A stretch of DNA of 64,000 nt from Arenimonas caeni (lineage in GTDB: Bacteria; Pseudomonadota; Gammaproteobacteria; Xanthomonadales; Xanthomonadaceae). Position numbers and translations under genes: made by a program. Within the stretch, counting starts at the first letter, position 1. Each line of letters opens with the position of its first letter. Location of the stretch: NCBI RefSeq assembly GCF_003024235.1, contig NZ_KZ679089.1, positions 62,001-126,000 on the forward strand, given 5' to 3'. Below, piece after piece: positions 1 to 64,000 of the stretch. The notes under the pieces were generated by a model, which did no database searches, was not told the DNA's origin, and saw nothing but the letters and a program-made list of their open reading frames with translations.

Positions 1-733
1 GAACGTGGATCACGTGCTGGTGGTCGTGGGCCTGGACCAGGACTTCAACCCGCGCCGCATCGAGCGCTACCTGGTGCTGATCCGCGCCTCCGGCGCCTCG
101 CCGGTGCTGGTGCTCACCAAGGCCGACCAGTGCGAGATCGTCGACGACTGCGTCGACCTGCTCGCCGAGGTCGCCGAGTCCGGCGTGCCGATCCATCCGG
201 TCAACGCCAAGGACCCGGCCTCGGCCGCCGTGCTCCACCCCTACCTGGGCCCCGGCCGCACGGTGGTGCTGGTGGGCAGTTCGGGCGCAGGCAAGTCCAC
301 GCTCACCAACACGCTGCTGGGCCGGCAGAAGATGAAAACCAACGCCGTGCGCGCCAACGACTCGCGCGGCCGCCACACCACCACCGCGCGCGTGCTCATG
401 CCGCTGCCCCAGGGCGGCTGCCTGATCGACACGCCCGGCATGCGCGAGGTCAAGCTCAGCGGCGACGAAGACGTGGTCGAGAGCTTCGACGACATCGAGC
501 GCCTGGCCGCCGACTGCCGCTTCCGCGACTGCGCGCACCTGGGCGAGCCCGGCTGCGCGGTGCGCGCGGCCATCGAGGAAGGCGAGCTCGACGAGGCGCG
601 TTTCGCCAATTTCGCCAAGCTGCGCGACGAACTCGAAGCCGCCGCCACCTCCCAGGCCGAGCGCAAGGCCGAGGCCCGCGTGCTCGAAAAGACCCCGGGC
701 AAGCGCATCAAGGACAAGTACGGGCGCCGCTGA
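1..733 (+). CDS. rsgA: Ribosome small-subunit-dependent GTPase RsgA, 5'-truncated by window edge
   Basis: RsgA (YjeQ) is a circularly permuted GTPase that checks late 30S subunit maturation. The visible part opens at N-V-D-H-V, where the G domain of the family begins, so the N-terminal OB fold lies outside the window. The G motifs come in permuted order: TKAD (G4, about residue 39), GSSGAGKST (G1/P-loop, nt 277-303), DTPG (G3, nt 427-438). A C-terminal zinc-binding set follows (CRFRDCAHLGEPGC, near nt 514-555) and then a basic tail. The stop overlaps the next start by one base (TGATG), so translation is probably coupled to the DUF1704 gene. The first base belongs to an incomplete codon. Confidence 0.95.
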   Translation, partial: NVDHVLVVVGLDQDFNPRRIERYLVLIRASGASPVLVLTKADQCEIVDDCVDLLAEVAESGVPIHPVNAKDPASAAVLHPYLGPGRTVVLVGSSGAGKSTLTNTLLGRQKMKTNAVRANDSRGRHTTTARVLMPLPQGGCLIDTPGMREVKLSGDEDVVESFDDIERLAADCRFRDCAHLGEPGCAVRAAIEEGELDEARFANFAKLRDELEAAATSQAERKAEARVLEKTPGKRIKDKYGRR

Positions 734-1995
734 TGGATGCCGACGCGCGCTCGCTGGCCCACCACGCCGCGCTCGACGCGAAGCTGGTGGCCGCCGCGCG
801 TGGCATCCGCCTGCTCGAGGCGGTGAGCTGGCCCGAGCGCGAACAGGCCATGTTCCTCGGCGCCTGGCGCGTGGGCCGCATCCACCTGCCCGACCATGAG
901 TATCCGCGCGGCGACCATGTCGAACGGCGGCGCGAACTGCAGGCGGTGTTCGACCAGGCCGACCCCGACGATCCGCTCGGCCGCTACCTGCGCACCACCG
1001 CCGAGAGCTGGATCACCACCACCCACCTGCTCGACGCGCTCGGCACGCCGGCGGTCACCGAACATTCCGCGCGCCTGTTCGGCCGGCCCGTGGAGGTGCT
1101 GCCCGGCGGCGGCCCGACCAGCCTGGAGGCCGCCCGGCACTTCATCGGCCTGGCCGATGCCATGGACCAGGAGCTGCGCGAGGTCGAGCCCGAGTACGTT
1201 TTGCCGGCCGAAACCGTGCAGGCCGAACTGCAGGCCGCCGTGTCGGCGTTCTTCACCGACCACGTGGTGCGGGTGGAGCTCGACGACAGCCTGATCGCCA
1301 AGGCCGCCGCCAGCGCCACCCGCATCCGCCTGCGCACGAACACCGGCTTTTCCGAGTACGACCGCAACCAGCTGCTGGTGCACGAGGCCTTCGTGCATTC
1401 GCTCACCGGCATCAACGGCCGGGAACAGCCGCACCTCAAGTCGATGGCGCGCGGTTCGCCGCGCACCACCGCCACCCAGGAGGGCCTGGCCACCTTCGCC
1501 GAGCTCATTTCCGGCGCGATGGACATCGAGCGCATGAAGCGCATCAGCCTGCGCATCGTCGCCATCGAGATGGCGATCCAGGGCGCGGGCTTCGTGGACG
1601 TGTTCAGGCATTTCCTCGAGGCCGGCCAGGGCCCGGTGGACAGCTTCACATCCACCCAGCGCGTCTTCCGCGGCGTGCCGCTCGAGGGCGGCGCCGCGTT
1701 CACCAAGGACGCGGTCTACCTGCGCGGCCTGCTCGGCGTGCACACCTTCTTCCGCTGGTGCCTGCGCCACCACCAGCTGGGCCGCGCCCGGCAGCTGTTC
1801 GCCGGCAAGCTCGCGCTCGAGGACGTGTTCTCGCTCGAGCCGGCGTACGCGTCCGGTGCGGTCGCGCCAGCGCGTTACCTTCCGCCGTGGATGCAGCGCG
1901 CCAACGGACTGGCCGGGAACCTGGCGTTCTCGCTGTTCGCCAACAAGATCCGGCTCGACCGGGTCGAGGCCGACGACCTGGTGCTGGGTCTCTAG
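733..1995 (+). CDS. DUF1704 / QEGLA-motif metallopeptidase-like protein
   Basis: This 420-residue protein belongs to the DUF1704 family, annotated in bacteria as 'flavohemoglobin expression-modulating QEGLA motif protein' and related to the eukaryotic MATCAP tyrosine carboxypeptidases. HEAFVH at about residues 217-222 and QEGLA at about 249-253 are both visible, consistent with a zinc site of the form HExxxH plus a downstream Glu. No signal peptide or membrane segment is seen, so it should be cytosolic. The ATG shares its A with the rsgA stop. The substrate is unknown, and the hydrolase activity is inferred from the family only. Confidence 0.85.
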   Translation: MDADARSLAHHAALDAKLVAAARGIRLLEAVSWPEREQAMFLGAWRVGRIHLPDHEYPRGDHVERRRELQAVFDQADPDDPLGRYLRTTAESWITTTHLLDALGTPAVTEHSARLFGRPVEVLPGGGPTSLEAARHFIGLADAMDQELREVEPEYVLPAETVQAELQAAVSAFFTDHVVRVELDDSLIAKAAASATRIRLRTNTGFSEYDRNQLLVHEAFVHSLTGINGREQPHLKSMARGSPRTTATQEGLATFAELISGAMDIERMKRISLRIVAIEMAIQGAGFVDVFRHFLEAGQGPVDSFTSTQRVFRGVPLEGGAAFTKDAVYLRGLLGVHTFFRWCLRHHQLGRARQLFAGKLALEDVFSLEPAYASGAVAPARYLPPWMQRANGLAGNLAFSLFANKIRLDRVEADDLVLGL

Positions 1996-2061
1996 CCGCG
2001 CTGCCACGCGCAGCCGCCGGTGGCGGTTAGGATGGGAAACCTGGGGCCGGGGAGGGCCGGG

Positions 2062-2622
2062 ATGTCGGAGATCACCGAACTTCTGCAACGTGCCGGCGAC
2101 GGCGACGCACAGGCGCTCGACGCCGTGTTCCAGGCGCTCTATCCGGAGCTGCGCCGGCTCGCGCAGGCGCGCCTGGCCGGTGCCGGCGGCCAGCTCAGCC
2201 CCACCGTGCTGGTGCACGAGGTCTACCTGCGGCTGGTGGGCAACGAAGGCCTGTCGATCAACGACCGCGGCCATTTCTTCGCCTGCGCCGCCAAGGCCAT
2301 GCGCCACATCGCCATCGACGAGCTCCGGCGCGACCTGGCCGCCAAGCGCGGCGGCGGCCAGGGCGCGGTGACGCTGGACGAAAACCTCTCCGAACTCGCC
2401 ATGGCCGGCAACTCCGACCTGCTGGCCGTCAGCCAGGCGCTGGACGTGCTGGGCGAGCTCAACCCGCGCCAGAAGCAGGTGGTCGAGCTGCGTTTCTTCG
2501 CCGGCCTGGAGTTCCAGGAAATCGCCGACCTGCTCGGCTGCTCGCTGCGCACCACCAAGCGCGAGTGGGAGCGCGCCCGCGCCTTCCTCTACGCCCAGCT
2601 GGCAGACGCCCCGGGCGGATGA
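2062..2622 (+). CDS. ECF-type RNA polymerase sigma factor
   Basis: This 186-residue sigma factor resembles the ECF group that is usually encoded next to Ser/Thr kinases. Region 2 covers about residues 15-95, with 'HFFACAAKAMRHIAIDELRR'. Region 4 covers about 125-180 and has the helix-turn-helix FQEIADLLGCSLRTTKREW. I chose the ATG at 2062 because GGAGGG lies just upstream; an earlier in-frame ATG at 2032 lacks this. The gene overlaps the kinase gene by four bases (ATGA), so the two are translationally coupled. No anti-sigma factor gene is visible. Control by the adjacent kinase is an inference from the known co-occurrence. Confidence 0.93.
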   Translation: MSEITELLQRAGDGDAQALDAVFQALYPELRRLAQARLAGAGGQLSPTVLVHEVYLRLVGNEGLSINDRGHFFACAAKAMRHIAIDELRRDLAAKRGGGQGAVTLDENLSELAMAGNSDLLAVSQALDVLGELNPRQKQVVELRFFAGLEFQEIADLLGCSLRTTKREWERARAFLYAQLADAPGG

Positions 2623-5414
2623 GCACCGGCGACCTCTCGCTCTGGCGGGCCGCCGACGAGATCTTCGACCGCCTGCTCGACCTGCCCGCCGACGAGCGCG
2701 AGGCCGCGCTGGCGGCGATGGCGCTCGACCCGGTGCTCGAAGCGCACGTGCGCCGGCTGGTGGCGGCGCACGACCGCGCCGACGGCCCGCTCGACCCCGC
2801 CGGGCCCGACGCCGAACTCGAAGGGCGCTGCATCGGCCGCTGGGTGCTGGAGGACGAAATCGGCCGCGGCGGCATGTCGGTGGTCTACCGCGCCCGCACC
2901 GACGAAGGCGGCGAAACCCGGGTGGCGGCGATCAAGCTGCTCACGCTCGGCGCCCTGGTCGCCGGCGGCGTGCAGCGCTTCAAGCGCGAGCAGGCGATCC
3001 TGGCGCGGCTGCAGCACCCGCACATCGCCGGCCTGCTCGACTGCGGCGTCACCGAGGACGGCACGCCCTGGCTGGCGATGCCGCTGGTGGACGGCCAGCC
3101 CATCGACCAGTGGTGCGACGAGCGCAACCTCGGCGTCGGCGCCCGCGTGCAGCTGATGCTCGACGTCTGCGACGCCGTCGCCTACGCCCACCGCAACCTG
3201 GTGATCCACCGCGACATCAAGCCCAGCAACGTGCTGGTGGATCGCGAAGGTTACGTGCGCCTGCTCGACTTCGGCATCGGCGGCATGCTCGAAAGCCGCC
3301 AGGCCGGCATGACGCTCACCCGCATGCTGGCCTGGACGCCGCAGTACGCCGCCCCGGAGCAGTTCAAGCTGGCGCCGGCCTCGACGGCGATGGACGTCTA
3401 CGGCCTGGGCGCGCTGCTCTTCCGGCTGCTCACCGGCCGGCCGCCGCGCGAGGGCCCGCCCGACGGCCAGCCGGTGACGCTGCCCTCGCGGGCCTGCCTG
3501 GACGACGACACGGCCACGGCGCCGCTGCGCCGCGCGGCTTCGAAGGCGCTGCGCGGTGACCTCGACGCGATCGTGCTAAAGGCGCTGGCGCCCGACCCCG
3601 AGGACCGCTACCGCTCGCCCGACGCGCTGGCGCGCGACCTCGGCAACTGGCTGCGCGACCGTCCGGTGCGGGCGCGCGGCTCGGGCACCTTCTACCGCCT
3701 GCGCTGCTTCCTGCGCCGGCACCGCGCCGGCGTCGCCGGCGGCATCGTGCTGGCGCTGGTGCTCGGCGGCGGCCTGGCGGCCACGCTCTGGCAGGCCGAG
3801 CGCGCCCGCGCCGAGGCGGCGCGGGCCACCGCGGTCAAGGACTTCCTGGTCGAACTGTTCGAATCGGCCGACCCCGAAGTCGAGGCCGGGCGCGTGCCCG
3901 ACACGCTCACCGTGCTCTCGCGCGGCGCCGGCCGCGTGCACCGGGAGCTGGCCGGCGAACCGGCGCTGGCGGCCGAACTGCTGCACACCATCGGCCGCGT
4001 GCAGCTGCACCTGGGCGACTACGCAGCCAGCCGCGAGCAGCTGCTGGCCGCGTACGAACTCGGCCGCCGGCACAAGCTGCCGGCGCCGGCGCGCGGCCGC
4101 ACCCTGCTGCAGCTCGGCGTGCTGGGCATCGAGACCGGCCGCTACGACGACGCCCGCGACTGGCTGCTGCGGGCGCGCGACACGTTGGCGGGGCTGAAGG
4201 ATGCCGAGTCGCGCTCGGCGCTGGCCTACGTGCACATGTACCTGGGCAGCGTCGCGACCTCGCTGGGCGAACACGAAACGGCGCTGGCCGAGCTGGCGCA
4301 GGCCGAAGCCATCGAGTCCACGCTCGAGCCCGACGGCCGGCGCCGCGGGCACCTGCGGATCCACCAGGCCCAGTCGCTGCGCGCCGCCGGGCGTGCCCGC
4401 GAAGCCTGGGACGTGCTGCGCGAGGCCGTCGACCGCATTCCCGAGCCGGGCATCGCCGACCTGCCGCTGCTGACCGCGCTGGGCAGCGTCGCCGGCGACC
4501 TGGGCCGGCACGAGGAAGCCGAGCGCTATTTCCGGCGCGTGGTGGAAACCATGCGCGCGGCCTACCCGCCGGGCAGCCCGGCCCTGGCCACGCCGCTCAA
4601 CAACCTGAGCCTGGCGATCAGCGCGCGCGGCCGCCACCGCGAGGCCGAGCCGGTGCTGCGCGAGGCGCTGGCGCTTCGCCGGGCCTCGGTGGGCAGCGAC
4701 AGCGCCCGGCTGGCGCCGGTGCTGTCGAACCACGGCACGATGCTGATGCGCCTGGGCCGCGCCGACGAAGCCGTGGCCGCCTTCGACGAGGCGCTGGCGG
4801 CCGCCGAGGCCGGCCTCGGCCCGCTGCACGAGCGCAGCCTGATGGTGCTCTCGTTCAAGTGCCAGGCGCAGGCGCTGGCCGGCAGGGCCGACGAAACGGC
4901 GGCCTGCGAGTCGCAGCTGCTGGCGCGGCTGCCGCGCCGGGCCGCGATGCCGGGCGCACGCCAGGCCGCGGACGACAACCTGCGCCGGCTGGCGCTGGCG
5001 CGGCTGCTGCTGGGCCAGCCCGGGCCGGCGCTGGCCCTGCTCGGCCGGATGTCGCCGGCGCCGGAAACCGACGCGCCCGACCGCGCCCGGCTGCAGGCCG
5101 AGGCCTGGCGCCTGCTGGCCCACGCCCTGCAGGGCCTGTCCGAACCCGCGGCCGCGGCCGCGCTGGCCGCGCACCTGCCCGCGTTGGCCGACGGCAGCTT
5201 CGAGCAGGCCGACCTGCGCCTGGCCCTGGCTGCCCAGGCACGCGTGTCCGGCGATGTCGCGACTTCCGAGGCGCGGCTGCGCGAGTTGCGCACGCCCTTC
5301 CTCGAAGGCGAGGTGCCGGCGCGGGTGGAGTCGATGGTCGCCCGCGTGCGAAATCTCGCACCGCATCCGGTAAAAGACGGAATCGATCCTCGGCAAAGAA
5401 CCGGAAAGCGATGA
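2619..5414 (+). CDS. Membrane-anchored Ser/Thr protein kinase with C-terminal TPR repeats
   Basis: This 931-residue Hanks-type kinase has its glycine loop GRGGMSVVY near residue 83, the ATP lysine in AAIKLL near 105, the catalytic loop HRDIKPSN near 196 and DFG near 218, so it should be active. One hydrophobic helix at about residues 368-390 (AGVAGGIVLALVLGGGLA) separates the cytosolic kinase from a long helical region of TPR-like repeats. By topology that region would be periplasmic. The gene starts inside the sigma-factor stop and its own stop overlaps the next ATG. This gives a three-gene coupled operon of sigma factor, kinase and lipoprotein, suggesting an envelope-sensing pathway. Confidence 0.93.
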   Translation: MSTGDLSLWRAADEIFDRLLDLPADEREAALAAMALDPVLEAHVRRLVAAHDRADGPLDPAGPDAELEGRCIGRWVLEDEIGRGGMSVVYRARTDEGGETRVAAIKLLTLGALVAGGVQRFKREQAILARLQHPHIAGLLDCGVTEDGTPWLAMPLVDGQPIDQWCDERNLGVGARVQLMLDVCDAVAYAHRNLVIHRDIKPSNVLVDREGYVRLLDFGIGGMLESRQAGMTLTRMLAWTPQYAAPEQFKLAPASTAMDVYGLGALLFRLLTGRPPREGPPDGQPVTLPSRACLDDDTATAPLRRAASKALRGDLDAIVLKALAPDPEDRYRSPDALARDLGNWLRDRPVRARGSGTFYRLRCFLRRHRAGVAGGIVLALVLGGGLAATLWQAERARAEAARATAVKDFLVELFESADPEVEAGRVPDTLTVLSRGAGRVHRELAGEPALAAELLHTIGRVQLHLGDYAASREQLLAAYELGRRHKLPAPARGRTLLQLGVLGIETGRYDDARDWLLRARDTLAGLKDAESRSALAYVHMYLGSVATSLGEHETALAELAQAEAIESTLEPDGRRRGHLRIHQAQSLRAAGRAREAWDVLREAVDRIPEPGIADLPLLTALGSVAGDLGRHEEAERYFRRVVETMRAAYPPGSPALATPLNNLSLAISARGRHREAEPVLREALALRRASVGSDSARLAPVLSNHGTMLMRLGRADEAVAAFDEALAAAEAGLGPLHERSLMVLSFKCQAQALAGRADETAACESQLLARLPRRAAMPGARQAADDNLRRLALARLLLGQPGPALALLGRMSPAPETDAPDRARLQAEAWRLLAHALQGLSEPAAAAALAAHLPALADGSFEQADLRLALAAQARVSGDVATSEARLRELRTPFLEGEVPARVESMVARVRNLAPHPVKDGIDPRQRTGKR

Positions 5415-5947
5415 ATACGATTCGCAGGCAACTGCTGGTCCTCGGGGCCTGCCTGGGCCTGGCGGCCTGCGCCAGCATCCCGCTCGGCACGCTGTGGAAG
5501 CTGCGTGGTTTCGACGAGCAGACGCTCGAGCGCCTGGAGCCGACCGACCTGCGCGCGGCCGTGGCGCTGAAGCCGGAAGCGGACGTGCTGCCCGACAGCG
5601 TCAGGCTGGCGCTGGAACTGCAGCGCCGGGACAGGCCGCCCGAGCGCCATGCCTTCGGGCTCGAGCCGGGCACCGGGCCCGGCCCGCTGGACCGCCGCCT
5701 GCGCTACAGCGTCTGGCAGCTCGACCAGGCCGGGCTCAAGGCCCTGGCCAGCGTGCAGCGGACGATGCGCGCCGCCCGGGCCGCCGACGAGGACGCCTAC
5801 ACCGGCGCCACCTTCTCCGTGAACTTCCGGCCCGACCTGGGCGACGCGCCGCCCGCGGCCCTGCAGGTGTCGGTGCAGCTGATGCTGGCGCCGGAGGACG
5901 GCTGGATGCTGCTGATCGACGAGGCGAACATCCCGGTCAGCCGCTAG
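5411..5947 (+). CDS. Putative lipoprotein at the end of the ECF/kinase operon
   Basis: I do not recognise the family of this 178-residue protein. It begins with a lipoprotein signal (MNTIRRQLLVLGACLGLAAC) whose lipobox L-A-A-C predicts acylation at Cys20. The rest is soluble and charged and ends in a short beta-rich stretch. The start overlaps the kinase stop as ATGA, so it belongs to the same operon. A role as ligand sensor or partner for the periplasmic TPR part of the kinase would fit the position, but nothing in the sequence shows it. Confidence 0.75.
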   Translation: MNTIRRQLLVLGACLGLAACASIPLGTLWKLRGFDEQTLERLEPTDLRAAVALKPEADVLPDSVRLALELQRRDRPPERHAFGLEPGTGPGPLDRRLRYSVWQLDQAGLKALASVQRTMRAARAADEDAYTGATFSVNFRPDLGDAPPAALQVSVQLMLAPEDGWMLLIDEANIPVSR

Positions 5948-6043
5948 CGCGCCGGGCCCCATACGGCTGCGTCGGCAGCCCCCCGGGCGGGGGGCTACAA
6001 TCGGGGTCTTTCGCGCCCTGTCCGGCGCACCCAGCCAGAAACC

Positions 6044-8338
<2,295 letters not shown>

Positions 8339-8343
8339 GAAAC

Positions 8344-8358
8344 GGGGTCAGGTTCAGC
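8344..8358 (+). repeat. Solitary half of a GGGGTCAGGTTCA hairpin element
   Basis: The 13-mer GGGGTCAGGTTCA here matches the arm start of the complete hairpin at 10320-10393. It has no inverted partner and abuts the hairpin at 8363, as if one element had been partly replaced by another. Confidence 0.6.
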
Positions 8359-8362
8359 GGCC

Positions 8363-8446
8363 GGGGACAGGTGCATTTAAGGCGCGGGCCGGGCTTGCTT
8401 CGTTACCGAAGCTCTCCCGGCCCGCGCCTTAAATGCACCTGTCCCC
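8363..8446. repeat. REP-like palindromic hairpin element, 31-bp perfect arms
   Basis: Arms at 8363-8393 and 8416-8446 are perfect reverse complements of 31 bases, starting GGGGACAGGTGCATTTAAGG, around a 22-base loop that itself contains CTTCG-TTAC-CGAAG. The left arm begins GGGGaCAGgTgCAttt, a layout shared with the hairpin at 10320 and, more loosely, the one at 13194. No T-run follows on either side, so it is not a standard terminator. It covers the 3' end of the STAS gene and supplies that gene's stop codon. Confidence 0.9.
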
Positions 8447-8835
8447 GATCTGGCGTATTCGTCGTCGCCCTCGAGGACCTTGCGCTGCATGGCGTCGAGG
8501 TAGGCGTCGGCCTCGGCCACCGAGGCGAAGATCTCGTTCATCGGCACCGCCTTGACCACGTCGAAGACCTTCTGGATCTGCGGCTGCGGGTTGACCACCA
8601 GCACCTTGCCGCCGCGGGCCGCCAGCGCCTTGCGCGCCTTGAAGATCGAGCGCACGTCGGCCGAGCTGATGTATTCGAGCCCGGCCAGGTCGAGCACCAG
8701 CGATTTGTTCATCGTCTCGAGCACCGGCGCCAGCAGGCGGTCGAGCTCCTGGTAGGTGTGGGTGTCGAGGCGCCCGGCGATGGCGACGCGCTGGCTGCCG
8801 TTGGCGGCGGGCTCGATCTGGACGCTCAGGCTCAT
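8377..8835 (-). CDS. STAS-domain anti-sigma-factor antagonist with repeat-derived C-terminal tail
   Basis: This 152-residue STAS protein is the RsbV/SpoIIAA-type partner of the adjacent kinase. GRLDTHTYQELD lies early and the phospho-site region EYISSADVRSIFKARKAL near residues 55-72; one of the paired serines is the expected phosphoacceptor. The STAS fold ends around residue 115. The last 25 or so residues, after EGDDEYARS, are encoded by the hairpin at 8363-8446, and the TAA stop lies in its far arm. The original C-terminus was therefore probably replaced by the element. The start overlaps the end of the upstream kinase gene by four bases. Confidence 0.9.
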   Translation of the reverse strand: MSLSVQIEPAANGSQRVAIAGRLDTHTYQELDRLLAPVLETMNKSLVLDLAGLEYISSADVRSIFKARKALAARGGKVLVVNPQPQIQKVFDVVKAVPMNEIFASVAEADAYLDAMQRKVLEGDDEYARSGTGAFKARAGRASVTKQARPAP

Positions 8836-9260
8836 GCGGGGCTCCCTTTCGGTTCGGTGCGCAGCACCACGCGCAGGATGTTGTGTGGTTCTTCACGACG
8901 ATAGCTGACCTCCTCGGCCAGCTCCCGGATCAGGTGCACGCCCAGGCCGCCGATCGGCCGATCCCGGATGTCGGCGTCGAGGTCGGGCGCGGGGCGTTCG
9001 AGCGGGTTGTAGGCGAGGCAGTCGTCCCTGAACTCCAGCGTGACCACGCCATCGCGCACGTCGATGCCCACCCTGATCTCGTGTTCGCGGCCTTCGATGC
9101 GGCCGTACTCGAGCGCGTTGCAGACCACCTCTTCGGCGACCAGCTGCACGTCGTGCGCCACCAGGCCGCCCACGCCCTCGCGCGCGAGCACGCCGTCGAT
9201 GGCGGCGGCCAGGTCGGCCAGCTGGCTTTCTTCCTGCGGCACCCGGAGCCGGATCTGCAT
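8832..9260 (-). CDS. RsbW-like anti-sigma-factor serine kinase (HATPase)
   Basis: This 142-residue GHKL ATPase shows the N-box EEVVCNALEYG (about residues 43-53), the Asp-containing FRDDCLAYNPL (about 76-86) and the glycine-rich GGLGVHLI (about 103-110). These are the usual ATP-binding motifs of RsbW/SpoIIAB-type kinases, which phosphorylate a STAS partner. It lies two bases after the phosphatase remnant and overlaps the STAS gene, so the three form a partner-switching operon. The regulated target (a sigma factor or other effector) is not encoded next to it. Confidence 0.9.
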   Translation of the reverse strand: MQIRLRVPQEESQLADLAAAIDGVLAREGVGGLVAHDVQLVAEEVVCNALEYGRIEGREHEIRVGIDVRDGVVTLEFRDDCLAYNPLERPAPDLDADIRDRPIGGLGVHLIRELAEEVSYRREEPHNILRVVLRTEPKGSPA

Positions 9261-9262
9261 GC

Positions 9263-10277
9263 TCAGTCGTCCCCCTGTCCTTCGCGCCGGTAATGCAGGG
9301 CCAGCACGGTGATGTCGTCGGACTGCGGCGCCTCGCCCGCGTGCGCCTGCACCGCCGCCAGCAGCGCCTCGCAGTGCCCGGCCGGGCTGCGCGGCGTGGC
9401 CAGCACCGCGAGCAGGCGCTGCTCGCCGAAGGCCTGGTCGGCCAGGTCGAAGGCCTCGGTGACGCCGTCGGTATAAAGCAGCAATCCATCGCCGGGTTCA
9501 AGCCGGCCACTCCAGGTTTCGAACGTGGCGTCGGCCTCGAAACCCAGCGGCGGGCCACCCGGAAGCGTCAGCCAAGCCGGCGCGGCGTCGCCGCGCAGCA
9601 GCACCGGCGGCTCGTGGCCAGCGCTGGCCATCTCCAGCTCGCCGGTGGCCAGGTCGAGCTTGCCGCAGACCACGGTGGCGAACATGCGGGTGTCGTTGCC
9701 TTCCACCAGGTGGCGCGGCCTCGGCCAGGGCCCGCGCCGGCGAGCCGCCCAGCTTGGCCGCCACCTCGAGCACGGTGACGGTGCGGGCCATGAACAGCGC
9801 CGCCGGCACGCCCTTGTCGGAAACGTCGCCGATGACGAACCACAGCCGGCCGTCGCCCTCGCGGCGGCGGTACCAGTCGAAACCCGGATCGTCGGGGGCC
9901 AGCCGGCCGGGTTCGATGATGACCATGACGCCGGCGATGTCGGGGTCGGCGTCGAGCGTGGCCGACATCAGCGCGCGCAGGTCGAAAGGCTGGCGGCCCA
10001 GGCCCGAGGCGGCGCCGGCCAGGGTGCGGCCGCTGACTTCGACCGACTCGAGCGTGGCGGCCAGGCCGCCGGCCGACTGCTGGGCCAGGCCGTTCATCTC
10101 GGTGCGGGCATTGGCCAGCAGCACGCCGCGGACCGCGACGTAGAAGATCAGGGCCACCGCCACCCGCAGGAGCGCGCTGGTCAGGCTGGTCCAGAGCACC
10201 AGCCGCGTGCGCAGGCTGCGCCGCCAGGGGATCTGGCGGGCGGGCAACGCGGCAGGGTTGTTCCCGGCTGGCTGCAT
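9263..10277 (-). pseudogene. SpoIIE/RsbU-type PP2C phosphatase, internally deleted and frameshifted
   Basis: The 5' part (ATG at 10277) encodes a basic N-terminus, a transmembrane helix (TSALLRVAVALIFYVAVRG) and the start of a periplasmic sensor region ending FDWYRRREGD. It then passes directly into GRLWFVIGDVSDKGVPAALF, which belongs in the middle of a PP2C/SpoIIE domain. The rest of the sensor, any HAMP segment and the first PP2C metal-binding strand (usually near VGGDF) are missing. Near 9718-9722 the frame then shifts: after A-L-A-E-A the expected R-H-L-V-E-G-N-D continues in another frame, as from loss of two bases. The C-terminus (SAGHEPPVLL, LLLYTDGVTEA, SDDITVLALHY) is normal. It would have been the activating phosphatase of the downstream module. 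Confidence 0.85.
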
Positions 10278-10319
10278 CGGGGGGCTCCGGTACCTGCCCG
10301 CAGCAGAGCGGGGCAGAGC

Positions 10320-10393
10320 GGGGTCAGGTTCATTTTTGGGCGGTCGACACTCGGGCGCCGGGCCTCTGCCCGCCCAAAAATGAACCTGACCCC
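10320..10393. repeat. REP-like palindromic hairpin element, 24-bp perfect arms
   Basis: Arms at 10320-10343 and 10370-10393 are perfect inverted copies (GGGGTCAGGTTCATTTTTGG at the outer end) around a 26-base loop. It sits in the 225-base gap between the phosphatase remnant and aceE, which read away from each other. It shares its outer bases with the half element at 8344 and the hairpin at 8363. It lies within the promoter interval of both genes, so it may affect transcription or mRNA structure, but no standard terminator is formed. Confidence 0.9.
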
Positions 10394-10502
10394 AGAGGCG
10401 CCATACCCAGGCGAAGGGCCGGCCAACGGCAGGGTGGGCTAAACTTGCAGGTCTCGACGAATCCCCCATGGACCGCCGGCGCCGCCGGCCGCAGGAAGTG
10501 CA

Positions 10503-13187
<2,685 letters not shown>

Positions 13188-13193
13188 AACCGG

Positions 13194-13236
13194 GGGCCAG
13201 TCGCAATCAGGAAATCTTGATTGCGACCGGCCCTTT
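13194..13236 (+). terminator. Hairpin after aceE, possible terminator or REP-like element
   Basis: Arms at 13194-13209 and 13218-13233 pair over 16 bases with one mismatch around an 8-base loop, followed by only three T residues. Its position just after the aceE stop suits a terminator. Its left arm (GGGGCCAGTCGCAATCA) also resembles the arm layout of the hairpins at 8363 and 10320, so it may be a diverged member of that family. Confidence 0.6.
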
Positions 13237-13351
13237 CGGCGTCATCCCGGTGGGATGATCAGCAGCGCCACCCTCGGTAGCTGGAATTGGACGCCGCTCC
13301 CAGGATGACCCAAGCTGCGGGTTCGGAACCCGACAGCAGGTCAGGCCTCTT

Positions 13352-14004
13352 ATGCCGCAGCAAAGCGATGCACTCGGGCAGTTCAGGGCGCGCCTCCTGG
13401 CCGAATGGCTCCCGGCCTTCGCAAATGACAGTAAGCGCGGTTACGGCGTCGAGGGATTCCGCGAGGATTCCATCTGCATCAGTGAGTTCGACGCGGTAAA
13501 TTTCCTGCGGGCGATGGACGGCGGACTCGTCGAGGACCTCGGCGGTGGTCGATACCGATGCGCCCAGAGCCGGGCCAACGAGCAGATCTTCTGGGAGGGC
13601 CCGAAAAGGGACAGCCCGCGAAGCATAACGCTCTGGCTGGAGCCCGTGATCACTATCGGCACGCTCGCGAGGCTTGCCTATGACTTGGGGTGGCCCGCAG
13701 AGCGATTGGGGATGCAGACCATCGACTATGCGTTCGACCTGGCTGCATACAGGGAAGGCGGGCAGCAAGGGCTGGTCATCGCTTGCGAGGTCAAGAAGAC
13801 CCAGGCCGAAGTTGATACCTGATCTCTGACCTGCAGTTCCACAGAGAGGAGCCGGAAGCCGGGCCGCGATCAAGCAAGCCGCGTCACCTGAATTCCTACA
13901 GGAAGTGGCTTTCCATGCGCAGGTGCCAGCCCTCCCTTCTGTGGGTCGTCGGGCCTGGTGCCTCGCCGGACTACACTTCGGCGATCCATCGCCATTTCGC
14001 GTAA
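13352..14004 (+). pseudogene. Frameshifted hypothetical, possible PD-(D/E)xK nuclease-like protein
   Basis: The first frame runs 13352-13822 and ends ACEVKKTQAEVDT-stop. From 13819 the next frame continues without a break as LISDLQFHREEPEAG... for about 61 codons to TAA at 14002-14004. Loss of one C in an ACC-CTG context explains this, giving an ancestral product of about 217 residues. DYAFDL near residue 128 followed by IACEVKK near 145 resembles the D...ExK core of PD-(D/E)xK nucleases; this is weak evidence and no function is claimed. Base composition is clearly lower in GC than the flanks and codon use is less biased, suggesting acquired DNA. A sequencing error is possible. Confidence 0.7.
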
Positions 14005-14138
14005 AGAGCCAGTGGAGTGTCTTCTCCCTTAGCGCGTTCGGTCAAGTACCAGGCAGTACGGGGACGAGGTTCTGGGCGGCTGTCCGTGAAGTTGCGTAAT
14101 CGCCTGCAGACCTGCGTGCCCCCATAGCGTTGCTAACT

Positions 14139-14978
14139 TCATTGGGCTCGCCACTCCCTCGGCGACACCCCACAAGCCCCACTAAACGCCCGCGACAACG
14201 CCGCCGCACTCCCATACCCCACCTGCTGCGCAATCCGCTCCAGCCCCTCGCCGCGCAGCAGCGCGTCCTTCGCCAGGGTGATGCGGTACTGCGCCAGGTA
14301 GGCTGCAGGCGTCTCCCCGACGACCTGCGCGAACACTTCTGCAAATCGACTACGCGACATCCCGGCGCGAGCGGCCAACGTTTCCAGCGTCCACGGGCTC
14401 GCGGGCTCGTCGTGCATGGCGACAAGGGCCTTTGCGAGCTGCGGGTGGCCCAGCCCCGCCAGCGGCCCGTCCTTGATGTGCCCGCTATCGAGCAGGTGCC
14501 GCAGCAGCAGCACCAGCACCGCGTCGAACAGGCGGTCCACCAGCACCTGGCGGCCGCAGCGCTGGGCGAAGGCTTCGTCGAACAGCAGGTCGAGCACGGG
14601 CGCGGCGCCGGGCAGGGCGGCCAGCGGCAGGCAGAGGAAGGGCGGCAGCGAGCGCGCGATGGGGTGGTGGGCGTCGCTGCGCACGGGCGCCGACACGGCG
14701 CCCCCAAAGGCGAGGTTGGCGCAGGCCATGTCGGCGCCCACGGTGGCGTCGCTGAGGAAGCGGTGCGCGAGCGGGCGCGGGTAGAACAGCAGGCTGGGTT
14801 CGTCCACGCGCACCACCTCGCCGGCGTGGCGCACCTCGAGCGGGCCGCGCCGCACCAGGTGCAGCTGCCCCAGGCCGTTGTCGTCGATGTCGGTGATGCC
14901 GCACAGCGGGCCGCTGTGGAACATCCGGGCGCTCACCGAGAAGCGGCTCAGCAGGCCCTGCAGGCGGTCGACGGCCAT
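14139..14978 (-). CDS. AraC-family transcriptional regulator with cupin-like sensor domain
   Basis: This 279-residue regulator has an N-terminal cupin-type ligand domain (about residues 1-180, with PSLLFYPRPLAHRF) and a C-terminal AraC double helix-turn-helix (about 190-279, with TLETLAARAGMSRSRFAEVF and IAQQVGYGSAAALSRAF). It is transcribed away from the AhpD-like gene at 15082, and the shared 103-base gap holds an 11-base palindrome (15004-15014, GACGA-A-TCGTC). Regulators of this subtype commonly control such a neighbouring redox gene; here that is inferred from the divergent layout. The inducer is unknown. Confidence 0.92.
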   Translation of the reverse strand: MAVDRLQGLLSRFSVSARMFHSGPLCGITDIDDNGLGQLHLVRRGPLEVRHAGEVVRVDEPSLLFYPRPLAHRFLSDATVGADMACANLAFGGAVSAPVRSDAHHPIARSLPPFLCLPLAALPGAAPVLDLLFDEAFAQRCGRQVLVDRLFDAVLVLLLRHLLDSGHIKDGPLAGLGHPQLAKALVAMHDEPASPWTLETLAARAGMSRSRFAEVFAQVVGETPAAYLAQYRITLAKDALLRGEGLERIAQQVGYGSAAALSRAFSGACGVSPREWRAQ

Positions 14979-15081
14979 TCCGGACGCTCCATCAAGAAAC
15001 GGGGACGAATCGTCACCAAGAGGCCGAGACTAGGCCCGATCCTGTGCTGGCGCAATTGGCGCCAACCACCCGGAGAGACCC

Positions 15082-15627
15082 ATGTCCCGCGTTCCCCTGC
15101 ACACCGCCGACACCGCCCCCGCCGCCAGCCAGCCGCTGCTGGCCCAGATCCACGGCGCGTTCGGCGCCACCCCGAACATGTTCCGCGCCGTGGCCAACTC
15201 GCCGGCCGCGCTGCAGCTGATGTGGACCGGGTTCGGCGCACTCGGCGGCGGCTCGCTGCCGGCGAAGTTGGGCGAGCAGGTCGCCGTCGCCATCGCCGAC
15301 CGCAACGCCTGCGAGTACTGCCTGGCCGCGCACACCGCCCTGGGCCGCAAGGCCGGCGCCAGCGCCGAAGAGATGGCCGAGGCCCAGGCCGGCCGCAGCA
15401 CCGACCCGAAGACGGCCGCCGCGCTCGCCTTCGCGCTCAAGGTGGTCGAGCGCCGCGCCGCGGTCGACGCCATCGACGTGCAGGCCCTGCGCAACGCCGG
15501 CTTCGACGACGAAGGCATCGTCGAGCTCATCGCCCACATCGCGCTCAACCTGTTCACCAACTACGTCAACGTGTCGCTCGCCGTGCCGGTGGACTTCCCG
15601 AAGGTGGCGCTGCGCAAGGCGGCGTGA
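15082..15627 (+). CDS. Carboxymuconolactone decarboxylase / AhpD-like family protein
   Basis: This 181-residue all-helical protein carries the AhpD-type redox motif CEYCLAAH (about residues 77-84), a CxxC followed by His. Proteins of this family act as alkylhydroperoxidases or related thiol-dependent enzymes. The N-terminal 'QIHGAFGATPNMFRAVA' is characteristic of the peroxidase-related subgroup. It is divergent from the AraC-type gene, which probably regulates it. No signal peptide is seen, so it should be cytosolic. Confidence 0.9.
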   Translation: MSRVPLHTADTAPAASQPLLAQIHGAFGATPNMFRAVANSPAALQLMWTGFGALGGGSLPAKLGEQVAVAIADRNACEYCLAAHTALGRKAGASAEEMAEAQAGRSTDPKTAAALAFALKVVERRAAVDAIDVQALRNAGFDDEGIVELIAHIALNLFTNYVNVSLAVPVDFPKVALRKAA

Positions 15628-15794
15628 TGCGTCCCGTCGCCGGCACGGCGCTCGTGCCGGCGACGGCTAGCAGCGCCCCAGCCAGTCGCCGTGCGCCAGG
15701 TGCGCGTCCACGGCGCTTCGCGCAAGGCTCACCGGCTGTGAGCGCCGCTTGCCGTGGCAAGTCCGATGCCAATCGCAGCCCGCCCGCGCAGGTT

Positions 15795-15810
15795 TTACAC
15801 ATCCGTGTAA
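15795..15810. promoter_or_regulatory. Inverted repeat upstream of the NtrC-type regulator gene
   Basis: TTACAC-ATCC-GTGTAA is a perfect 6-base inverted repeat with a 4-base spacer, in a locally AT-rich stretch about 90 bases before the ATG at 15898. It looks like an operator for a dimeric regulator; the cognate protein is unknown. Confidence 0.45.
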
Positions 15811-15897
15811 TATCGCCACGACGCCCCCGGAAACGCGATGCCTGTCGCCAATGCGCACCCGCGTTGGAGCAGACTGCCACTACCGGAGGTCGCTGCC

Positions 15898-17292
15898 ATG
15901 GCCCATCGCCCCGTCCTGCTGATCGTCGATGACGATGTAGGCTTCGTGCGGGCCGCCGCCGAGATCTCGGGCGGCCTGGGGTTCGACGTCGTCATCGCCG
16001 GCAGCCTCGCCCAGGCTCGGCTGCGCCTGCGCGAACACGCCTTCGACGTCGCCCTCGTCGATCTGTCCCTGCCAGACGGCAGCGGCCTGGAGCTGCTCGA
16101 GCACCTCGACCTCGGCGGCCGCACCCAGGTGATCCTGATCACCGGCCACCCCACGGTGGAGTCGGCGCTCAAGGCCATGCACCTGCCGATCGTCGACTAC
16201 GTGGTCAAGCCGCTGCAGGTCGCCCGGTTCCGCCAGCTGCTGCAGACGGCCGCCGCCCGCCAGCCCGCCAGCGAGCCGGCACCCAGCGAACCCTGGCACG
16301 GCCTGGCCGGCCCGTCGCCGGCCATGGATGCCGTGCGCCGGCAGGTGCGCCGGGTGGCGCCCACCGACGCCTCGGTCTTCCTCGAGGGCGAAAGCGGCAC
16401 CGGCAAGGAACTGGTGGCCGCCGCCATCCACGCCGAGAGCGGACGCGACGGTGCCTTCGTCGCCTTCAACTGCGGCGCGGTGCCGGCCGACCTGCTCAGC
16501 AGCCAGCTGTTCGGCCACGAGCGCGGCAGCTTCACCGGCGCCAACGCGCGGCACCTGGGCCTGTTCGAGCAGGCCCAGGGCGGCACGCTCTTCCTCGACG
16601 AGATCGGCGAGATGCCCGTGCACCTGCAGGTGCACTTGCTGCGCGCGCTGGAAACCCGGCGCATCCGCCGGGTCGGCGGCAGCGAGGACATCCACCTCGA
16701 CGTGCGCGTGGTGTCGGCCACCAACCGCCCGCACGGCGAGGCCATCGCCGCCGGCCGGTTGCGCGAGGACCTCTACTACCGGCTGGCGGAATTCCCGATG
16801 TCGGTGCCGCCGCTGCGCGACCGGCCGATGGACATCCTGCCGATCGCCCAGCTCTTCCTCGACCGGCTCAACCGCCGCTGCGGCACCCAGCGCGTGCTCA
16901 CCCGCGAGGGCGCCGACCGGCTCACGCGCTACCGCTGGCCGGGCAACATCCGCGAGCTCAAGAACATCATCCAGCGCGCCTACATCCTGGCCGACGGCGA
17001 CCTGGTGACGCCGGGCCTGCCGCTCGACGACGCCGCGCCCGCGTCCGAGACCGCCAGCACCATCACCTTCGCGGTCGGCACGCCGCTGCACGAAATCGAG
17101 CGGCGCATGCTGTTCAAGACCCTGGCCTACTTCGACAACAACAAGTCCAGGGCGGCGCAGGTGCTGGGCATCGCCACCAAGACGCTCTACAACCGCCTCA
17201 ACAGCTACCAGGCCGAGCCGGCCGGCCAGCCTGCGCTGGGCGAAGGCTTCGAGGACGCCGAGGCAGGGGAGGCCGATGGAGACCGCACCTGA
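15898..17292 (+). CDS. Sigma-54-dependent NtrC-family response regulator
   Basis: This 464-residue regulator has a receiver domain (about residues 1-120; acidic LIVDDD, phospho-Asp in VALVDLSLPDGSG), an AAA+ sigma-54 interaction domain (about 140-370; Walker A GESGTGKE, sigma-54 loop GSFTGA with Ser for the usual Ala) and a Fis-type helix-turn-helix at the end (SRAAQVLGIATKTLYNRL). I place the start at 15898 because GGAGGT lies seven bases upstream; the in-frame ATG at 15838 has no such site. The 3' end overlaps the next gene by 17 bases. No histidine kinase with an ATPase domain lies nearby, only the small H-box protein. Confidence 0.92.
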   Translation: MAHRPVLLIVDDDVGFVRAAAEISGGLGFDVVIAGSLAQARLRLREHAFDVALVDLSLPDGSGLELLEHLDLGGRTQVILITGHPTVESALKAMHLPIVDYVVKPLQVARFRQLLQTAAARQPASEPAPSEPWHGLAGPSPAMDAVRRQVRRVAPTDASVFLEGESGTGKELVAAAIHAESGRDGAFVAFNCGAVPADLLSSQLFGHERGSFTGANARHLGLFEQAQGGTLFLDEIGEMPVHLQVHLLRALETRRIRRVGGSEDIHLDVRVVSATNRPHGEAIAAGRLREDLYYRLAEFPMSVPPLRDRPMDILPIAQLFLDRLNRRCGTQRVLTREGADRLTRYRWPGNIRELKNIIQRAYILADGDLVTPGLPLDDAAPASETASTITFAVGTPLHEIERRMLFKTLAYFDNNKSRAAQVLGIATKTLYNRLNSYQAEPAGQPALGEGFEDAEAGEADGDRT

Positions 17293-17773
17293 GCTGGCCC
17301 GCCTGTTCCCACCCGTCCTGCGCGCCTGGCTGGCGGCGCGCGGCTGCGAGGACGCCCGCTGGGTGCCGGCGGGCGAGCGCCCGCCCGCGCCCGAAGGCAG
17401 CCGCGTGTTCGACTTCCCCATCGACCTGCCGGGCAGCCCGCTGCGCTGGCTGGTGCTGCGCCTGCACTTCGCGCCGGGCTGCGGCCTGTCGCCCGACGAG
17501 CGCGGGCGCGTGGCCACCTACCTGGGCGCGCTGGCGCCGTTCCTGGCCGGCTGGTCGCCGGCCACCCGCGACCCGTGGGTGACGCTCTCGCGCGAGACGC
17601 TGATCGTGGTGGAGCACCAGGTGCGCAACTTCCTCAACTCGCTGCTCATGAACGCCGCGGTGCTCAGCCTGCACGCGGGCGGGGACGGGCCCGACCCGGT
17701 GCTCGAGCAGATCGAGAGCGACGGCCAGCGCTGCCTGGACGTGGTGCGGCAACTGCTGCATCCGCCGGCCTGA
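17276..17773 (+). CDS. Small H-box (DHp-like) protein overlapping the NtrC-type gene
   Basis: I do not recognise a named family for this 165-residue protein. Residues 112-131 (VEHQVRNFLNSLLMNAAVLS) resemble the histidine-kinase H-box, with His114 followed by R-N-x-L spacing, and a second helix follows to the end as in a DHp hairpin. There is no ATPase domain, no membrane segment and no room for one. The start lies 17 bases inside the upstream regulator gene, so the two are made together. It could be a histidine phosphotransfer or docking protein for the receiver domain, or a degenerate kinase fragment. The N-terminal 90 residues are unassigned. Confidence 0.7.
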   Translation: METAPELARLFPPVLRAWLAARGCEDARWVPAGERPPAPEGSRVFDFPIDLPGSPLRWLVLRLHFAPGCGLSPDERGRVATYLGALAPFLAGWSPATRDPWVTLSRETLIVVEHQVRNFLNSLLMNAAVLSLHAGGDGPDPVLEQIESDGQRCLDVVRQLLHPPA

Positions 17774-17780
17774 GCCGCGC

Positions 17781-18704
17781 TCAATGCCGCGCCCGGCGGC
17801 GGTCGAGCAGCAGCGGCCGGGCGTCGAAGCGCTGCAGCCGGCCGATGTCGGGGTGGCGCGGGTTGGCCAGGAGGTTGTACTCGCCCGGGCACACCGGACT
17901 GGGCACGCGCAGCAGCACCGATTCGCGCTGCGAGGCCCAGCGCACCACGTCGCGGCGCAGGCGCGCCACCGTCATCATGTCGCCGTCGGCGGCCACGCCC
18001 TCGAGCGCACGCATCAGGTGTGGCGCGAACGCCAGCCGCACCAGGCAGCGCGGCTCGTCCTCGGCGAAGCCGTGCAGGGTGAGCGCGTCGAGCGCCGCCA
18101 GCGCCGGGCTGGCGGCCAGCGACAGCGCCGGCATGTCGGTCGGCAGCCAGCGCTCCTGCCCGCGCGTGTGCCAGTCGGAGATCGACAGGCTGGCCATCGA
18201 GGCGCGCAGCACGACGAAGGCGGGCACCAGCTCGAGGTCGAGCAGGGGCGTGGATTCGTCGTCGTCCGATTCCAGCGCCTCGTCCAGGCCCGCCGGCAGC
18301 GGGTCGTCGCCCGACAGGTAGGACCAGGCCGCCATCACGCGGCGCCGCGCCTGCGGCCAGGGCAGCGCCGACAGCGTGCCCAGGTCGGCCCATTGCAACT
18401 CCAGTTCCCACTCCACGCTGGGGTCGAGCGCGCCGCCGTAGGCCGCGTGCGACAGGCAGGCGAGCGCGTAGGCCGGCGCGGCGTCTTCCCAGCTCGCGCC
18501 TTCCTCGGCGAGCTGGGCATGGTGCCACTGGGCAAACGCCGGGAAGCCGGACGGCATGCGCGTCATGCCCTGGAGTGGCAGGAATTTCGCGACGAAGTCG
18601 GATTCCACCGACAACACGTCCTGCATCGCACGGCGCAGGCCGTCCGGCCCCGGCGGGGGGACAGGCGGGGAGGGGGCATCAAGGACAATCGCTTGCTCGA
18701 TCAT
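17781..18704 (-). CDS. Uncharacterised 307-residue protein
   Basis: I cannot assign this protein. The ATG at 18704 is preceded by GGAG at a good distance; the longer upstream reading is less likely. The N-terminus holds a proline-rich stretch (SPPVPPPGP), followed by a mostly helical, Trp- and Leu-rich body with an acidic patch (ESDDDEST, about residue 166). No signal peptide, membrane segment or catalytic motif is evident. It converges on the H-box gene with only seven bases between stops and is transcribed away from selO. Codon use matches its neighbours, so it looks like a real gene. Confidence 0.7.
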   Translation of the reverse strand: MIEQAIVLDAPSPPVPPPGPDGLRRAMQDVLSVESDFVAKFLPLQGMTRMPSGFPAFAQWHHAQLAEEGASWEDAAPAYALACLSHAAYGGALDPSVEWELELQWADLGTLSALPWPQARRRVMAAWSYLSGDDPLPAGLDEALESDDDESTPLLDLELVPAFVVLRASMASLSISDWHTRGQERWLPTDMPALSLAASPALAALDALTLHGFAEDEPRCLVRLAFAPHLMRALEGVAADGDMMTVARLRRDVVRWASQRESVLLRVPSPVCPGEYNLLANPRHPDIGRLQRFDARPLLLDRRRARH

Positions 18705-18867
18705 GGTCGTCTCCAGGCGACGGGGTGGTCTGCCTGGAGTGCTGCACGAAGCTTGCCAAGCCCGGGAGGCCCGTTTCATGCGGGTTTCGCGCGTGCGCAA
18801 CGGGTAAATGCTGCAAACACCGTGGCGCGTTTCCCCGGCTTCACGGCCCGCGGGTGATACTGCGTGC

Positions 18868-20304
18868 ATGTTCGAACACACCTACGCCGCGCTCGGCGAA
18901 GACTTCGCCGCCCCGGCCCGGCCCATGCCGGTGGCCGCGCCGCGCCTTCTCGCCTGGAACGCGCCGCTGGCCGACGCGCTGGGCCTGCCGGCCGCCTGGC
19001 AGGCGCAGGCCGCGCAGCTGTTTTCCGGCAACACGCTGCCCGAGGGCGCAGAGCCGGTGGCGCTGGCCTACGCGGGCCACCAGTTCGGCCATTTCGTGCC
19101 GCGGCTCGGCGACGGCCGGGCCATCCTGCTCGGCGAGTGGCTGGCGCCCGACGGCCGTCGCGTCGACCTGCAGCTCAAGGGCGCCGGGCCCACGGCGTTC
19201 TCGCGCCGCGGCGACGGCCGCGCGGCGATCGGGCCGGTGCTGCGCGAGTTCCTGGTCAGCGAGGCCATGCACGCGCTCGGCGTTCCCAGCACGCGTTCGC
19301 TGGCGGCGGTGGCCACCGGCGACGTGGTGGTGCGCGACGAGATCCTGCCCGGCGCCGTGCTCGCCCGCGTCGCCGCCAGCCACGTGCGCGTGGGCACCTT
19401 CCAGTACTTCGCCGCGCGCGGCGAGGACGCCGCGGTGCGCGCGCTGGCCGACCACGTCATCGCGCGGCACTACCCGCCGGTGGCCGCGGCCGAAGATCGC
19501 TACCTGGCACTGCTCGAAGCGGTGGCGGCGCGGCAGGCGGCGCTGGTGGCGAAATGGATGCACGTGGGCTTCATCCACGGCGTCATGAACACCGACAACA
19601 TGGCCGTGTCCGGCGAAACCATCGACTACGGGCCCTGCGCCTTCCTCGACGAGTACCACCCGGCCAAGGTCTTCAGTTCGATCGACCGCAACGGGCGCTA
19701 CGCCTACGGCAACCAGCCGCCGATCGCGCAGTGGAACCTGGCGCGGCTGGCCGAGTGCCTGCTGCCGCTGTTCGCGCGCCAGGGCGACGAGGGCGTGGCC
19801 GATGCGCGGGCGGTGATCGAGGGTTTCGCCGGCCTGTACCAGCGCGCCTGGCTCGAGGGGCTGCGCCCGAAGCTGGGGCTGGCCGCGGCCGGCGACGACG
19901 ACGAGGCGCTGGGCCGCGACTTCCTGGCGGCGCTGCAGGCCGTGGAGGCCGACTACACGCTGTCCTTCCATGCCCTGGCGGCGGCACTGGACGGCGAGGC
20001 CGCCGGGCTGCCGCGCACGCCGGCGATGGATGCCTGGCGCGCGCGCTGGCAGGCGCGGCTGGCCGCGGAAGGGCGGCCGGCGGAAGCCGTGCGTTCGACG
20101 CTGCGCGCCGCCAACCCGGCGGTGATCCCGCGCAACCACCAGGTCGAGGCGGCGCTTGGCGCCGCCGCCGCGGGCGACCTGCAGCCCTTCGAGGCCCTGC
20201 TGGCCGCCGTGCGCCGGCCGTTCGACGACGGCCCGGCGCAGCAGCCGTTCATGGCGCCGCCCGATCCCGGGCAGCGCGTACTGCAGACTTTCTGCGGAAC
20301 CTGA
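18868..20304 (+). CDS. selO: Protein adenylyltransferase SelO (YdiU/UPF0061)
   Basis: SelO is a pseudokinase-fold enzyme that transfers AMP from ATP to protein Ser, Thr or Tyr in redox homeostasis. The 478-residue product has the family hallmarks AYAGHQFGHFVPRLGDGRA, LKGAGPTAFSRRGDGR, MHVGFIHGVMNTDNMAVSG and DYGPCAFLDEY, including the Asn and Asp expected to bind metal. The C-terminus TFCGT keeps the conserved Cys that is selenocysteine in animals. I start at 18868 (MFEHTYAALGE), as in homologues; an in-frame ATG at 18808 would add 20 unlikely residues. Confidence 0.96.
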   Translation: MFEHTYAALGEDFAAPARPMPVAAPRLLAWNAPLADALGLPAAWQAQAAQLFSGNTLPEGAEPVALAYAGHQFGHFVPRLGDGRAILLGEWLAPDGRRVDLQLKGAGPTAFSRRGDGRAAIGPVLREFLVSEAMHALGVPSTRSLAAVATGDVVVRDEILPGAVLARVAASHVRVGTFQYFAARGEDAAVRALADHVIARHYPPVAAAEDRYLALLEAVAARQAALVAKWMHVGFIHGVMNTDNMAVSGETIDYGPCAFLDEYHPAKVFSSIDRNGRYAYGNQPPIAQWNLARLAECLLPLFARQGDEGVADARAVIEGFAGLYQRAWLEGLRPKLGLAAAGDDDEALGRDFLAALQAVEADYTLSFHALAAALDGEAAGLPRTPAMDAWRARWQARLAAEGRPAEAVRSTLRAANPAVIPRNHQVEAALGAAAAGDLQPFEALLAAVRRPFDDGPAQQPFMAPPDPGQRVLQTFCGT

Positions 20305-20314
20305 GCCGCGCGCC

Positions 20315-20737
20315 TCAGCGCACGACCAGCACCGGCACGTTGCTCTGCGAGAGCACCTTGGCCGCCACCGAGCCCAGCAGCGCGCTGCTCAGCGCCGTGC
20401 GCCCGTGCGAGCCCATGATCACCAGGTCGAACTTGCCGGCCTTGGCGGCCTTGATGATCGCCGGCGCGGCATCGTCCACCGCGGTCTTCTCGGTGAACTC
20501 GAGCTTGGCGCGGCGCAGCGCGGTGCGCGAGGGCTTCAGGGCGAAGTCGTGGTTGCCCTGGTGGTACTTGCGGGTGCCTTCGAGGCCGAGTTCGGCCGCC
20601 ACGCGGCGCATCAGCGGCACGTCGGCGTGCATCAGCACCAGGGTCGGCGGCTCGACCATCGACTTGGCCAGGTGGATGGCCACCTTCGTGGCTTCCTGCG
20701 CCGCCTTGCTTCCGTCAACCGCCAGCAGGATCTTCAT
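20315..20737 (-). CDS. Universal stress protein (UspA family)
   Basis: This 140-residue single-domain Usp begins ILLAVDGSKAAQEA and has the nucleotide-binding signature GSHGRTALSSALLGS near residues 109-123, so it is of the ATP-binding type. Proteins of this family are induced by starvation and stress and act in the cytosol. It converges on selO with ten bases between stops. The basic middle (EGTRKYHQGNHDF, SRTALRRAKLEF) is typical of family members from this group of bacteria. No operon partner is evident. Confidence 0.93.
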   Translation of the reverse strand: MKILLAVDGSKAAQEATKVAIHLAKSMVEPPTLVLMHADVPLMRRVAAELGLEGTRKYHQGNHDFALKPSRTALRRAKLEFTEKTAVDDAAPAIIKAAKAGKFDLVIMGSHGRTALSSALLGSVAAKVLSQSNVPVLVVR

Positions 20738-20806
20738 GGTCTCGCGTCTCCGTCAGGGTGTCCTGCGTACAGATTACCCCGGCGGCGCCCGCGCGCCGAA
20801 TCCTGC

Positions 20807-21577
20807 TCAGCGCATCGGGCGGCCGGGCACCAGGCGCAGGTGCCGGTACGCCTGCCGGACCGGCGCCGGCCCGAAGCTGACCTGGTCGCGGCCGGCGTCC
20901 TTGGCCTGGTAGAGGGCGTCGTCGGCCCGGCCCAGCCAGCGCTGCCAGTCATCGTCCGGGGCCAGGGTGGCCGGCTCGCCCAGGGCCAGGTGCGTGCGCG
21001 CGGCGTCGTCGATCTCGCCCTCCAGGCTGCGGCGGTTGCCCAGGCCGGTCAGGGGGTCGCGGGACGCAAGCTGCTCGAGCTTGCCGCGCTGGTTCTCGGT
21101 CAGGCTGGCGAAGATGTAGGCGTACATCATCACCAGCAGCGTGCTGACCAGGAAGGCGGTGGCGGGCATGAAGCCGCCCAGGTTGCCGAACGCGAGCTGG
21201 GCGGCCACCAGCACCAGGCTGCAGGTCACCGCCAGCCAGCGCGGCGCCAGCACGAAGTTGGCCAGGACCACCGCATACGCCCAGAACTGGCTGGTGGTGC
21301 CGACGGTTTCGGTCAGCAGCGCGCCGGTCGCCGACACGCCGACGGCGAGCACCTTGCCCACCAGCTCGCTGCGACCGGTGCGCCAGGCGTAGAGCACGCC
21401 GCCGGAGATCAGCAGCACCAGCACCGTGTCCAGCCCCGCCGCCACCCACTCGCTGTTGAGCGCGCGCATGAACGCGAACGGCGTGATCCCGGCGACCGCC
21501 AGCACGCCGAACATCAGGATCATCGCCAGCCTGGCGTCGGTGCCGATGTGGTGGACGAGTTTGTCGCGCAGGCTCAT
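20807..21577 (-). CDS. Membrane GGDEF-type protein lacking its catalytic core
   Basis: This 256-residue protein has about five membrane helices (residues 15-165), a short linker, and then the start of a GGDEF domain ([19 protein letters not shown]). Some 15 residues later it jumps to the very end of such a domain ([20 protein letters not shown]). The segment that should carry the metal-binding Asp, the GG[D/E]EF loop and the inhibitory site, about 85-90 residues, is absent. The frame is kept. It cannot be a diguanylate cyclase. It may be a decaying gene or a membrane protein with a vestigial tail. Codon use is normal. Confidence 0.85.
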
Positions 21578-21696
21578 GGCCCGACTGTGCGTCGCGGCGC
21601 GGCCCGCGGACTGCGAACCGGATCAGGAATCCGCGATGGCCGGCGTGGCCGGATGCTGGATTTGTGCGGCCCCGCACATCCCCGCCGGGGCCCGCC

Positions 21697-22458
21697 TCAG
21701 GACTTAAGCCGCCAGCCGCTCAGGAAAATGGCCCGCACCGCGAGCAGGCACAGCAGCAGGAAGCCGATGATGGCCGCGAAGCTCACCACCACGTCCACGT
21801 CCGACTGCCCGAAGAAGCTCCAGCGGAAGCCGCTGATCAGGTAAACCACCGGGTTGAGCAGCGCGATCTTCTGCCACACCGGCGGCAGCATGTCGATCGA
21901 GTAGAACGCGCCGCCCAGGAAGGTCAGCGGCGTCATCACCATCAGCGGGATCACCTGCAGCTTCTGGAAGTCGGTGGCCCACAGGCCGATGATGAAGCCG
22001 AACAGGCTGAAGCTCACCGCCGTGAGCACCAGGAACAGGGCCATCGCCAGCGGGTGGGCGATCTCGTAGTCGACGAAGAAGCGGGCCGTGAGCAGGATCA
22101 GCAGGCCCAGCACCACCGACTTGGTGGCCGCCGCGCCGACGTAGCCCAGCACCGCCTCCACCCAGCCCACCGGCGCCGACAGCAGCTCGAAGATGGTGCC
22201 GGCCCACTTGGGCATGTAGATGCCGAAGGCGGCGTTGGAGATCGACTCGTTGAGCAGCGAGAGCATGATCAGGCCGGGGATGATGAAGGCCCCGTAGCTC
22301 ACCCCGCCCACTTCGCCCATGCGCGCGCCGATGGCGGCGCCGAACACCACGAAGTACAGCGAGGTGGTGAGCACCGGCGAGACGATCGACTCGCCCAGCG
22401 TGCGGAAGGTGCGCGCCATCTCGAAGCGGTAGATGGCGCTGACGGCGTGCCAGTTCAT
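21697..22458 (-). CDS. ABC-2 type transporter permease
   Basis: This 253-residue permease has six predicted membrane helices and the ABC-2 family features [30 protein letters not shown] and [17 protein letters not shown]. It starts inside the stop of the ATPase gene (four-base overlap), so the two make one exporter, probably as a 2+2 complex. The close relation to YadH/NodJ-type permeases suggests drug or polysaccharide-type export, but the substrate cannot be read from the sequence. Confidence 0.93.
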
Positions 22459-23408
22459 GGCGTGCCCGCCTTGCCGCGGTGGACCAGGTTCACGAAGATC
22501 TCCTCGAGCGAGCTCTCTTGGGTGTTGAGGTCGCGGAAGTCGATGCCATGCTCGGCCAGGCGGCGCAGCAGGGTGGCGATGCCGGTGCGCTCGCCCTGGA
22601 TGTCGAAGGTGTAGACCAGCGACAGGCCGTCTTCCGACAGCTCCAGCGGCTGCCCGGCCAGCTCCGGCGGGATCGCCGCCAGCGGCGCCTGCAGGTGCAG
22701 GGTGAGCTGCTTCTTGCCCAGCTTGCGCATCAGCGCGTCCTTCTCGTCCACCACCACCAGCTCGCCGTGGTTGATCACGCCGATGCGGTCGGCCATCTCC
22801 TCGGCTTCCTCGATGTAGTGCGTGGTGAGGATGATGGTGGTGCCTTTCCCGCGCAGTTCGCGCACCAGGCTCCACATGTCGCGGCGCAGCTCGACGTCCA
22901 CGCCGGCGGTGGGCTCGTCCAGGAACAGGATGGCCGGCTCGTGCGCCAGCGCCTTGGCAATCAGCACCCGGCGCTTCATACCGCCCGACAGCGTCATGAT
23001 CTTGGCGTCGCGCTTGTCCCACAGGCTCAGCGAGCGCAGCACCTTTTCCAGGTGCGCGTCGTCGCGCGGCTTGCCGAACAGGCCGCGGCTGAGCCGCACG
23101 GTGGCCCACACGGTCTCGAAGGAATCGGTGTTCAGCTCCTGCGGCACCAGGCCGATCTTCGCGCGCGCCTGGCGGAACTCGCGCACGATGTCGTGGCCGT
23201 CGGCCAGCACCGTGCCGCGGCTGGCGTTGACGATGCCGCAGACGATCGAGATCAGCGTGGTCTTGCCGGCGCCGTTGGGCCCGAGCAGGGCGAAGATCTC
23301 GCCGCGGCGGATGTCGAGGTCGACCGACTTGAGCGCGACGTGGCCGCTGGCGTAGGTCTTGCCCACGCCGCGGATGGAGAGGATCGGGTCGCCGGACGGC
23401 TGGTTCAT
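22455..23408 (-). CDS. ABC transporter ATP-binding protein (ABC-2 / YadG-like)
   Basis: This 317-residue ATPase has Walker [10 protein letters not shown] (about residue 41), signature LSGGMKRRV (about 142), Walker [13 protein letters not shown] (about 162) and the switch His in [13 protein letters not shown]-terminal extension of about 85 residues follows, as in the YadG/CcmA-like subgroup. The start at 23408 (MNQPSGDP) is consistent with homologues and is ten bases from the upstream TPR gene's stop. It energises the permease encoded next. Confidence 0.95.
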
Positions 23409-23418
23409 CGGCGGGGCG

Positions 23419-24912
23419 TCACCAGGGTGCGTGGATAGGCAGTTCGAGCAGGCGGCCGTGGCGGTTGATGGCGGCCTGCACGTCCTCGCGTTCGAGCATC
23501 GCACGCCAGCGTGCATCCCGGGCCGGCTCGAGCGAGGCCGAGTCGCGGAAGCGCTGGACGGAATAGAGCGTGTCGCCGCGCTCCACGGGGTTTTCCAGGT
23601 TGGCGACCAGGGCCGCGGCCGCGGCATCGTCCTGGCCGCGGTCGAGCAGGGCCTCGGCGTACACCGACTCGCCCTGTTCGCGGTTGTCGCGCAGGTAGCC
23701 GAGCGCCGCGTCCGCCGCTTCCTGGTCGCCCAGGGCCAGCGCCGCGCGGTGCTGCACGCTGGCCTGCACCATGCGTCCGAACGGGCTCATCCGGCCGACC
23801 GACGCCGCCACCTCCAGGGCTTCGCGCGGCTGGCCGGCGCTGACCAGGTGATGGGCCAGGGTGAGCACCTGGCTGACGTTGTCCTGGCCATCCTCGCGGG
23901 TGGCAGCGGCCCGCCGGTACATCGCGATCGCTTCGTCCTTGCGGCCCAGCCGCACCAGCGCCTCGCCGGCGCGGTCGTAGAGCCAGGACAGCTGCTCGTG
24001 CTGGTCCACGTAGACGTCGCCCTTGAACGGGTTGTCGGCGATGGTCGCGGCGACCTGTTCGGCCAGGGCCACCACGTCCTCGTTCTCGCCCAGCATCAGC
24101 AGTGCCGATGCGTACTCGGCCTGGATGCCCACGACGCCGCTGTCGAGCAGGGCGCGGGCGCGAAGGTCGTCGGCGCGGCGCCGGGCCAGGCGCGGCAGCG
24201 CCTCGGCCGTGAGCGCGGGGTCGCGCACCGCGTCGTAGCGGCGGTCGGCCAGCAGCTCGATGACCAGGCGCGGGTGGGTGATGCCGGCCACCACTTCACG
24301 GGCCGCGGCCTGCTCGCCGCGTGCCAGGTGCTGGAGCGCCAGGTCCAGCCACAGCTCGTCGGCGGGGCCCGTCCAGGCCCACTCGAAGCCGCCTTCGTAC
24401 AGGGTCTTGAGCAGGGCGTAGCGCGCCGGGGAATCGAAATCGGTGGCCCACACGGCCTGGGCCACGTCGAGGTCGTGGTCCTGGCGAACCTGCCGGGGCC
24501 AGCGCCGGAAGGCCTCGCGGAAGGTGTCGGCCACTTCGTCGTGCAGGCCCAGGTCGCGCGCGATGTAGGCGTGCATGGCCCAGTCCTCCAGCTCCGCGTC
24601 GGCGAAGCCGGTCGTCAGGCGGGCATGGCGCAGGCCGCGCGGCAGGTCGCCGGACCAGGCGGCGTAGCGGGCGATGTAGGCGTGCAGGCGTCGCTGCGCC
24701 GTCGGCGCGAGGGACGCGCCTTCCGGCAGCTCGAGCGCCTCGGCCAGCCGGTCGGCGGCCGCCGAGAAATCCTCCCGGCCTGCGGCCTGGTCGGAAGCGC
24801 GCACCTTCGCCAGCACGGCGTCCGGCACCGGGGCCGGCTGGGGCGCCTGCGCGGCGCCGGCGCCGGACAGCGCCAGCAGGCCGGCAAGCGCGAGTGCGCG
24901 CAGGGCGGTCAC
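23419..24912 (-). CDS. Exported TPR-like repeat protein
   Basis: This 497-residue protein starts at a GTG inside the stop of the DUF3297 gene (GTGA overlap). A Sec signal peptide ([20 protein letters not shown]) leads into a body made almost wholly of helical TPR-like repeats, for example [20 protein letters not shown] and [20 protein letters not shown]. It is probably periplasmic and a protein-interaction scaffold. It sits between DUF3297 and the ABC exporter, and all read the same way with tiny gaps, so a common transcript is likely. The partner is unknown. Confidence 0.82.
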
Positions 24913-25160
24913 CCGGCGTCGGCCTCGTCGAGGAACCACACCTCCACCGTGCCATTGGCCTTCATGGTCATGGCGTTGCCGCGGCGGTCGAGCGACTTGC
25001 CCACCGGCAGCCGCACCCAGCCCTCGGAGATGCAGTATTCCTCGACGTTGTTGCGCTCGATGCCGTTGAAGCGCACGCCGATGCCGCGGGCCAGGGTGGC
25101 CTCGTCGTAGTGCGGGCTGCGGGGGTTGACGCTCAGGCGGTCGGGCGGGGTGTTGCTCAT
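24909..25160 (-). CDS. DUF3297 family protein
   Basis: This 83-residue protein matches the small DUF3297 family: N-terminal PPDRLSVNPRSPHYDEATL, then GVRFNGIERNNVEEYCISEGW and GKSLDRRGNAMTMK. The function is unknown. It is short, soluble and has no signal peptide. It is the first gene of a four-gene minus-strand run (DUF3297, TPR protein, ABC ATPase, permease) and its promoter must lie in the 235-base gap shared with the HU gene. Confidence 0.9.
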   Translation of the reverse strand: MSNTPPDRLSVNPRSPHYDEATLARGIGVRFNGIERNNVEEYCISEGWVRLPVGKSLDRRGNAMTMKANGTVEVWFLDEADAG

Positions 25161-25303
25161 GGTCGGGTTTCCGGGGTTTTTGCGGCCTCCGATGATAGCC
25201 AACCGGCCGGGCGCGGCATACGCAATCGGCGGCAGGGACCGGACGCGGCGGCGCCCGTTTGTCCGGGGATGCGAAAAAACCCGGGTTTTAGCCCATTTTC
25301 CCC

Positions 25304-25332
25304 TTGGCGGCGGCTCCGCCATGCCCTACATT
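25304..25332 (+). promoter_or_regulatory. Predicted sigma-70-type promoter of the HU gene
   Basis: TTGGCG (25304-25309), a 17-base spacer and TACATT (25327-25332) make a good vegetative promoter match, in a gap that is otherwise AT-richer than the surroundings. The start of transcription would lie near 25339, leaving a leader of about 57 bases before the ATG at 25396. Confidence 0.5.
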
Positions 25333-25395
25333 CGTCGTGCCGGGGGGGAAACCCAAGGCACCCCAAAACCCAATCAGAACCACGGGAACAAAATA

Positions 25396-25776
25396 ATGGC
25401 TACCAAGAAAGCTGCGAAGAAGAAGGCTGCCCCGAAGGCCGCTGCCAAGCCGGCCGCGCCGAAGCCGATCAAGGAAGCCCTGAGCAAGTCGGGCCTGGTC
25501 TCGCACATTGCCGAGGGTACCGGCGTCGCCGCGAAGGACGTGCGCGCTGTCCTGGGCGCGCTCGAGGGCGCGGTGCACGGCTCGGTCTCGAAGAAGGGCG
25601 CTGGCAGCTTCACCCTGCCGGGCCTGCTGAAGATCACCGTCGTCAACGTTCCGGCCAAGCCGAAGCGCAAGGGCATCAACCCGTTCACCAAGGAAGAGCA
25701 GTGGTTCGCCGCCAAGCCGGCCACCGTCAAGGTGAAGGTGCGTCCGCTCAAGAAGCTCAAGGACGCCGCGGCCTGA
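25396..25776 (+). CDS. HU-family DNA-binding protein with Lys/Ala-rich N-terminal extension
   Basis: This 126-residue protein has a basic low-complexity N-terminus of about 25 residues (KKAAKKKAAPKAAAKPAAPK) ahead of an HU/IHF-like fold. In that fold, SKSGLVSHIAEGTGVAAKDV, GAGSFTLPGLLKI and the DNA-binding arm region FTKEEQWFAAKPA are visible. It binds and bends DNA in the nucleoid. The extension resembles histone H1-like tails and adds non-specific DNA affinity by inference. A strong promoter lies upstream and a good intrinsic terminator downstream, so it is a monocistronic, probably abundant product. Confidence 0.92.
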   Translation: MATKKAAKKKAAPKAAAKPAAPKPIKEALSKSGLVSHIAEGTGVAAKDVRAVLGALEGAVHGSVSKKGAGSFTLPGLLKITVVNVPAKPKRKGINPFTKEEQWFAAKPATVKVKVRPLKKLKDAAA

Positions 25777-25818
25777 GGCCCGGCCCGCGGCCTGGCGCCG
25801 CGGATCGTCCGCGACACG

Positions 25819-25855
25819 ACGGGGTGGGTGCTTCGGCACCCGCCCCGTTTCTTTT
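25819..25855 (+). terminator. Intrinsic terminator after the HU gene
   Basis: ACGGGGTGGGTGC-TTCG-GCACCCGCCCCGT forms a 13-base stem (one G-U pair) with a stable UUCG loop at 25819-25848, followed by TTCTTTT. It ends the HU transcript and lies just before the 3' end of the convergent GNAT gene. Confidence 0.9.
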
Positions 25856-25863
25856 CCGGCGGC

Positions 25864-26379
25864 TCAGCCGGGCCGTTCGATCGAGTACACCACCAGCTCG
25901 TCCTTGCCGACCTGGCGCAGCCCCAGGCTGCGCATGCCCAGTGACTCGAGCAGCCTGCGCGAGGCGAGGTTGGTCTCGTTGACGATCGCCAGCAGCCGGG
26001 GCGGCTGCAGCGCCCCGAAGGCATGGGCCAGCACCAGCCGCGCTGCTTCGCCGGCCAGGCCGCGGCCACGCCACGCCGGCAGGAAGGCGTAGCCGATGTC
26101 GGGTTCGGGCAGGGTGTCGCGGCGGATCACGCCACAGACGCCGGCCACTTCGCCGCCGGGCTTGGCCTCCACGGCCCACATGCTGTAACCGTGCTCGCGG
26201 TAACCGGCCAGCGGGCCGGCCTCGAGGTAGGCCCGGGCCTGCTCCGGCGTGCGTACGCCGCGGTCGCCGATGTTGGCGATGAAGTCGGGGTCGTTGAGCA
26301 GTTCGAGCAGGAAGCCGGCGTCGTCGGCGCGCAGTTCGCGCAGGCGCAGGCGGTCGGATTCGGGCAGTGGCTGTGGCAT
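25864..26379 (-). CDS. GNAT family N-acetyltransferase (RimJ/RimL-like)
   Basis: This 171-residue protein starts with the RimJ/RimL-type SDRLRLRELRADDAGFLLEL and holds the acetyl-CoA-binding loop AWRGRGLAGEAARLVLAHAF (about residues 101-120) followed by IVNETNLASRRLLESLGM. It transfers an acetyl group to an amine; the acceptor is not evident. Length and motifs are complete. It converges with the HU gene across the shared terminator. Confidence 0.92.
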   Translation of the reverse strand: MPQPLPESDRLRLRELRADDAGFLLELLNDPDFIANIGDRGVRTPEQARAYLEAGPLAGYREHGYSMWAVEAKPGGEVAGVCGVIRRDTLPEPDIGYAFLPAWRGRGLAGEAARLVLAHAFGALQPPRLLAIVNETNLASRRLLESLGMRSLGLRQVGKDELVVYSIERPG

Positions 26380-26416
26380 GGGCGGCTCCGTGCGGGCCGC
26401 CCGATTATCGCGCGGC

Positions 26417-26716
26417 TCAGGGCCGGGCGAGCGTCACCCGCTGGATGCCGTCGAACTCGTCCACGCGCCGCTGCTGGGGCGGGGAGCGCCGGTCGGCGGG
26501 AGCCACCTCGGCGACCAGGTCGCGGGCGTCCATGCGCACGGCTTCCGGCACGACGATGCGGAACGTCACCGTAGCCGACGCCGAAACCTTGCCACCCTGC
26601 GGCGCCAGCGAAACTTCGCCCTGGGCCAGCGCCGGCTGGGCGAAGGCAAGCAGCAGGGCACACAGCGCGGCGAGGCGGGGGAGCTTGGCGATCCGGTGCT
26701 TGCGTTCCACGTTCAT
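26417..26716 (-). CDS. Small exported protein of unknown function
   Basis: This 99-residue protein has a clear Sec signal peptide (LPRLAALCALLLAFAQPALA, cleaved near residue 32) and a short mature part of about 67 residues ending in a charged, Arg/Pro-rich stretch (APADRRSPPQQRRVDEFDG). The mature SASATVTFRIVVPEAVRM looks like beta strands, so a small periplasmic beta domain is likely. I recognise no family. The 323-base gap upstream carries its promoter. Confidence 0.7.
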   Translation of the reverse strand: MNVERKHRIAKLPRLAALCALLLAFAQPALAQGEVSLAPQGGKVSASATVTFRIVVPEAVRMDARDLVAEVAPADRRSPPQQRRVDEFDGIQRVTLARP

Positions 26717-27039
26717 GGTGCTGCTCCGCTTGCTTTTCGGTCGCGCCGTGCGGGGGGGCGGGCGATCCTTGGAGAGCAGTCTAGGAAGCGGTGCACGTGA
26801 CGGGTGCGCAGCGGCTCACACTTGCCAACTGTGGGAACACACGCACACTTCCCGACAAAACCGGCGATGCGCCACGGTTTGGATTTGCGGGCAGTCACAC
26901 TTCCACGCGAAAGCGTGATGTCCGGCCAAACCCAGGCTGAATGCACCGGTTCCCAATCCAACGCGCGGATGCTCGCGCATCGGCCATCGGTGCTCGGCGG
27001 GAAGCGTGTAAAACAGTTTCGGTGGCCGAAGGGCCGGCG
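26717..27039. promoter_or_regulatory. 323-base non-coding gap with repeated CACACTTSC motif
   Basis: No gene is supported here. The motif CACACTTSC occurs three times in the same orientation (26817-26825, 26844-26852, 26896-26904), spaced 27 and 52 bases apart. The last copy abuts a small hairpin CACGC-GAAA-GCGTG (26904-26917). The stretch is lower in GC than the flanks. It lies upstream of the small exported protein (26716) and downstream of the diguanylate cyclase gene, so the copies could be regulator sites for the former. Confidence 0.4.
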
Positions 27040-28803
27040 CTAGCTCGTCGTGGCGCCGGCCAGGCCCGGATCGCTGGTGCCGTGGGTGCGCACGCGGTCG
27101 CGCCCGGCATGCTTGGCCTGGTAGAGCGCGTCGTCGGCGCGGCTGAGCAGGGTCAGGAAGTCATGGCCGCACTGGCGCGTGCCGACCACGCCGAAACTGG
27201 CGGTGACGGTGAACGAATGCCCGGTCGGCGCGGTGTCGATGGCGGCGATGCGCTTGCGGCAGGCCTGCGCCAGCGCCACCGACGAGGCCAGCTCGCAGCC
27301 GACGAGCAGGATGGCGAACTCCTCGCCGCCCAGGCGGCCGAGCACGTCGTGCTTGCGGCAGACCTCGCCGCAGGCGCGCGCGACCTCCTTGAGCACCCAG
27401 TCGCCGACGGCGTGCCCGAAGCGGTCGTTGATGGACTTGAACTCGTCGAGGTCGAACATCACCAGGCCGGCGTCCTCGCCGTTGCGCTTGCCCAGGGCCA
27501 GCAATTCCTCGGCGCGGTGGCTGAAACTCATGCGGTTGGGGATGCCGGTGAGCGCGTCGGTTTCCGCCAGGCGCCGGAACAGGCGCTGCGAACGCTGCGC
27601 CCGCCAGGCCCAGGTGCCGATGGCGCCGAGCAGCACCACCAGCAGCGCGAGCAGCAGGTGGTTGATGCGCGACGACAGCGTCGCCGCCTGTTCGCGCAGC
27701 TGCAGCAGCTGGTTCTCGCGGTTGAGCAGGTCGATCGCCTGTTCCTTCTCGCGCGTCTCGGCCATCACCTGCTGGTAGGCCAGGGCCCGCGCGGACACCT
27801 CGTCGAGGTGAGCCTTGTCGGCCGCGGCGTAGTTGATGTGGTGGGCCAGGGCGGCGGCGTTGTCGCCGCGCTGCAGCGCCACCTCGTAGAGCACCCGGTG
27901 CGCGGCCACCAGCTGGGCCGAACCGCGGATGCCCGCCGCATGGTCGAGCGTACGCCGGGCGAAGGTTTCGGCCTGCACGTAGTCACCGGTCGCGAAGCTC
28001 ATCTCGGCCAGATTCGAATACACAAAGCCGATCAGCGAGGGGTAGCGCGTGGCCTCGATCTCGGGCAGGTGCCGCATGAGCAGGGCGATGCCTTCGTTCC
28101 GCTCGCCGTGCTGGAAGGTCACGCGTGCCTTGTACATGCGCCCGTAGTTGGTCATCACCGGCTCGCCGGCGGCGATGCATCGGCTGATCTGCTCGTCGAT
28201 GAAGGCCATCCGGTCGGCCAGCTTGCGCTGCCCCCAGAGCGACTCGAGCAACAAGGCGCCACCGAAGCAGGCCGTGCGGCCCGTCGGCTGGTCGGCGAGC
28301 ATGAGCTCGGCGAAACGCTGGCCCTCCTCGAACTGCCCGACCAGGTTGGAGATGGTGCTGGCCGCGGCCCAGCCGTGGTGCCTGATCTCGGGATTCCCGA
28401 TCTCGTCGATGATGGCGAGCATCTCGTTCATGTAGCGCACGCCCTCGCTGAACTCGCGGGTGACCGCCATCGAGTTGACCATCAGCGCCGCGGCGCGGAA
28501 GCGCACCTCCACGTGCTCCGAGCTTTCGAACAGTTCGCGTGCCGCCTCGACGCCAAGGTCGAAGCGCCCGCTGTAGGACAGTTGGTAGGCCTTGAGGTAG
28601 GCCAGTTCGTCGCGCTGGCGCGTCGAGGCCGAATCCAGGCTGGCGTTGAGCTGGCCCAGCAGTTCGTTGAACTGCTGCGGGTCGGCGCTGCGCACGGCCT
28701 CGGCCTGGCGCAGCATGGCCTCGAAGGCCGGCGACGCACCGGCGCGTGGCGATGCCCCGAGGAGCATCGCCACGGCCATGGCGGTGGCGTACCAGGCGCG
28801 CAT
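27040..28803 (-). CDS. Diguanylate cyclase with periplasmic TPR domain
   Basis: This 587-residue protein has a signal peptide (MAVAMLLGASPRAGA), a helical TPR-like sensor region (about 25-345), a coiled-coil stretch (REKEQAIDLLNRENQLLQLR), a membrane helix (LLLALLVVLLGAIGTWAW, about 388-405) and a complete GGDEF domain (about 425-575). The active site RLGGEEF is intact, as are FDLDEFKSINDRFGH and an inhibitory RxxD (RKHD, five residues before GGEEF). It should make c-di-GMP in response to a periplasmic cue. It is the third gene of the run methyltransferase, precursor, cyclase, starting 20 bases after the precursor stop. Confidence 0.93.
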   Translation of the reverse strand: MRAWYATAMAVAMLLGASPRAGASPAFEAMLRQAEAVRSADPQQFNELLGQLNASLDSASTRQRDELAYLKAYQLSYSGRFDLGVEAARELFESSEHVEVRFRAAALMVNSMAVTREFSEGVRYMNEMLAIIDEIGNPEIRHHGWAAASTISNLVGQFEEGQRFAELMLADQPTGRTACFGGALLLESLWGQRKLADRMAFIDEQISRCIAAGEPVMTNYGRMYKARVTFQHGERNEGIALLMRHLPEIEATRYPSLIGFVYSNLAEMSFATGDYVQAETFARRTLDHAAGIRGSAQLVAAHRVLYEVALQRGDNAAALAHHINYAAADKAHLDEVSARALAYQQVMAETREKEQAIDLLNRENQLLQLREQAATLSSRINHLLLALLVVLLGAIGTWAWRAQRSQRLFRRLAETDALTGIPNRMSFSHRAEELLALGKRNGEDAGLVMFDLDEFKSINDRFGHAVGDWVLKEVARACGEVCRKHDVLGRLGGEEFAILLVGCELASSVALAQACRKRIAAIDTAPTGHSFTVTASFGVVGTRQCGHDFLTLLSRADDALYQAKHAGRDRVRTHGTSDPGLAGATTS

Positions 28804-28822
28804 GCCGGTCCGGCCGGTCGCC

Positions 28823-29122
28823 TCAGTGCAGGCCGGTGCGGCGCACCGACTCGGACGGCTCGTCGTCCGCCGGGCTGTCGCGGTCTTCTTGCTCGTCGTC
28901 CTTGCGCTTGTTGTCGTCGTCGGCCGGGAACAGCATGCAGATCATCTTCGGGCGGCCGCCCAGCAGCCCGCCCAGGGCGTCGGCATCACGCGCCAGCAGG
29001 GCCTCGCGCGCGGCATCGTCGAGCGCCAGCCCGTCCACGGCGGCTTCGAAGGCCTCGCCTTCCAGGGATGCGAGCGTCGGGTCTGCGCCCAGGCGCTCGA
29101 GGAATTGGATTACGTTCGACAT
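28823..29122 (-). CDS. Putative split-borosin RiPP precursor peptide
   Basis: This 99-residue acidic peptide follows the methyltransferase gene by 27 bases. A strong site (AAGGGGAG, six bases before ATG) sets the start. Residues 3-56 form a helical domain (NVIQFLERLGADPTLASL, then DDAAREALLARDADALGGLL) like the borosin-binding domain of SonA from Shewanella. A short hydrophobic segment MICMLFPADDD (about 60-70) sits where the methylated core lies in such substrates, followed by a highly acidic tail (residues 71-99). Backbone N-methylation in the MICMLF segment is inferred, not shown. There is no signal peptide. A plain unknown acidic protein is the alternative, but the gene pairing argues against it. 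Confidence 0.8.
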   Translation of the reverse strand: MSNVIQFLERLGADPTLASLEGEAFEAAVDGLALDDAAREALLARDADALGGLLGGRPKMICMLFPADDDNKRKDDEQEDRDSPADDEPSESVRRTGLH

Positions 29123-29149
29123 CACTTGCTCCCCTTGGTGGTGGTTGGA

Positions 29150-29962
29150 TCAGTGGGTGGCGGCAGCAGCCAGCCTTTCGGCTTCGTCGAGCTCCGCCAG
29201 CCGAGCCAGCAGCGCGTCGTTGCGCTCGGGCTTGCGGCAGGGCGGCAAGACCAGCGTGGTCTGGGCATCGAGCCGGGCCCCCGGCAGCCCGTGCAGCGGC
29301 AGGCGTTCGATGCGCGGGCGATGGATCGGCAAGGTGGCCGCCTCGTACAGAAGGCACTCATGGTCCAACGGGTAGTCGCCGGCCAGCAGGTCAACCAGCA
29401 GCTGGCGATGCGCGGGGCCGGTGGCGAAGCGCCGGAAGCCGCGGTCGCCGGCGACGCCGGGTTGCCAGACCACCAGCCAGGCGCTGGTGTCGATGCGGCG
29501 CCGGTAGAACATCAGCTGGCTGGCCTCGAAATGCTGGCAGCCCGATTCGCCCGGGTCGATGCCCAGGTCGGCGTAAAGGCAGTCCTCGGCCGAGATGCCG
29601 GGTTCCATCACGGCCTGGAAGCCTTCCTCGCGGGCGAGGGCGACGGCGCGATGCGGGGCCTGGGCGAACACGCCCGGGTGGCCGTAGAACGCGCCGCAGA
29701 CGCGCTTGCCGGCCCGGACCTCGGCCAGCATCGCCTCGACCATCTCGCGGTAGGTATCGGTGCGGGCCTTGCCCTCCCGGTAGAGCGGCTGCAGGCTGCG
29801 CACGTCCGGGTGCATCTGCTGCACCCACAGTTCGACCAGCGGGTCGGACACGGCCACGAACACCACGTCGGCCGCTTCGATGTGGCCGCGCGCGCGTGGC
29901 GCGAGGTGTGCACCCAATGTCATGCCCAGGCCGACGCAGGCCAGGCTGCCGCGCTTGTCCAT
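29150..29962 (-). CDS. Borosin-type peptide alpha-N-methyltransferase (tetrapyrrole-methylase fold)
   Basis: This 270-residue SAM-dependent enzyme has the tetrapyrrole-methylase fold but carries the borosin signatures: LACVGLGMTLGAH, VSDPLVE, the Tyr/Arg cluster LYREGKARTDTY (Tyr61, Arg67, Tyr71), FYGHPGVFAQAPHRAVALAR (92-111, with Tyr93), PGISAEDCLYADLGIDP and VVWQPGV. Compared with OphMA of omphalotin biosynthesis, the four residues important there (Tyr66, Arg72, Tyr76, Tyr98) all occur at a constant offset of five. There is no fused C-terminal core, so the substrate is separate, as in the SonM/SonA pair. The likely substrate is the peptide encoded 27 bases downstream. I start at 29962 (MDKRGSLACVG). 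Confidence 0.92.
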   Translation of the reverse strand: MDKRGSLACVGLGMTLGAHLAPRARGHIEAADVVFVAVSDPLVELWVQQMHPDVRSLQPLYREGKARTDTYREMVEAMLAEVRAGKRVCGAFYGHPGVFAQAPHRAVALAREEGFQAVMEPGISAEDCLYADLGIDPGESGCQHFEASQLMFYRRRIDTSAWLVVWQPGVAGDRGFRRFATGPAHRQLLVDLLAGDYPLDHECLLYEAATLPIHRPRIERLPLHGLPGARLDAQTTLVLPPCRKPERNDALLARLAELDEAERLAAAATH

Positions 29963-30099
29963 CTTCCCCGGGGCTCCATTTGCTGCCCTGCGAGAGTATC
30001 GGAACGGGCAGGGGGCGGCCAGCAGCCGGGCCATTCGGCAATTGCGCGGCCGGCCGATTGGTAGCAGTGTTCCGGGCAAGCCAACGCCGCGCGCCCGCC

Positions 30100-31731
30100 A
30101 TGAGCACCGACACCGAGATCCTCAGCCGCCTCGAGACCCTCAACGCCATCGGCGTGGCCTTGTCGCACGAGCGCGACCTGGCCACCCTGCTCGAGCGCAT
30201 CCTCGAGGCCGCGCGCAACTTCGCCGATGCCGACGGCGGCACGCTCTACCTGGTCGAGGGCGACGTGCTGCGCTTCGAGGTGCTGCGCAGCGGCTCGCTG
30301 GGCTATTTCATGGGCGGGCGGCACGGCGAGCCGATCAGCTTCCCGCCGATCCCCATGCACCGCGAGGACGGCAGCCCGAACGACTCGATGGTGGTGGTGC
30401 ATGCCGCGCTCACCGGCCGCACCGTCAACATCGCCGACGCCTACGACGCCGAGGGCTTCGACTTCAGCGGCACGCGGGCCTTCGACGCGCGCACCGGCTA
30501 CCGCTCGAAGTCCTTCCTGACCGTGCCGATGAAGGACCACGACGGGCGGGTGATCGGCGTGCTGCAGCTGCTCAACGCCATCGGCCCCGACGGCGGCATC
30601 CGCCCCTTCGGCCCGGCCATCCAGCAGCTGGTGGAGTCGCTGGCCTCGCAGGCGGCGATCGCGCTCAACAACCGCCGGCTGGTCGACCAGCTCGAGAACC
30701 TGTTCGAAGCCCTGATCAACCTGATCAACACCGCCATCGACGAGAAGTCGCCCTACACCGGCGGCCACTGCGAGCGCGTGCCGGCCCTGACCACCCTGCT
30801 GGCCGACGCCGTGGCGCGCACCACGGTGGGCCCGCTGGCCGACTTCAGCATGGACGAGGCCGACCGCTACGAGCTCAAGATCGCCGGCCTGCTACACGAC
30901 TGCGGCAAGATCACCACGCCGGTGCACGTGGTGGACAAGGCCACCAAGCTGCAGACGCTGTTCGACCGCATTGAGCTGGTGGACACGCGCTTCGAGGTGC
31001 TCAGGCGCGACGCCGAGATCGCCCACCTGCGCGGCGAGCTCGACGCCGCCGCCTACGCCGCGCGCCTGGAGCAGCTCGACGACGACCGCGCCGCGGTGCG
31101 CCAGGCCAACACCGGCGGCGAGTTCATGGACGATGGCCGCATCGACGCGCTGCGCCGCATCGCCCGCTACACCTGGCGTGGCCCCGACGGCCGCGAGCAG
31201 CCCTTCCTCTCGGCCGACGAGCTGGAAAACCTGTGCATCCGCCGCGGCACGCTCAACGAGGCCGAGCGCGGCATCATCAATCACCACATCACCATGACCA
31301 TCCGCATGCTCGAGGCGCTGCCCTGGCCGGCGCACCTGCGCAACGTGCCCGAGTACGCCGGCGGCCACCACGAGCGCATGGACGGCAAGGGCTACCCGCG
31401 CGGCCTGACCCGCGAGCAGATGAGCGTGCAGGCGCGGGTGATGGGCATCGCCGACATCTTCGAGGCCCTCACCGCCGCCGACCGGCCCTACAAGTCGGGC
31501 AAGACGCTCAGCGAATCGCTCGCCATCCTCGGCCGGATGAAGCTCGACCATCATGTCGACCCGGACCTGTTCGACGTGTTCCTGCGCGAGCGCGTCTACC
31601 TCGAATACGCCGTGCGCTTCCTGCCGCCGGAGCAGATCGACGCGATCGACTGGGCGAAGATCCCCGGCGTCTCCGCCGAACTGGCCGCCGAACTGGCCGC
31701 CGCCGACGCCTGCGCCCCCGCCTCTCTGTAG
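30100..31731 (+). CDS. GAF / HD-GYP domain protein, probable c-di-GMP phosphodiesterase
   Basis: This 543-residue protein has an N-terminal GAF domain (about 20-190) and an HD-GYP domain with HDCGK (about 266-270) and the full HHERMDGKGYP (about 422-432), as required for c-di-GMP hydrolysis. About 150 residues separate the two motifs, against about 60 in common HD-GYP proteins, so the domain carries an insertion (including LRRDAEIAHLRGELDAA). It is cytosolic with no membrane helix. It is divergent from the borosin-type operon across a 137-base gap. Its TAG stop is formed by a GTAGGAGCGC sequence that matches the arm of the repeat at 37388. Confidence 0.93.
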   Translation: MSTDTEILSRLETLNAIGVALSHERDLATLLERILEAARNFADADGGTLYLVEGDVLRFEVLRSGSLGYFMGGRHGEPISFPPIPMHREDGSPNDSMVVVHAALTGRTVNIADAYDAEGFDFSGTRAFDARTGYRSKSFLTVPMKDHDGRVIGVLQLLNAIGPDGGIRPFGPAIQQLVESLASQAAIALNNRRLVDQLENLFEALINLINTAIDEKSPYTGGHCERVPALTTLLADAVARTTVGPLADFSMDEADRYELKIAGLLHDCGKITTPVHVVDKATKLQTLFDRIELVDTRFEVLRRDAEIAHLRGELDAAAYAARLEQLDDDRAAVRQANTGGEFMDDGRIDALRRIARYTWRGPDGREQPFLSADELENLCIRRGTLNEAERGIINHHITMTIRMLEALPWPAHLRNVPEYAGGHHERMDGKGYPRGLTREQMSVQARVMGIADIFEALTAADRPYKSGKTLSESLAILGRMKLDHHVDPDLFDVFLRERVYLEYAVRFLPPEQIDAIDWAKIPGVSAELAAELAAADACAPASL

Positions 31732-31743
31732 GAGCGCGGCGGG
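31728..31743 (+). repeat. Half copy of the GTAGGAGCG repeat, overlapping a stop codon
   Basis: CTGTAGGAGCGCGGCGGG at the end of the HD-GYP gene shares CTGTAGGAGCGC with the arm of the full hairpin at 37388-37464 but has no inverted partner nearby. Its TAG is the gene's stop codon. Confidence 0.55.
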
Positions 31744-31818
31744 TCTGCGGCACCGCGTTTCGCGGAACTTCAGCGCCGGCGGTGCAGTCTCCATGAAGGT
31801 GCCTTCAAGGAGGATGTA

Positions 31819-32631
31819 ATGGCCAAGCGAATCAATCCCGGCCCGGTGCTGGCCGTCGTTTTCCTGGGCGTGGCCGGCGTGCTCGCCTGGAAGTACTACC
31901 CGCGCGAGGCGCCGGCGCCGGCGCCCGTGGCCCAGCCGGCCGCCCCTCCGGCCGCCGAACCGGCGCCGCCGCCGGAGCAGTACCCGATCGAGGCCGTGCC
32001 TGTGGTTCCGGAGGAGGCCAGCGAGCCGCTGCCGGCGCTGGAGGACAGTGATCCGGTCGCCTGGGCGGCGCTGTCGGCCCTGCTCGAAGGCGGCGACCTG
32101 GCGCAGTGGCTGCTGCCCACCCATCTGGTGCAGCGCCTGGTGACCACCATCGACGCACTGCCGCGGCGCGACATCACCCGGCAGGTCTACGCCGCCCGGC
32201 CGATCGCCGGCGAGCTGGTGGTGTCCGAGGCCGCGGGCACGCGCTACCTCGACGCCGCCAACTTCGCGCGCTACGACGCCGCGGTGGCCGTGTTCGAACG
32301 CATCGACCCGCGCGCGCTGGTGTCGGCCTACGTGCGCCTGTACCCGCTGTTCGAGCAGGCCTGGCGCGAGATCGGCCCGCCCGGGCGCCGCTTCAACGAC
32401 CGCCTCGTCGAGGTGATCGACCACCTGCTGGCCGCGCCCGCGGTGCAGGGGCCGATCGCGCTGGTGCCGGCCGAGGGCCGGCCGCGCTGGGAGTTCGCCG
32501 ACCCGCGGCTGGAGCAGGCCTCGATCGGCCACAAGGCGCTCTGGCGCATGGGGCCCGACCACGCCACGCGCGTGAAGGCCAAGCTGGCGCAGCTGCGCGA
32601 ACTGCTGGCGGCGCAGCGCCCGGCCGCCTGA
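31819..32631 (+). CDS. DUF3014 family membrane-anchored protein
   Basis: This 270-residue protein matches DUF3014. A single N-terminal membrane helix (VLAVVFLGVAGVLAW) and a Pro/Ala-rich linker lead to a periplasmic domain (about 75-265) with QWLLPTHLVQRLVTTIDALP and IDPRALVSAYVRLYPLFEQA, the best-conserved family stretches. The function is unknown. SD-like AAGGAGG precedes the ATG. It lies between the HD-GYP gene and the YiiX-like hydrolase gene, with the latter 34 bases after its stop. Confidence 0.9.
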   Translation: MAKRINPGPVLAVVFLGVAGVLAWKYYPREAPAPAPVAQPAAPPAAEPAPPPEQYPIEAVPVVPEEASEPLPALEDSDPVAWAALSALLEGGDLAQWLLPTHLVQRLVTTIDALPRRDITRQVYAARPIAGELVVSEAAGTRYLDAANFARYDAAVAVFERIDPRALVSAYVRLYPLFEQAWREIGPPGRRFNDRLVEVIDHLLAAPAVQGPIALVPAEGRPRWEFADPRLEQASIGHKALWRMGPDHATRVKAKLAQLRELLAAQRPAA

Positions 32632-32665
32632 GCACGATGCCGCCGGCCTGCGTTAGGCTGGCGGC

Positions 32666-33496
32666 ATGTCGCCCCTGCAAGCCATCGGCCGCCGCCTGGC
32701 CCATTTCCTGGCCAAGCCGCGCGAACGCAGCAGCCACCTGCCCACCAGTCCGCCGCAGATGCTGGCGGCCACCCTGCGCAAGGGCGACGTGCTGCTGGTC
32801 GAGGGCAGCAGCCGCTTCGCCACCGCCATCAAGTACCTGACCCAGTCGACCTGGTCGCACGCGGCCCTGTGCATCGGCGATGCGCTGGGGCCGCCGGCGC
32901 CGGGCGAAGAAGCGCGCACTTTCGTGGACGTGGACGTGGTCGAGGGCGTGCGGACGGTTCCGCTGTCGGCCTTCGCGGGCCTGCATGCACGCATCTGCCG
33001 GCCGGTGGGCCTGTCGGAGGCCGAGCGCGACGCGCTGGTGCAGTTCATGCTCGAGCGCAAGGGCCGGATCAGCTACGACCTCAAGAACATCCTCGACCTG
33101 GCCCGCTACCTGGTGCGCACGCCGCCGGTGCCGGGCTCGCTCAAGCGGCAGATGCTGGCGCTGGGCAGCGGCGAGCCGACCAAGGCGATCTGCTCGAGCC
33201 TGCTGGCGCAGGCCTTCGAATCGATCCGCTACCCGATCCTGCCCGAGATCGAGCGCGTCGACCCGAGCACCGAGCAGGGCCGGCGCGCGCGCAGCGAGAT
33301 CCTGCACATCCGCCACCACAGCCTGTACGCGCCGCGTGACTTCGACGTCTCGCCTTTCTTCGAGATCGTCAAGCCGCGCCTGGCCCAGGGCTTCGACCAC
33401 CGGGCGCTGGAGTGGCACGTGCCGGTGGCTCAGTCGCCCGAGCCGGCCTCCTCGGCCACCCTGCGCGAGAGCCAGGCCTCGCCGCCCTCCGCGTAG
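32666..33496 (+). CDS. YiiX/YebB-like NlpC/P60-type cysteine hydrolase
   Basis: This 276-residue protein has the permuted papain-like layout: KGDVLLVEG near the start, His in WSHAALCIGD (about residues 71-80) and the nucleophile Cys in AICSSLLAQAFE (about 173-184). Relatives act on amide bonds in the envelope or on acyl-lipid substrates. No signal peptide is visible. The last 22 codons overlap the 3' end of the convergent metallo-beta-lactamase gene by 67 bases. The terminal 35 or so residues are Ser/Ala/Pro-rich and look non-essential, as if the original stop had been lost. Confidence 0.85.
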   Translation: MSPLQAIGRRLAHFLAKPRERSSHLPTSPPQMLAATLRKGDVLLVEGSSRFATAIKYLTQSTWSHAALCIGDALGPPAPGEEARTFVDVDVVEGVRTVPLSAFAGLHARICRPVGLSEAERDALVQFMLERKGRISYDLKNILDLARYLVRTPPVPGSLKRQMLALGSGEPTKAICSSLLAQAFESIRYPILPEIERVDPSTEQGRRARSEILHIRHHSLYAPRDFDVSPFFEIVKPRLAQGFDHRALEWHVPVAQSPEPASSATLRESQASPPSA

Positions 33497-34311
33497 GCCA
33501 CGCAGGCGTTCGCGTCGAGCAGGGCGTTGCGCGAGGGATCGGCCTCGCGTTCGGCGAGCTTCCCGAACAGGCCCGAAAAACCGGGGTGCGCCGACACCAG
33601 CAGGTCGCAGGGCAGGGCGGCGACGCGGGCGATGGTGGCGCGGAAGGTTTCGATGCGCGCGGGTTCGTCGGTGAAGCGGAAGCCGGGGGCCGAGACCGCG
33701 GTCAGGCTGTCGGCGTAGACGAGGTCGCGGCAGTCGTCGCCGGCGCAGCTGCGCCAGCTCCAGGTGCTGCCGCCCGGCGTGTGGCCGGGGCTGGCGAGCA
33801 TCGTGAACGTGGTGCCGCCGAGCATGAGCGTGTGACCGTCGGCGACCACCTGCACCTCGCGCACGGGCGGATAGCCATTGACCTCGTCGCCGAAGCCGGC
33901 CTGCGGGTCGTCGTGGGTGGTCGAGCCGCGCCGCAGCGCCTCGGCGCCGGCGGCGGTGGCCAGCACCGGCGCGCCGCTCATGCGCTGCAGCGCCGCCAGG
34001 CCGCCGGCGTGGTCGAAGTGGGCATGCGAGTTGAGCAGGTAGCGCACCTGGGCCATGTCGAAGCCCAGCGCCTCCACGTTGGCGGCGATCAGGGGCGCCG
34101 ACTGCGGCAGGCCGCCGTCGATCAGCACCAGGCCGTCGGACGTCGCCACGAGCACCGCCGACAGGCCGCGCGTGCCGACGTACCAGCTGTCGCCGTGCAG
34201 GCGGAAGGGCGCCTGCGGCTCGTTCCAGCCCGGGCAGGCGCGGCATTCGATGGCCGCGGTGTCGGCGCCGGTGGTGGCCAGGACCAGGCCCAGGGCGAGG
34301 GTCAGGGACAT
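33430..34311 (-). CDS. Subclass B3 metallo-beta-lactamase
   Basis: This 293-residue enzyme has an N-terminal signal sequence (MSLTLALGLVLATTGA) and the complete subclass B3 zinc ligand set: HAHFDH (His116, His118, Asp120, His121 in standard numbering), His196 in SPGHTPGG and His263 in SAHPGFSG. The B3-type opening ACPGWNEPQAPFRLHGDSWY is also clear. It should hydrolyse beta-lactams in the periplasm, carbapenems included for most members. The ATG at 34311 follows GGAGA. No integrase, IS or antibiotic-induced regulator is adjacent, so it looks like an intrinsic chromosomal gene. Confidence 0.9.
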   Translation of the reverse strand: MSLTLALGLVLATTGADTAAIECRACPGWNEPQAPFRLHGDSWYVGTRGLSAVLVATSDGLVLIDGGLPQSAPLIAANVEALGFDMAQVRYLLNSHAHFDHAGGLAALQRMSGAPVLATAAGAEALRRGSTTHDDPQAGFGDEVNGYPPVREVQVVADGHTLMLGGTTFTMLASPGHTPGGSTWSWRSCAGDDCRDLVYADSLTAVSAPGFRFTDEPARIETFRATIARVAALPCDLLVSAHPGFSGLFGKLAEREADPSRNALLDANACVAYAEGGEAWLSRRVAEEAGSGD

Positions 34312-34467
34312 TGAGGATCTCCGGTGTGGGCCAGGCGGGGATCGTCCCGGCCGGTCAGGGCCATGTTCGACCGTGAAGATGGCTTTTCGCGGGCAGGCCG
34401 CCCCCGCTTGACTGGCGTCGTCCGCTGCCTGACCTTGTCGGGCAATGGATCCCGGACCCCACCCGCC

Positions 34468-35598
34468 ATGAGCCCCGACGGCACCGCCCGCGGGCACCCG
34501 GCGCTGCGCGCCTGGCGGCTGTCGCAGATCGTGGCCGATACCTACGAGCGCTCGAAGCTGGCGGGTTTCCTGTACCTGTTCGGCTGGGTGGTGGTGGGCT
34601 GGCTGGCCGATGCGCACCGGATCGCGCCGGTGCCGGCGGTGGCGATGGCGGTGGTGTTCCTGGCCCTGGGCGTGATGCGCCTGGCGATGCGGCCGCCGCC
34701 GCGCGAGGACGAAGCCGCCAACCGCCGCTGGCTGCGCAACTACGCCTGGGTGCTGCCGTTGGCGCCGCTGGCCTGGGCCGGCCTGCAGGCCTGGCTGCTG
34801 CTCGACGCGCGCTTCAGCCAGCCGGTGCGGATGGCCTCGCTGGTGGCCACCATCGGCTACGCCACCGTGTTCGTGAACGTCTACACCACCGTGCGGCATT
34901 TCGCCGCGGTGGGCGCCGGCGTGCTGTTCCTGCCGCCGCTGGTGCTGGTCTGGCTCGACCCTGGCCAGCAGGCGCTGGCCGTGGCGATGACCTTTTACGC
35001 CGTCTATCTGGTGGGCGCACTGGTGCGCACCCACGCCGAATACCGACGCCGGCTGGACCTGGACGTGGCGCTGCGCGAGCAGCGCGATCTCTACGAAGGC
35101 CTGAGCCGCACCGATCCGCTGACCGGCCTGGCCAACCGCCGCCAGTTCACCGCCCGGCTCGATGAACTGGCCGCGCGCGCCGGCCGGGGCGGCCCGGGCT
35201 TCACCCTGGTGATGATCGACGTCGACCACTTCAAGCGCGTCAACGACGACCACGGCCACCTCGCCGGCGACGCCTGCCTGGTCGGCCTGGCGCAGCGGCT
35301 GCAGGCGGTTTTCCCGCCCGACTGCAGCCTGCTGGCGCGGCTGGGCGGCGAGGAGTTCGGCGTGCTGCTCGAGGGCGATGCCGCCAGCGCGGCCGCATCC
35401 GCCGAGGCCCTTCGCCGCAGCCTGGCGGCGGGGGCCATCGACTGCGGCGGCGTGGTGGTGCGGGTGACGGTGAGCGTGGGCGTCGCCGGTTTCGACCCCG
35501 TGCGGCATGGTGACGGCGAGGGCCTTTACCGCGCCGTCGACCGCGCGCTCTACGAGGCCAAGGGGGCGGGGCGCGACCGCCTGGCGATCGCCTCCTGA
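34468..35598 (+). CDS. Membrane diguanylate cyclase (GGDEF)
   Basis: This 376-residue protein has about six membrane helices (residues 30-185), a short coiled linker (YRRRLDLDVALREQRDLYEG) and a complete GGDEF domain (about 215-375) with DPLTGLANRRQF, IDVDHFKRVNDDHGH and RLGGEEF. The inhibitory RxxD motif is absent (PDCS at that position), so product inhibition at this site is not expected. I place the start at 34468. TTGACT at 34408-34413 could be a -35 box but the matching -10 is poor. The membrane part may sense a signal in the lipid bilayer. Confidence 0.92.
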   Translation: MSPDGTARGHPALRAWRLSQIVADTYERSKLAGFLYLFGWVVVGWLADAHRIAPVPAVAMAVVFLALGVMRLAMRPPPREDEAANRRWLRNYAWVLPLAPLAWAGLQAWLLLDARFSQPVRMASLVATIGYATVFVNVYTTVRHFAAVGAGVLFLPPLVLVWLDPGQQALAVAMTFYAVYLVGALVRTHAEYRRRLDLDVALREQRDLYEGLSRTDPLTGLANRRQFTARLDELAARAGRGGPGFTLVMIDVDHFKRVNDDHGHLAGDACLVGLAQRLQAVFPPDCSLLARLGGEEFGVLLEGDAASAAASAEALRRSLAAGAIDCGGVVVRVTVSVGVAGFDPVRHGDGEGLYRAVDRALYEAKGAGRDRLAIAS

Positions 35599-35643
35599 GC
35601 GCAGGCGTTAGACTCGTCGGCCCGCCGCACACCGAGCACGACC

Positions 35644-36681
35644 TTGCCGCACGGCCACTCCGACCCCGCCCTCGACACCCTGCTGCTGGTGCCGGATTCC
35701 GGCGCGCTGGCCTGGCCGGCACCGGGCGCCACGTTGTTCCTGCGCGCCCGCGCCGGCGTCGCCCTCAACGCCGCGCGCGTGCACCGGCCGGTGTGCGAGC
35801 AGAGCTTCAAACCCTTCGCCGACGCGCTGGCCCAGGATGGTTTCAACGTCTCGGACGCCAGCGAGGGGCGCTTCCCGCTGGTGATGCTGCTGGCGCCGCG
35901 CCAGCGCCTGGAGGCGCGCGCGCTGCTGGCCCGCGCCGTCTCGCAGTGCGCGCCCGGCGGCGTGGTGCTGGCCTGCGTCGGCAACAAGGAAGGTGCGCGC
36001 ACGATGCAGGACGACCTGGCCCGGCTGGCCGGGCCGGTGCAGGTGCTGTCGAAGAACCATTGCCGCGCGGTCTGGACCGCGCCGCTGGGCGGTGCCGTCG
36101 ATGCGGCGCTGCTGGCCGGGTGGCTGGCGCTGGACGCGCCGCGGCCGATCCTGGACGGGCGCTTCGTGAGCCGCCCCGGCCTGTTCGCCTGGGACCGCAT
36201 CGACGCGGCCTCGGCGCTTCTGGCCGCCCACCTGCCGGCCGACCTGGCCGGCCACGGCGCCGACCTCGGCGCCGGCTGGGGCTACCTGGCCGCCGAGGTG
36301 CTTGCGCGCTGCCCGGGCGTCACCGGCCTGGACCTGTACGAGGCCGAGGCGCGCGCGCTGGAACTGGCGCGCCGCAACCTGGCCGGCGCAAGCGTGCCGC
36401 TGGGGTTCCACTGGCACGACGCCACCACCGGGCTGGCCGGCCGCTACGACTTCATCGTCACCAACCCGCCTTTCCACCAGGGCCGCGCCGACCAGCCCGA
36501 GCTGGGCCAGGCCTTCATCGCCGCCGCGGCCGCCGCGCTGCGCCCGGGCGGACGCCTGCTGCTGGTGGCCAACCGCCACCTGCCCTACGAGCAGGCGCTG
36601 GCGCGCGGCTTCGGCCAGGTGCGCAAGCTGGCCGACGCCGACGGCTTCAAGGTGGTCGAAGCAACGAGGGTGGGCGCATGA
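35644..36681 (+). CDS. rsmC: 16S rRNA m2G1207 methyltransferase RsmC
   Basis: RsmC methylates the exocyclic amine of G1207 in the 30S subunit. The 345-residue product has the two-domain layout of the family: a degenerate N-terminal methyltransferase fold (about 1-165) and an active C-terminal one with GADLGAGWGYLA (about 202-213) and the catalytic NPPFHQG (about 274-280). The start appears to be TTG at 35644; no ATG lies in a reasonable position. It overlaps rsuA by four bases, so two rRNA-modifying enzymes are co-translated. Confidence 0.9.
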   Translation: MPHGHSDPALDTLLLVPDSGALAWPAPGATLFLRARAGVALNAARVHRPVCEQSFKPFADALAQDGFNVSDASEGRFPLVMLLAPRQRLEARALLARAVSQCAPGGVVLACVGNKEGARTMQDDLARLAGPVQVLSKNHCRAVWTAPLGGAVDAALLAGWLALDAPRPILDGRFVSRPGLFAWDRIDAASALLAAHLPADLAGHGADLGAGWGYLAAEVLARCPGVTGLDLYEAEARALELARRNLAGASVPLGFHWHDATTGLAGRYDFIVTNPPFHQGRADQPELGQAFIAAAAAALRPGGRLLLVANRHLPYEQALARGFGQVRKLADADGFKVVEATRVGA

Positions 36682-37391
36682 AACTGGTGAAGCTGCTCGC
36701 CAACCTCGGCTATGGCAGCCGCAAGCAGGTGGCGCTGATGTTCCGCGAGGGCCGCGTCACCGATGCCGACGGCGAGGTGCTGTACGCCGACGACGTGGTG
36801 GAACCCGCGCTCGTGCGCGTCGACGACGAGCCGCTGGATCCGGCGCCGGGCCTGCTGCTGGCCCTGCACAAGCCGCTGGGCTACACCTGCTCGACCAAGG
36901 ACCCGGGGCGCGTGGTCTACGACCTGCTGCCGCCGCGCTTCCGCCTGCGCAACCCGGTGCTCTCCACCGTCGGCCGGCTCGACCGCGACACCTCGGGCCT
37001 GCTGCTGATGACCGACGACGGTGCGCTGCTGCACCGGATCATTTCGCCCAAGTCGAAGCTGCCCAAGGTCTACGAGGCCACGCTGGCCCAGGACCTGCGC
37101 GGCGACGAGGCCGCGGTGTTCGGCAGCGGCACGCTGATGCTCGAGTCGGAAACCACGCCGCTGGCGCCGGCCGGTTTCGAGGCCCTGGGCCCGCGCCGGG
37201 CGCGCCTGGTGCTGCATGAAGGCCGCTACCACCAGGTGCGGCGCATGTTCGCGGCGGTGGGCAACCACGTCGAGGCGCTGCACCGCACGCAGGTCGGCGG
37301 GTTCGCGCTCGGCGACCTGGCGCCGGGGCAGTGGCGGGCGCTGGACGAGGCCGATCGCGCCACGCTGTTCGACGCCGACGCCTCCCTGTAG
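36678..37391 (+). CDS. rsuA: Pseudouridine synthase, RsuA family (16S rRNA Psi516)
   Basis: This 237-residue protein has an N-terminal S4-like RNA-binding part (KLLANLGYGSRKQVALMFRE) and the catalytic motif GRLDRDTSGLLLMT (about 97-110) with the nucleophilic Asp. The later KVYEATLA and GRYHQVRRMFAAVG are family signatures. The RsuA subgroup (rather than RluE/RluB) is inferred from the domain order and from coupling to rsmC. The stop codon TAG at 37389-37391 is the second to fourth base of the hairpin repeat arm (GTAGGAGCG), so the element defines the end of the protein. Confidence 0.88.
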   Translation: MKLVKLLANLGYGSRKQVALMFREGRVTDADGEVLYADDVVEPALVRVDDEPLDPAPGLLLALHKPLGYTCSTKDPGRVVYDLLPPRFRLRNPVLSTVGRLDRDTSGLLLMTDDGALLHRIISPKSKLPKVYEATLAQDLRGDEAAVFGSGTLMLESETTPLAPAGFEALGPRRARLVLHEGRYHQVRRMFAAVGNHVEALHRTQVGGFALGDLAPGQWRALDEADRATLFDADASL

Positions 37392-37464
37392 GAGCGCCTT
37401 CAGGCGCGAATCTTTTGCCTTTGCCTTCGGCAAAGAAGGGCTTCGCGCCTGAAGGCGCTCCTAC
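37388..37464. repeat. GTAGGAGCG-type hairpin repeat, 23-bp perfect arms
   Basis: Arms at 37388-37410 and 37442-37464 are perfect inverted copies of GTAGGAGCGCCTTCAGGCGC plus three bases, around a 31-base loop containing CCTTTGCCTTC. The same arms and loop words occur inside lpdA at 49027-49099. It lies between the convergent rsuA and yajQ genes and contains the rsuA stop. It is REP-like; no T-run follows. Confidence 0.9.
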
Positions 37465-37481
37465 AAGGGCGCGGCGGCGGC

Positions 37482-37964
37482 TCAGTCGCGGAAGTTGTCG
37501 AACTGCAGCGGGATCTCGAGGTCGGTCTTCTTCAGCAGTGCGATGGCGTCCTGCAGGTCGTCGCGCTTCTTGCCGCTGACGCGCAGCTTGTCGCCGTTGA
37601 TCTGCGCCTCGACCTTGAGCTTGGCTTCCTTGAGCGTGGCGACGATCTTCTTGGCCAGCTTCTGCTCGATGCCCTGCTTGATGGTGATCTTCTGGCGCGC
37701 CTGGGCCAGGTTCACCTCCGGCTCGCCCACGTCCAGGCAGCGGATGTCGATGCCGCGGGCCACCAGCCGGCCGCGCAGGATGTCGAGCATCTGCTTGAGC
37801 TGGAAGTCGCTGGGGGCCTTCTGGGTGACCACGAAGCCGTCGAGCTCGAAGCTGGCGTCCTGGCCCTTGAAGTCGAAGCGGTTGCCCAGCTCGCGGTTGG
37901 CGGTGTCGACCGCGTTGGTCAGTTCGTGCTTGTCGACTTCGGAGACGACGTCGAAGGAAGGCAT
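37482..37964 (-). CDS. yajQ: YajQ family c-di-GMP-binding / nucleotide-binding protein
   Basis: This 160-residue protein has the YajQ hallmarks PSFDVVSEVDKHELTNAVD at the start, NRFDFKGQDASFELD, and IPLQFDNFRD at the end. It has two tandem ferredoxin-like folds. The Xanthomonas member (XC_3703) binds c-di-GMP and influences virulence gene expression; a similar effector role here is inference but fits the many c-di-GMP enzymes nearby. The length is standard. The upstream 188-base gap, shared with the RcnB-like gene, carries its promoter. Confidence 0.95.
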   Translation of the reverse strand: MPSFDVVSEVDKHELTNAVDTANRELGNRFDFKGQDASFELDGFVVTQKAPSDFQLKQMLDILRGRLVARGIDIRCLDVGEPEVNLAQARQKITIKQGIEQKLAKKIVATLKEAKLKVEAQINGDKLRVSGKKRDDLQDAIALLKKTDLEIPLQFDNFRD

Positions 37965-38152
37965 GGCATGGCACCCGATTGGAGATCGCCGCGATTCTAT
38001 CCGAGCCTGAAGCGGTGTTCAGCCTGCTGAACACGCGGCAGCCCTTCACGCCGGCGAAACGAAGGATTCAAGGGCAATTCAGTGCCCCGGCGACAACCAT
38101 TCCCCCCGTGGCCGGCAACTTCAGTCCGCGCCCGCCTCCCGAGGGACTGACG

Positions 38153-38794
38153 ATGAAAAAGTTTATGGTGTTTTCCCTGGCCGCCCTGGTCGCCGGCGCC
38201 GCCGCGCTGCCGGCGCAGGCCGACGACCCGCGCCTGCGTGGCGTGGCCGCGGCGGTTGCCGCCAGCAGCGACGATGGCCGCGAATGGCGCGGCGAGCGTC
38301 GCGACAACCGGGGCGAACGCCGCGACGGCCGCCACGACCGGTGGGACGACCGCCGCGATGACCGCCGCGAGGTGCGCCATGACCGCCGCGACGACCGTCG
38401 CGACTGGCGTGGCGACCGCCGCGATGACCGTCGTGACTGGCGCCAGGACAACCGCAACGACCGCCGCGACTGGCGCCCCGACCACCGCGACAACCGCCGC
38501 TACGCGCGCCACGACGACCGCCGCTGGCGTGGCAACCACTGGCGCCCCGAGTACCGCTACCGCGCCCCGGCGCGCTACGTGTACCCGCCGGGCCATCGTG
38601 CCTACCGCTGGCACGTCGGCCACCGCCTGCCGTCGGCGTACTACGGCCGCCCGCACTACTACGTCGACTATCGCCACTACCACCTGCCGCCGCCGCCCTA
38701 CGGCCATCGCTGGGTGCGCGTGGACAAGGACGTGATCCTGGTCGCCATCGCCACCGGCCTGGTGCTGGACGTGCTCTACGACCTCTACTACTGA
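38153..38794 (+). CDS. RcnB-like exported protein with Asp/Arg-rich repeats
   Basis: This 213-residue protein has a signal peptide (FMVFSLAALVAGAAALPAQA), a low-complexity region of about 80 residues (about 42-120) built of repeated DDRRD, DWRGDRRD and HDRRD units, and a C-terminal RcnB-like part (YRWHVGHRLP, HYYVDYRHYHLPPPP, GHRWVRVDKDVILV). RcnB in E. coli is a periplasmic protein in Ni/Co homeostasis. The His/Asp-rich composition suits metal binding here, but the repeats themselves are unusual. The last 20 residues are hydrophobic. A bidirectional-looking terminator follows. Confidence 0.8.
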   Translation: MKKFMVFSLAALVAGAAALPAQADDPRLRGVAAAVAASSDDGREWRGERRDNRGERRDGRHDRWDDRRDDRREVRHDRRDDRRDWRGDRRDDRRDWRQDNRNDRRDWRPDHRDNRRYARHDDRRWRGNHWRPEYRYRAPARYVYPPGHRAYRWHVGHRLPSAYYGRPHYYVDYRHYHLPPPPYGHRWVRVDKDVILVAIATGLVLDVLYDLYY

Positions 38795-38815
38795 GCGTCG
38801 TTTCGAAGTGTCCCC

Positions 38816-38847
38816 GAGGGGCCGGCCATGCCGGCCCCTCTTCGTTT
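38816..38847. terminator. Terminator hairpin between convergent genes
   Basis: GAGGGGCCGGC-CAT-GCCGGCCCCTC is a perfect 11-base stem with a 3-base loop (38816-38840) followed by TTCGTTT. It lies between the RcnB-like gene (+) and the HExxH peptidase gene (-) and can end transcripts from at least the plus side. Confidence 0.8.
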
Positions 38848-38876
38848 GACGACGGCCTGCGTGGCCGCCGGCCGGC

Positions 38877-40574
38877 TCAGCCGCCCGCGGGCGGGATCGG
38901 CGTGTAGCCGCTGCGCATCGGCGGCATGTTGCGGATCGGCGTTTCGGTTTCGAAGCCGCCTTCGCGGCAGGTGTAGCGCATGCGCATCGGTCCGGCCGTC
39001 CCGGCGGCTCCCAGCGGCATGCCAATGGACGGGCCGCCCGGCGGCGTCACGGTGGCCCGGCCCGACATGGTTTCGGTGTCGGGGCATAGGTTGAGCTGGC
39101 CGCCCTCGGCGGACCAGCGGCCGGAGGCCACGGCCGTGAGCTGTCCGATGCCGCGGGTGATGCCGTCGGAGCCGTCGGCCTCGAAGCGGCCGCGCGCGGT
39201 CATGCGTCCGGCCTGGTAGCGGCCGTCGGCCCCGAGCAGCAGGGTTTCGCCGGCCTGCTCGACCTGGGTCATGCGCACGTTCGGCGGCAGGTTGTCGCGC
39301 AGCCACTGCGCCGCGCCACCCGAGCTCAGCTGCCAGTGGCCGACCAGGCAGGCATCGGTGCGCACGCTGCCGGCGCAGTCGCCGCAGCCGCTGCGCCGGG
39401 TCGCGGCCAGGCGCAGTTCCGTGCGCGAGTTCGCGGCCAGCAGTGCCGCGAACCGCCAGGTGTCCGGGTCGCCGGCCTGGGTGTCGAGGTCGGCCGGGAA
39501 CGGCCCCCAGTCGGCGCCGTCGTCGGGCCGCGCACCATGCCAGCGGGCCGGGCTGGCGCCGAGGTCCCAGTCGCCGCAGCCGATCCGGACCCGTGCGCGT
39601 TCGAGCACGAAGGGCCGCAGCGCCACGCGCTGGGTGGTGCTGCCGTCCCAGGCCCACTCCGGGCCATCGCGGGGCGACACCCGGAACGCGCCGGCCGGCC
39701 GGTGGATGCGCCCGTCGAGGTAATCGCGGGCGAAGGCCTGCCAGTCGGCTTCCGGCAGCGCAGCGGCCAGCGCCACTTGCTGCGCCGCTTCGCCCGCCTC
39801 CTGCGAGAGCGAAGCCAGGAAGGGCATCACGCCCTCGCTGCCGCGCTGGTCGGCCAGCCAGAGGAAGAAGACCAGGTTCTGGTAGGTCATGCGGGTCAGC
39901 GGCATGTCCGGCGAGTCGTCGTCGAAGGCATCGGCGCGCCGCTGGAAGTAGGCCGGGTCCGGCACGGCCATCGACGCGAACCAGTCGGCCGAGCCCTCGA
40001 GCCACCAGGCGGGGCCGCGGGCGGTCACCAGGGCGTCGAGGATGCGCGGGTCGAAGGTCGAGCGCTGCACGCAGTGGAAGAGTTCGTGCGCGACCACGGC
40101 CGCGGCGTGGGACAGGTCGGCGCCCGGGCCCATGGCGTAGAAGATCACCTGGCATTCGCCGTGGTTGCCGGCGAAGTTGGCCATGCCGGCGATGCCGCCG
40201 ATCTCGTCGAGTGTCTCGTCCGGGGGCAGGTCGTCGGCAACGAGCACGGTGGTGTCGACGATCTCGAAGCGGCCGATGTGCTGCAGCGCCTCCGCCGTCA
40301 GGCGCACGCCACGGTCGATTTCCTCCAGCAGCGACTCTTCGACGATCCAGTCGGCAGACCGGTCGTGGACGACGCGGATGTGGTGCCGACCGAACGGCGT
40401 GGCCACTTCCACGCGCGAGCGCTCGACGCAGTCGTAGTCCACGTCGCGCAGGCGCGCGTCGAACTGGTCGCGGTAGGCCGGGTCGGCGCAGTCGCCGAAG
40501 CTGGCGCGCGACTCGCCCGGCAGGGCGGCGAGCAACAGCGGGAGCAAAAGCAGGCACAGGCGGAATGGCGTCAT
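38877..40574 (-). CDS. Secreted HExxH zinc metallopeptidase-like protein
   Basis: I do not know a named family for this 565-residue protein. A signal peptide (LCLLLLPLLLAALPGESRA) is followed by a domain with VVAHELFHCVQ (about residues 146-156) and, about 30 residues on, WWLEGSADWFAS. That is an HExxH plus downstream Glu pair, as in gluzincin peptidases. The second half (about 300-565) is a beta-rich Cys-containing region with C-x-x-C (GCGDC) and no known motif, probably a binding domain. It is transcribed just after dinB on the same strand with a 35-base gap. The activity is inferred. Confidence 0.78.
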   Translation of the reverse strand: MTPFRLCLLLLPLLLAALPGESRASFGDCADPAYRDQFDARLRDVDYDCVERSRVEVATPFGRHHIRVVHDRSADWIVEESLLEEIDRGVRLTAEALQHIGRFEIVDTTVLVADDLPPDETLDEIGGIAGMANFAGNHGECQVIFYAMGPGADLSHAAAVVAHELFHCVQRSTFDPRILDALVTARGPAWWLEGSADWFASMAVPDPAYFQRRADAFDDDSPDMPLTRMTYQNLVFFLWLADQRGSEGVMPFLASLSQEAGEAAQQVALAAALPEADWQAFARDYLDGRIHRPAGAFRVSPRDGPEWAWDGSTTQRVALRPFVLERARVRIGCGDWDLGASPARWHGARPDDGADWGPFPADLDTQAGDPDTWRFAALLAANSRTELRLAATRRSGCGDCAGSVRTDACLVGHWQLSSGGAAQWLRDNLPPNVRMTQVEQAGETLLLGADGRYQAGRMTARGRFEADGSDGITRGIGQLTAVASGRWSAEGGQLNLCPDTETMSGRATVTPPGGPSIGMPLGAAGTAGPMRMRYTCREGGFETETPIRNMPPMRSGYTPIPPAGG

Positions 40575-40609
40575 CTGCGCTTCCTCGTCGGTGGGTCTTG
40601 TCGAAAACG

Positions 40610-41704
40610 TCAGGCGGTGCCGTCGCGGGCCGCCGGGGCGTCGAACAGCCCGGGCTGCGGCGGCAGTTCGTCCACGGGGCGGAAGTTGGCCAGGCCGACG
40701 CCGACCAGGCGGTAACGGGTGCGGGCCGGCAGTTCGACTCGCTGGCGCAGCTCGAGCGCGATGGCGGTGAACTCCTCGAGCGAGGCCGGCGGCACCGGCG
40801 GCGTCAGGCTGCGGGTGAGGATGCGGAAGTCCGAGGTCTTGAGCTTGAGCACGACCGTGCGCGGGCTGCGGTCGGTTTCGCGGCGCGCGGCGGCCCAGGC
40901 CTTCTGCGCCAGGCGGGTGATGGCCTCGGTGGTCTGATCGAGCGGCAGGTCGGATTCGAACGTGTCCTCGGCCGAGACCTGGGTGGTGGGGCGCTCGGAC
41001 TGCACCGGATGCTCGTCGATGCCCAGCGACAGCTCGTGCAGGCGCCGGCCCCAGCGCCCGAACCGGCGCTCGAGCGCCTCGGCACCGTGCTCGCGCAGCT
41101 GGCCGACGCTGCGGATGCCCAGTCCGGCGAGCTTCGCTTCCATCACCCGCCCGACGCCGGGCAGGCGCCCGACCGGCAGCGGCGCCAGGAAGTCCGCCAC
41201 CCGCGCTGGCTTGAGCACGAACAGGCCGTCGGGTTTGTTCCAGTCGCTGGCGATCTTGGCCAGGAACTTGTTGGGCGCGACGCCGGCCGAGGCGGTCAGC
41301 CCGGTTTCCTCGCGGATGGCGGCGCGGATCGCCTCGGCCACGGCGGTGGCGCTGGGCAGGCCGAGCTTGTTGACGGTGACGTCGAGGTAGGCCTCGTCGA
41401 GCGAGAGGGGTTCGATCAGGTTGGTGTGTCGGGCGAAGATGGCCCGGACCTGGCGCGAGACGGCCTTGTAGCGCGCGAAGTCGGGCGGCACGAACACCGC
41501 CTGCGGGCACAGCTTCTCGGCCCGTAGCGCCGGCATGGCCGAGCGCACGCCGAACTTGCGCGCCTCGTAGCTGGCCGCGCAAACCACCGAGCGCGCTCCC
41601 CGCCAGGCCACCACCACCGGCCGCCCGCGCAGCGCCGGGTCGTCGCGCTGCTCCACGGACGCATAGAACGCGTCCATGTCCACATGCACGATCTTCCGCC
41701 TCAT
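40610..41704 (-). CDS. dinB: DNA polymerase IV
   Basis: This 364-residue Y-family polymerase performs error-prone translesion synthesis. The catalytic acidic residues are present in VDMDAFYASVEQ (residues 8-19) and SLDEAYLDV (about 101-109). PNKFLAKIASDWNKPDG and the HhH region LPGVGRVMEAKLAGLGI follow. The near-terminal QPGLFD matches the beta-clamp-binding QLxLF type. The length is standard. No LexA-box search could be done, and no clear one is visible in the short upstream gap, which is occupied by a hairpin element. Confidence 0.96.
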   Translation of the reverse strand: MRRKIVHVDMDAFYASVEQRDDPALRGRPVVVAWRGARSVVCAASYEARKFGVRSAMPALRAEKLCPQAVFVPPDFARYKAVSRQVRAIFARHTNLIEPLSLDEAYLDVTVNKLGLPSATAVAEAIRAAIREETGLTASAGVAPNKFLAKIASDWNKPDGLFVLKPARVADFLAPLPVGRLPGVGRVMEAKLAGLGIRSVGQLREHGAEALERRFGRWGRRLHELSLGIDEHPVQSERPTTQVSAEDTFESDLPLDQTTEAITRLAQKAWAAARRETDRSPRTVVLKLKTSDFRILTRSLTPPVPPASLEEFTAIALELRQRVELPARTRYRLVGVGLANFRPVDELPPQPGLFDAPAARDGTA

Positions 41705-41729
41705 TCCACGCCGTCCGCCAGAAAGTAGG

Positions 41730-41783
41730 GTCCGGGCACATTAACGCTCCAATCACCCGGGCAAAGCGTTAATGTGCCCGGAC
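41730..41783. repeat. Hairpin element, 19-bp perfect arms (GTCCGGGCACATTAACGCT)
   Basis: Arms at 41730-41748 and 41765-41783 are perfect inverted copies around a 16-base loop. It lies 26 bases upstream of the dinB start and directly before the fatty-acid hydroxylase remnant. The outer sequence TCCGGGCACATTAA differs from the other hairpins in the window, though the general layout is the same. Confidence 0.88.
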
Positions 41784-41806
41784 GCCATTTTGGGGGAGGA
41801 GGCGGG

Positions 41807-42290
41807 GTGGACGGATTGCCGGCAGGGGTCGGGAGGTTTCGTGAGCAGTACCGGGCGACGGAGATTCCGGCCGGGTACACCGGGACGGCGCATGTGCTGT
41901 TCACGTTCGGCGATGCCGATCGAATCGCGCCGCGACCTGCGCGCGCTGCTGTTCCCGCCGATCCTGGTGATCTTCTTCTTCGGCGGCTTCGCCGTGCCGG
42001 TGTGGTTCCTGCTCGAGGCCTTCGTCTCGGCCAACGTGGCCTGGCTTTTCGTCGCCAGCGCCATCGCCTACTACCTCAACTACGAACTGCTGCACACGGC
42101 CTACCACATGCCCGACGGCCACTGGCTGGGCCGCCTTGGCCTGGTGCGGCGCCTGTGCTGGCTGCACCAGGCCCACCGCGACCCGCGCCTGATGGCCAGC
42201 CGCAACTTCAACATCACCTACCCGCTGGGCGACTGGTTGTTCGGCACCCTGCACCGGCCGCGCGACGCCGCTACTCCATCCGGGCCTTGA
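41807..42290 (+). pseudogene. Fatty-acid hydroxylase / sterol desaturase family gene with internal deletion and frameshift
   Basis: A GTG at 41807 with GGAGGAG upstream starts the frame RFREQYRATEIPAGYTGTAH, a normal N-terminus for this family. Near 41905-41913 it breaks. The family's membrane core and first His clusters, about 80-90 codons, are missing, and the reading continues in another frame from SAMPIESRRDLRALLFPP. The retained C-terminal half has one membrane region, LNYELLHTAYHMP, LHQAHRDP and FNITYPLGDWLFGTLHR, so part of the di-iron His set survives. The product cannot be functional. A short variant starting inside the second half is conceivable but would lack ligands. Confidence 0.8.
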
Positions 42291-42341
42291 GCTCGGCGCG
42301 GTAGCGGCGGCTGCAGGCTCGGGCCGGGACCCGACTGGCGC

Positions 42342-43349
42342 TCAGTGCGCGCGCAGCCGGAAGCGCTCGCGATAGTCGGCGGGCGTGAGTGAGGTGGCGC
42401 GCTTGAACAGCTTGCGGAAGCTCGAGGCGTCGGAATAGCCACAGCGTTCGACGATCTCGTCGAAGCTCAGCAGCGTGGTTTCGAGCAGGGCCTTGGCGCG
42501 TTCCACCCGCAGGTGCTGCAGGTGGGCCAGCGGGGTGGCGCCGTGGTGCTGGCGGAAGTGCCGCAGCAGGCTGCGTTCGCTGGTGCCGCAATGGGCGGCC
42601 AGTTCGGCGATGCTCAGTTCGCGGTGCAGCTCGCGCTGCAGGAAACCATCGGCCTTCTCGAGCAGCGAGTGCCTGGGCCGTTCGGCCAGGGCGTGGCTGA
42701 TGTAAGGCGCCTGGCTCTGGCGATCCGGGTCAATCAGCATCATGCGCGCGGCGTGCTGGGCCAGGGCCGGATCGGCAATCCGGGCCAGCAGCTGCAGCAG
42801 CCAGGTCATCACCGCCGTGCTCGCGCCCGTGGTGGTGATGCCGTCGTCCTCGACCACCATCTGCTGCACGTCCAGCGACACGCGCGGGTAGCGCGTCCGG
42901 AAGACGCCATCGAGCCACCAGCTGGTGGTGGCGCGACGGCCGTCGAGCAGGCCGGCCTCGGCCAGCAGCAGCGAGCCGCAGCAATTGGCGGCCAGCGGCA
43001 CGCCGCGCAGCGACAGCGCCCGCAGCAGCTCCTGTTCCGGGCCGTAGCCGGCCAGGCGGTCCGCCGCGTCGCGTGCGCTCGAATGCATGTAGCCGGGTAC
43101 CAGCAGCAGGTCCAGGGCCTGGTCGGGGGAGCGCACGGGCCCCAGCTGCAGGCCGCCGGCGTCGGTCATGGTGGCCTCGCCGCGCGCACCCACCAGCACG
43201 GTGGTGAAACGCGGCGGCGCGGCGGGCTGCCGCAGCTGCACCAGCTTCGAGGCGATGCGCAGCATGTCCATCGGGCCGGTCAGGCTGGAGGCCAGGGCAC
43301 CGTCCAGGGCCAGCAGCCCGAGGGTGAAGGGACGCTCAGTCGGCGACAT
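42342..43349 (-). CDS. GlxA-like AraC-family regulator (DJ-1/PfpI plus AraC HTH)
   Basis: This 335-residue regulator has an N-terminal DJ-1/PfpI-like domain (about 1-200; LLLVPGY, LAANCCGSLLLAEAGLLDGR with the elbow Cys pair) and a C-terminal AraC DNA-binding domain (about 225-330; SIAELAAHCGTSERSLLRHF, FDEIVERCGYSDASSFRKLF). Family members control catabolic genes; the ligand is unknown. It overlaps the upstream small exported-protein gene by 14 bases, so the two share a transcript. The start is the ATG at 43349. Confidence 0.93.
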   Translation of the reverse strand: MSPTERPFTLGLLALDGALASSLTGPMDMLRIASKLVQLRQPAAPPRFTTVLVGARGEATMTDAGGLQLGPVRSPDQALDLLLVPGYMHSSARDAADRLAGYGPEQELLRALSLRGVPLAANCCGSLLLAEAGLLDGRRATTSWWLDGVFRTRYPRVSLDVQQMVVEDDGITTTGASTAVMTWLLQLLARIADPALAQHAARMMLIDPDRQSQAPYISHALAERPRHSLLEKADGFLQRELHRELSIAELAAHCGTSERSLLRHFRQHHGATPLAHLQHLRVERAKALLETTLLSFDEIVERCGYSDASSFRKLFKRATSLTPADYRERFRLRAH

Positions 43350-43776
43350 AGATCGCTCCCGAGTGTTCGGCCAGCCAGTCGGCCAGCGCCGCGGGCACGG
43401 CGAATGCCGGCTGGCCGGCGGGCAGGGGCTGATTGCAGCCGACCAGGCGCACATGGCCGGGGTGGCCCTCGGGCAGTGGCGTGGCCGACGGCGCAAGCAG
43501 CAGGGGCTGGCCGCCGGCGTCCAGGGTCAGCAGCCAGAGTCCGCGCGGCGGCAGTTCGCCGGCACGGCAGTTTCCGGACACGCGCAGGCGCAGGTCGGCG
43601 CCGTCGGCAGGCAACAGGCGCCAGCGCTGGTCCTGCCGGTGCAGCACGGCGTCGTAGCGGGCGCCTTCGACGAAGATGGCCTCGTCGGCCGCGGGCTCGG
43701 CGGCGGCGGACGCCTGCGGGGCGGCGGCGAACAGGCTGGCGAGGGCGAGCAGGAGGGTGGGCATCGGGCGTTTCAT
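43336..43776 (-). CDS. Small exported protein of unknown function
   Basis: This 146-residue protein starts at ATG 43776 with a Sec signal peptide (MPTLLLALASLFAAAPQASA) and a mature beta-rich domain (YDAVLHRQDQRWRLLPADGA, ELPPRGLWLLTLDAGGQP). One Cys in VSGNCRAGE and one in LVGCNQ could form a disulfide. I recognise no family. Its 3' end overlaps the GlxA-like regulator by 14 bases, an unusual pairing of an exported protein and a cytosolic regulator. Confidence 0.7.
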   Translation of the reverse strand: MKRPMPTLLLALASLFAAAPQASAAAEPAADEAIFVEGARYDAVLHRQDQRWRLLPADGADLRLRVSGNCRAGELPPRGLWLLTLDAGGQPLLLAPSATPLPEGHPGHVRLVGCNQPLPAGQPAFAVPAALADWLAEHSGAIYVAD

Positions 43777-43887
43777 GGCGGGCTCCTTGCGCTTCCCCGG
43801 GGTGGGGCCCGGGTCGTGCACAGGGTCTCGCTGGCGAAACCGGCCCGTCAGTGGCTAAAACGACGCCTTGGGGGCGAAATCGGCCAT

Positions 43888-44775
43888 TCAGGCGCCCGGG
43901 GCCGGGCAACCCTCGGGGTAGTGCAGCCAGCCGGTGAGCAGGCCATCGGCGCCCAGCACGCGTTCGACGCGGCCGCAGTGCAGCACCGGCGGCTGCTCGC
44001 CCACCGGCAGCCACAGCGGCGAGCCCTCGCCGGGCAGGTCGTCGCCCGCGGCCACCGGCGCCACCGATTCGATGTCGCCGTGGCCGAGGTCGACCACGCA
44101 GTCGAAGCGCGCCTGGCTGCTGTCGCGCAGGCGCACGCCGGCCTTGCCGTGGTTCATCGGCCAGGCGCGGGTGACCGCCTCGGTGGCCACGCCGCCGTCG
44201 AAGGCGCAGCGCAGCACCGCCGTGGCCAGCGACGGGAGATGGCGCGACCAGTCGCCCTCGGCCTTGCCCGCGGCGTCGGACACCGGCGCGGCATCGAGGT
44301 CCAGGCCGTATTCGGCCGTGCAGCAGCCATTGCCCTCGAGGCCGCCGGCGAAGCTGAGCGTGGCGCTGAACGGCATCGCCGGGCCGTCGGCCATGGTGTC
44401 GAAGCACTGCGCCGGCGCGAGCACCGCGCCGAGCACCGCCTCGGGCTGGTCTTCGGGGGCGCCGCGGAAGGTGAAGGCACCGGTCTCGGTGGCGCGCAGT
44501 TCGCCGGCGAGCACCGTCTCGCCGTCCGGCGTACTGAGCACGCCGCCGTCGACGCCGACCTCCAGGGCCCAGAACGGCTCGTTGCCGCGGCACAGGAAGG
44601 TGCGCGGCACCTGGTCGGCGGGGCTGTCCGCCGTTTCGGCGACGCCGGCTTCGGACGGCGCCCCGGGCGCCGGGGCGGCGACAGGTGCGGGAGCAGGCGC
44701 CGGCGCCGGTTCGGGTTCGCGGGAACAAGCCGCGAGGGCGAGGACGAGGGCAGTCGCGAGGATGTTGCGGCGCAT
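43888..44775 (-). CDS. COG3650-like lipoprotein
   Basis: This 295-residue lipoprotein has the lipobox LALAACS (Cys16 region) and a Pro/Ala-rich linker. The first folded domain opens TFLCRGNEPFWALEV (about residues 58-72), a signature of the COG3650 / YliI-like family of small envelope proteins. A second region (about 195-290) contains two more Cys pairs. The function is unknown. It stands alone between the small exported-protein gene and the EF-hand gene, which it diverges from. Confidence 0.75.
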   Translation of the reverse strand: MRRNILATALVLALAACSREPEPAPAPAPAPVAAPAPGAPSEAGVAETADSPADQVPRTFLCRGNEPFWALEVGVDGGVLSTPDGETVLAGELRATETGAFTFRGAPEDQPEAVLGAVLAPAQCFDTMADGPAMPFSATLSFAGGLEGNGCCTAEYGLDLDAAPVSDAAGKAEGDWSRHLPSLATAVLRCAFDGGVATEAVTRAWPMNHGKAGVRLRDSSQARFDCVVDLGHGDIESVAPVAAGDDLPGEGSPLWLPVGEQPPVLHCGRVERVLGADGLLTGWLHYPEGCPAPGA

Positions 44776-44935
44776 GGCGGGAGCCTCCGGGGGGATGCCA
44801 AGAACATGCCGCAGCCCTCGAGCCCCGGCAAGCTGAACGTGGGCCGCGCAGGCTGGGGCGTGGGGTCAACCGGCGCCGGCGGGCTGCGTTCTTGCAGATG
44901 TGGGCGGAATGCACCGCCGCGAACCGGAGAATCCC

Positions 44936-45448
44936 ATGCGCAAGACCCTGATCTTCACCGCCCTCGCCCTGGCCAGCGGCCTGGCCTTCGCCCAGGCCGA
45001 CAAGCCGGCCGACCGTGACGCCGCCCGCGCCGAGTGGCGCGCCCAGGCCGATGCCCGTTGGGCCGCGTCCGACAAGGATGGCGACGGTGCGCTCGACCGC
45101 GCCGAGGCCGCCGCGCACCACGCGCGCCTGGGCGAGAATTTCGACCGGATCGACGCCAATTCCGACGGCAGGATCAGCCGCGAGGAAATGCGCGCCATGC
45201 ACGGCAAGATGCGCCACGGCGGCCGCGGCGGGCACCGCATGCAGGGCTACATGGCGGGCCTGTTCGTGGGAATGGACGACGACCGCAATGGCGCCATCAG
45301 CCGCGCCGAGCTCGGCGACAAGGCGCCGCGCATCGCCGAGAACTTCGCCGCCATCGACAAGGACGGCAACGGCGAGATCAGCAAGGAAGAGTTCCGGGCG
45401 TTCCGGAAGGCGCAGCGCGACGAGCGTCGCGCCGGCAAGGCCGACTGA
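44936..45448 (+). CDS. Exported EF-hand calcium-binding protein
   Basis: This 170-residue protein has a signal peptide (RKTLIFTALALASGLAFAQA) and four EF-hand-like loops: DKDGDGALDRAE, DANSDGRISREE, DDDRNGAISRAE and DKDGNGEISKEE (about residues 43-150). These are canonical Ca-binding loops with Asp at 1, 3 and 5 and Glu at 12, except the third (Asp-Asp-Asn). It is probably a periplasmic calcium sensor or buffer. GGAGA upstream fits the start at 44936. A stable hairpin follows. Confidence 0.9.
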   Translation: MRKTLIFTALALASGLAFAQADKPADRDAARAEWRAQADARWAASDKDGDGALDRAEAAAHHARLGENFDRIDANSDGRISREEMRAMHGKMRHGGRGGHRMQGYMAGLFVGMDDDRNGAISRAELGDKAPRIAENFAAIDKDGNGEISKEEFRAFRKAQRDERRAGKAD

Positions 45449-45463
45449 GGCCGGGGGAAGTGC

Positions 45464-45489
45464 GGGCGGGGCGCGGGGGCGCCCCGCCC
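45464..45489. terminator. GC-rich hairpin between convergent genes
   Basis: GGGCGGGGCGC-GGGG-GCGCCCCGCCC is a perfect 11-base stem between the EF-hand gene (+) and the ompW-like gene (-). There is no T-run, so it is only a probable bidirectional terminator or mRNA stabiliser. Confidence 0.55.
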
Positions 45490-45496
45490 ACGACGG

Positions 45497-46108
45497 TCAG
45501 AACCGCAGGCCGGCGCTGATGCCGTAGACGACCGGATCGACGTCGGCGGTGCCGACGGCGCCCAGGGTCTCGACGGTCACGTCGGTGTCGAAGTCGAGCT
45601 TGCGCACGTCGGCGCGGATGAAGAAGTTGTCGTTCACGTACCAGTCCAGGCCGGCGCCGAAGGCGATGCCGTCGGCGTTGGAGGCGTCGATGCCCAGGCC
45701 GGCCAGCGCGCCGAGCGTGCGCTCGCCGGACACGTTCACCCAGCCGTAGCCGAGGCCCACGAACGGGCGCACCTTGCTGTCGGGGGCGAAGTGGTAGTTC
45801 AGGCTCAGCGTGGTCGGGCGATGCTCGACGCTGGCGACGGTGCCCAGGCCGGCGAGGGTGACCTCGTGCTCGAACTTGGCCAGGCCGGACCACAGCTCGA
45901 CCGAGAAGTTGTCGTTGAAGGCATAGGCGAAGCTGCCGGTGACGCTCCAGTCGTCGTTCACGCTGGCGGCGGCGCCGGCGAGCGTGCCGTTGTTCGACTT
46001 CGGGTCGGTGTTGCTATAGCCGAGGGTCGAGGTGAAGCCCTGGGCGTTGGCGCTGGTGGCCGCCATGGCGGCGGCGAGGGCAAGGCTGGTCAGCACGAGG
46101 CGCTGCAT
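45497..46108 (-). CDS. OmpW family outer-membrane beta-barrel protein
   Basis: This 203-residue protein has a signal peptide (LVLTSLALAAAMAATSANA) and the OmpW family features: PTTLSLNYHFAPDSKVRPFVGLGYGW (split here as PTTLSLNYHF and VRPFVGLGYGW), FGAGLDWYVNDNFFIRADVR and a C-terminal Phe (SAGLRF) typical for outer-membrane insertion. It forms an eight-strand barrel that lets small hydrophobic compounds pass. The ATG at 46108 follows GGAGA. It is divergent from aceF across a 379-base gap. Confidence 0.92.
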   Translation of the reverse strand: MQRLVLTSLALAAAMAATSANAQGFTSTLGYSNTDPKSNNGTLAGAAASVNDDWSVTGSFAYAFNDNFSVELWSGLAKFEHEVTLAGLGTVASVEHRPTTLSLNYHFAPDSKVRPFVGLGYGWVNVSGERTLGALAGLGIDASNADGIAFGAGLDWYVNDNFFIRADVRKLDFDTDVTVETLGAVGTADVDPVVYGISAGLRF

Positions 46109-46487
46109 TTGGAATTCTCCTGGGTCGTTCGGGGGGCCGGCCCATTGCCGGTGCCGCGCAGGTTGCTGCGGCCGCCATCAAGCGGCGGTGAGCCCGGCGC
46201 CAACGCAGCGTGAAGCGCCGGGGGAACCCCTGTCGGCAGGCGCTGTCCCAAATGGCACAGGCAGTGGTGCAACGATCGGGCCAGCCTGTGCATCCGAAAC
46301 AAGGGTGGCGGCGGGTCCGGTTTCCCCTTTGCGCTCGGGTCCCCCGGGAACCCCACCGGGCCATGTCCAGCACGCGTGGCCGACGGTGTTTGCGCTCCCC
46401 AATCCCCCCGGCACCCCCCGGGGGGTTTTTTTTGCGCGCGAGGGGGGGACAATAGCCGGCCTACCGTCAGCAACTCCCAGGTGAACC
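46109..46487. promoter_or_regulatory. 379-base divergent gap ompW/aceF with structured leader
   Basis: No coding region is supported. On the plus strand there is an 8-base inverted repeat (GCACAGGC 46255-46262 / GCCTGTGC 46284-46291) and then an intrinsic terminator (46404-46433) about 55 bases before aceF. The interval must carry the ompW promoter and the aceF promoter, and could also encode a small RNA ending at that terminator. Confidence 0.5.
46404..46433 (+). terminator. Intrinsic terminator just upstream of aceF
   Basis: CCCCCCGG (46404-46411), a 6-base loop and CCGGGGGG (46418-46425) are followed directly by eight T residues (46426-46433). It is a textbook terminator on the plus strand, yet no plus-strand gene ends here. 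It is either an attenuator in the aceF leader or the end of a small RNA. Another promoter for aceF would have to lie in the 54 bases after it, or read-through must occur. Confidence 0.85.
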
Positions 46488-47825
46488 ATGGCCGAGCTCA
46501 AGGAAGCGCGGGTGCCGGATATCGGCAACGACAAGGACGTGCCCGTGATCGAGCTGCTGGTGCAGCCCGGCGACAAGGTCAGGAAGGACCAGGGCCTGGT
46601 CACCCTCGAGTCTGACAAGGCCACCATGGAAGTGCCGGCGCCGTTCGACGGCATCGTGCGCGAGCTCAAGGTCAAGGTGGGCGACGAACTGTCGGAAGGT
46701 TCGGTCGTGGCCCTGATCGAGCCGGCCGCGGCGGCCGGCGAGCCTGCGCCGGCGCCCAAGGCCGAGGCGAAAGCCGAGCCGAAGCCCGAGCCGAAGCCTG
46801 AGCCGAAGCCTGAGCCGAAGCCCGAACCCGCCGCGCGCCCGGCCGCGCCCGCTGCGCCCGCGGGCAACCCGAGCTCGCCGCCCGTGCGTTTCGACGCCGA
46901 GGCCCTGATGCCGGGCAAGGTGCCGTACGCCAGCCCGGCGGTGCGCCTGTTCGCGCGCGAGCTGGGCGTCGACCTGGCCCAGGTGGCCGGCAGCGCCCGC
47001 GCCGGCCGCATCACCCGCGAGGACGTGCAGGGTTTCGTCAAGCAGGTGATGGCCGGCGGTGCCGCGCCGCGCGCCGGCGGTGGCGGTGGCGGTGGCGGCC
47101 TCGACCTGATCCCGTGGCCGAAGGTCGATTTCTCGAAGTTCGGCGGCATCGAACGCCAGCCGCTCTCGCGCATCCAGAAGCTCAGCGGCGCCAACCTGGC
47201 GCGCAACTGGGCCATGATCCCGCACGTCACCCAGTTCGACGACGCCGACATCACCGAGATGGAGGCCTTCCGCAAGAAGCTGGGCGAGGAGAACAAGGAC
47301 GTGAAGGTCACGCCCCTGGTCTTCCTGATCAAGGCCGCGGTGGCGGCGCTGAAGAAGTACCCGGCCTTCAACGCCTCGCTCGACGGCGACGAGCTGGTGC
47401 TCAAGCAGTACTTCAACATCGGTATCGCGGTGGACACGCCCGACGGCCTGGTGGTGCCGGTGATCCGCGACGCCGACCGCAAGGGCCTGCTCGAGCTGGC
47501 CCGCGAGCTGGGCGAGGTCAGCGCCAAGGCGCGCGACAAGAAGCTCACCTCGGCCGACATGCAGGGCGGCTGCTTCTCGATCAGCTCGCTGGGTGGCATC
47601 GGCGGCACTGCGTTCACGCCGATCATCAACGCGCCGGAGGTGGCCATCCTCGGCGTCTCGCGCAGCGCGATGAAGCCGGTCTGGAACGGCAGGGAATTCG
47701 CGCCGCGCCTGGTGCTGCCGCTGAGCCTGAGCTACGACCACCGCGTGATCGACGGCGCCGCCGCGGCCCGCTTCACCAGCTACCTGGCCCAGGTGCTGGG
47801 CGACCTGCGCCGGCTGCTGCTCTGA
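46488..47825 (+). CDS. aceF: Dihydrolipoyllysine-residue acetyltransferase (PDH E2)
   Basis: AceF is the core of pyruvate dehydrogenase. The 445-residue protein has one lipoyl domain (about 5-80, lipoyl Lys in [10 protein letters not shown]), a Pro-rich swinging linker with four Glu-Pro-Lys-Pro units, a peripheral-subunit-binding domain (about 146-185; [17 protein letters not shown]) and the acyltransferase domain with [15 protein letters not shown] (active-site His and Asp). A second flexible Gly-rich linker (residues about 193-205) separates them. It overlaps the next start by one base. Only one lipoyl domain is present, against three in E. coli. Confidence 0.97.
46776..46823 (+). repeat. 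Four tandem 12-base repeats in the aceF linker
   Basis: GAGCCGAAGCCY is repeated four times in a row, each encoding Glu-Pro-Lys-Pro. It is inside the aceF coding frame and could change copy number by slippage without shifting the frame. Confidence 0.9.
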
Positions 47826-48736
47826 TGTCCCAGCCGCTGCCGCCCGTTCCCGGCCAGCCGCCGGCGCGCGTGCGCGTGGCGGCGGTGCAGTACGGCCAGC
47901 GCCGGGTCGCGGGCTTCGACGAGTTCGCGGCGCAGGTCGAGGAGTTCGTGCGCGTCGCGGCCGACTACGGCAGCGACTTCGTGCTGTTCCCGGAGCTGTT
48001 CACCCTGCAGCTGCTCAGCGCCGAGCCGCGCATGCTGTCGCCGGCCGAGGCGATCGAGCGCCTGAGCGAACACACGCCGGCCTTCACCGCGCTGCTGCAG
48101 CGGCTGGCGCGCCAGTACCGCATCCACGTGATCGGCGGAACGCACCCCACGCGCACCGACGAAGGCACGCTGCGCAACCCCTGCTTCATCGCCACCCGCG
48201 ACGGCGCCCTGCACCGGCGCGACAAGCTGCACATCACGCCCAGCGAGCAGGGCAGCTGGGCGGTGGGCGGTGGCGAGTCCGCCGACGTGCTGGCCACCGA
48301 CGCCGGCCCGGTGGGCATCATGGTCTGCTACGACAGCGAATTCCCCGAACTGGGCCGCCACCTCACCGACCAGGGCGCCCTGGTGCTGTTCGTGCCCTAT
48401 TGCACCGATGTGCGCTCCGGCCACCTGCGCGTGCGCTACAGCTGCCAGGCGCGCGCGGTCGAGAACCAGGTGTACGTGGTCGCGGCCGGCAACGTCGGGC
48501 ACTGCCCGGGCGTGGCCAACTTCGACATCCAGTACGCGCAGTCCGGCGTCTACACGCCCTGCGACTTCCCGTTCCCGCCCGAGGGCATCGCCGCCGAGGC
48601 CAGTGCGCAGGTCGAGCAGATCGTGTTCGCCGACCTCGACCTGGCCGCGTTGCTCGAGGCGCGCCGCGACGGCACCGTCAAGAACCTCGCCGACCGCCGG
48701 CCGGAGCTCTACGCCCGCTGGCGCCAGGCCACCTGA
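47825..48736 (+). CDS. Carbon-nitrogen hydrolase (nitrilase superfamily)
   Basis: This 303-residue protein has the nitrilase-superfamily triad: Glu in FVLFPELF (about residue 60), Lys in RRDKLHI (about 139) and Cys in IMVCYDSEFPE (about 168). Substrates in the family are amides, nitriles or N-acyl groups; nothing here fixes the substrate. The subgroup (long, with SFAVENQ-like ARAVENQVYVVAAGNVG) often acts on amides of small acids. It is embedded between aceF and lpdA with a one-base overlap at its start, so it is coexpressed with the PDH genes, which is unusual. Confidence 0.92.
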   Translation: MSQPLPPVPGQPPARVRVAAVQYGQRRVAGFDEFAAQVEEFVRVAADYGSDFVLFPELFTLQLLSAEPRMLSPAEAIERLSEHTPAFTALLQRLARQYRIHVIGGTHPTRTDEGTLRNPCFIATRDGALHRRDKLHITPSEQGSWAVGGGESADVLATDAGPVGIMVCYDSEFPELGRHLTDQGALVLFVPYCTDVRSGHLRVRYSCQARAVENQVYVVAAGNVGHCPGVANFDIQYAQSGVYTPCDFPFPPEGIAAEASAQVEQIVFADLDLAALLEARRDGTVKNLADRRPELYARWRQAT

Positions 48737-48778
48737 AACCCCGCCCGGCGTGCGTGCCGGCCCCCGCAGGAGAAAACC

Positions 48779-50524
<1,746 letters not shown>

Positions 50525-50529
50525 AAAAA

Positions 50530-50553
50530 CGCCCCGGCGGGTTCGCCGGGGCG
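50530..50553 (-). terminator. Intrinsic terminator for the DUF2061 gene, at lpdA end
   Basis: CGCCCCGGCG-GGTT-CGCCGGGGCG forms a 10-base stem. On the minus strand it is followed by seven T residues (50523-50529, AAAAAAA on the plus strand), which fits the end of the DUF2061 transcript. On the plus strand it lies just after the lpdA stop and may also slow that transcript. Confidence 0.85.
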
Positions 50554-50604
50554 CCGATCCCGACGCGGCGCTCCTGCCCCGGTGCGAGGCGGCGGGATTC
50601 GTGC

Positions 50605-50814
50605 TCAGACTCTCAGGGAGGCGCTGAACGCCGGCTTTTCGCGGCGCGCCTCGATGCGCTTCCAGACCTTTTCGTGGAAGTGGTAGGCCACGGTGTTGCA
50701 GGCCGGCTCGACCAGCGCCAGGGCGCCACCCACCACCACGCTGCCGGTGAGCGCGTAACCGACGCCGAAGGCGACAGTGAAATGAACGGCGGCGAAAGAA
50801 AGGGTCTTGGCCAT
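50605..50814 (-). CDS. DUF2061 family small membrane protein
   Basis: This 69-residue protein matches DUF2061: TLSFAAVHFTVAFGVGYALT, then SVVVGGALALVEPACNTVAY and FHEKVWKRIEARR. It has two membrane helices and a conserved Asn-x-x-x-Tyr/His end. The function is unknown. The start at 50814 is backed by GGAG upstream; the longer in-frame start at 50871 would add an unlikely Pro/Cys-rich piece. It is read alone, with its terminator downstream. Confidence 0.88.
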   Translation of the reverse strand: MAKTLSFAAVHFTVAFGVGYALTGSVVVGGALALVEPACNTVAYHFHEKVWKRIEARREKPAFSASLRV

Positions 50815-50889
50815 GGCGGGCACTCCTCGGACGACCCCCTGAGTCTGGGGGCAGCCGGGGGCCTGATCCATTCGTTTGTTTCCATTCTC

Positions 50890-50910
50890 CCGATAGCCGT
50901 CGGCTATCGG
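50890..50910. repeat. 21-base perfect palindrome
   Basis: CCGATAGCCG-T-CGGCTATCGG has 10-base arms around a single central base. It lies between the DUF2061 start and the mrpG stop. The tight, loop-free form suits a protein-binding site or a cruciform more than a terminator. Confidence 0.75.
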
Positions 50911-50916
50911 CGTCGC

Positions 50917-51291
50917 TCACTCGCGCTCGTCGGGCGCGTGGTCGGGGCGCTCGGGCACGTGCGTGTCCTCGGCGCGCCCGGGCAGCTGCGGCATGTCGTC
51001 CATGCGCAGCGACAGGCCCGCCTTGGCCATCATGAAGGCGCTGATCGGCGCGGTGATGAACAGGAAGGCGGTGATCAGCAGCTCGCGCGGCTGCGGGTCG
51101 CTGCCGATGAAGGTGTGGTAGCTCACCGAGGCCACCAGCAGGCAGCCGACGCCCAGGGTGCTGGCCTTGGTCGGGCCGTGCAGGCGCTTGAAGAATTCCG
51201 ACAGCCGCACCAGGCCGAAGGCCCCGACCAGCACGAAGGCGCTGCCGACCGCCAGCAGGACCACCAGCATGATTTCGATCACGATGCTCAT
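50917..51291 (-). CDS. mrpG: Mrp/Pha-type cation/proton antiporter subunit G
   Basis: This 124-residue subunit has three membrane helices (IEIMLVVLLAVGSAFVLVGA, STLGVGCLLVASVSYHTFIG, ELLITAFLFITAPISAFMMA) and the family FGLVRLSEFFKRLHGPTKA. It is the last subunit gene of the six-gene set and overlaps mrpF by four bases. The charged C-terminal tail (PGRAEDTHVPERPDHAPDE) is longer than in many homologues. The complex exchanges Na+ or K+ for H+ across the inner membrane. Confidence 0.93.
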   Translation of the reverse strand: MSIVIEIMLVVLLAVGSAFVLVGAFGLVRLSEFFKRLHGPTKASTLGVGCLLVASVSYHTFIGSDPQPRELLITAFLFITAPISAFMMAKAGLSLRMDDMPQLPGRAEDTHVPERPDHAPDERE

Positions 51292-51584
51292 TCGACGATG
51301 TCCCTGCGCATGACGTATTTGCTCAGCACCACGGTCGAACCGAAGCCGAGCATGGCGATCACCAGGGCCGCCTCGAAGTAGATCGAGGACTTGATGTACA
51401 TGCCCAGCAGCATCAGCTCGGCGATGGCCGTGACGCTGAGCGTGTCCAGCGCCAGGATGCGGTCGGGCACCGTCGGCCCGCGCAGCAGCCGGTAGAGCGA
51501 GAGCAGCATGGCCACGCTGACCACGAACATCGAAGCGACGATGGCGGGCTCGAGCAGGCCCAGGGGTGATCCATTCGGGGTCAC
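51288..51584 (-). CDS. mrpF: Mrp/Pha-type cation/proton antiporter subunit F
   Basis: This 98-residue subunit has three helices and the family sequence RLLRGPTVPDRILALDTL followed by AELMLLGMYIKSSIYFEAAL. The conserved Asp residue in PDRILALD is present. It overlaps both neighbours (mrpE by four bases, mrpG by four bases), so the operon is translated as a coupled unit. It has no function apart from the complex. Confidence 0.94.
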   Translation of the reverse strand: MTPNGSPLGLLEPAIVASMFVVSVAMLLSLYRLLRGPTVPDRILALDTLSVTAIAELMLLGMYIKSSIYFEAALVIAMLGFGSTVVLSKYVMRRDIVE

Positions 51585-52069
51585 GGGAAGATCTCCATCA
51601 GCGGGCGTTCGTAGCGGTCCTTGATGCCGGCGATCAGGGCGTCGGCGTCATCGAGGTTGAACACGTGGATCAGCAGGTACTTGCGGTCGCCCGACAGCGT
51701 GGTCGTCACCGTGCCGGGGGTGAGCGTGATCATGCTGGCCAGCGCGGCGATGCCGTGGATGTTGTCGATGTCCAGCGGGTACCAGACGAAGCCGGGGTGG
51801 ATGCGGGTCTCGCGGCCAAGCACCTGGCGGGCGACGGTGATGTTCGACACCAGGATGTCCCAGAGCAGGTGCATGAGCAGTCGGGGCACGCCGCGCAGGC
51901 TGCCGATGCGGGCGAACTCGCGGTCGAGCCGGGCCGCGAACAGCGGGATCACCAGGCCCAGCAGCAGGCCGAAGGCGATGTGCGCCGGGTTGAAGGCGTC
52001 GTTCATCACCAGCCAGAACGCGACCACCGACAGCGTGAGCGGGATCGAGGGGAACCAGCGCCTGAACAT
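51581..52069 (-). CDS. mrpE: Mrp/Pha-type cation/proton antiporter subunit E
   Basis: This 162-residue subunit has two N-terminal helices (SIPLTLSVVAFWLVMNDAFN, HIAFGLLLGLVIPLFAA) and a cytosolic part with the conserved ITLTPGTVTTTLSGDRKYLL and IHVFNLDDADALIAGIKDRYE. It starts at the base where the mrpD gene ends. Length and motifs are normal for the family, and no residue known to be essential is missing as far as can be seen. Confidence 0.94.
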   Translation of the reverse strand: MFRRWFPSIPLTLSVVAFWLVMNDAFNPAHIAFGLLLGLVIPLFAARLDREFARIGSLRGVPRLLMHLLWDILVSNITVARQVLGRETRIHPGFVWYPLDIDNIHGIAALASMITLTPGTVTTTLSGDRKYLLIHVFNLDDADALIAGIKDRYERPLMEIFP

Positions 52070-53607
52070 CACGGGTTCCTCCAGGCCGGGTCGGTGTCGC
52101 GCACCTGCCGGACGTAGTCCTGCGGCGACATCAGCTGCGCGGCGGTGGCGCGGGTGTACTCGACCACCGGTGCGGCGCCCAGCGACAGGGCCACGCCCAG
52201 CACCAGCAGCAGCATCGTCGCCACCGTCTCCACCGGGCGGGTGGTCGCCGGGGGCGCGCCGACCACCTCGGGCAGGGGCGGCGGCACGCGCCAGAACAGG
52301 TTGCTGCCGGCCCGCACCAGGCCGACGATGACCATCAGGCTGCTGGCCAGGATGGCGGTCCAGACCCAGGCCACGTCGGCCTCGGGCACCGCCTGCAGCA
52401 GCGCCAGCTTGCCCAAGAAGCCCGACAGCGGCGGCAGGCCGGCCACCGACACGGCGGCCACCAGGAACATCACGCCCGCGACCTTGCGCACGGCCGGCGA
52501 GGCCACCGGGTGGGTCAGGTCCCGCATCTCGTCGCCGCGGCTGCGGCGCACCAGGTCGGCGATCATGAACATCGCCGCCACCACGAAAGTGCTGTGCAGC
52601 AGGTAGTACAGGCCTGCGCCGAGCGCCGCTTCGGCCCGCAGCGAGAAGGCGATGAACAGGGTCGCCGCCGACACCACCACCAGGTAGGCCGACAGCACGC
52701 GCAGCCTCGGCGCGCCCAGCACGCCCAGCGCGCCCAGCGCCAGCGTGCCCACCGCGCCCCAGGCCATCCAGTCCTGGCCGTAGCCGGCGAGCTCGCCGGC
52801 TGGTTCGCCCAGCAGCAGCTGGCCGATGCGCAGGGTGGCGTAGATGCCGACCTTGGTCATGATCACGAACAGCGCGGCCACGGCGGCCGGCGCGCGCGCA
52901 TAGGCGTCGGGCAGCCACAGGTAGAGCGGCAGCAGCGCGGCCTTGGCGCAGAACACCACCAGCAGCAGGCCCAGCGTCGCCTTGGCGATGGTCAGGTCGG
53001 CCGGGGGCAGGGAGGCGATGCGGGCCGAGAGCTCGGCCATGTTCAGGCTGCCGAACACGCCGTACACCAGGCCCAGCGCGATCAGGAACAGGGTGGAGGC
53101 GGCGATGTTGAAGGCCACGTAGTGCAGGCCGGCGCGCATGCGCACGCCGCGTCCACCGCTGAGCAGCAGGCCGTAGGAGGCGATGAGCATCACCTCGAAG
53201 AAGACGAACAGGTTGAAGATGTCGCCGGTGAGGAAGGCGCCGTTGAGGCCCACCAGCTGGAACTGGAACAGCGCATGGAAGTGCGGCGCGCGCCGGTCCC
53301 AGCCCGAGCAGGCGTGCAGCAGGCAGGCTGCGGCGAGGATGCTGGTGGTGAGCACCATCAGCGCCGACAGCCGGTCGACCATCAGCACGATGCCCAGGTG
53401 GTTGGGCCAGTCGCCGAGCAGGTAGGCGGTGACGTCGCCGCCGCTGGCCGTGCCCAGCAGGGCGATGGCCGCGGCCAGCGTGGCCGCCATCGACAGCCAG
53501 GCGACGGTGCGCTGCGGGATGGCGCCGAAGCGGCGGTGCTCGACGAACAGGCACAGCGCGCCGCCAAGCAGCGGCAGCAGGACCGGCAGGATGGGCAGGT
53601 GGCTCAT
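52069..53607 (-). CDS. mrpD: Mrp/Pha-type cation/proton antiporter subunit D
   Basis: This 512-residue subunit is a complex I NuoL/M/N-like protein with about 14 helices. It contains GDIFNLFVFFEVMLIASYGL, the Lys-bearing helix in AKAALLPLYLWLPDAYARAP and FVIMTKVGIYATLRI, all characteristic. It probably contributes to proton or cation translocation. It overlaps mrpC by four bases and ends with a hydrophilic tail (DYVRQVRDTDPAWRNP). Confidence 0.95.
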   Translation of the reverse strand: MSHLPILPVLLPLLGGALCLFVEHRRFGAIPQRTVAWLSMAATLAAAIALLGTASGGDVTAYLLGDWPNHLGIVLMVDRLSALMVLTTSILAAACLLHACSGWDRRAPHFHALFQFQLVGLNGAFLTGDIFNLFVFFEVMLIASYGLLLSGGRGVRMRAGLHYVAFNIAASTLFLIALGLVYGVFGSLNMAELSARIASLPPADLTIAKATLGLLLVVFCAKAALLPLYLWLPDAYARAPAAVAALFVIMTKVGIYATLRIGQLLLGEPAGELAGYGQDWMAWGAVGTLALGALGVLGAPRLRVLSAYLVVVSAATLFIAFSLRAEAALGAGLYYLLHSTFVVAAMFMIADLVRRSRGDEMRDLTHPVASPAVRKVAGVMFLVAAVSVAGLPPLSGFLGKLALLQAVPEADVAWVWTAILASSLMVIVGLVRAGSNLFWRVPPPLPEVVGAPPATTRPVETVATMLLLVLGVALSLGAAPVVEYTRATAAQLMSPQDYVRQVRDTDPAWRNP

Positions 53608-53951
53608 CGGGGCGCGTCCTCGTGGCCGTCGACGTGGTCGCTGCGGTTGTCGGCGCGGCTGCGCATGGCCAGCACGATGGTCACCGCGGTCATCGCGAAG
53701 GCGATGACGATGGCGGTGAGCACCAGCGCCTGGGGCAGCGGGTCGGTGTAGCTGGCCGTGGTGGCCGCGACGCCTTCGCGCAGCACCGGCGGCTTGCCGG
53801 CCACCAGCCGGCCGCTGGAGAAGATCAGCAGGTTGGTGGCGTAGGAGAGCAGCGTCAGGCCAAGGATCAGGTCGAAGCTGCGCGCGCGCAGCATCAGGTA
53901 TACGCCGGCAAACACCAGCAGGGCGATCGCGCTGGACATCGCCAGTTCCAT
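53604..53951 (-). CDS. mrpC: Mrp/Pha-type cation/proton antiporter subunit C
   Basis: This 115-residue subunit resembles NuoK with three helices (SSAIALLVFAGVYLMLRA, SFDLILGLTLLSYATNLLIF, PLPQALVLTAIVIAFAMTAV). The family's conserved Asn in SYATNLLIFSSGRL and DPLPQALVLTAIVI are present. It overlaps the mrpA stop by one base and mrpD by four. The short polar tail (RADNRSDHVDGHEDAPR) is His/Asp-rich. Confidence 0.94.
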   Translation of the reverse strand: MELAMSSAIALLVFAGVYLMLRARSFDLILGLTLLSYATNLLIFSSGRLVAGKPPVLREGVAATTASYTDPLPQALVLTAIVIAFAMTAVTIVLAMRSRADNRSDHVDGHEDAPR

Positions 53952-56785
53952 CAGTCCACCTCAGCGGTCAGGGGGGAGCGGCGCGCGGGGTCGATCACGC
54001 CGGTGCGGGCCTCGAGCAGGCGCGAGGGCTTGAGGGTGCCCATCATCGAGAGCATCAGCATCGTGCCGCCGAACACCACCAGGTAGACGCCCAGGTCGAA
54101 GGCGGCGGCGCTGGCCAGCGGGATCGTGCCCAGCAGCGGCAGCACGAGGTCGTAATGGCCGCTGGTGAGGAAGGGCAGGCCGAACAGCATGGCCGCCAGG
54201 CCGGTGAGCGCGGCGATGGCCAGGCCGGAGGCGACCAGGCGGATGTAGTCGAAGCCGAACCGGGACTCGACCGAGGTCGCGCCCTGGATGACGTACTGGA
54301 TCAGCAGCGGCACGGCCAGGGTGAGGCCGGCGATGAAGCCGCCGCCGGGCGCGTTGTGGCCGCGCAGGAACAGGAAGATCGACACCGTCAGGGTGAGCGG
54401 GAACATGATCTGCGCGAGGTCCGCCGGCACCGGCAGCTTCACCGGCGGGCCTGGCATCACGGCCTCGGGCGCCATGCGCGCGCGCCGCAGCATGGCGTGC
54501 ACCACCAGCGCCGCGATGCCGAACACGGTGATCTCGCCGAAGGTGTCGAAGCCGCGGAAGTCGACCAGGATCACGTTCACCACGTTGGCGCCCCAGGCCT
54601 CGGGCAGCGAGCGCGCGAGCAGCTCTTCGGCGATGCCGACCGGCTCGCGGCTCATCATCGAATAGGCCAGCGCACCGGTGCCCAGGCCGGCCACCGCCGC
54701 GATCGCGCCGTCGCGCAGGCGGCGCGGCAGGCTGCGCTCGGTCGGCGAGGTGGCGGGCAGGTAGTGCATGCCCAGCAGCAGCAGCGACAGCGTCACCATC
54801 TCGACCAGCAGCTGGGTCAGGGCCAGGTCGGGCGCGGACAGCGCGACGAAGTTCAGGCTCACCGCCAGGCCCACGCCGCCCATCACGATCACCGCCAGCA
54901 GGCGCTGGCGGTAGTGCGCCAGCGTCATCAGGGTCGAGCCCACCAGCAGCACCCACAGCACCCATTCCAGGCGGCCCATCGGCTGGCCGAAGGCGAGGTC
55001 GGGAACCGGCGGCCCGCCTTCCGGCCAGGACGCGAGGTAGGGCGCGGCGCCCGCGGCCACCGCCGCCAGCACCAGCCACACCATGCTGCGCTGCAGGCTG
55101 CCGTTGGCAATGGCCTTGGTGGCGCGCTGGGCATTGCGCAGCAGCGAGTCGATGTTGAGGCGGAACAGCCGGTGGCCGGTGGCCCGGATCACCACGGCGT
55201 GCAGGTCGAACAACCGGCGCAGGCCGAAGTACAGGGCGATGCCGGCGAGCACGCCGGCGGCGCTCATCGCCAGCGGCAGGTTGAAGCCGTGCCAGATCGA
55301 AAGACTGTAGGCCGGCACCGCGTCGCCGAGCACGCCGCGTGCTGCGATCTCCAGCGCCGCGCCGATGGTCGGGCCGGGCGCGATGCCCACGGCCAGGCAG
55401 GCCAGCACCAGCAGGGCCACCGGCACGCGCATGAACAGCGGCGGCTCATGCACCTCGCCCTTGACCGCGCGCGGGCCCTTGCCGAAGAAGGTGTCGTGCA
55501 CGAAGCGCAGGCTGTAGGCCATGCCGAAGGCGCCGAACAGCAGCGCCGCGACCGGGATGCCGGTGCGCAGCACGTCGTGGCCCTGGATCGCCAGCGCCTC
55601 GGCGAAGAACATCTCCTTGGACAGGAAGCCGTTGAGCAGCGGGATGCCGGCCATGGCCAGGCTGGCCAGGATGGCCAGCGTGGCGGTGATGGGCATCAGC
55701 CGGCGCAGGCCGCCGAGCCGGCGCATGTCGCGGGTGCCGGTCTCGTGGTCGATGATGCCGGCGGCCATGAACAGCGAGGCCTTGAAGGTGGCGTGGTTGA
55801 TGATGTGGAACAGCGCCGCCACCACCGCCATCGGCGAGCCCAGGCCCAGCAGCAGGGTGATCAGGCCCAGGTGCGAGATGGTCGAATAGGCCAGCAGCCC
55901 CTTGAGGTCGTGCTGGAAGATCGCGTACCAGCTGCCCACCAGCAGCGTGACCGCGCCGACGCTGCTGACCAGGTAGAAGAACAGGTCACTGCCGGCCAGC
56001 GCCGGGTGCAGGCGCGCGAGCAGGAACACGCCGGCCTTCACCATCGTCGCCGAATGCAGGTAGGCCGACACCGGGGTCGGCGCCGCCATGGCCTGCGGCA
56101 GCCAGAAGTGGAAGGGGAACTGCGCGCTCTTGGTGAACACCGCCGCCAGCACCAGCACCAGCACCCAGGGATAGAGCGGGTGCGCCAGCAGCAGTTCTCC
56201 CGAGGCCAGCACCACGTCGAGCTCATAGCTGCCGACGATGTTGCCGATCATCACCACGCCGGCCAGCAGGGCCAGGCCGCCGGCGCCGGTGATCACCAGG
56301 GCCATGCGGGCGCCGTCGCGGGCGTCGGAGCGGTGGTGCCAGAAGCCGATCAGCAGGAAGGAGCTGATGCTCGTCAGCTCCCAGAACACGGCCAGCAGCA
56401 GCAGGTTGCCGGCCAGCACCATGCCCAGCATCGCGCCCATGAACAGCAGCAGCAGCGACAGGAAGCGCGGCATGCTGTCTTCCTGGCTGAGGTAGTAGCG
56501 CGCGTACAGGACGATCAGGCCGCCGATGCCCAGCACCAGGCCGGCGAACATCCAGGCCAGGCCATCCAGGCGCAGGCTGAAGGCCAGGCCCAGCCCCGGG
56601 ATCCACTCGCGGCTGCTGCGCGCCGCGCCTTCGTCGAGCACCAGGCTCGTGAGCAATGCCAGGAGCACCAGGCCAATGACCGGTGCCATCCCGGCCAACC
56701 AGGCCGCGAGACGGCGGCGCGAAGCCGGCAACAGGCCGACCAGCAGCGCCAGGACGAACGGGGTGGCCAGGAGAAGTTCGAGCAT
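53951..56785 (-). CDS. mrpA: Mrp/Pha-type cation/proton antiporter subunit A, fused A/B form
   Basis: This 944-residue protein joins MrpA (NuoL-like part about 1-640, NuoJ-like part about 640-790) to a C-terminal MrpB-like domain (about 800-930; IFLFLRGHNAPGGGFIAGL, FGFDYIRLVASGL). A separate mrpB gene is absent from the operon, as in group 2 (Pha-type) systems. Key stretches are VFWELTSISSFLLIGFWHH, the Lys-bearing KSAQFPFHFWLPQAMAAPTP and SAYLHSATMVKAGVFLLARL. I start at 56785 (MLELLLATPF). It is the first gene, and its promoter lies in the 143-base gap shared with the SDR-like gene. Confidence 0.95.
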   Translation of the reverse strand: MLELLLATPFVLALLVGLLPASRRRLAAWLAGMAPVIGLVLLALLTSLVLDEGAARSSREWIPGLGLAFSLRLDGLAWMFAGLVLGIGGLIVLYARYYLSQEDSMPRFLSLLLLFMGAMLGMVLAGNLLLLAVFWELTSISSFLLIGFWHHRSDARDGARMALVITGAGGLALLAGVVMIGNIVGSYELDVVLASGELLLAHPLYPWVLVLVLAAVFTKSAQFPFHFWLPQAMAAPTPVSAYLHSATMVKAGVFLLARLHPALAGSDLFFYLVSSVGAVTLLVGSWYAIFQHDLKGLLAYSTISHLGLITLLLGLGSPMAVVAALFHIINHATFKASLFMAAGIIDHETGTRDMRRLGGLRRLMPITATLAILASLAMAGIPLLNGFLSKEMFFAEALAIQGHDVLRTGIPVAALLFGAFGMAYSLRFVHDTFFGKGPRAVKGEVHEPPLFMRVPVALLVLACLAVGIAPGPTIGAALEIAARGVLGDAVPAYSLSIWHGFNLPLAMSAAGVLAGIALYFGLRRLFDLHAVVIRATGHRLFRLNIDSLLRNAQRATKAIANGSLQRSMVWLVLAAVAAGAAPYLASWPEGGPPVPDLAFGQPMGRLEWVLWVLLVGSTLMTLAHYRQRLLAVIVMGGVGLAVSLNFVALSAPDLALTQLLVEMVTLSLLLLGMHYLPATSPTERSLPRRLRDGAIAAVAGLGTGALAYSMMSREPVGIAEELLARSLPEAWGANVVNVILVDFRGFDTFGEITVFGIAALVVHAMLRRARMAPEAVMPGPPVKLPVPADLAQIMFPLTLTVSIFLFLRGHNAPGGGFIAGLTLAVPLLIQYVIQGATSVESRFGFDYIRLVASGLAIAALTGLAAMLFGLPFLTSGHYDLVLPLLGTIPLASAAAFDLGVYLVVFGGTMLMLSMMGTLKPSRLLEARTGVIDPARRSPLTAEVD

Positions 56786-56928
56786 CGCGTTCCTTGCTTG
56801 TCCGCGTCCTGCGGCCGGGAGCCGGGGCGGCGGTGGGGGGAGTCGTCGCACGACGAGTTGGCCGACGAATATATCGCACCCGGTTGTTCGTGCGCCGTGC
56901 ACGCCGCCGCCGCGGGTAAGCTTCGGCC

Positions 56929-57792
56929 ATGGAGCGCACGGATAAACAAGTGCAATGGCTGGTGTTCGGACTCACCGGCATGGTCGGCGAGGGGCTGCGG
57001 GCGCAGCTGTACCCCGGGGACCCGCCGCTGCTCGCGGTCTCGAGGCAGCCGCCGGCCGACGAGGAACGGGTGCGCTGGCACTCCGGGGCCCTGCCGGCCC
57101 CGGGTCCGCTGCCCGCCGCCGATGCGATCGCCAGCCTCGGCCCGCTCGATGCCTTCGCGCAGTGGTTCGAGGCCTCCGGCGCGGCCCCCGCCCGGGTCGT
57201 GGCCCTGGGCTCGACCTCGGTGCACGGCAAGGCCGGCTCGCCCGACCCGGCCGAGCGCGAGCTGGTGCGGACCCTGGAGGCGGCCGAGCGCCGGCTCGCG
57301 GCGGCCTGCGCGGCGCGCGGCTGTGCGCTGACCCTGCTGCGGCCGACCCTGGTCTGGGGCCGGGGGCGCGACCGCAACCTGGCGCGCTGGGTCGGGCTGG
57401 GCCGGCGGCTGCGCTGGTTGCCGCTGCCGCGAACGGCCCGCGGCCTGCGCCAGCCCATCCATGCCGATGACGTCGCGGCCGCGGTGCTCGCGGCGCTGCG
57501 GGCACCGGTTCCGGTGCCCGGCCTGTTCGACCTGCCGGGAGGCGAGGCCCTGGCCTACGACGAGATGGTGGCCCGCTGCCTGCGTGCCGGCGCGCCCGGC
57601 GCCCGCCTGCTGAGGGTGCCGGCGCCGCTGTTCCGGGCCGGGCTGGCCCTGCTGGGCCGGCGCGGTCCCGGGCCGGGCGTGCTGGCGCGCCTGGACCAGG
57701 ACCTGGCCTACGACCGGGGCCCGGTACAGGCCGCGCTGGGGCTGCCTGCGCGCCCGTTCTCGCCGGCGCCGGCGGACTTTCCCGATCGATGA
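56929..57792 (+). CDS. SDR / NAD-dependent epimerase-like protein (YeeZ-like)
   Basis: This 287-residue protein has a Rossmann start (LVFGLTGMVGEGL, a variant GxxGxxG), a Ser-containing VVALGSTSVHGKAG and LLRPTLVWGRGRDRN, with the C-terminal QPIHADDVAAAVLAAL typical of atypical or extended SDRs. The canonical catalytic YxxxK is not evident, so an enzymatic role is uncertain. The codon mix is even more GC-rich than its neighbours. It diverges from the antiporter operon. No close partner gene is adjacent. Confidence 0.8.
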   Translation: MERTDKQVQWLVFGLTGMVGEGLRAQLYPGDPPLLAVSRQPPADEERVRWHSGALPAPGPLPAADAIASLGPLDAFAQWFEASGAAPARVVALGSTSVHGKAGSPDPAERELVRTLEAAERRLAAACAARGCALTLLRPTLVWGRGRDRNLARWVGLGRRLRWLPLPRTARGLRQPIHADDVAAAVLAALRAPVPVPGLFDLPGGEALAYDEMVARCLRAGAPGARLLRVPAPLFRAGLALLGRRGPGPGVLARLDQDLAYDRGPVQAALGLPARPFSPAPADFPDR

Positions 57793-57837
57793 TGCGCCGC
57801 AGCAAAAGCGTGTCCGGCCGCACCATACGCAACAGCA

Positions 57838-57865
57838 TTGCCATTTCCTAACGAACAATTAATAT
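57838..57865 (+). promoter_or_regulatory. Predicted sigma-70-type promoter of the DUF1302 operon
   Basis: TTGCCA (57838-57843), a 16-base spacer and TAATAT (57860-57865) form one of the best promoter matches in the window, in an AT-rich island of a GC-rich genome. It would give a leader of about 140 bases before the ATG at 58014. Confidence 0.6.
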
Positions 57866-57867
57866 GC

Positions 57868-57885
57868 CTAGAGGAAATGCTCTAG
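57868..57885. promoter_or_regulatory. Inverted repeat just downstream of the DUF1302 promoter
   Basis: CTAGAG-GAAATG-CTCTAG is a perfect 6-base inverted repeat with a 6-base spacer starting three bases after the TAATAT box, so it overlaps the expected transcription start. This is a good position for a repressor operator. The protein is unknown. Confidence 0.5.
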
Positions 57886-58013
57886 AGTCTGGGGGGAAGC
57901 CAGCACGCCATGAAGAACGTTTTCGCCGCGGCCCCATGCGCCGCAAGCCTTACCCGCCGCGTTTGGCGGGGCCCCGAAATCCAAGCCGACGATCCGAACC
58001 CGAGGAAGCACCC

Positions 58014-60041
58014 ATGATCAAACAGCATGCAAACCGCGGGCGGGTCGCTCGTGCCCGCCTGGCCTCCGCCGTCGCCCTCGGCCTGCTGATGGCCCCGGCC
58101 GCGCAGGCCTTCGAATTCAGCCGCGGCGAACTGACCGGCAGCTTCGACACCACCGTGTCCTTCGGTTATTCGTGGCGCGTTGAGGACCGCGACGACGACC
58201 TGGTCGCCAAGTCCTGGTTCGACCCGCTGCTGTGCGCGCAGAACGTGCCGCTGGGCATGATCCCGGTCGGCGCTGGCCGCTGCACCAGCACCGGCGGCGT
58301 GCCGGGCTCGGCCGCGCAGATCGGCGCGCTGGGCCGTTTCTCCGCCAACCGCGACGACGGCAACCTCAAGTACGACCAGGGCGACGCCATCTCCAGCGCC
58401 GTCAAGATCACCTCCGAGCTGAGCCTGAACTGGCGTGACTGGGGTGCGTTCATGCGCGCCACCTACTTCTACGACTTCGAGAACGCCGACCGCGACGACC
58501 TGACCGAAGAGGCCAAGGACCGCATCGGCGACCGCTTCCGCATGCTCGACGCCTTCGTCTTCAAGAACTTCGAGCTCGGCGAGGACGGCCAGCTGGGCGG
58601 CACCGTGCGCCTGGGCCGCCAGGTGGTGAGCTGGGGCGAGAGCACCTTCATCCAGAACGGCATCAACGTCATCAACCCGGTCGACCTGTCGGCGCTGCGC
58701 GTCGCCGGCGCCGAGCTGAAGGAGGCCTTCCTCCCGATCGACATGGTCTGGGGCTCGATCAACCTCTCGGACAACGTCTCGCTCGAGGCGCTGTACATGT
58801 TCGAGTTCGAGGAAATCGAGATCGACGCCGCCGGCACCTACTTCAGTGCCAACGACTTCGCCACCCCGGGCGGCACCTACGTGATGCTGGGCTTCGGCAC
58901 CACGCCGCAGCCGGTGTACAACCCGGAGAACTTCTTCGCCACCTGCTACAACGGCCCGGCGGGCTTCGCCAACTCCGACCGCTTCGCCGACCTGGCCGCG
59001 ATCTACGGCCCGGCCACCGCCGGCCAGATCATCGCCATCGGCTGCGGCAACGCGGTGGGCCGCCTGCCCAACCGCAACGCCCGCGACAGCGGCCAGTACG
59101 GCCTGGCCCTGCGCTGGTACGCCGAGGCCCTGAACGAAACCGAGTTCGGCTTCTACTTCCTGAACTACCACAGCCGCGTGCCGCTGCTGTCCGGCCGCGC
59201 GGTGAACAACCCGCTGGTCGGCGCCGCCTCGGGCCGCTTCTTCGCCGAGTTCCCGGAAGACATCCAGATGTTCGGCGTCAGCTGGAACACCACGCTGCCG
59301 GGCGGCATCGCCTGGCAGGGCGAGGTCAGCCACCGCCCGAACATGCCGCTGCAGGTCGATGACGTCGAACTGCTGTTCGCCGCGCTGACCCCGCTCAACC
59401 CGTTCATCCCGGCGCCGTCGCTGCAGTTCAACAGCCAGCTCGGCAGCTATGCGCTCGGCCAGGAAGTGCGTGGCTGGCGCGAGCACGAGGTCAGCCAGCT
59501 GCAGATGACCTTCACCAAGGCCTTCGCCCAGGTGCTGGGCGCCGACCAGCTGGCCATGGTGGCCGAGATCGGTGCGACCGAGGTGTGGGACCTGCCGGCG
59601 GCCTCCGAGCTACGCTACGAGGGCGAGGGCACCGACACCAGCGGTGGTTGCGACGTCGGCGACTCGGTCGCCGCGGGCTTCCCGGGCGCGGGCGCCCTGC
59701 TGTTCGGCTGCATGCGCAACCCGCAGACGCTCAACGGCGGCTTCCCGACCGCGTTCTCCTGGGGCTATCGCCTGGCGGCCCGTGCCGACTACAGCAGCGT
59801 CTTCGGGACCCCGTTCACGGTTTCTCCGCGCGTCGCGTTCAACCATGACGTGAACGGCATCACCCCGGGACCGGGCGGGAACTTCCTCGAGGGTCGCAAG
59901 TCTCTGACCCTGGGCGTGGAGGCGAACTACCTGCAGAAGTGGGTGTTCGACCTGAGCTACACCTCGTTCAGCGGCGCCGAGCAGTACAACCAGATCCACG
60001 ACCGCGACTTCGCGGCCTTCACCGTCAAGTATTCGTTCTGA
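58014..60041 (+). CDS. DUF1302 family outer-membrane protein
   Basis: This 675-residue protein has a signal peptide (LASAVALGLLMAPAAQA), then FEFSRGELTGSFDTTVSFGY and many alternating hydrophobic strands ending in Phe (AFTVKYSF), consistent with a large outer-membrane barrel. DUF1302 proteins are mostly encoded before a DUF1329 gene, as here. GAGGAAG precedes the start at 58014. It is the first gene of the operon DUF1302, DUF1329, YCF48-like, RND. A role in moving hydrophobic compounds across the outer membrane is inferred from context. Confidence 0.92.
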   Translation: MIKQHANRGRVARARLASAVALGLLMAPAAQAFEFSRGELTGSFDTTVSFGYSWRVEDRDDDLVAKSWFDPLLCAQNVPLGMIPVGAGRCTSTGGVPGSAAQIGALGRFSANRDDGNLKYDQGDAISSAVKITSELSLNWRDWGAFMRATYFYDFENADRDDLTEEAKDRIGDRFRMLDAFVFKNFELGEDGQLGGTVRLGRQVVSWGESTFIQNGINVINPVDLSALRVAGAELKEAFLPIDMVWGSINLSDNVSLEALYMFEFEEIEIDAAGTYFSANDFATPGGTYVMLGFGTTPQPVYNPENFFATCYNGPAGFANSDRFADLAAIYGPATAGQIIAIGCGNAVGRLPNRNARDSGQYGLALRWYAEALNETEFGFYFLNYHSRVPLLSGRAVNNPLVGAASGRFFAEFPEDIQMFGVSWNTTLPGGIAWQGEVSHRPNMPLQVDDVELLFAALTPLNPFIPAPSLQFNSQLGSYALGQEVRGWREHEVSQLQMTFTKAFAQVLGADQLAMVAEIGATEVWDLPAASELRYEGEGTDTSGGCDVGDSVAAGFPGAGALLFGCMRNPQTLNGGFPTAFSWGYRLAARADYSSVFGTPFTVSPRVAFNHDVNGITPGPGGNFLEGRKSLTLGVEANYLQKWVFDLSYTSFSGAEQYNQIHDRDFAAFTVKYSF

Positions 60042-60057
60042 GGCCAGGAGAAATAGG

Positions 60058-61422
60058 ATGAAGAACTACAGGAAACATGCACTGGCCCTCGCAGCGGGCG
60101 CCGCGGTGTTCGCCTTCGGCACCGCCCAGGCCGCCGTCAGCGCCCAGGAAGCCGCCAAGCTCGGCAACGAGCTCACCCCGGTCGGCGCCGAGCGGGCCGG
60201 CAACGCCGCCGGCACCATCCCGGCCTGGGAGGGTGGCATCACCACCCCGCCGGCCGGCTTCCGCGTCGGCACCTTCCACATCGACCCGTACGCCAGCGAC
60301 AAGCCGCTGTACTCGGTCACCCGCGCGAACATGAACCAGTACGCCAACGTGCTGTCGCCGGGCCAGAAGGCGATGTTCGAGAAGTACCCGACCTTCCGCA
60401 TGGACGTGTACCCGACCCGCCGCTCGGCTTCGTTCCCGCAGCGCACCTACGAGTTCACCAAGCGCAACGCCACCCAGTGCCAGCTGGTCGCCAACGGCGA
60501 GGGCGTGCAGAACTGCGCCGAGGGCATCCCGTTCCCGATCCCGCAGAACGCCCACGAGGTCATCTGGAACCACAAGCTCAAGTACAAGGGCCTGTCGGTG
60601 ATCAGCTACTCGAACCAGGCGGCTCCCAGCGCCAACGGCAACTTCACGCTGACCAGGGTCCGCGAGGAGCTGCTGGGCCTGTACTACAAGCCGGGCAACA
60701 CCTCCGAGAACATCAACAACATCCTGCTGTACTTCAAGCAGGAAGTGCTCGGCCCGGCCCGCCTGGCCGGCCAGGTGCTGCTGGTGCACGAAACCCTGAA
60801 CGCGTCCGCCGCGCCGCGCCAGGCGTGGGTGTACAACCCGGGCCAGCGCCGCGTGCGCCGCGCCCCGAACGTCGCCTACGACAACCCGGGCACCGCCTCG
60901 GACGGCCTGCGCACCAATGACATGACCGACATGTTCAACGGCGCCATGGATCGCTTCGAATGGACCTTGGTGGGCAAGAAGGAGTTCCTGGTCCCGTACA
61001 ACGCCTACCGCGCCCACAGCGACAAGACCAAGGTCGCCGACCTGATCCGTCCGGGCCACCTCAACCCCGACTTCATGCGCTACGAGCTGCACCGCATGTG
61101 GGTGGTCGAGGCCAAGCTCAAGCAGGGCCAGCGCCACATCAACAGCCGCCGCACCTTCTACCTGGACGAAGACAGCTGGCAGATCATGCTGATCGACCAC
61201 TACGACGGCCAGGGCAACCTGTGGCGTTATTCGGACGCGCCGTCGGTGAACTACTACGAGGTGCCGACCTTCTGGTCCACCCTCGAGACCCACCACGACC
61301 TCAAGTCGGGCCGCTACATCACCATGCTGCTCGACAACGAGGACAAGCCGCGTGACTTCGGCTACCAGAGCACCCCGGCGAACTACTCGCCGCAGAACCT
61401 GCGCACCGCGGGCGTGCGCTGA
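60058..61422 (+). CDS. DUF1329 family exported protein
   Basis: This 454-residue protein has a signal peptide (ALALAAGAAVFAFGTAQA) and the DUF1329 features LGNELTPVGAERAGNAAGTI, PAWEGGITTPPAG, RRTFYLDEDSWQIMLIDHYD and the repeated YKPG. The family is related to outer-membrane lipoprotein-sorting proteins and follows DUF1302 genes closely. The gap to DUF1302 is 16 bases with an AGGAG-type site. It is probably periplasmic, linking the barrel to the inner-membrane transporter. Confidence 0.92.
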   Translation: MKNYRKHALALAAGAAVFAFGTAQAAVSAQEAAKLGNELTPVGAERAGNAAGTIPAWEGGITTPPAGFRVGTFHIDPYASDKPLYSVTRANMNQYANVLSPGQKAMFEKYPTFRMDVYPTRRSASFPQRTYEFTKRNATQCQLVANGEGVQNCAEGIPFPIPQNAHEVIWNHKLKYKGLSVISYSNQAAPSANGNFTLTRVREELLGLYYKPGNTSENINNILLYFKQEVLGPARLAGQVLLVHETLNASAAPRQAWVYNPGQRRVRRAPNVAYDNPGTASDGLRTNDMTDMFNGAMDRFEWTLVGKKEFLVPYNAYRAHSDKTKVADLIRPGHLNPDFMRYELHRMWVVEAKLKQGQRHINSRRTFYLDEDSWQIMLIDHYDGQGNLWRYSDAPSVNYYEVPTFWSTLETHHDLKSGRYITMLLDNEDKPRDFGYQSTPANYSPQNLRTAGVR

Positions 61423-61443
61423 TTCCAGCGTGAAGGCAATACC

Positions 61444-61467
61444 AGCCGCGCCCGAAAGGGCGCGGCT
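61444..61467. other. Intra-operon GNRA-loop hairpin
   Basis: AGCCGCGCCC-GAAA-GGGCGCGGCT is a perfect 10-base stem with a GAAA tetraloop in the gap between the DUF1329 and YCF48-like genes. Only GCGTT follows, so it is a weak terminator at best and may lower expression of the downstream genes relative to the first two. Confidence 0.6.
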
Positions 61468-61512
61468 GCGTTAATGGCCCCGCGCGTGCCGGGGCAGGGG
61501 CAGGAGGACACA

Positions 61513-62721
61513 ATGCCGAGCAAGTTGATCACCCGCACGCGCCTGGCCGGCGCCCTGGCGCTGGCGCTGGCGCTGCCGTTGGTGGTGCAGGCGCAGGACG
61601 ACGGCGCGGCCGACGAGGTCGCGGAAACCACCGAATTCGAAATGGCCGACGAGGCCACGCCCGCCGGGGGCGAAGGCGCCGCGACCGAACCCGGCGCCGG
61701 CACGCCGCCGGCCGACCCGGCCACCCTCGACGCCGAGATGATGCCGCGCGCGAGCCGCTCGCTGCTGCTGGACGTGGTGCAGACCGCCGCCGGCTACTTC
61801 GCCGTCGGCGAGCGCGGCCACATCCTGGTCTCCGACGACGGCGCCGACTGGCGCCAGGCGCCGGTGCCGACCCGATCCAACCTCACCACCATCGCCAGCA
61901 CCAACGGCGTGCTCTGGGCCGGCGGCCACGACGGCGTGATCGTGCACTCCACCGACGGCGGCCAGACCTGGACCCGTCGCCGTGTGCAGACCTGGACTCC
62001 CGACTACGCCGACCCGCTCGACGGCGTGCCGGTGATGGACATCCACTTCACCGACGGCATGAACGGCTTCGCGGTCGGCGCCTACGCGATGATGCTGGTG
62101 TCCGCCGACGGCGGCGTCAGCTGGGAGCCGCGCCAGATCCTCGGCTACGAGGACGATGAGGCGGTGCAGGACGAGGCCCCGGCGGACGAGTCTTCCCCGG
62201 CCGACGACTGGACCTTCGACGCCTCCGACCTCGAGCTCGAGGCCGAGGCCGACCCGCACTTCTACGCCATGGCCCAGGCCGGCAACGGCGCCCTGGTGAT
62301 CGCCGGCGAGCGCGGCACCTTCCTGCGCTCGTTCGACGGTGGTGAAACCTGGGAGCGCAAGCGCCTTCCCTACGAGGGCTCGATGTTCGGCATCCTGGCC
62401 TGGGAGGAAGGGCACCTGCTGGCCTACGGGCTGCGCGGCAACGTGCTCGAGTCGCACGACCTGGGCGAATCCTGGACGGCGGTCGACACCGGCGTCGGCA
62501 CCTCGCTGATGGGCGGCCATGCGCTGCCCGGCGGCGGCGCCATCCTGGTCGGCGCCAACGGCGTGGTGCTGCACCGGCCCGACGGCGACTCGCCGTTCAC
62601 CGAAACGCGCTTCGAGATGGCCAGCGGCGAAACGCCGAACCTGACCGGGGTCATGCCGGCCGGCGACGCCGGCTTCATCGTGGTTGGCGACAAGGGCGCC
62701 GGCCAGTTCCGCCCGCAGTAA
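61513..62721 (+). CDS. YCF48/BNR-like repeat exported protein
   Basis: This 402-residue protein has a signal peptide (LAGALALALALPLVVQAQ), an acidic linker, and a beta-propeller made of repeats such as GYFAVGERGHILVSDDGADW, AGGHDGVIVHSTDGGQTW and IAGERGTFLRSFDGGETW. This is the YCF48 / Asp-box type seen in photosystem II assembly factors and in sialidase-like propellers. In this operon context it accompanies the RND transporter. AGGAGG precedes the start at 61513. Confidence 0.9.
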   Translation: MPSKLITRTRLAGALALALALPLVVQAQDDGAADEVAETTEFEMADEATPAGGEGAATEPGAGTPPADPATLDAEMMPRASRSLLLDVVQTAAGYFAVGERGHILVSDDGADWRQAPVPTRSNLTTIASTNGVLWAGGHDGVIVHSTDGGQTWTRRRVQTWTPDYADPLDGVPVMDIHFTDGMNGFAVGAYAMMLVSADGGVSWEPRQILGYEDDEAVQDEAPADESSPADDWTFDASDLELEAEADPHFYAMAQAGNGALVIAGERGTFLRSFDGGETWERKRLPYEGSMFGILAWEEGHLLAYGLRGNVLESHDLGESWTAVDTGVGTSLMGGHALPGGGAILVGANGVVLHRPDGDSPFTETRFEMASGETPNLTGVMPAGDAGFIVVGDKGAGQFRPQ

Positions 62722-62731
62722 GGGAGTTTCC

Positions 62732-64000
62732 ATGAGCCTGCCCAACGCCCAGCCCGGCCCGTTCGCCCGCTTCGCCGAGAACATCGTCTTTGCGAACCGG
62801 CCGGTCATCCTGGTGCTGTTCGCGATCATCACCGTGGCGATGCTGTATTTCGCCAGCCAGCTCAAGGTGGACGCCGGCTTCAAGAAGCAGGTGCCGCTGC
62901 AGCACGAGTACATGCAGACCTTCCAGGATTACGAACTCGAGTTCGGCGGTGCCAACCGCGTGCTCGTGGCCGTGATCTCGAAGGACGGCGACATGCTCGA
63001 CCAGCAGTTCATGGCCACGCTGGAGAACGTGACCAACGAGGTCATCAACCTCGACGCCACCGACGACGCCCGCGTGCGTTCGCTGTTCACCCCGAACGTG
63101 CGCTTCATCGAGGTGGTCGAGGACGGCCTTTCGGGCGGCAACGTCATCCCGCAGACCTTCACCCCGAACGTCGAGGGCTTCCAGGCCTACGACGAGGACT
63201 ACGAGCAGATCCGCAGCAACATCATCAAGGCCAACATCGTCGGCCGGCTGGTGGCCAAGGACTTCTCGGGCGCGATGATCTGGGCCGACCTGATCCCCGA
63301 GTCGGACGTCAACAAGCTCGACTACCAGCAGGTGGCCGACCAGTTCGAGGCCATCCGCCAGAAGTACGAGGACGAGAACCACACCGTCCACATCATCGGC
63401 TTCGCCAAGATGGTGGGCGACATCAGCGACGGCGCGCGCTCGGTCATCAACTTCTTCGCGCTCACCATCGCCTTCACCTGGCTGCTGCTGTTCCTGTACT
63501 CGACCTCGGTGAAGCTGGCCTCGCTCACCGTCGCGGCGGCGCTGGTCTCGGTGGTGTGGATGCTCGGCGCCCTGCAGCTGATGGGCTTCGGCATCGACCC
63601 GATGAACATGCTCACGCCCTTCCTGATCTTCGCCATCGCGGTCAGCCACGGCGAGCAGATGATCAACCGCTTCCGCGGCGAGATCTTCTTCGGCGGCCTC
63701 GAGGAAGGCACGGTCGACGAACTGCGCGCACGCGCCAAGGACGCGGTCGAGCCGCTCGAGGCGGCCCGCCTGTCCTTCCGCATGCTGCTCATCCCGGGCA
63801 CCGTGGCGCTGCTGGCCGGCTGCATCGGCTTCGGCGCGATCATGGTCATCCCGATCGACATGGTGCGCGAGCTGGCCATCACCGCCACCGTCGGCGTGGC
63901 CCTGACCATCCTCACCGACCTGGTGCTGCTGCCGGTGCTGCTGAGCTACACCCGCCTGCGCAACATCGACCGCAAGCGCGAGTTCCGCCTGCGCCAGCTC
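62732..64000 (+). CDS. RND/MMPL family transporter, 3'-truncated by window edge
   Basis: The visible 423 residues begin with a membrane helix (RPVILVLFAIITVAMLYFAS), a large periplasmic loop (about 45-225), and then the conserved block of helices: FFALTIAFTWLLLFLYSTSV, LTVAAALVSVVWMLGALQLM, MNMLTPFLIFAIAVSHGEQM and MLLIPGTVALLAGCIGFGAI. It is an MMPL/RND exporter of the type found with YCF48-like, DUF1329 and DUF1302 genes. The C-terminal half lies beyond 64000. The start (62732) is ten bases after the upstream stop. Confidence 0.95.
   Translation, partial: MSLPNAQPGPFARFAENIVFANRPVILVLFAIITVAMLYFASQLKVDAGFKKQVPLQHEYMQTFQDYELEFGGANRVLVAVISKDGDMLDQQFMATLENVTNEVINLDATDDARVRSLFTPNVRFIEVVEDGLSGGNVIPQTFTPNVEGFQAYDEDYEQIRSNIIKANIVGRLVAKDFSGAMIWADLIPESDVNKLDYQQVADQFEAIRQKYEDENHTVHIIGFAKMVGDISDGARSVINFFALTIAFTWLLLFLYSTSVKLASLTVAAALVSVVWMLGALQLMGFGIDPMNMLTPFLIFAIAVSHGEQMINRFRGEIFFGGLEEGTVDELRARAKDAVEPLEAARLSFRMLLIPGTVALLAGCIGFGAIMVIPIDMVRELAITATVGVALTILTDLVLLPVLLSYTRLRNIDRKREFRLRQL

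What the first reader, a model, noticed from the sequence alone, without database searches (positions are those of the whole stretch)
27040..29962. Split borosin RiPP locus in an operon with a diguanylate cyclase
The 270-residue enzyme at 29150-29962 carries the borosin alpha-N-methyltransferase signatures, including FYGHPGVF, PGISAEDC and the Tyr61/Arg67/Tyr71/Tyr93 set. These sit at a constant offset of five from the OphMA residues Tyr66, Arg72, Tyr76 and Tyr98. It has no fused substrate. The next gene (27 bases on) encodes a 99-residue acidic peptide with a helical binding-like domain and a short hydrophobic segment where a core would lie. A TPR diguanylate cyclase follows 20 bases later and an HD-GYP phosphodiesterase is divergent. 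A borosin pathway tied to c-di-GMP turnover is not something I know to be described; the link is by gene order only.
Basis: partly seen in the sequence, partly recalled or inferred. Interest (0 to 1): 0.92.

Follow-up and report, generated by a model that had tools for sequence, protein, structure and literature searches.

The report
Methylated-peptide gene trio with c-di-GMP sensor
Bacteria related to Arenimonas carry, side by side, an enzyme predicted to methylate a peptide's backbone, the peptide it would act on, and a membrane sensor predicted to make the signal molecule c-di-GMP; the three travel together so faithfully that the peptide may be the sensor's signal.

Summary
Confirmed, and stronger than stated. 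Window 29150-29962(-) encodes a SonM-type borosin N-methyltransferase (NMT). Next come a 99-aa precursor with a SonA-like five-helix domain, hydrophobic core (MICMLFPAD) and acidic tail, and a signal-peptide/TPR/TM/GGDEF cyclase with intact GGEEF and I-site.

Of 139 NMT loci in 132 of 395 same-family genomes, 132 have the cyclase within 3 kb: 98 with a sensor downstream, 31 fused with the NMT in one protein, 3 cut or broken. NMT and sensor occur together in 117 genomes, NMT alone in 15 (10 of them fused forms), sensor alone in 2, neither in 261. The trio recurs outside the family, also beside SonM-like enzymes, sometimes with a TPR histidine kinase instead. The HD-GYP gene is only a genus-level neighbour.

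Best reading: a backbone-methylated peptide is the ligand of a periplasmic TPR sensor that sets c-di-GMP. Methylation, export and binding are inferred. A GGDEF domain is named in a published borosin figure legend, so the fusion is probably known; I found no dedicated-receptor reading in the papers I could search.

The parts
29150..29962 (-). borosin alpha-N-methyltransferase (SonM-type, TP_methylase fold), 270 aa
   Evidence: Pfam TP_methylase 1.4e-21; SonM 1.2e-75, OphMA about 1e-46, corrin methylases at best 0.0043; catalytic residues aligned
28823..29122 (-). borosin precursor, 99 aa
   Evidence: 27 bases after the NMT; a homolog found in 133 of 139 same-family loci; profile and model match SonA, weakly
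28964..29122 (-). precursor residues 1-53: borosin-binding domain, five helices
   Evidence: AlphaFold2 helices 3-13, 15-18, 23-30, 36-43, 47-53 (mean pLDDT 63.6, so modest); SonA BBD is residues 1-53 (PMC8429565, passages)
28919..28945 (-). precursor residues 60-68 MICMLFPAD: predicted core
   Evidence: consensus MMCMIFAPDEEEP over 85 loci; four repeats of C-x-V-x-TPE in the L151 precursor
28826..28918 (-). precursor residues 69-99: acidic tail
   Evidence: D+E 39% of tail residues over the 70 of 107 split precursors that fit a strict core motif
27040..28803 (-). TPR-sensor diguanylate cyclase, 587 aa
   Evidence: GGDEF 1.4e-42, TPR_12 4e-4 below its cut-off; helical-repeat model, mean pLDDT 85.6
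27679..28734 (-). predicted periplasmic TPR sensor domain, after a signal peptide (residues 1-23) and before a TM helix (about residues 380-402)
   Evidence: hydropathy; model
27316..27330 (-). GGEEF active-site motif, residues 492-496
   Evidence: GG[DE]EF in 136 of 137 split and 33 of 33 fused cyclases
27346..27357 (-). RKHD product-inhibition site (I-site), residues 483-486
   Evidence: RxxD in 92 of 137 split and 0 of 33 fused cyclases
30100..31731 (+). GAF/HD-GYP phosphodiesterase, divergent neighbour, NOT judged part of the unit
   Evidence: Pfam; distribution does not follow the NMT

Best explanation
This is a split-borosin signalling locus. Shown by sequence: the NMT, its precursor and a signal-peptide/TPR/TM/GGDEF cyclase are one inherited unit. 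Inferred from the SonM/SonA precedent: the precursor's N-terminal domain docks on the NMT in the cytoplasm, and the NMT N-methylates backbone amides in the hydrophobic core (around MICMLF). Inferred, most likely step: the methylated product leaves the cytoplasm, with or without trimming, and is bound by the periplasmic TPR domain of the partner cyclase, which switches the cytoplasmic GGEEF domain and so sets c-di-GMP. In a few relatives a similar sensor drives a histidine-kinase relay instead. The unit would thus be a Gram-negative peptide-signal/receptor pair whose signal is a backbone-methylated ribosomal peptide.
For: Linkage: 132 of 139 same-family NMT loci have the partner within 3 kb. 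Family-wide co-occurrence 117/15/2/261 of 395 genomes. Sensor single-copy in 13 of 13 NMT-positive, present in 1 of 14 NMT-negative genomes of the genus. Fusion TPR-GGDEF-NMT in 33 of 196 loci (Pfam on L057); 14 loci outside the family have the cyclase directly upstream of the NMT, 13 of them with the precursor before it, the order of the fusion. Output swap: TPR sensors with HisKA-HATPase-REC beside the NMT (L161, L162 by Pfam; L210, L211 by local profile). On the NMT tree the downstream/upstream/fused order changes at least 5 times while the partner is kept (after relabelling 5 loci; 8 before). Of 20 loci with more than one precursor or cyclase, three (L088, L103, L144) hold two precursor-cyclase pairs and one NMT, and L149 is a related case. 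In 19 of 19 comparisons of neighbouring cyclases the sensor is less alike than the GGDEF domain, e.g. 43 versus 80% in L149. Core distances follow sensor distances (partial r 0.24, 0 of 300 permutations) more than GGDEF (0.12) or NMT (0.07, 26 of 300); positive control BBD-NMT 0.27. Topology by hydropathy: signal segment and TM each in 152 of 156 split, 30 and 31 of 31 fused. Export precedent: L151 has a four-core precursor, NMT, C39-peptidase ABC exporter and HlyD.
Against: No exporter lies in the three-gene unit, and precursor and NMT have no signal peptide by eye, so the way out of the cytoplasm is unexplained; I did not search all loci for exporters. Of the 20 multi-copy loci, 12 gained only cyclases, 3 only precursors, so strict pairing is the minority; in L144 the second cyclase is in two ORFs. 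BBD distances also follow the sensor (partial r 0.26), so the core-sensor signal is not specific; fast-evolving parts may correlate for trivial reasons, and sensors commonly evolve faster than catalytic domains. The one locus with an exporter (L151) has no cyclase. Fusing NMT to GGDEF puts both on the cytoplasmic side and would equally fit direct coupling inside the cell. G147 keeps the cyclase beside the HD-GYP gene without NMT or precursor found. L073 and L151 have the NMT without the partner, and 8 of 57 loci outside the family have neither TPR sensor, GGDEF nor kinase nearby. No binding or methylation was measured.
Confidence: 0.46

Rival explanations
1. The cyclase controls the peptide, not the reverse: the periplasmic TPR domain senses an outside cue, and the cyclase (by contact or by local c-di-GMP) governs methylation, so the borosin is an output of c-di-GMP signalling.
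For: NMT fused to the C-terminus of GGDEF in 33 loci, all 33 without the RxxD inhibition site and all 33 with GG[DE]EF. 12 of 20 multi-copy loci gained cyclases but no precursor.
Against: In L088, L103 and L144 precursor and cyclase are doubled but the NMT is not. GGDEF can be replaced by a kinase while sensor and NMT stay.
Confidence: 0.25
2. The precursor, methylated or not, is an intracellular regulatory subunit: the BBD peptide on its NMT is a cytoplasmic partner that turns the GGDEF domain on or off; no product is released.
For: The precursor is small, without signal peptide by eye, and no exporter is in the unit. The fused form places docking site and GGDEF in one chain. Protein partners of cyclases exist (SiaC-SiaD, top Foldseek match of the cyclase model, title only; RcbA-RcbB, abstract only, PMC12282931).
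Against: The periplasmic sensor is kept while the cytoplasmic output changes to HK-REC in four loci. The four-core precursor with C39/HlyD exporter points to a released product in a close NMT relative.
Confidence: 0.22
3. Gene order only: the cyclase is a chance or inherited neighbour with no functional tie to the borosin.
For: Apart from one phylum-level hit (L212, no partner) the loci come from one class, so counts are not independent.
Against: Co-occurrence and co-absence, fusion, at least 5 changes of order with retention. The HD-GYP gene in the same neighbourhood does not behave so.
Confidence: 0.03
4. The enzyme is a corrin or uroporphyrin methylase and the small ORF is unrelated.
For: Pfam files it under TP_methylase.
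Against: SonM 1.2e-75 versus corrin methylases 0.0043; a BBD precursor is in 133 of 139 same-family loci.
Confidence: 0.01

Closest known systems
Type IV split borosin SonM/SonA of Shewanella oneidensis (PMC8429565, passages)
   Same: NMT 50% identical over 254 residues, same catalytic residues, separate precursor with five-helix binding domain and hydrophobic core. L202 (NMT 77% identical to SonM) also has a SonA-like precursor and then TPR-GGDEF.
   Different: The window precursor has a longer acidic tail and an FPAD core. The SonM paper has no occurrence of 'GGDEF' or 'operon' in its main text; the S. oneidensis locus itself was not in reach.
Borosin architecture with a GGDEF domain named in PMC11395268 Figure 1 legend (types V-X after Imani 2022 and Cho 2022, not held)
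   Same: A GGDEF domain is part of a borosin type; probably the fused TPR-GGDEF-NMT form seen here.
   Different: Only the legend was seen; I cannot say which type it is, nor whether the split three-gene form or a receptor role is discussed in the original papers.
RRNPP peptide-receptor pairs of Firmicutes (start of the abstract of PMC10075063 in a search listing)
   Same: Works like: adjacent genes for a pro-peptide and its receptor (that the receptors are TPR proteins is recalled).
   Different: Here the sensor is predicted periplasmic with TM and GGDEF or HK output, and the peptide has a modifying enzyme; no sequence membership is claimed.
RcbA/RcbB, TPR-GGDEF cyclase repressed by its TPR domain (abstract, PMC12282931)
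   Same: TPR-GGDEF cyclase controlled by a protein partner encoded in the same operon.
   Different: RcbA is a TPR protein, not a borosin precursor; the abstract mentions no methyltransferase.

Membership tests
Split (type IV-like) borosin | separately encoded alpha-NMT homologous to SonM/OphMA | tested here: met
   SonM 1.2e-75, OphMA about 1e-46
Split (type IV-like) borosin | catalytic Tyr/Arg/Tyr set (SonM Y58, R67, Y71) | tested here: met
   alignment printed; residue roles from passages of PMC8429565
Split (type IV-like) borosin | precursor with a five-helix borosin-binding domain | tested here: met
   model helices 3-53, mean pLDDT 63.6; only LigA/SonA in Foldseek, weak E; SonA-type chains the only PDB hits of profile A5, E 0.06-0.37; profile A2, which includes SonA-like rows, 3e-22; window sequence alone no match
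Split (type IV-like) borosin | hydrophobic core after the binding domain | tested here: met
   MICMLFPAD at residues 60-68; consensus over 85 loci
Split (type IV-like) borosin | backbone N-methylation of the core | not testable with these tools
   needs co-expression and mass spectrometry
Diguanylate cyclase | GGDEF domain with GG[DE]EF | tested here: met
   Pfam 1.4e-42; GGEEF at 492
Diguanylate cyclase | c-di-GMP synthesis | not testable with these tools
   needs an enzyme assay
RRNPP peptide receptors | cytoplasmic TPR receptor with HTH or phosphatase output (feature recalled) | tested here: not met
   signal segment plus TM, GGDEF output
Corrin/porphyrin methylase | closer to CobA/CbiL-type enzymes than to SonM/OphMA | tested here: not met
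   (search scores; no tree with corrin methylases)

The most novel reading that the evidence does not exclude
A Gram-negative peptide-communication family in which the pheromone is a backbone-N-methylated ribosomal peptide and the receptor is a periplasmic TPR sensor with exchangeable output (GGDEF or histidine-kinase relay); bacterial split borosins of this branch would then mainly be signals rather than toxins.
Probability: 0.33. Interest if true: 0.93.

Novelty: new variant of a known kind. Interest (0 to 1): 0.77.

Why it matters
The biological role of bacterial split borosins is, as far as I could read, open (Lee 2024, whose title promises 'Function', is not held). A sensor that in one bacterial family was found almost only in genomes with the NMT (117 of 119 sensor-positive genomes) gives a direct, testable partner and turns an orphan modification pathway into a candidate signalling system. 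It would also give a candidate ligand to a class of TPR cyclases, and place backbone N-methylation, known for making peptides permeable and stable, in bacterial communication.

Tried and rejected
HD-GYP as fourth member: rejected; presence follows the genus, not the NMT, and the sites L241 and L242 keep it without NMT or the TPR cyclase. The ABC-2-type ATPase/permease pair at 21697-23627(-), about 4 kb beyond the cyclase, as a dedicated exporter: not supported; the permease matches only 3 other loci (L036, L174 and the NMT-less L241), though the loci reach only a few kb. Corrin methylase: rejected. Foldseek of the whole cyclase listed only GGDEF-type matches among the 50 shown, nothing for the sensor; phmmer of the sensor against the PDB gave nothing credible. 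The window precursor alone gives no PDB match to SonA. A strict core regex fits 70 of 107 split precursors, so the core is described by consensus. An early regex misread GGDEF motifs; one search replaced it. The four same-family 'upstream' loci (L053, L146, L149, L159) also have a downstream sensor (that of L146 is cut by the contig end), and L137 and L153 have a further copy upstream; the tree counts were redone with L053, L146, L149, L159 and L235 relabelled (12 layout changes instead of 15, 5 instead of 8), which lowers that support. The recount of multi-copy loci also weakens the pairing argument; I lowered the best explanation from 0.50 to 0.46 and the novel case from 0.35 to 0.33 for these two reasons. 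The survey papers Imani 2022, Cho 2022 and Lee 2024 are not held, so the novelty statement is limited. Paper searches; no listing showed a borosin tied to c-di-GMP, apart from PMC11395268, where I then found the GGDEF legend.
Full report
What is there. On the minus strand three genes follow each other: NMT 29962-29150, 27 bases, precursor 29122-28823, 19 bases, cyclase 28803-27040. The NMT is a SonM-type enzyme: SonM E 1.2e-75, OphMA-type 6e-50 to 7e-45, corrin methylases at best 0.0043, with window Y61, R67 and Y71 aligned to the SonM residues studied in PMC8429565 (passages read). The precursor has no Pfam or NCBIfam hit and alone no SonA match in the PDB. Its model shows five helices in residues 3-53 (mean pLDDT 63.6), the arrangement reported for SonA's binding domain (residues 1-53); Foldseek returns only LigA and two SonA chains, with weak E-values. 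A 10-row profile of this precursor type hits only SonA-type chains, E 0.06-0.37; a 15-row profile that includes SonA-like rows gives 3e-22. The cyclase has a signal segment, a helical-repeat sensor, a TM helix and a GGDEF domain with RKHD and GGEEF.

How general. The window lies in a genome whose closest named relatives among four hits are Arenimonas. The NMT was sought in 395 genomes of the same family: 132 have it (E up to 1e-20), at 139 places. I fetched all 139 and classified their surroundings with profiles built here from the same loci. The partner lies within 3 kb at 132: 98 with a split TPR-GGDEF downstream (a few with a further copy; the downstream copy of L146 is cut), 31 fused with the NMT in one protein (in L246 the TPR part is beyond the contig end), 3 cut or broken (L043, L119, L141). 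The seven without are two contig ends (L051, L140), three distant enzymes at 39% identity (L065, L066, L248), L073 and L151. For L051 a precursor and the cyclase stand on another contig of the same genome (L243). A precursor was found at 133 of 139. Pfam confirms TPR, GGDEF and TP_methylase in one fused example (L057).

Co-occurrence. In the window's genus the sensor half of the cyclase is single-copy in 13 of 13 genomes with the NMT and present in 1 of 14 without (E up to 1e-15). The HD-GYP neighbour is in 11 of 13 and 3 of 14. In the family 117 genomes have both, 15 only the NMT, 2 only the sensor, 261 neither (computed, Fisher p 1.8e-80, which ignores relatedness; I take the two draws of 395 as the same genomes, since size and handles agree; one search scored at most four candidates a genome). 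Ten of the 15 NMT-only genomes carry the fused form, whose sensor is too distant for that search; the rest are G022, G043 and the three distant ones. The two sensor-only genomes are G147, an intact exception, and G193, which is 81% complete.

Beyond the family. NMT matches: 9 of 369 genomes at class level, 15 of 398 at phylum level, 56 of 121 at order level, each including the window's genome and some already seen. Of 57 fetched loci (class 8, phylum 13, order 36), 24 have a split TPR-GGDEF downstream (one of them with a TPR kinase too), 14 upstream, 1 divergent, 2 fused, 3 only a TPR kinase, 5 a GGDEF protein without detected TPR, and 8 nothing of the kind. L202, whose NMT is 77% identical to SonM, has a SonA-like precursor and then a TPR-GGDEF gene; L207 and L208 (67 and 69%) likewise. 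So the founding split-borosin branch appears to share the partner; the S. oneidensis locus itself was not seen. In L161 and L162 the TPR sensor carries HisKA, HATPase and receiver domains.

Order and fusion. On a FastTree of 197 NMT domains, counted on 190 rows after relabelling five mixed loci, the layout changes at least 12 times, presence of a partner 4 times, and downstream/upstream/fused 5 times; fusion arises once and kinase output twice. Fourteen loci outside the family have the cyclase just upstream of the NMT, unfused; in 13 the precursor stands before it, in L235 downstream with a second cyclase.

Enzyme motifs. GG[DE]EF is intact in 136 of 137 split and 33 of 33 fused cyclases; the exception is L209 (GAAEF). 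RxxD is present in 92 of 137 split and 0 of 33 fused. So fused cyclases look active but without this inhibition site.

Peptide and sensor. Over 85 same-family loci the precursor consensus ends its binding domain in LLGGR, followed by MMCMIFAPDEEEP and an acidic tail. In L151 the precursor carries four repeats of C-x-V-x-TPE (such as YFCWVATPEEE), beside the NMT, a C39-peptidase ABC exporter and an HlyD protein; this marks the repeat unit as the core and shows an export route in a relative that has no cyclase. Twenty loci have more than one precursor or cyclase: three (L088, L103, L144) hold two precursor-cyclase pairs with different cores and one NMT, L149 is similar, 12 have extra cyclases only, 3 extra precursors only, and L053 is mixed. 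Pairs can therefore duplicate together, but extra cyclases alone are commoner. In 19 of 19 neighbouring comparisons the sensor is less alike than GGDEF. Partial correlations of distances: core-sensor 0.24, core-GGDEF 0.12, core-NMT 0.07, BBD-NMT 0.27, BBD-sensor 0.26; they favour a peptide-sensor tie but do not single out the core.

Mechanism. I put most weight on ligand and receptor: the sensor is kept, outputs vary, and the sensor is predicted to face the periplasm (signal segment and TM each in 152 of 156 split, 30 and 31 of 31 fused, by hydropathy). Against it, the unit has no exporter, extra cyclases often come without extra precursors, and the fusion puts NMT and GGDEF together in the cytoplasm, which also fits direct regulation. 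Methylation, export, binding and the sign of the effect are all inferred.

Known or new. Components are known: split borosins (PMC8429565) and TPR-GGDEF cyclases (PMC12282931, abstract). The legend of Figure 1 in PMC11395268 (sections 3, 27 and 28 and passages read) lists a GGDEF domain among borosin architectures, so the fused form is probably published. The near-exclusive co-occurrence, the split form as the commoner form here, the kinase variants, the two-pair loci and the receptor reading did not appear in the listings and passages I saw (and passages of PMC11285071); the key survey papers are not held.

Noticed in passing
L151 (G022), precursor 4902-5336(+), exporter 6537-8684(+), HlyD 8681-9979(+): Borosin cluster with a four-core precursor, NMT, C39-peptidase ABC exporter and HlyD, without cyclase: a conventional exported-RiPP layout using a close relative (67% identity) of the window NMT.
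   Followed up: partly
L232, L252 (ORFs seen); L254, L255, L256 (same spacing only): Five order-level loci have a GGDEF protein without detected TPR about 1.8 kb upstream of the NMT; in L232 and L252 an ORF of 524-552 aa that reads like a FAD amine oxidase (by eye, no family search) and a BBD peptide lie between, a possible extra tailoring enzyme.
   Followed up: partly
fused loci, e.g. L057 7047-9587(+): All 33 fused cyclases lack the RxxD inhibition site while keeping GG[DE]EF.
   Followed up: partly
L218 (G1206:C52): Two NMT domains in tandem in one 540-aa ORF, with a BBD peptide just upstream.
   Followed up: no
L240 (G147:C3:28000-46000): Orphan copy of the TPR-GGDEF gene near the HD-GYP gene with no NMT or precursor found: a possible remnant or independent use of the sensor.
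   Followed up: partly
window 34324-35598(+): A further ORF ending in a GGDEF-like domain (tblastn match 41%) lies about 4.4 kb from the NMT, so this part of the window holds three c-di-GMP-type genes.
   Followed up: no
L209: Cyclase with degenerate GAAEF motif next to NMT and precursor: perhaps a sensor kept without cyclase activity.
   Followed up: no
L179-L182: Distant NMTs (33-38%) with small ORFs of 61-77 aa just upstream in L179, L180 and L182 and, in L179 and L180, a transporter-like ORF downstream (by eye); no TPR sensor, GGDEF or kinase found.
   Followed up: no
window 21697-23627(-): ABC-2-type ATPase/permease pair about 4 kb beyond the cyclase; in the loci held, also seen in L036, L174 and the NMT-less L241.
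   Followed up: partly
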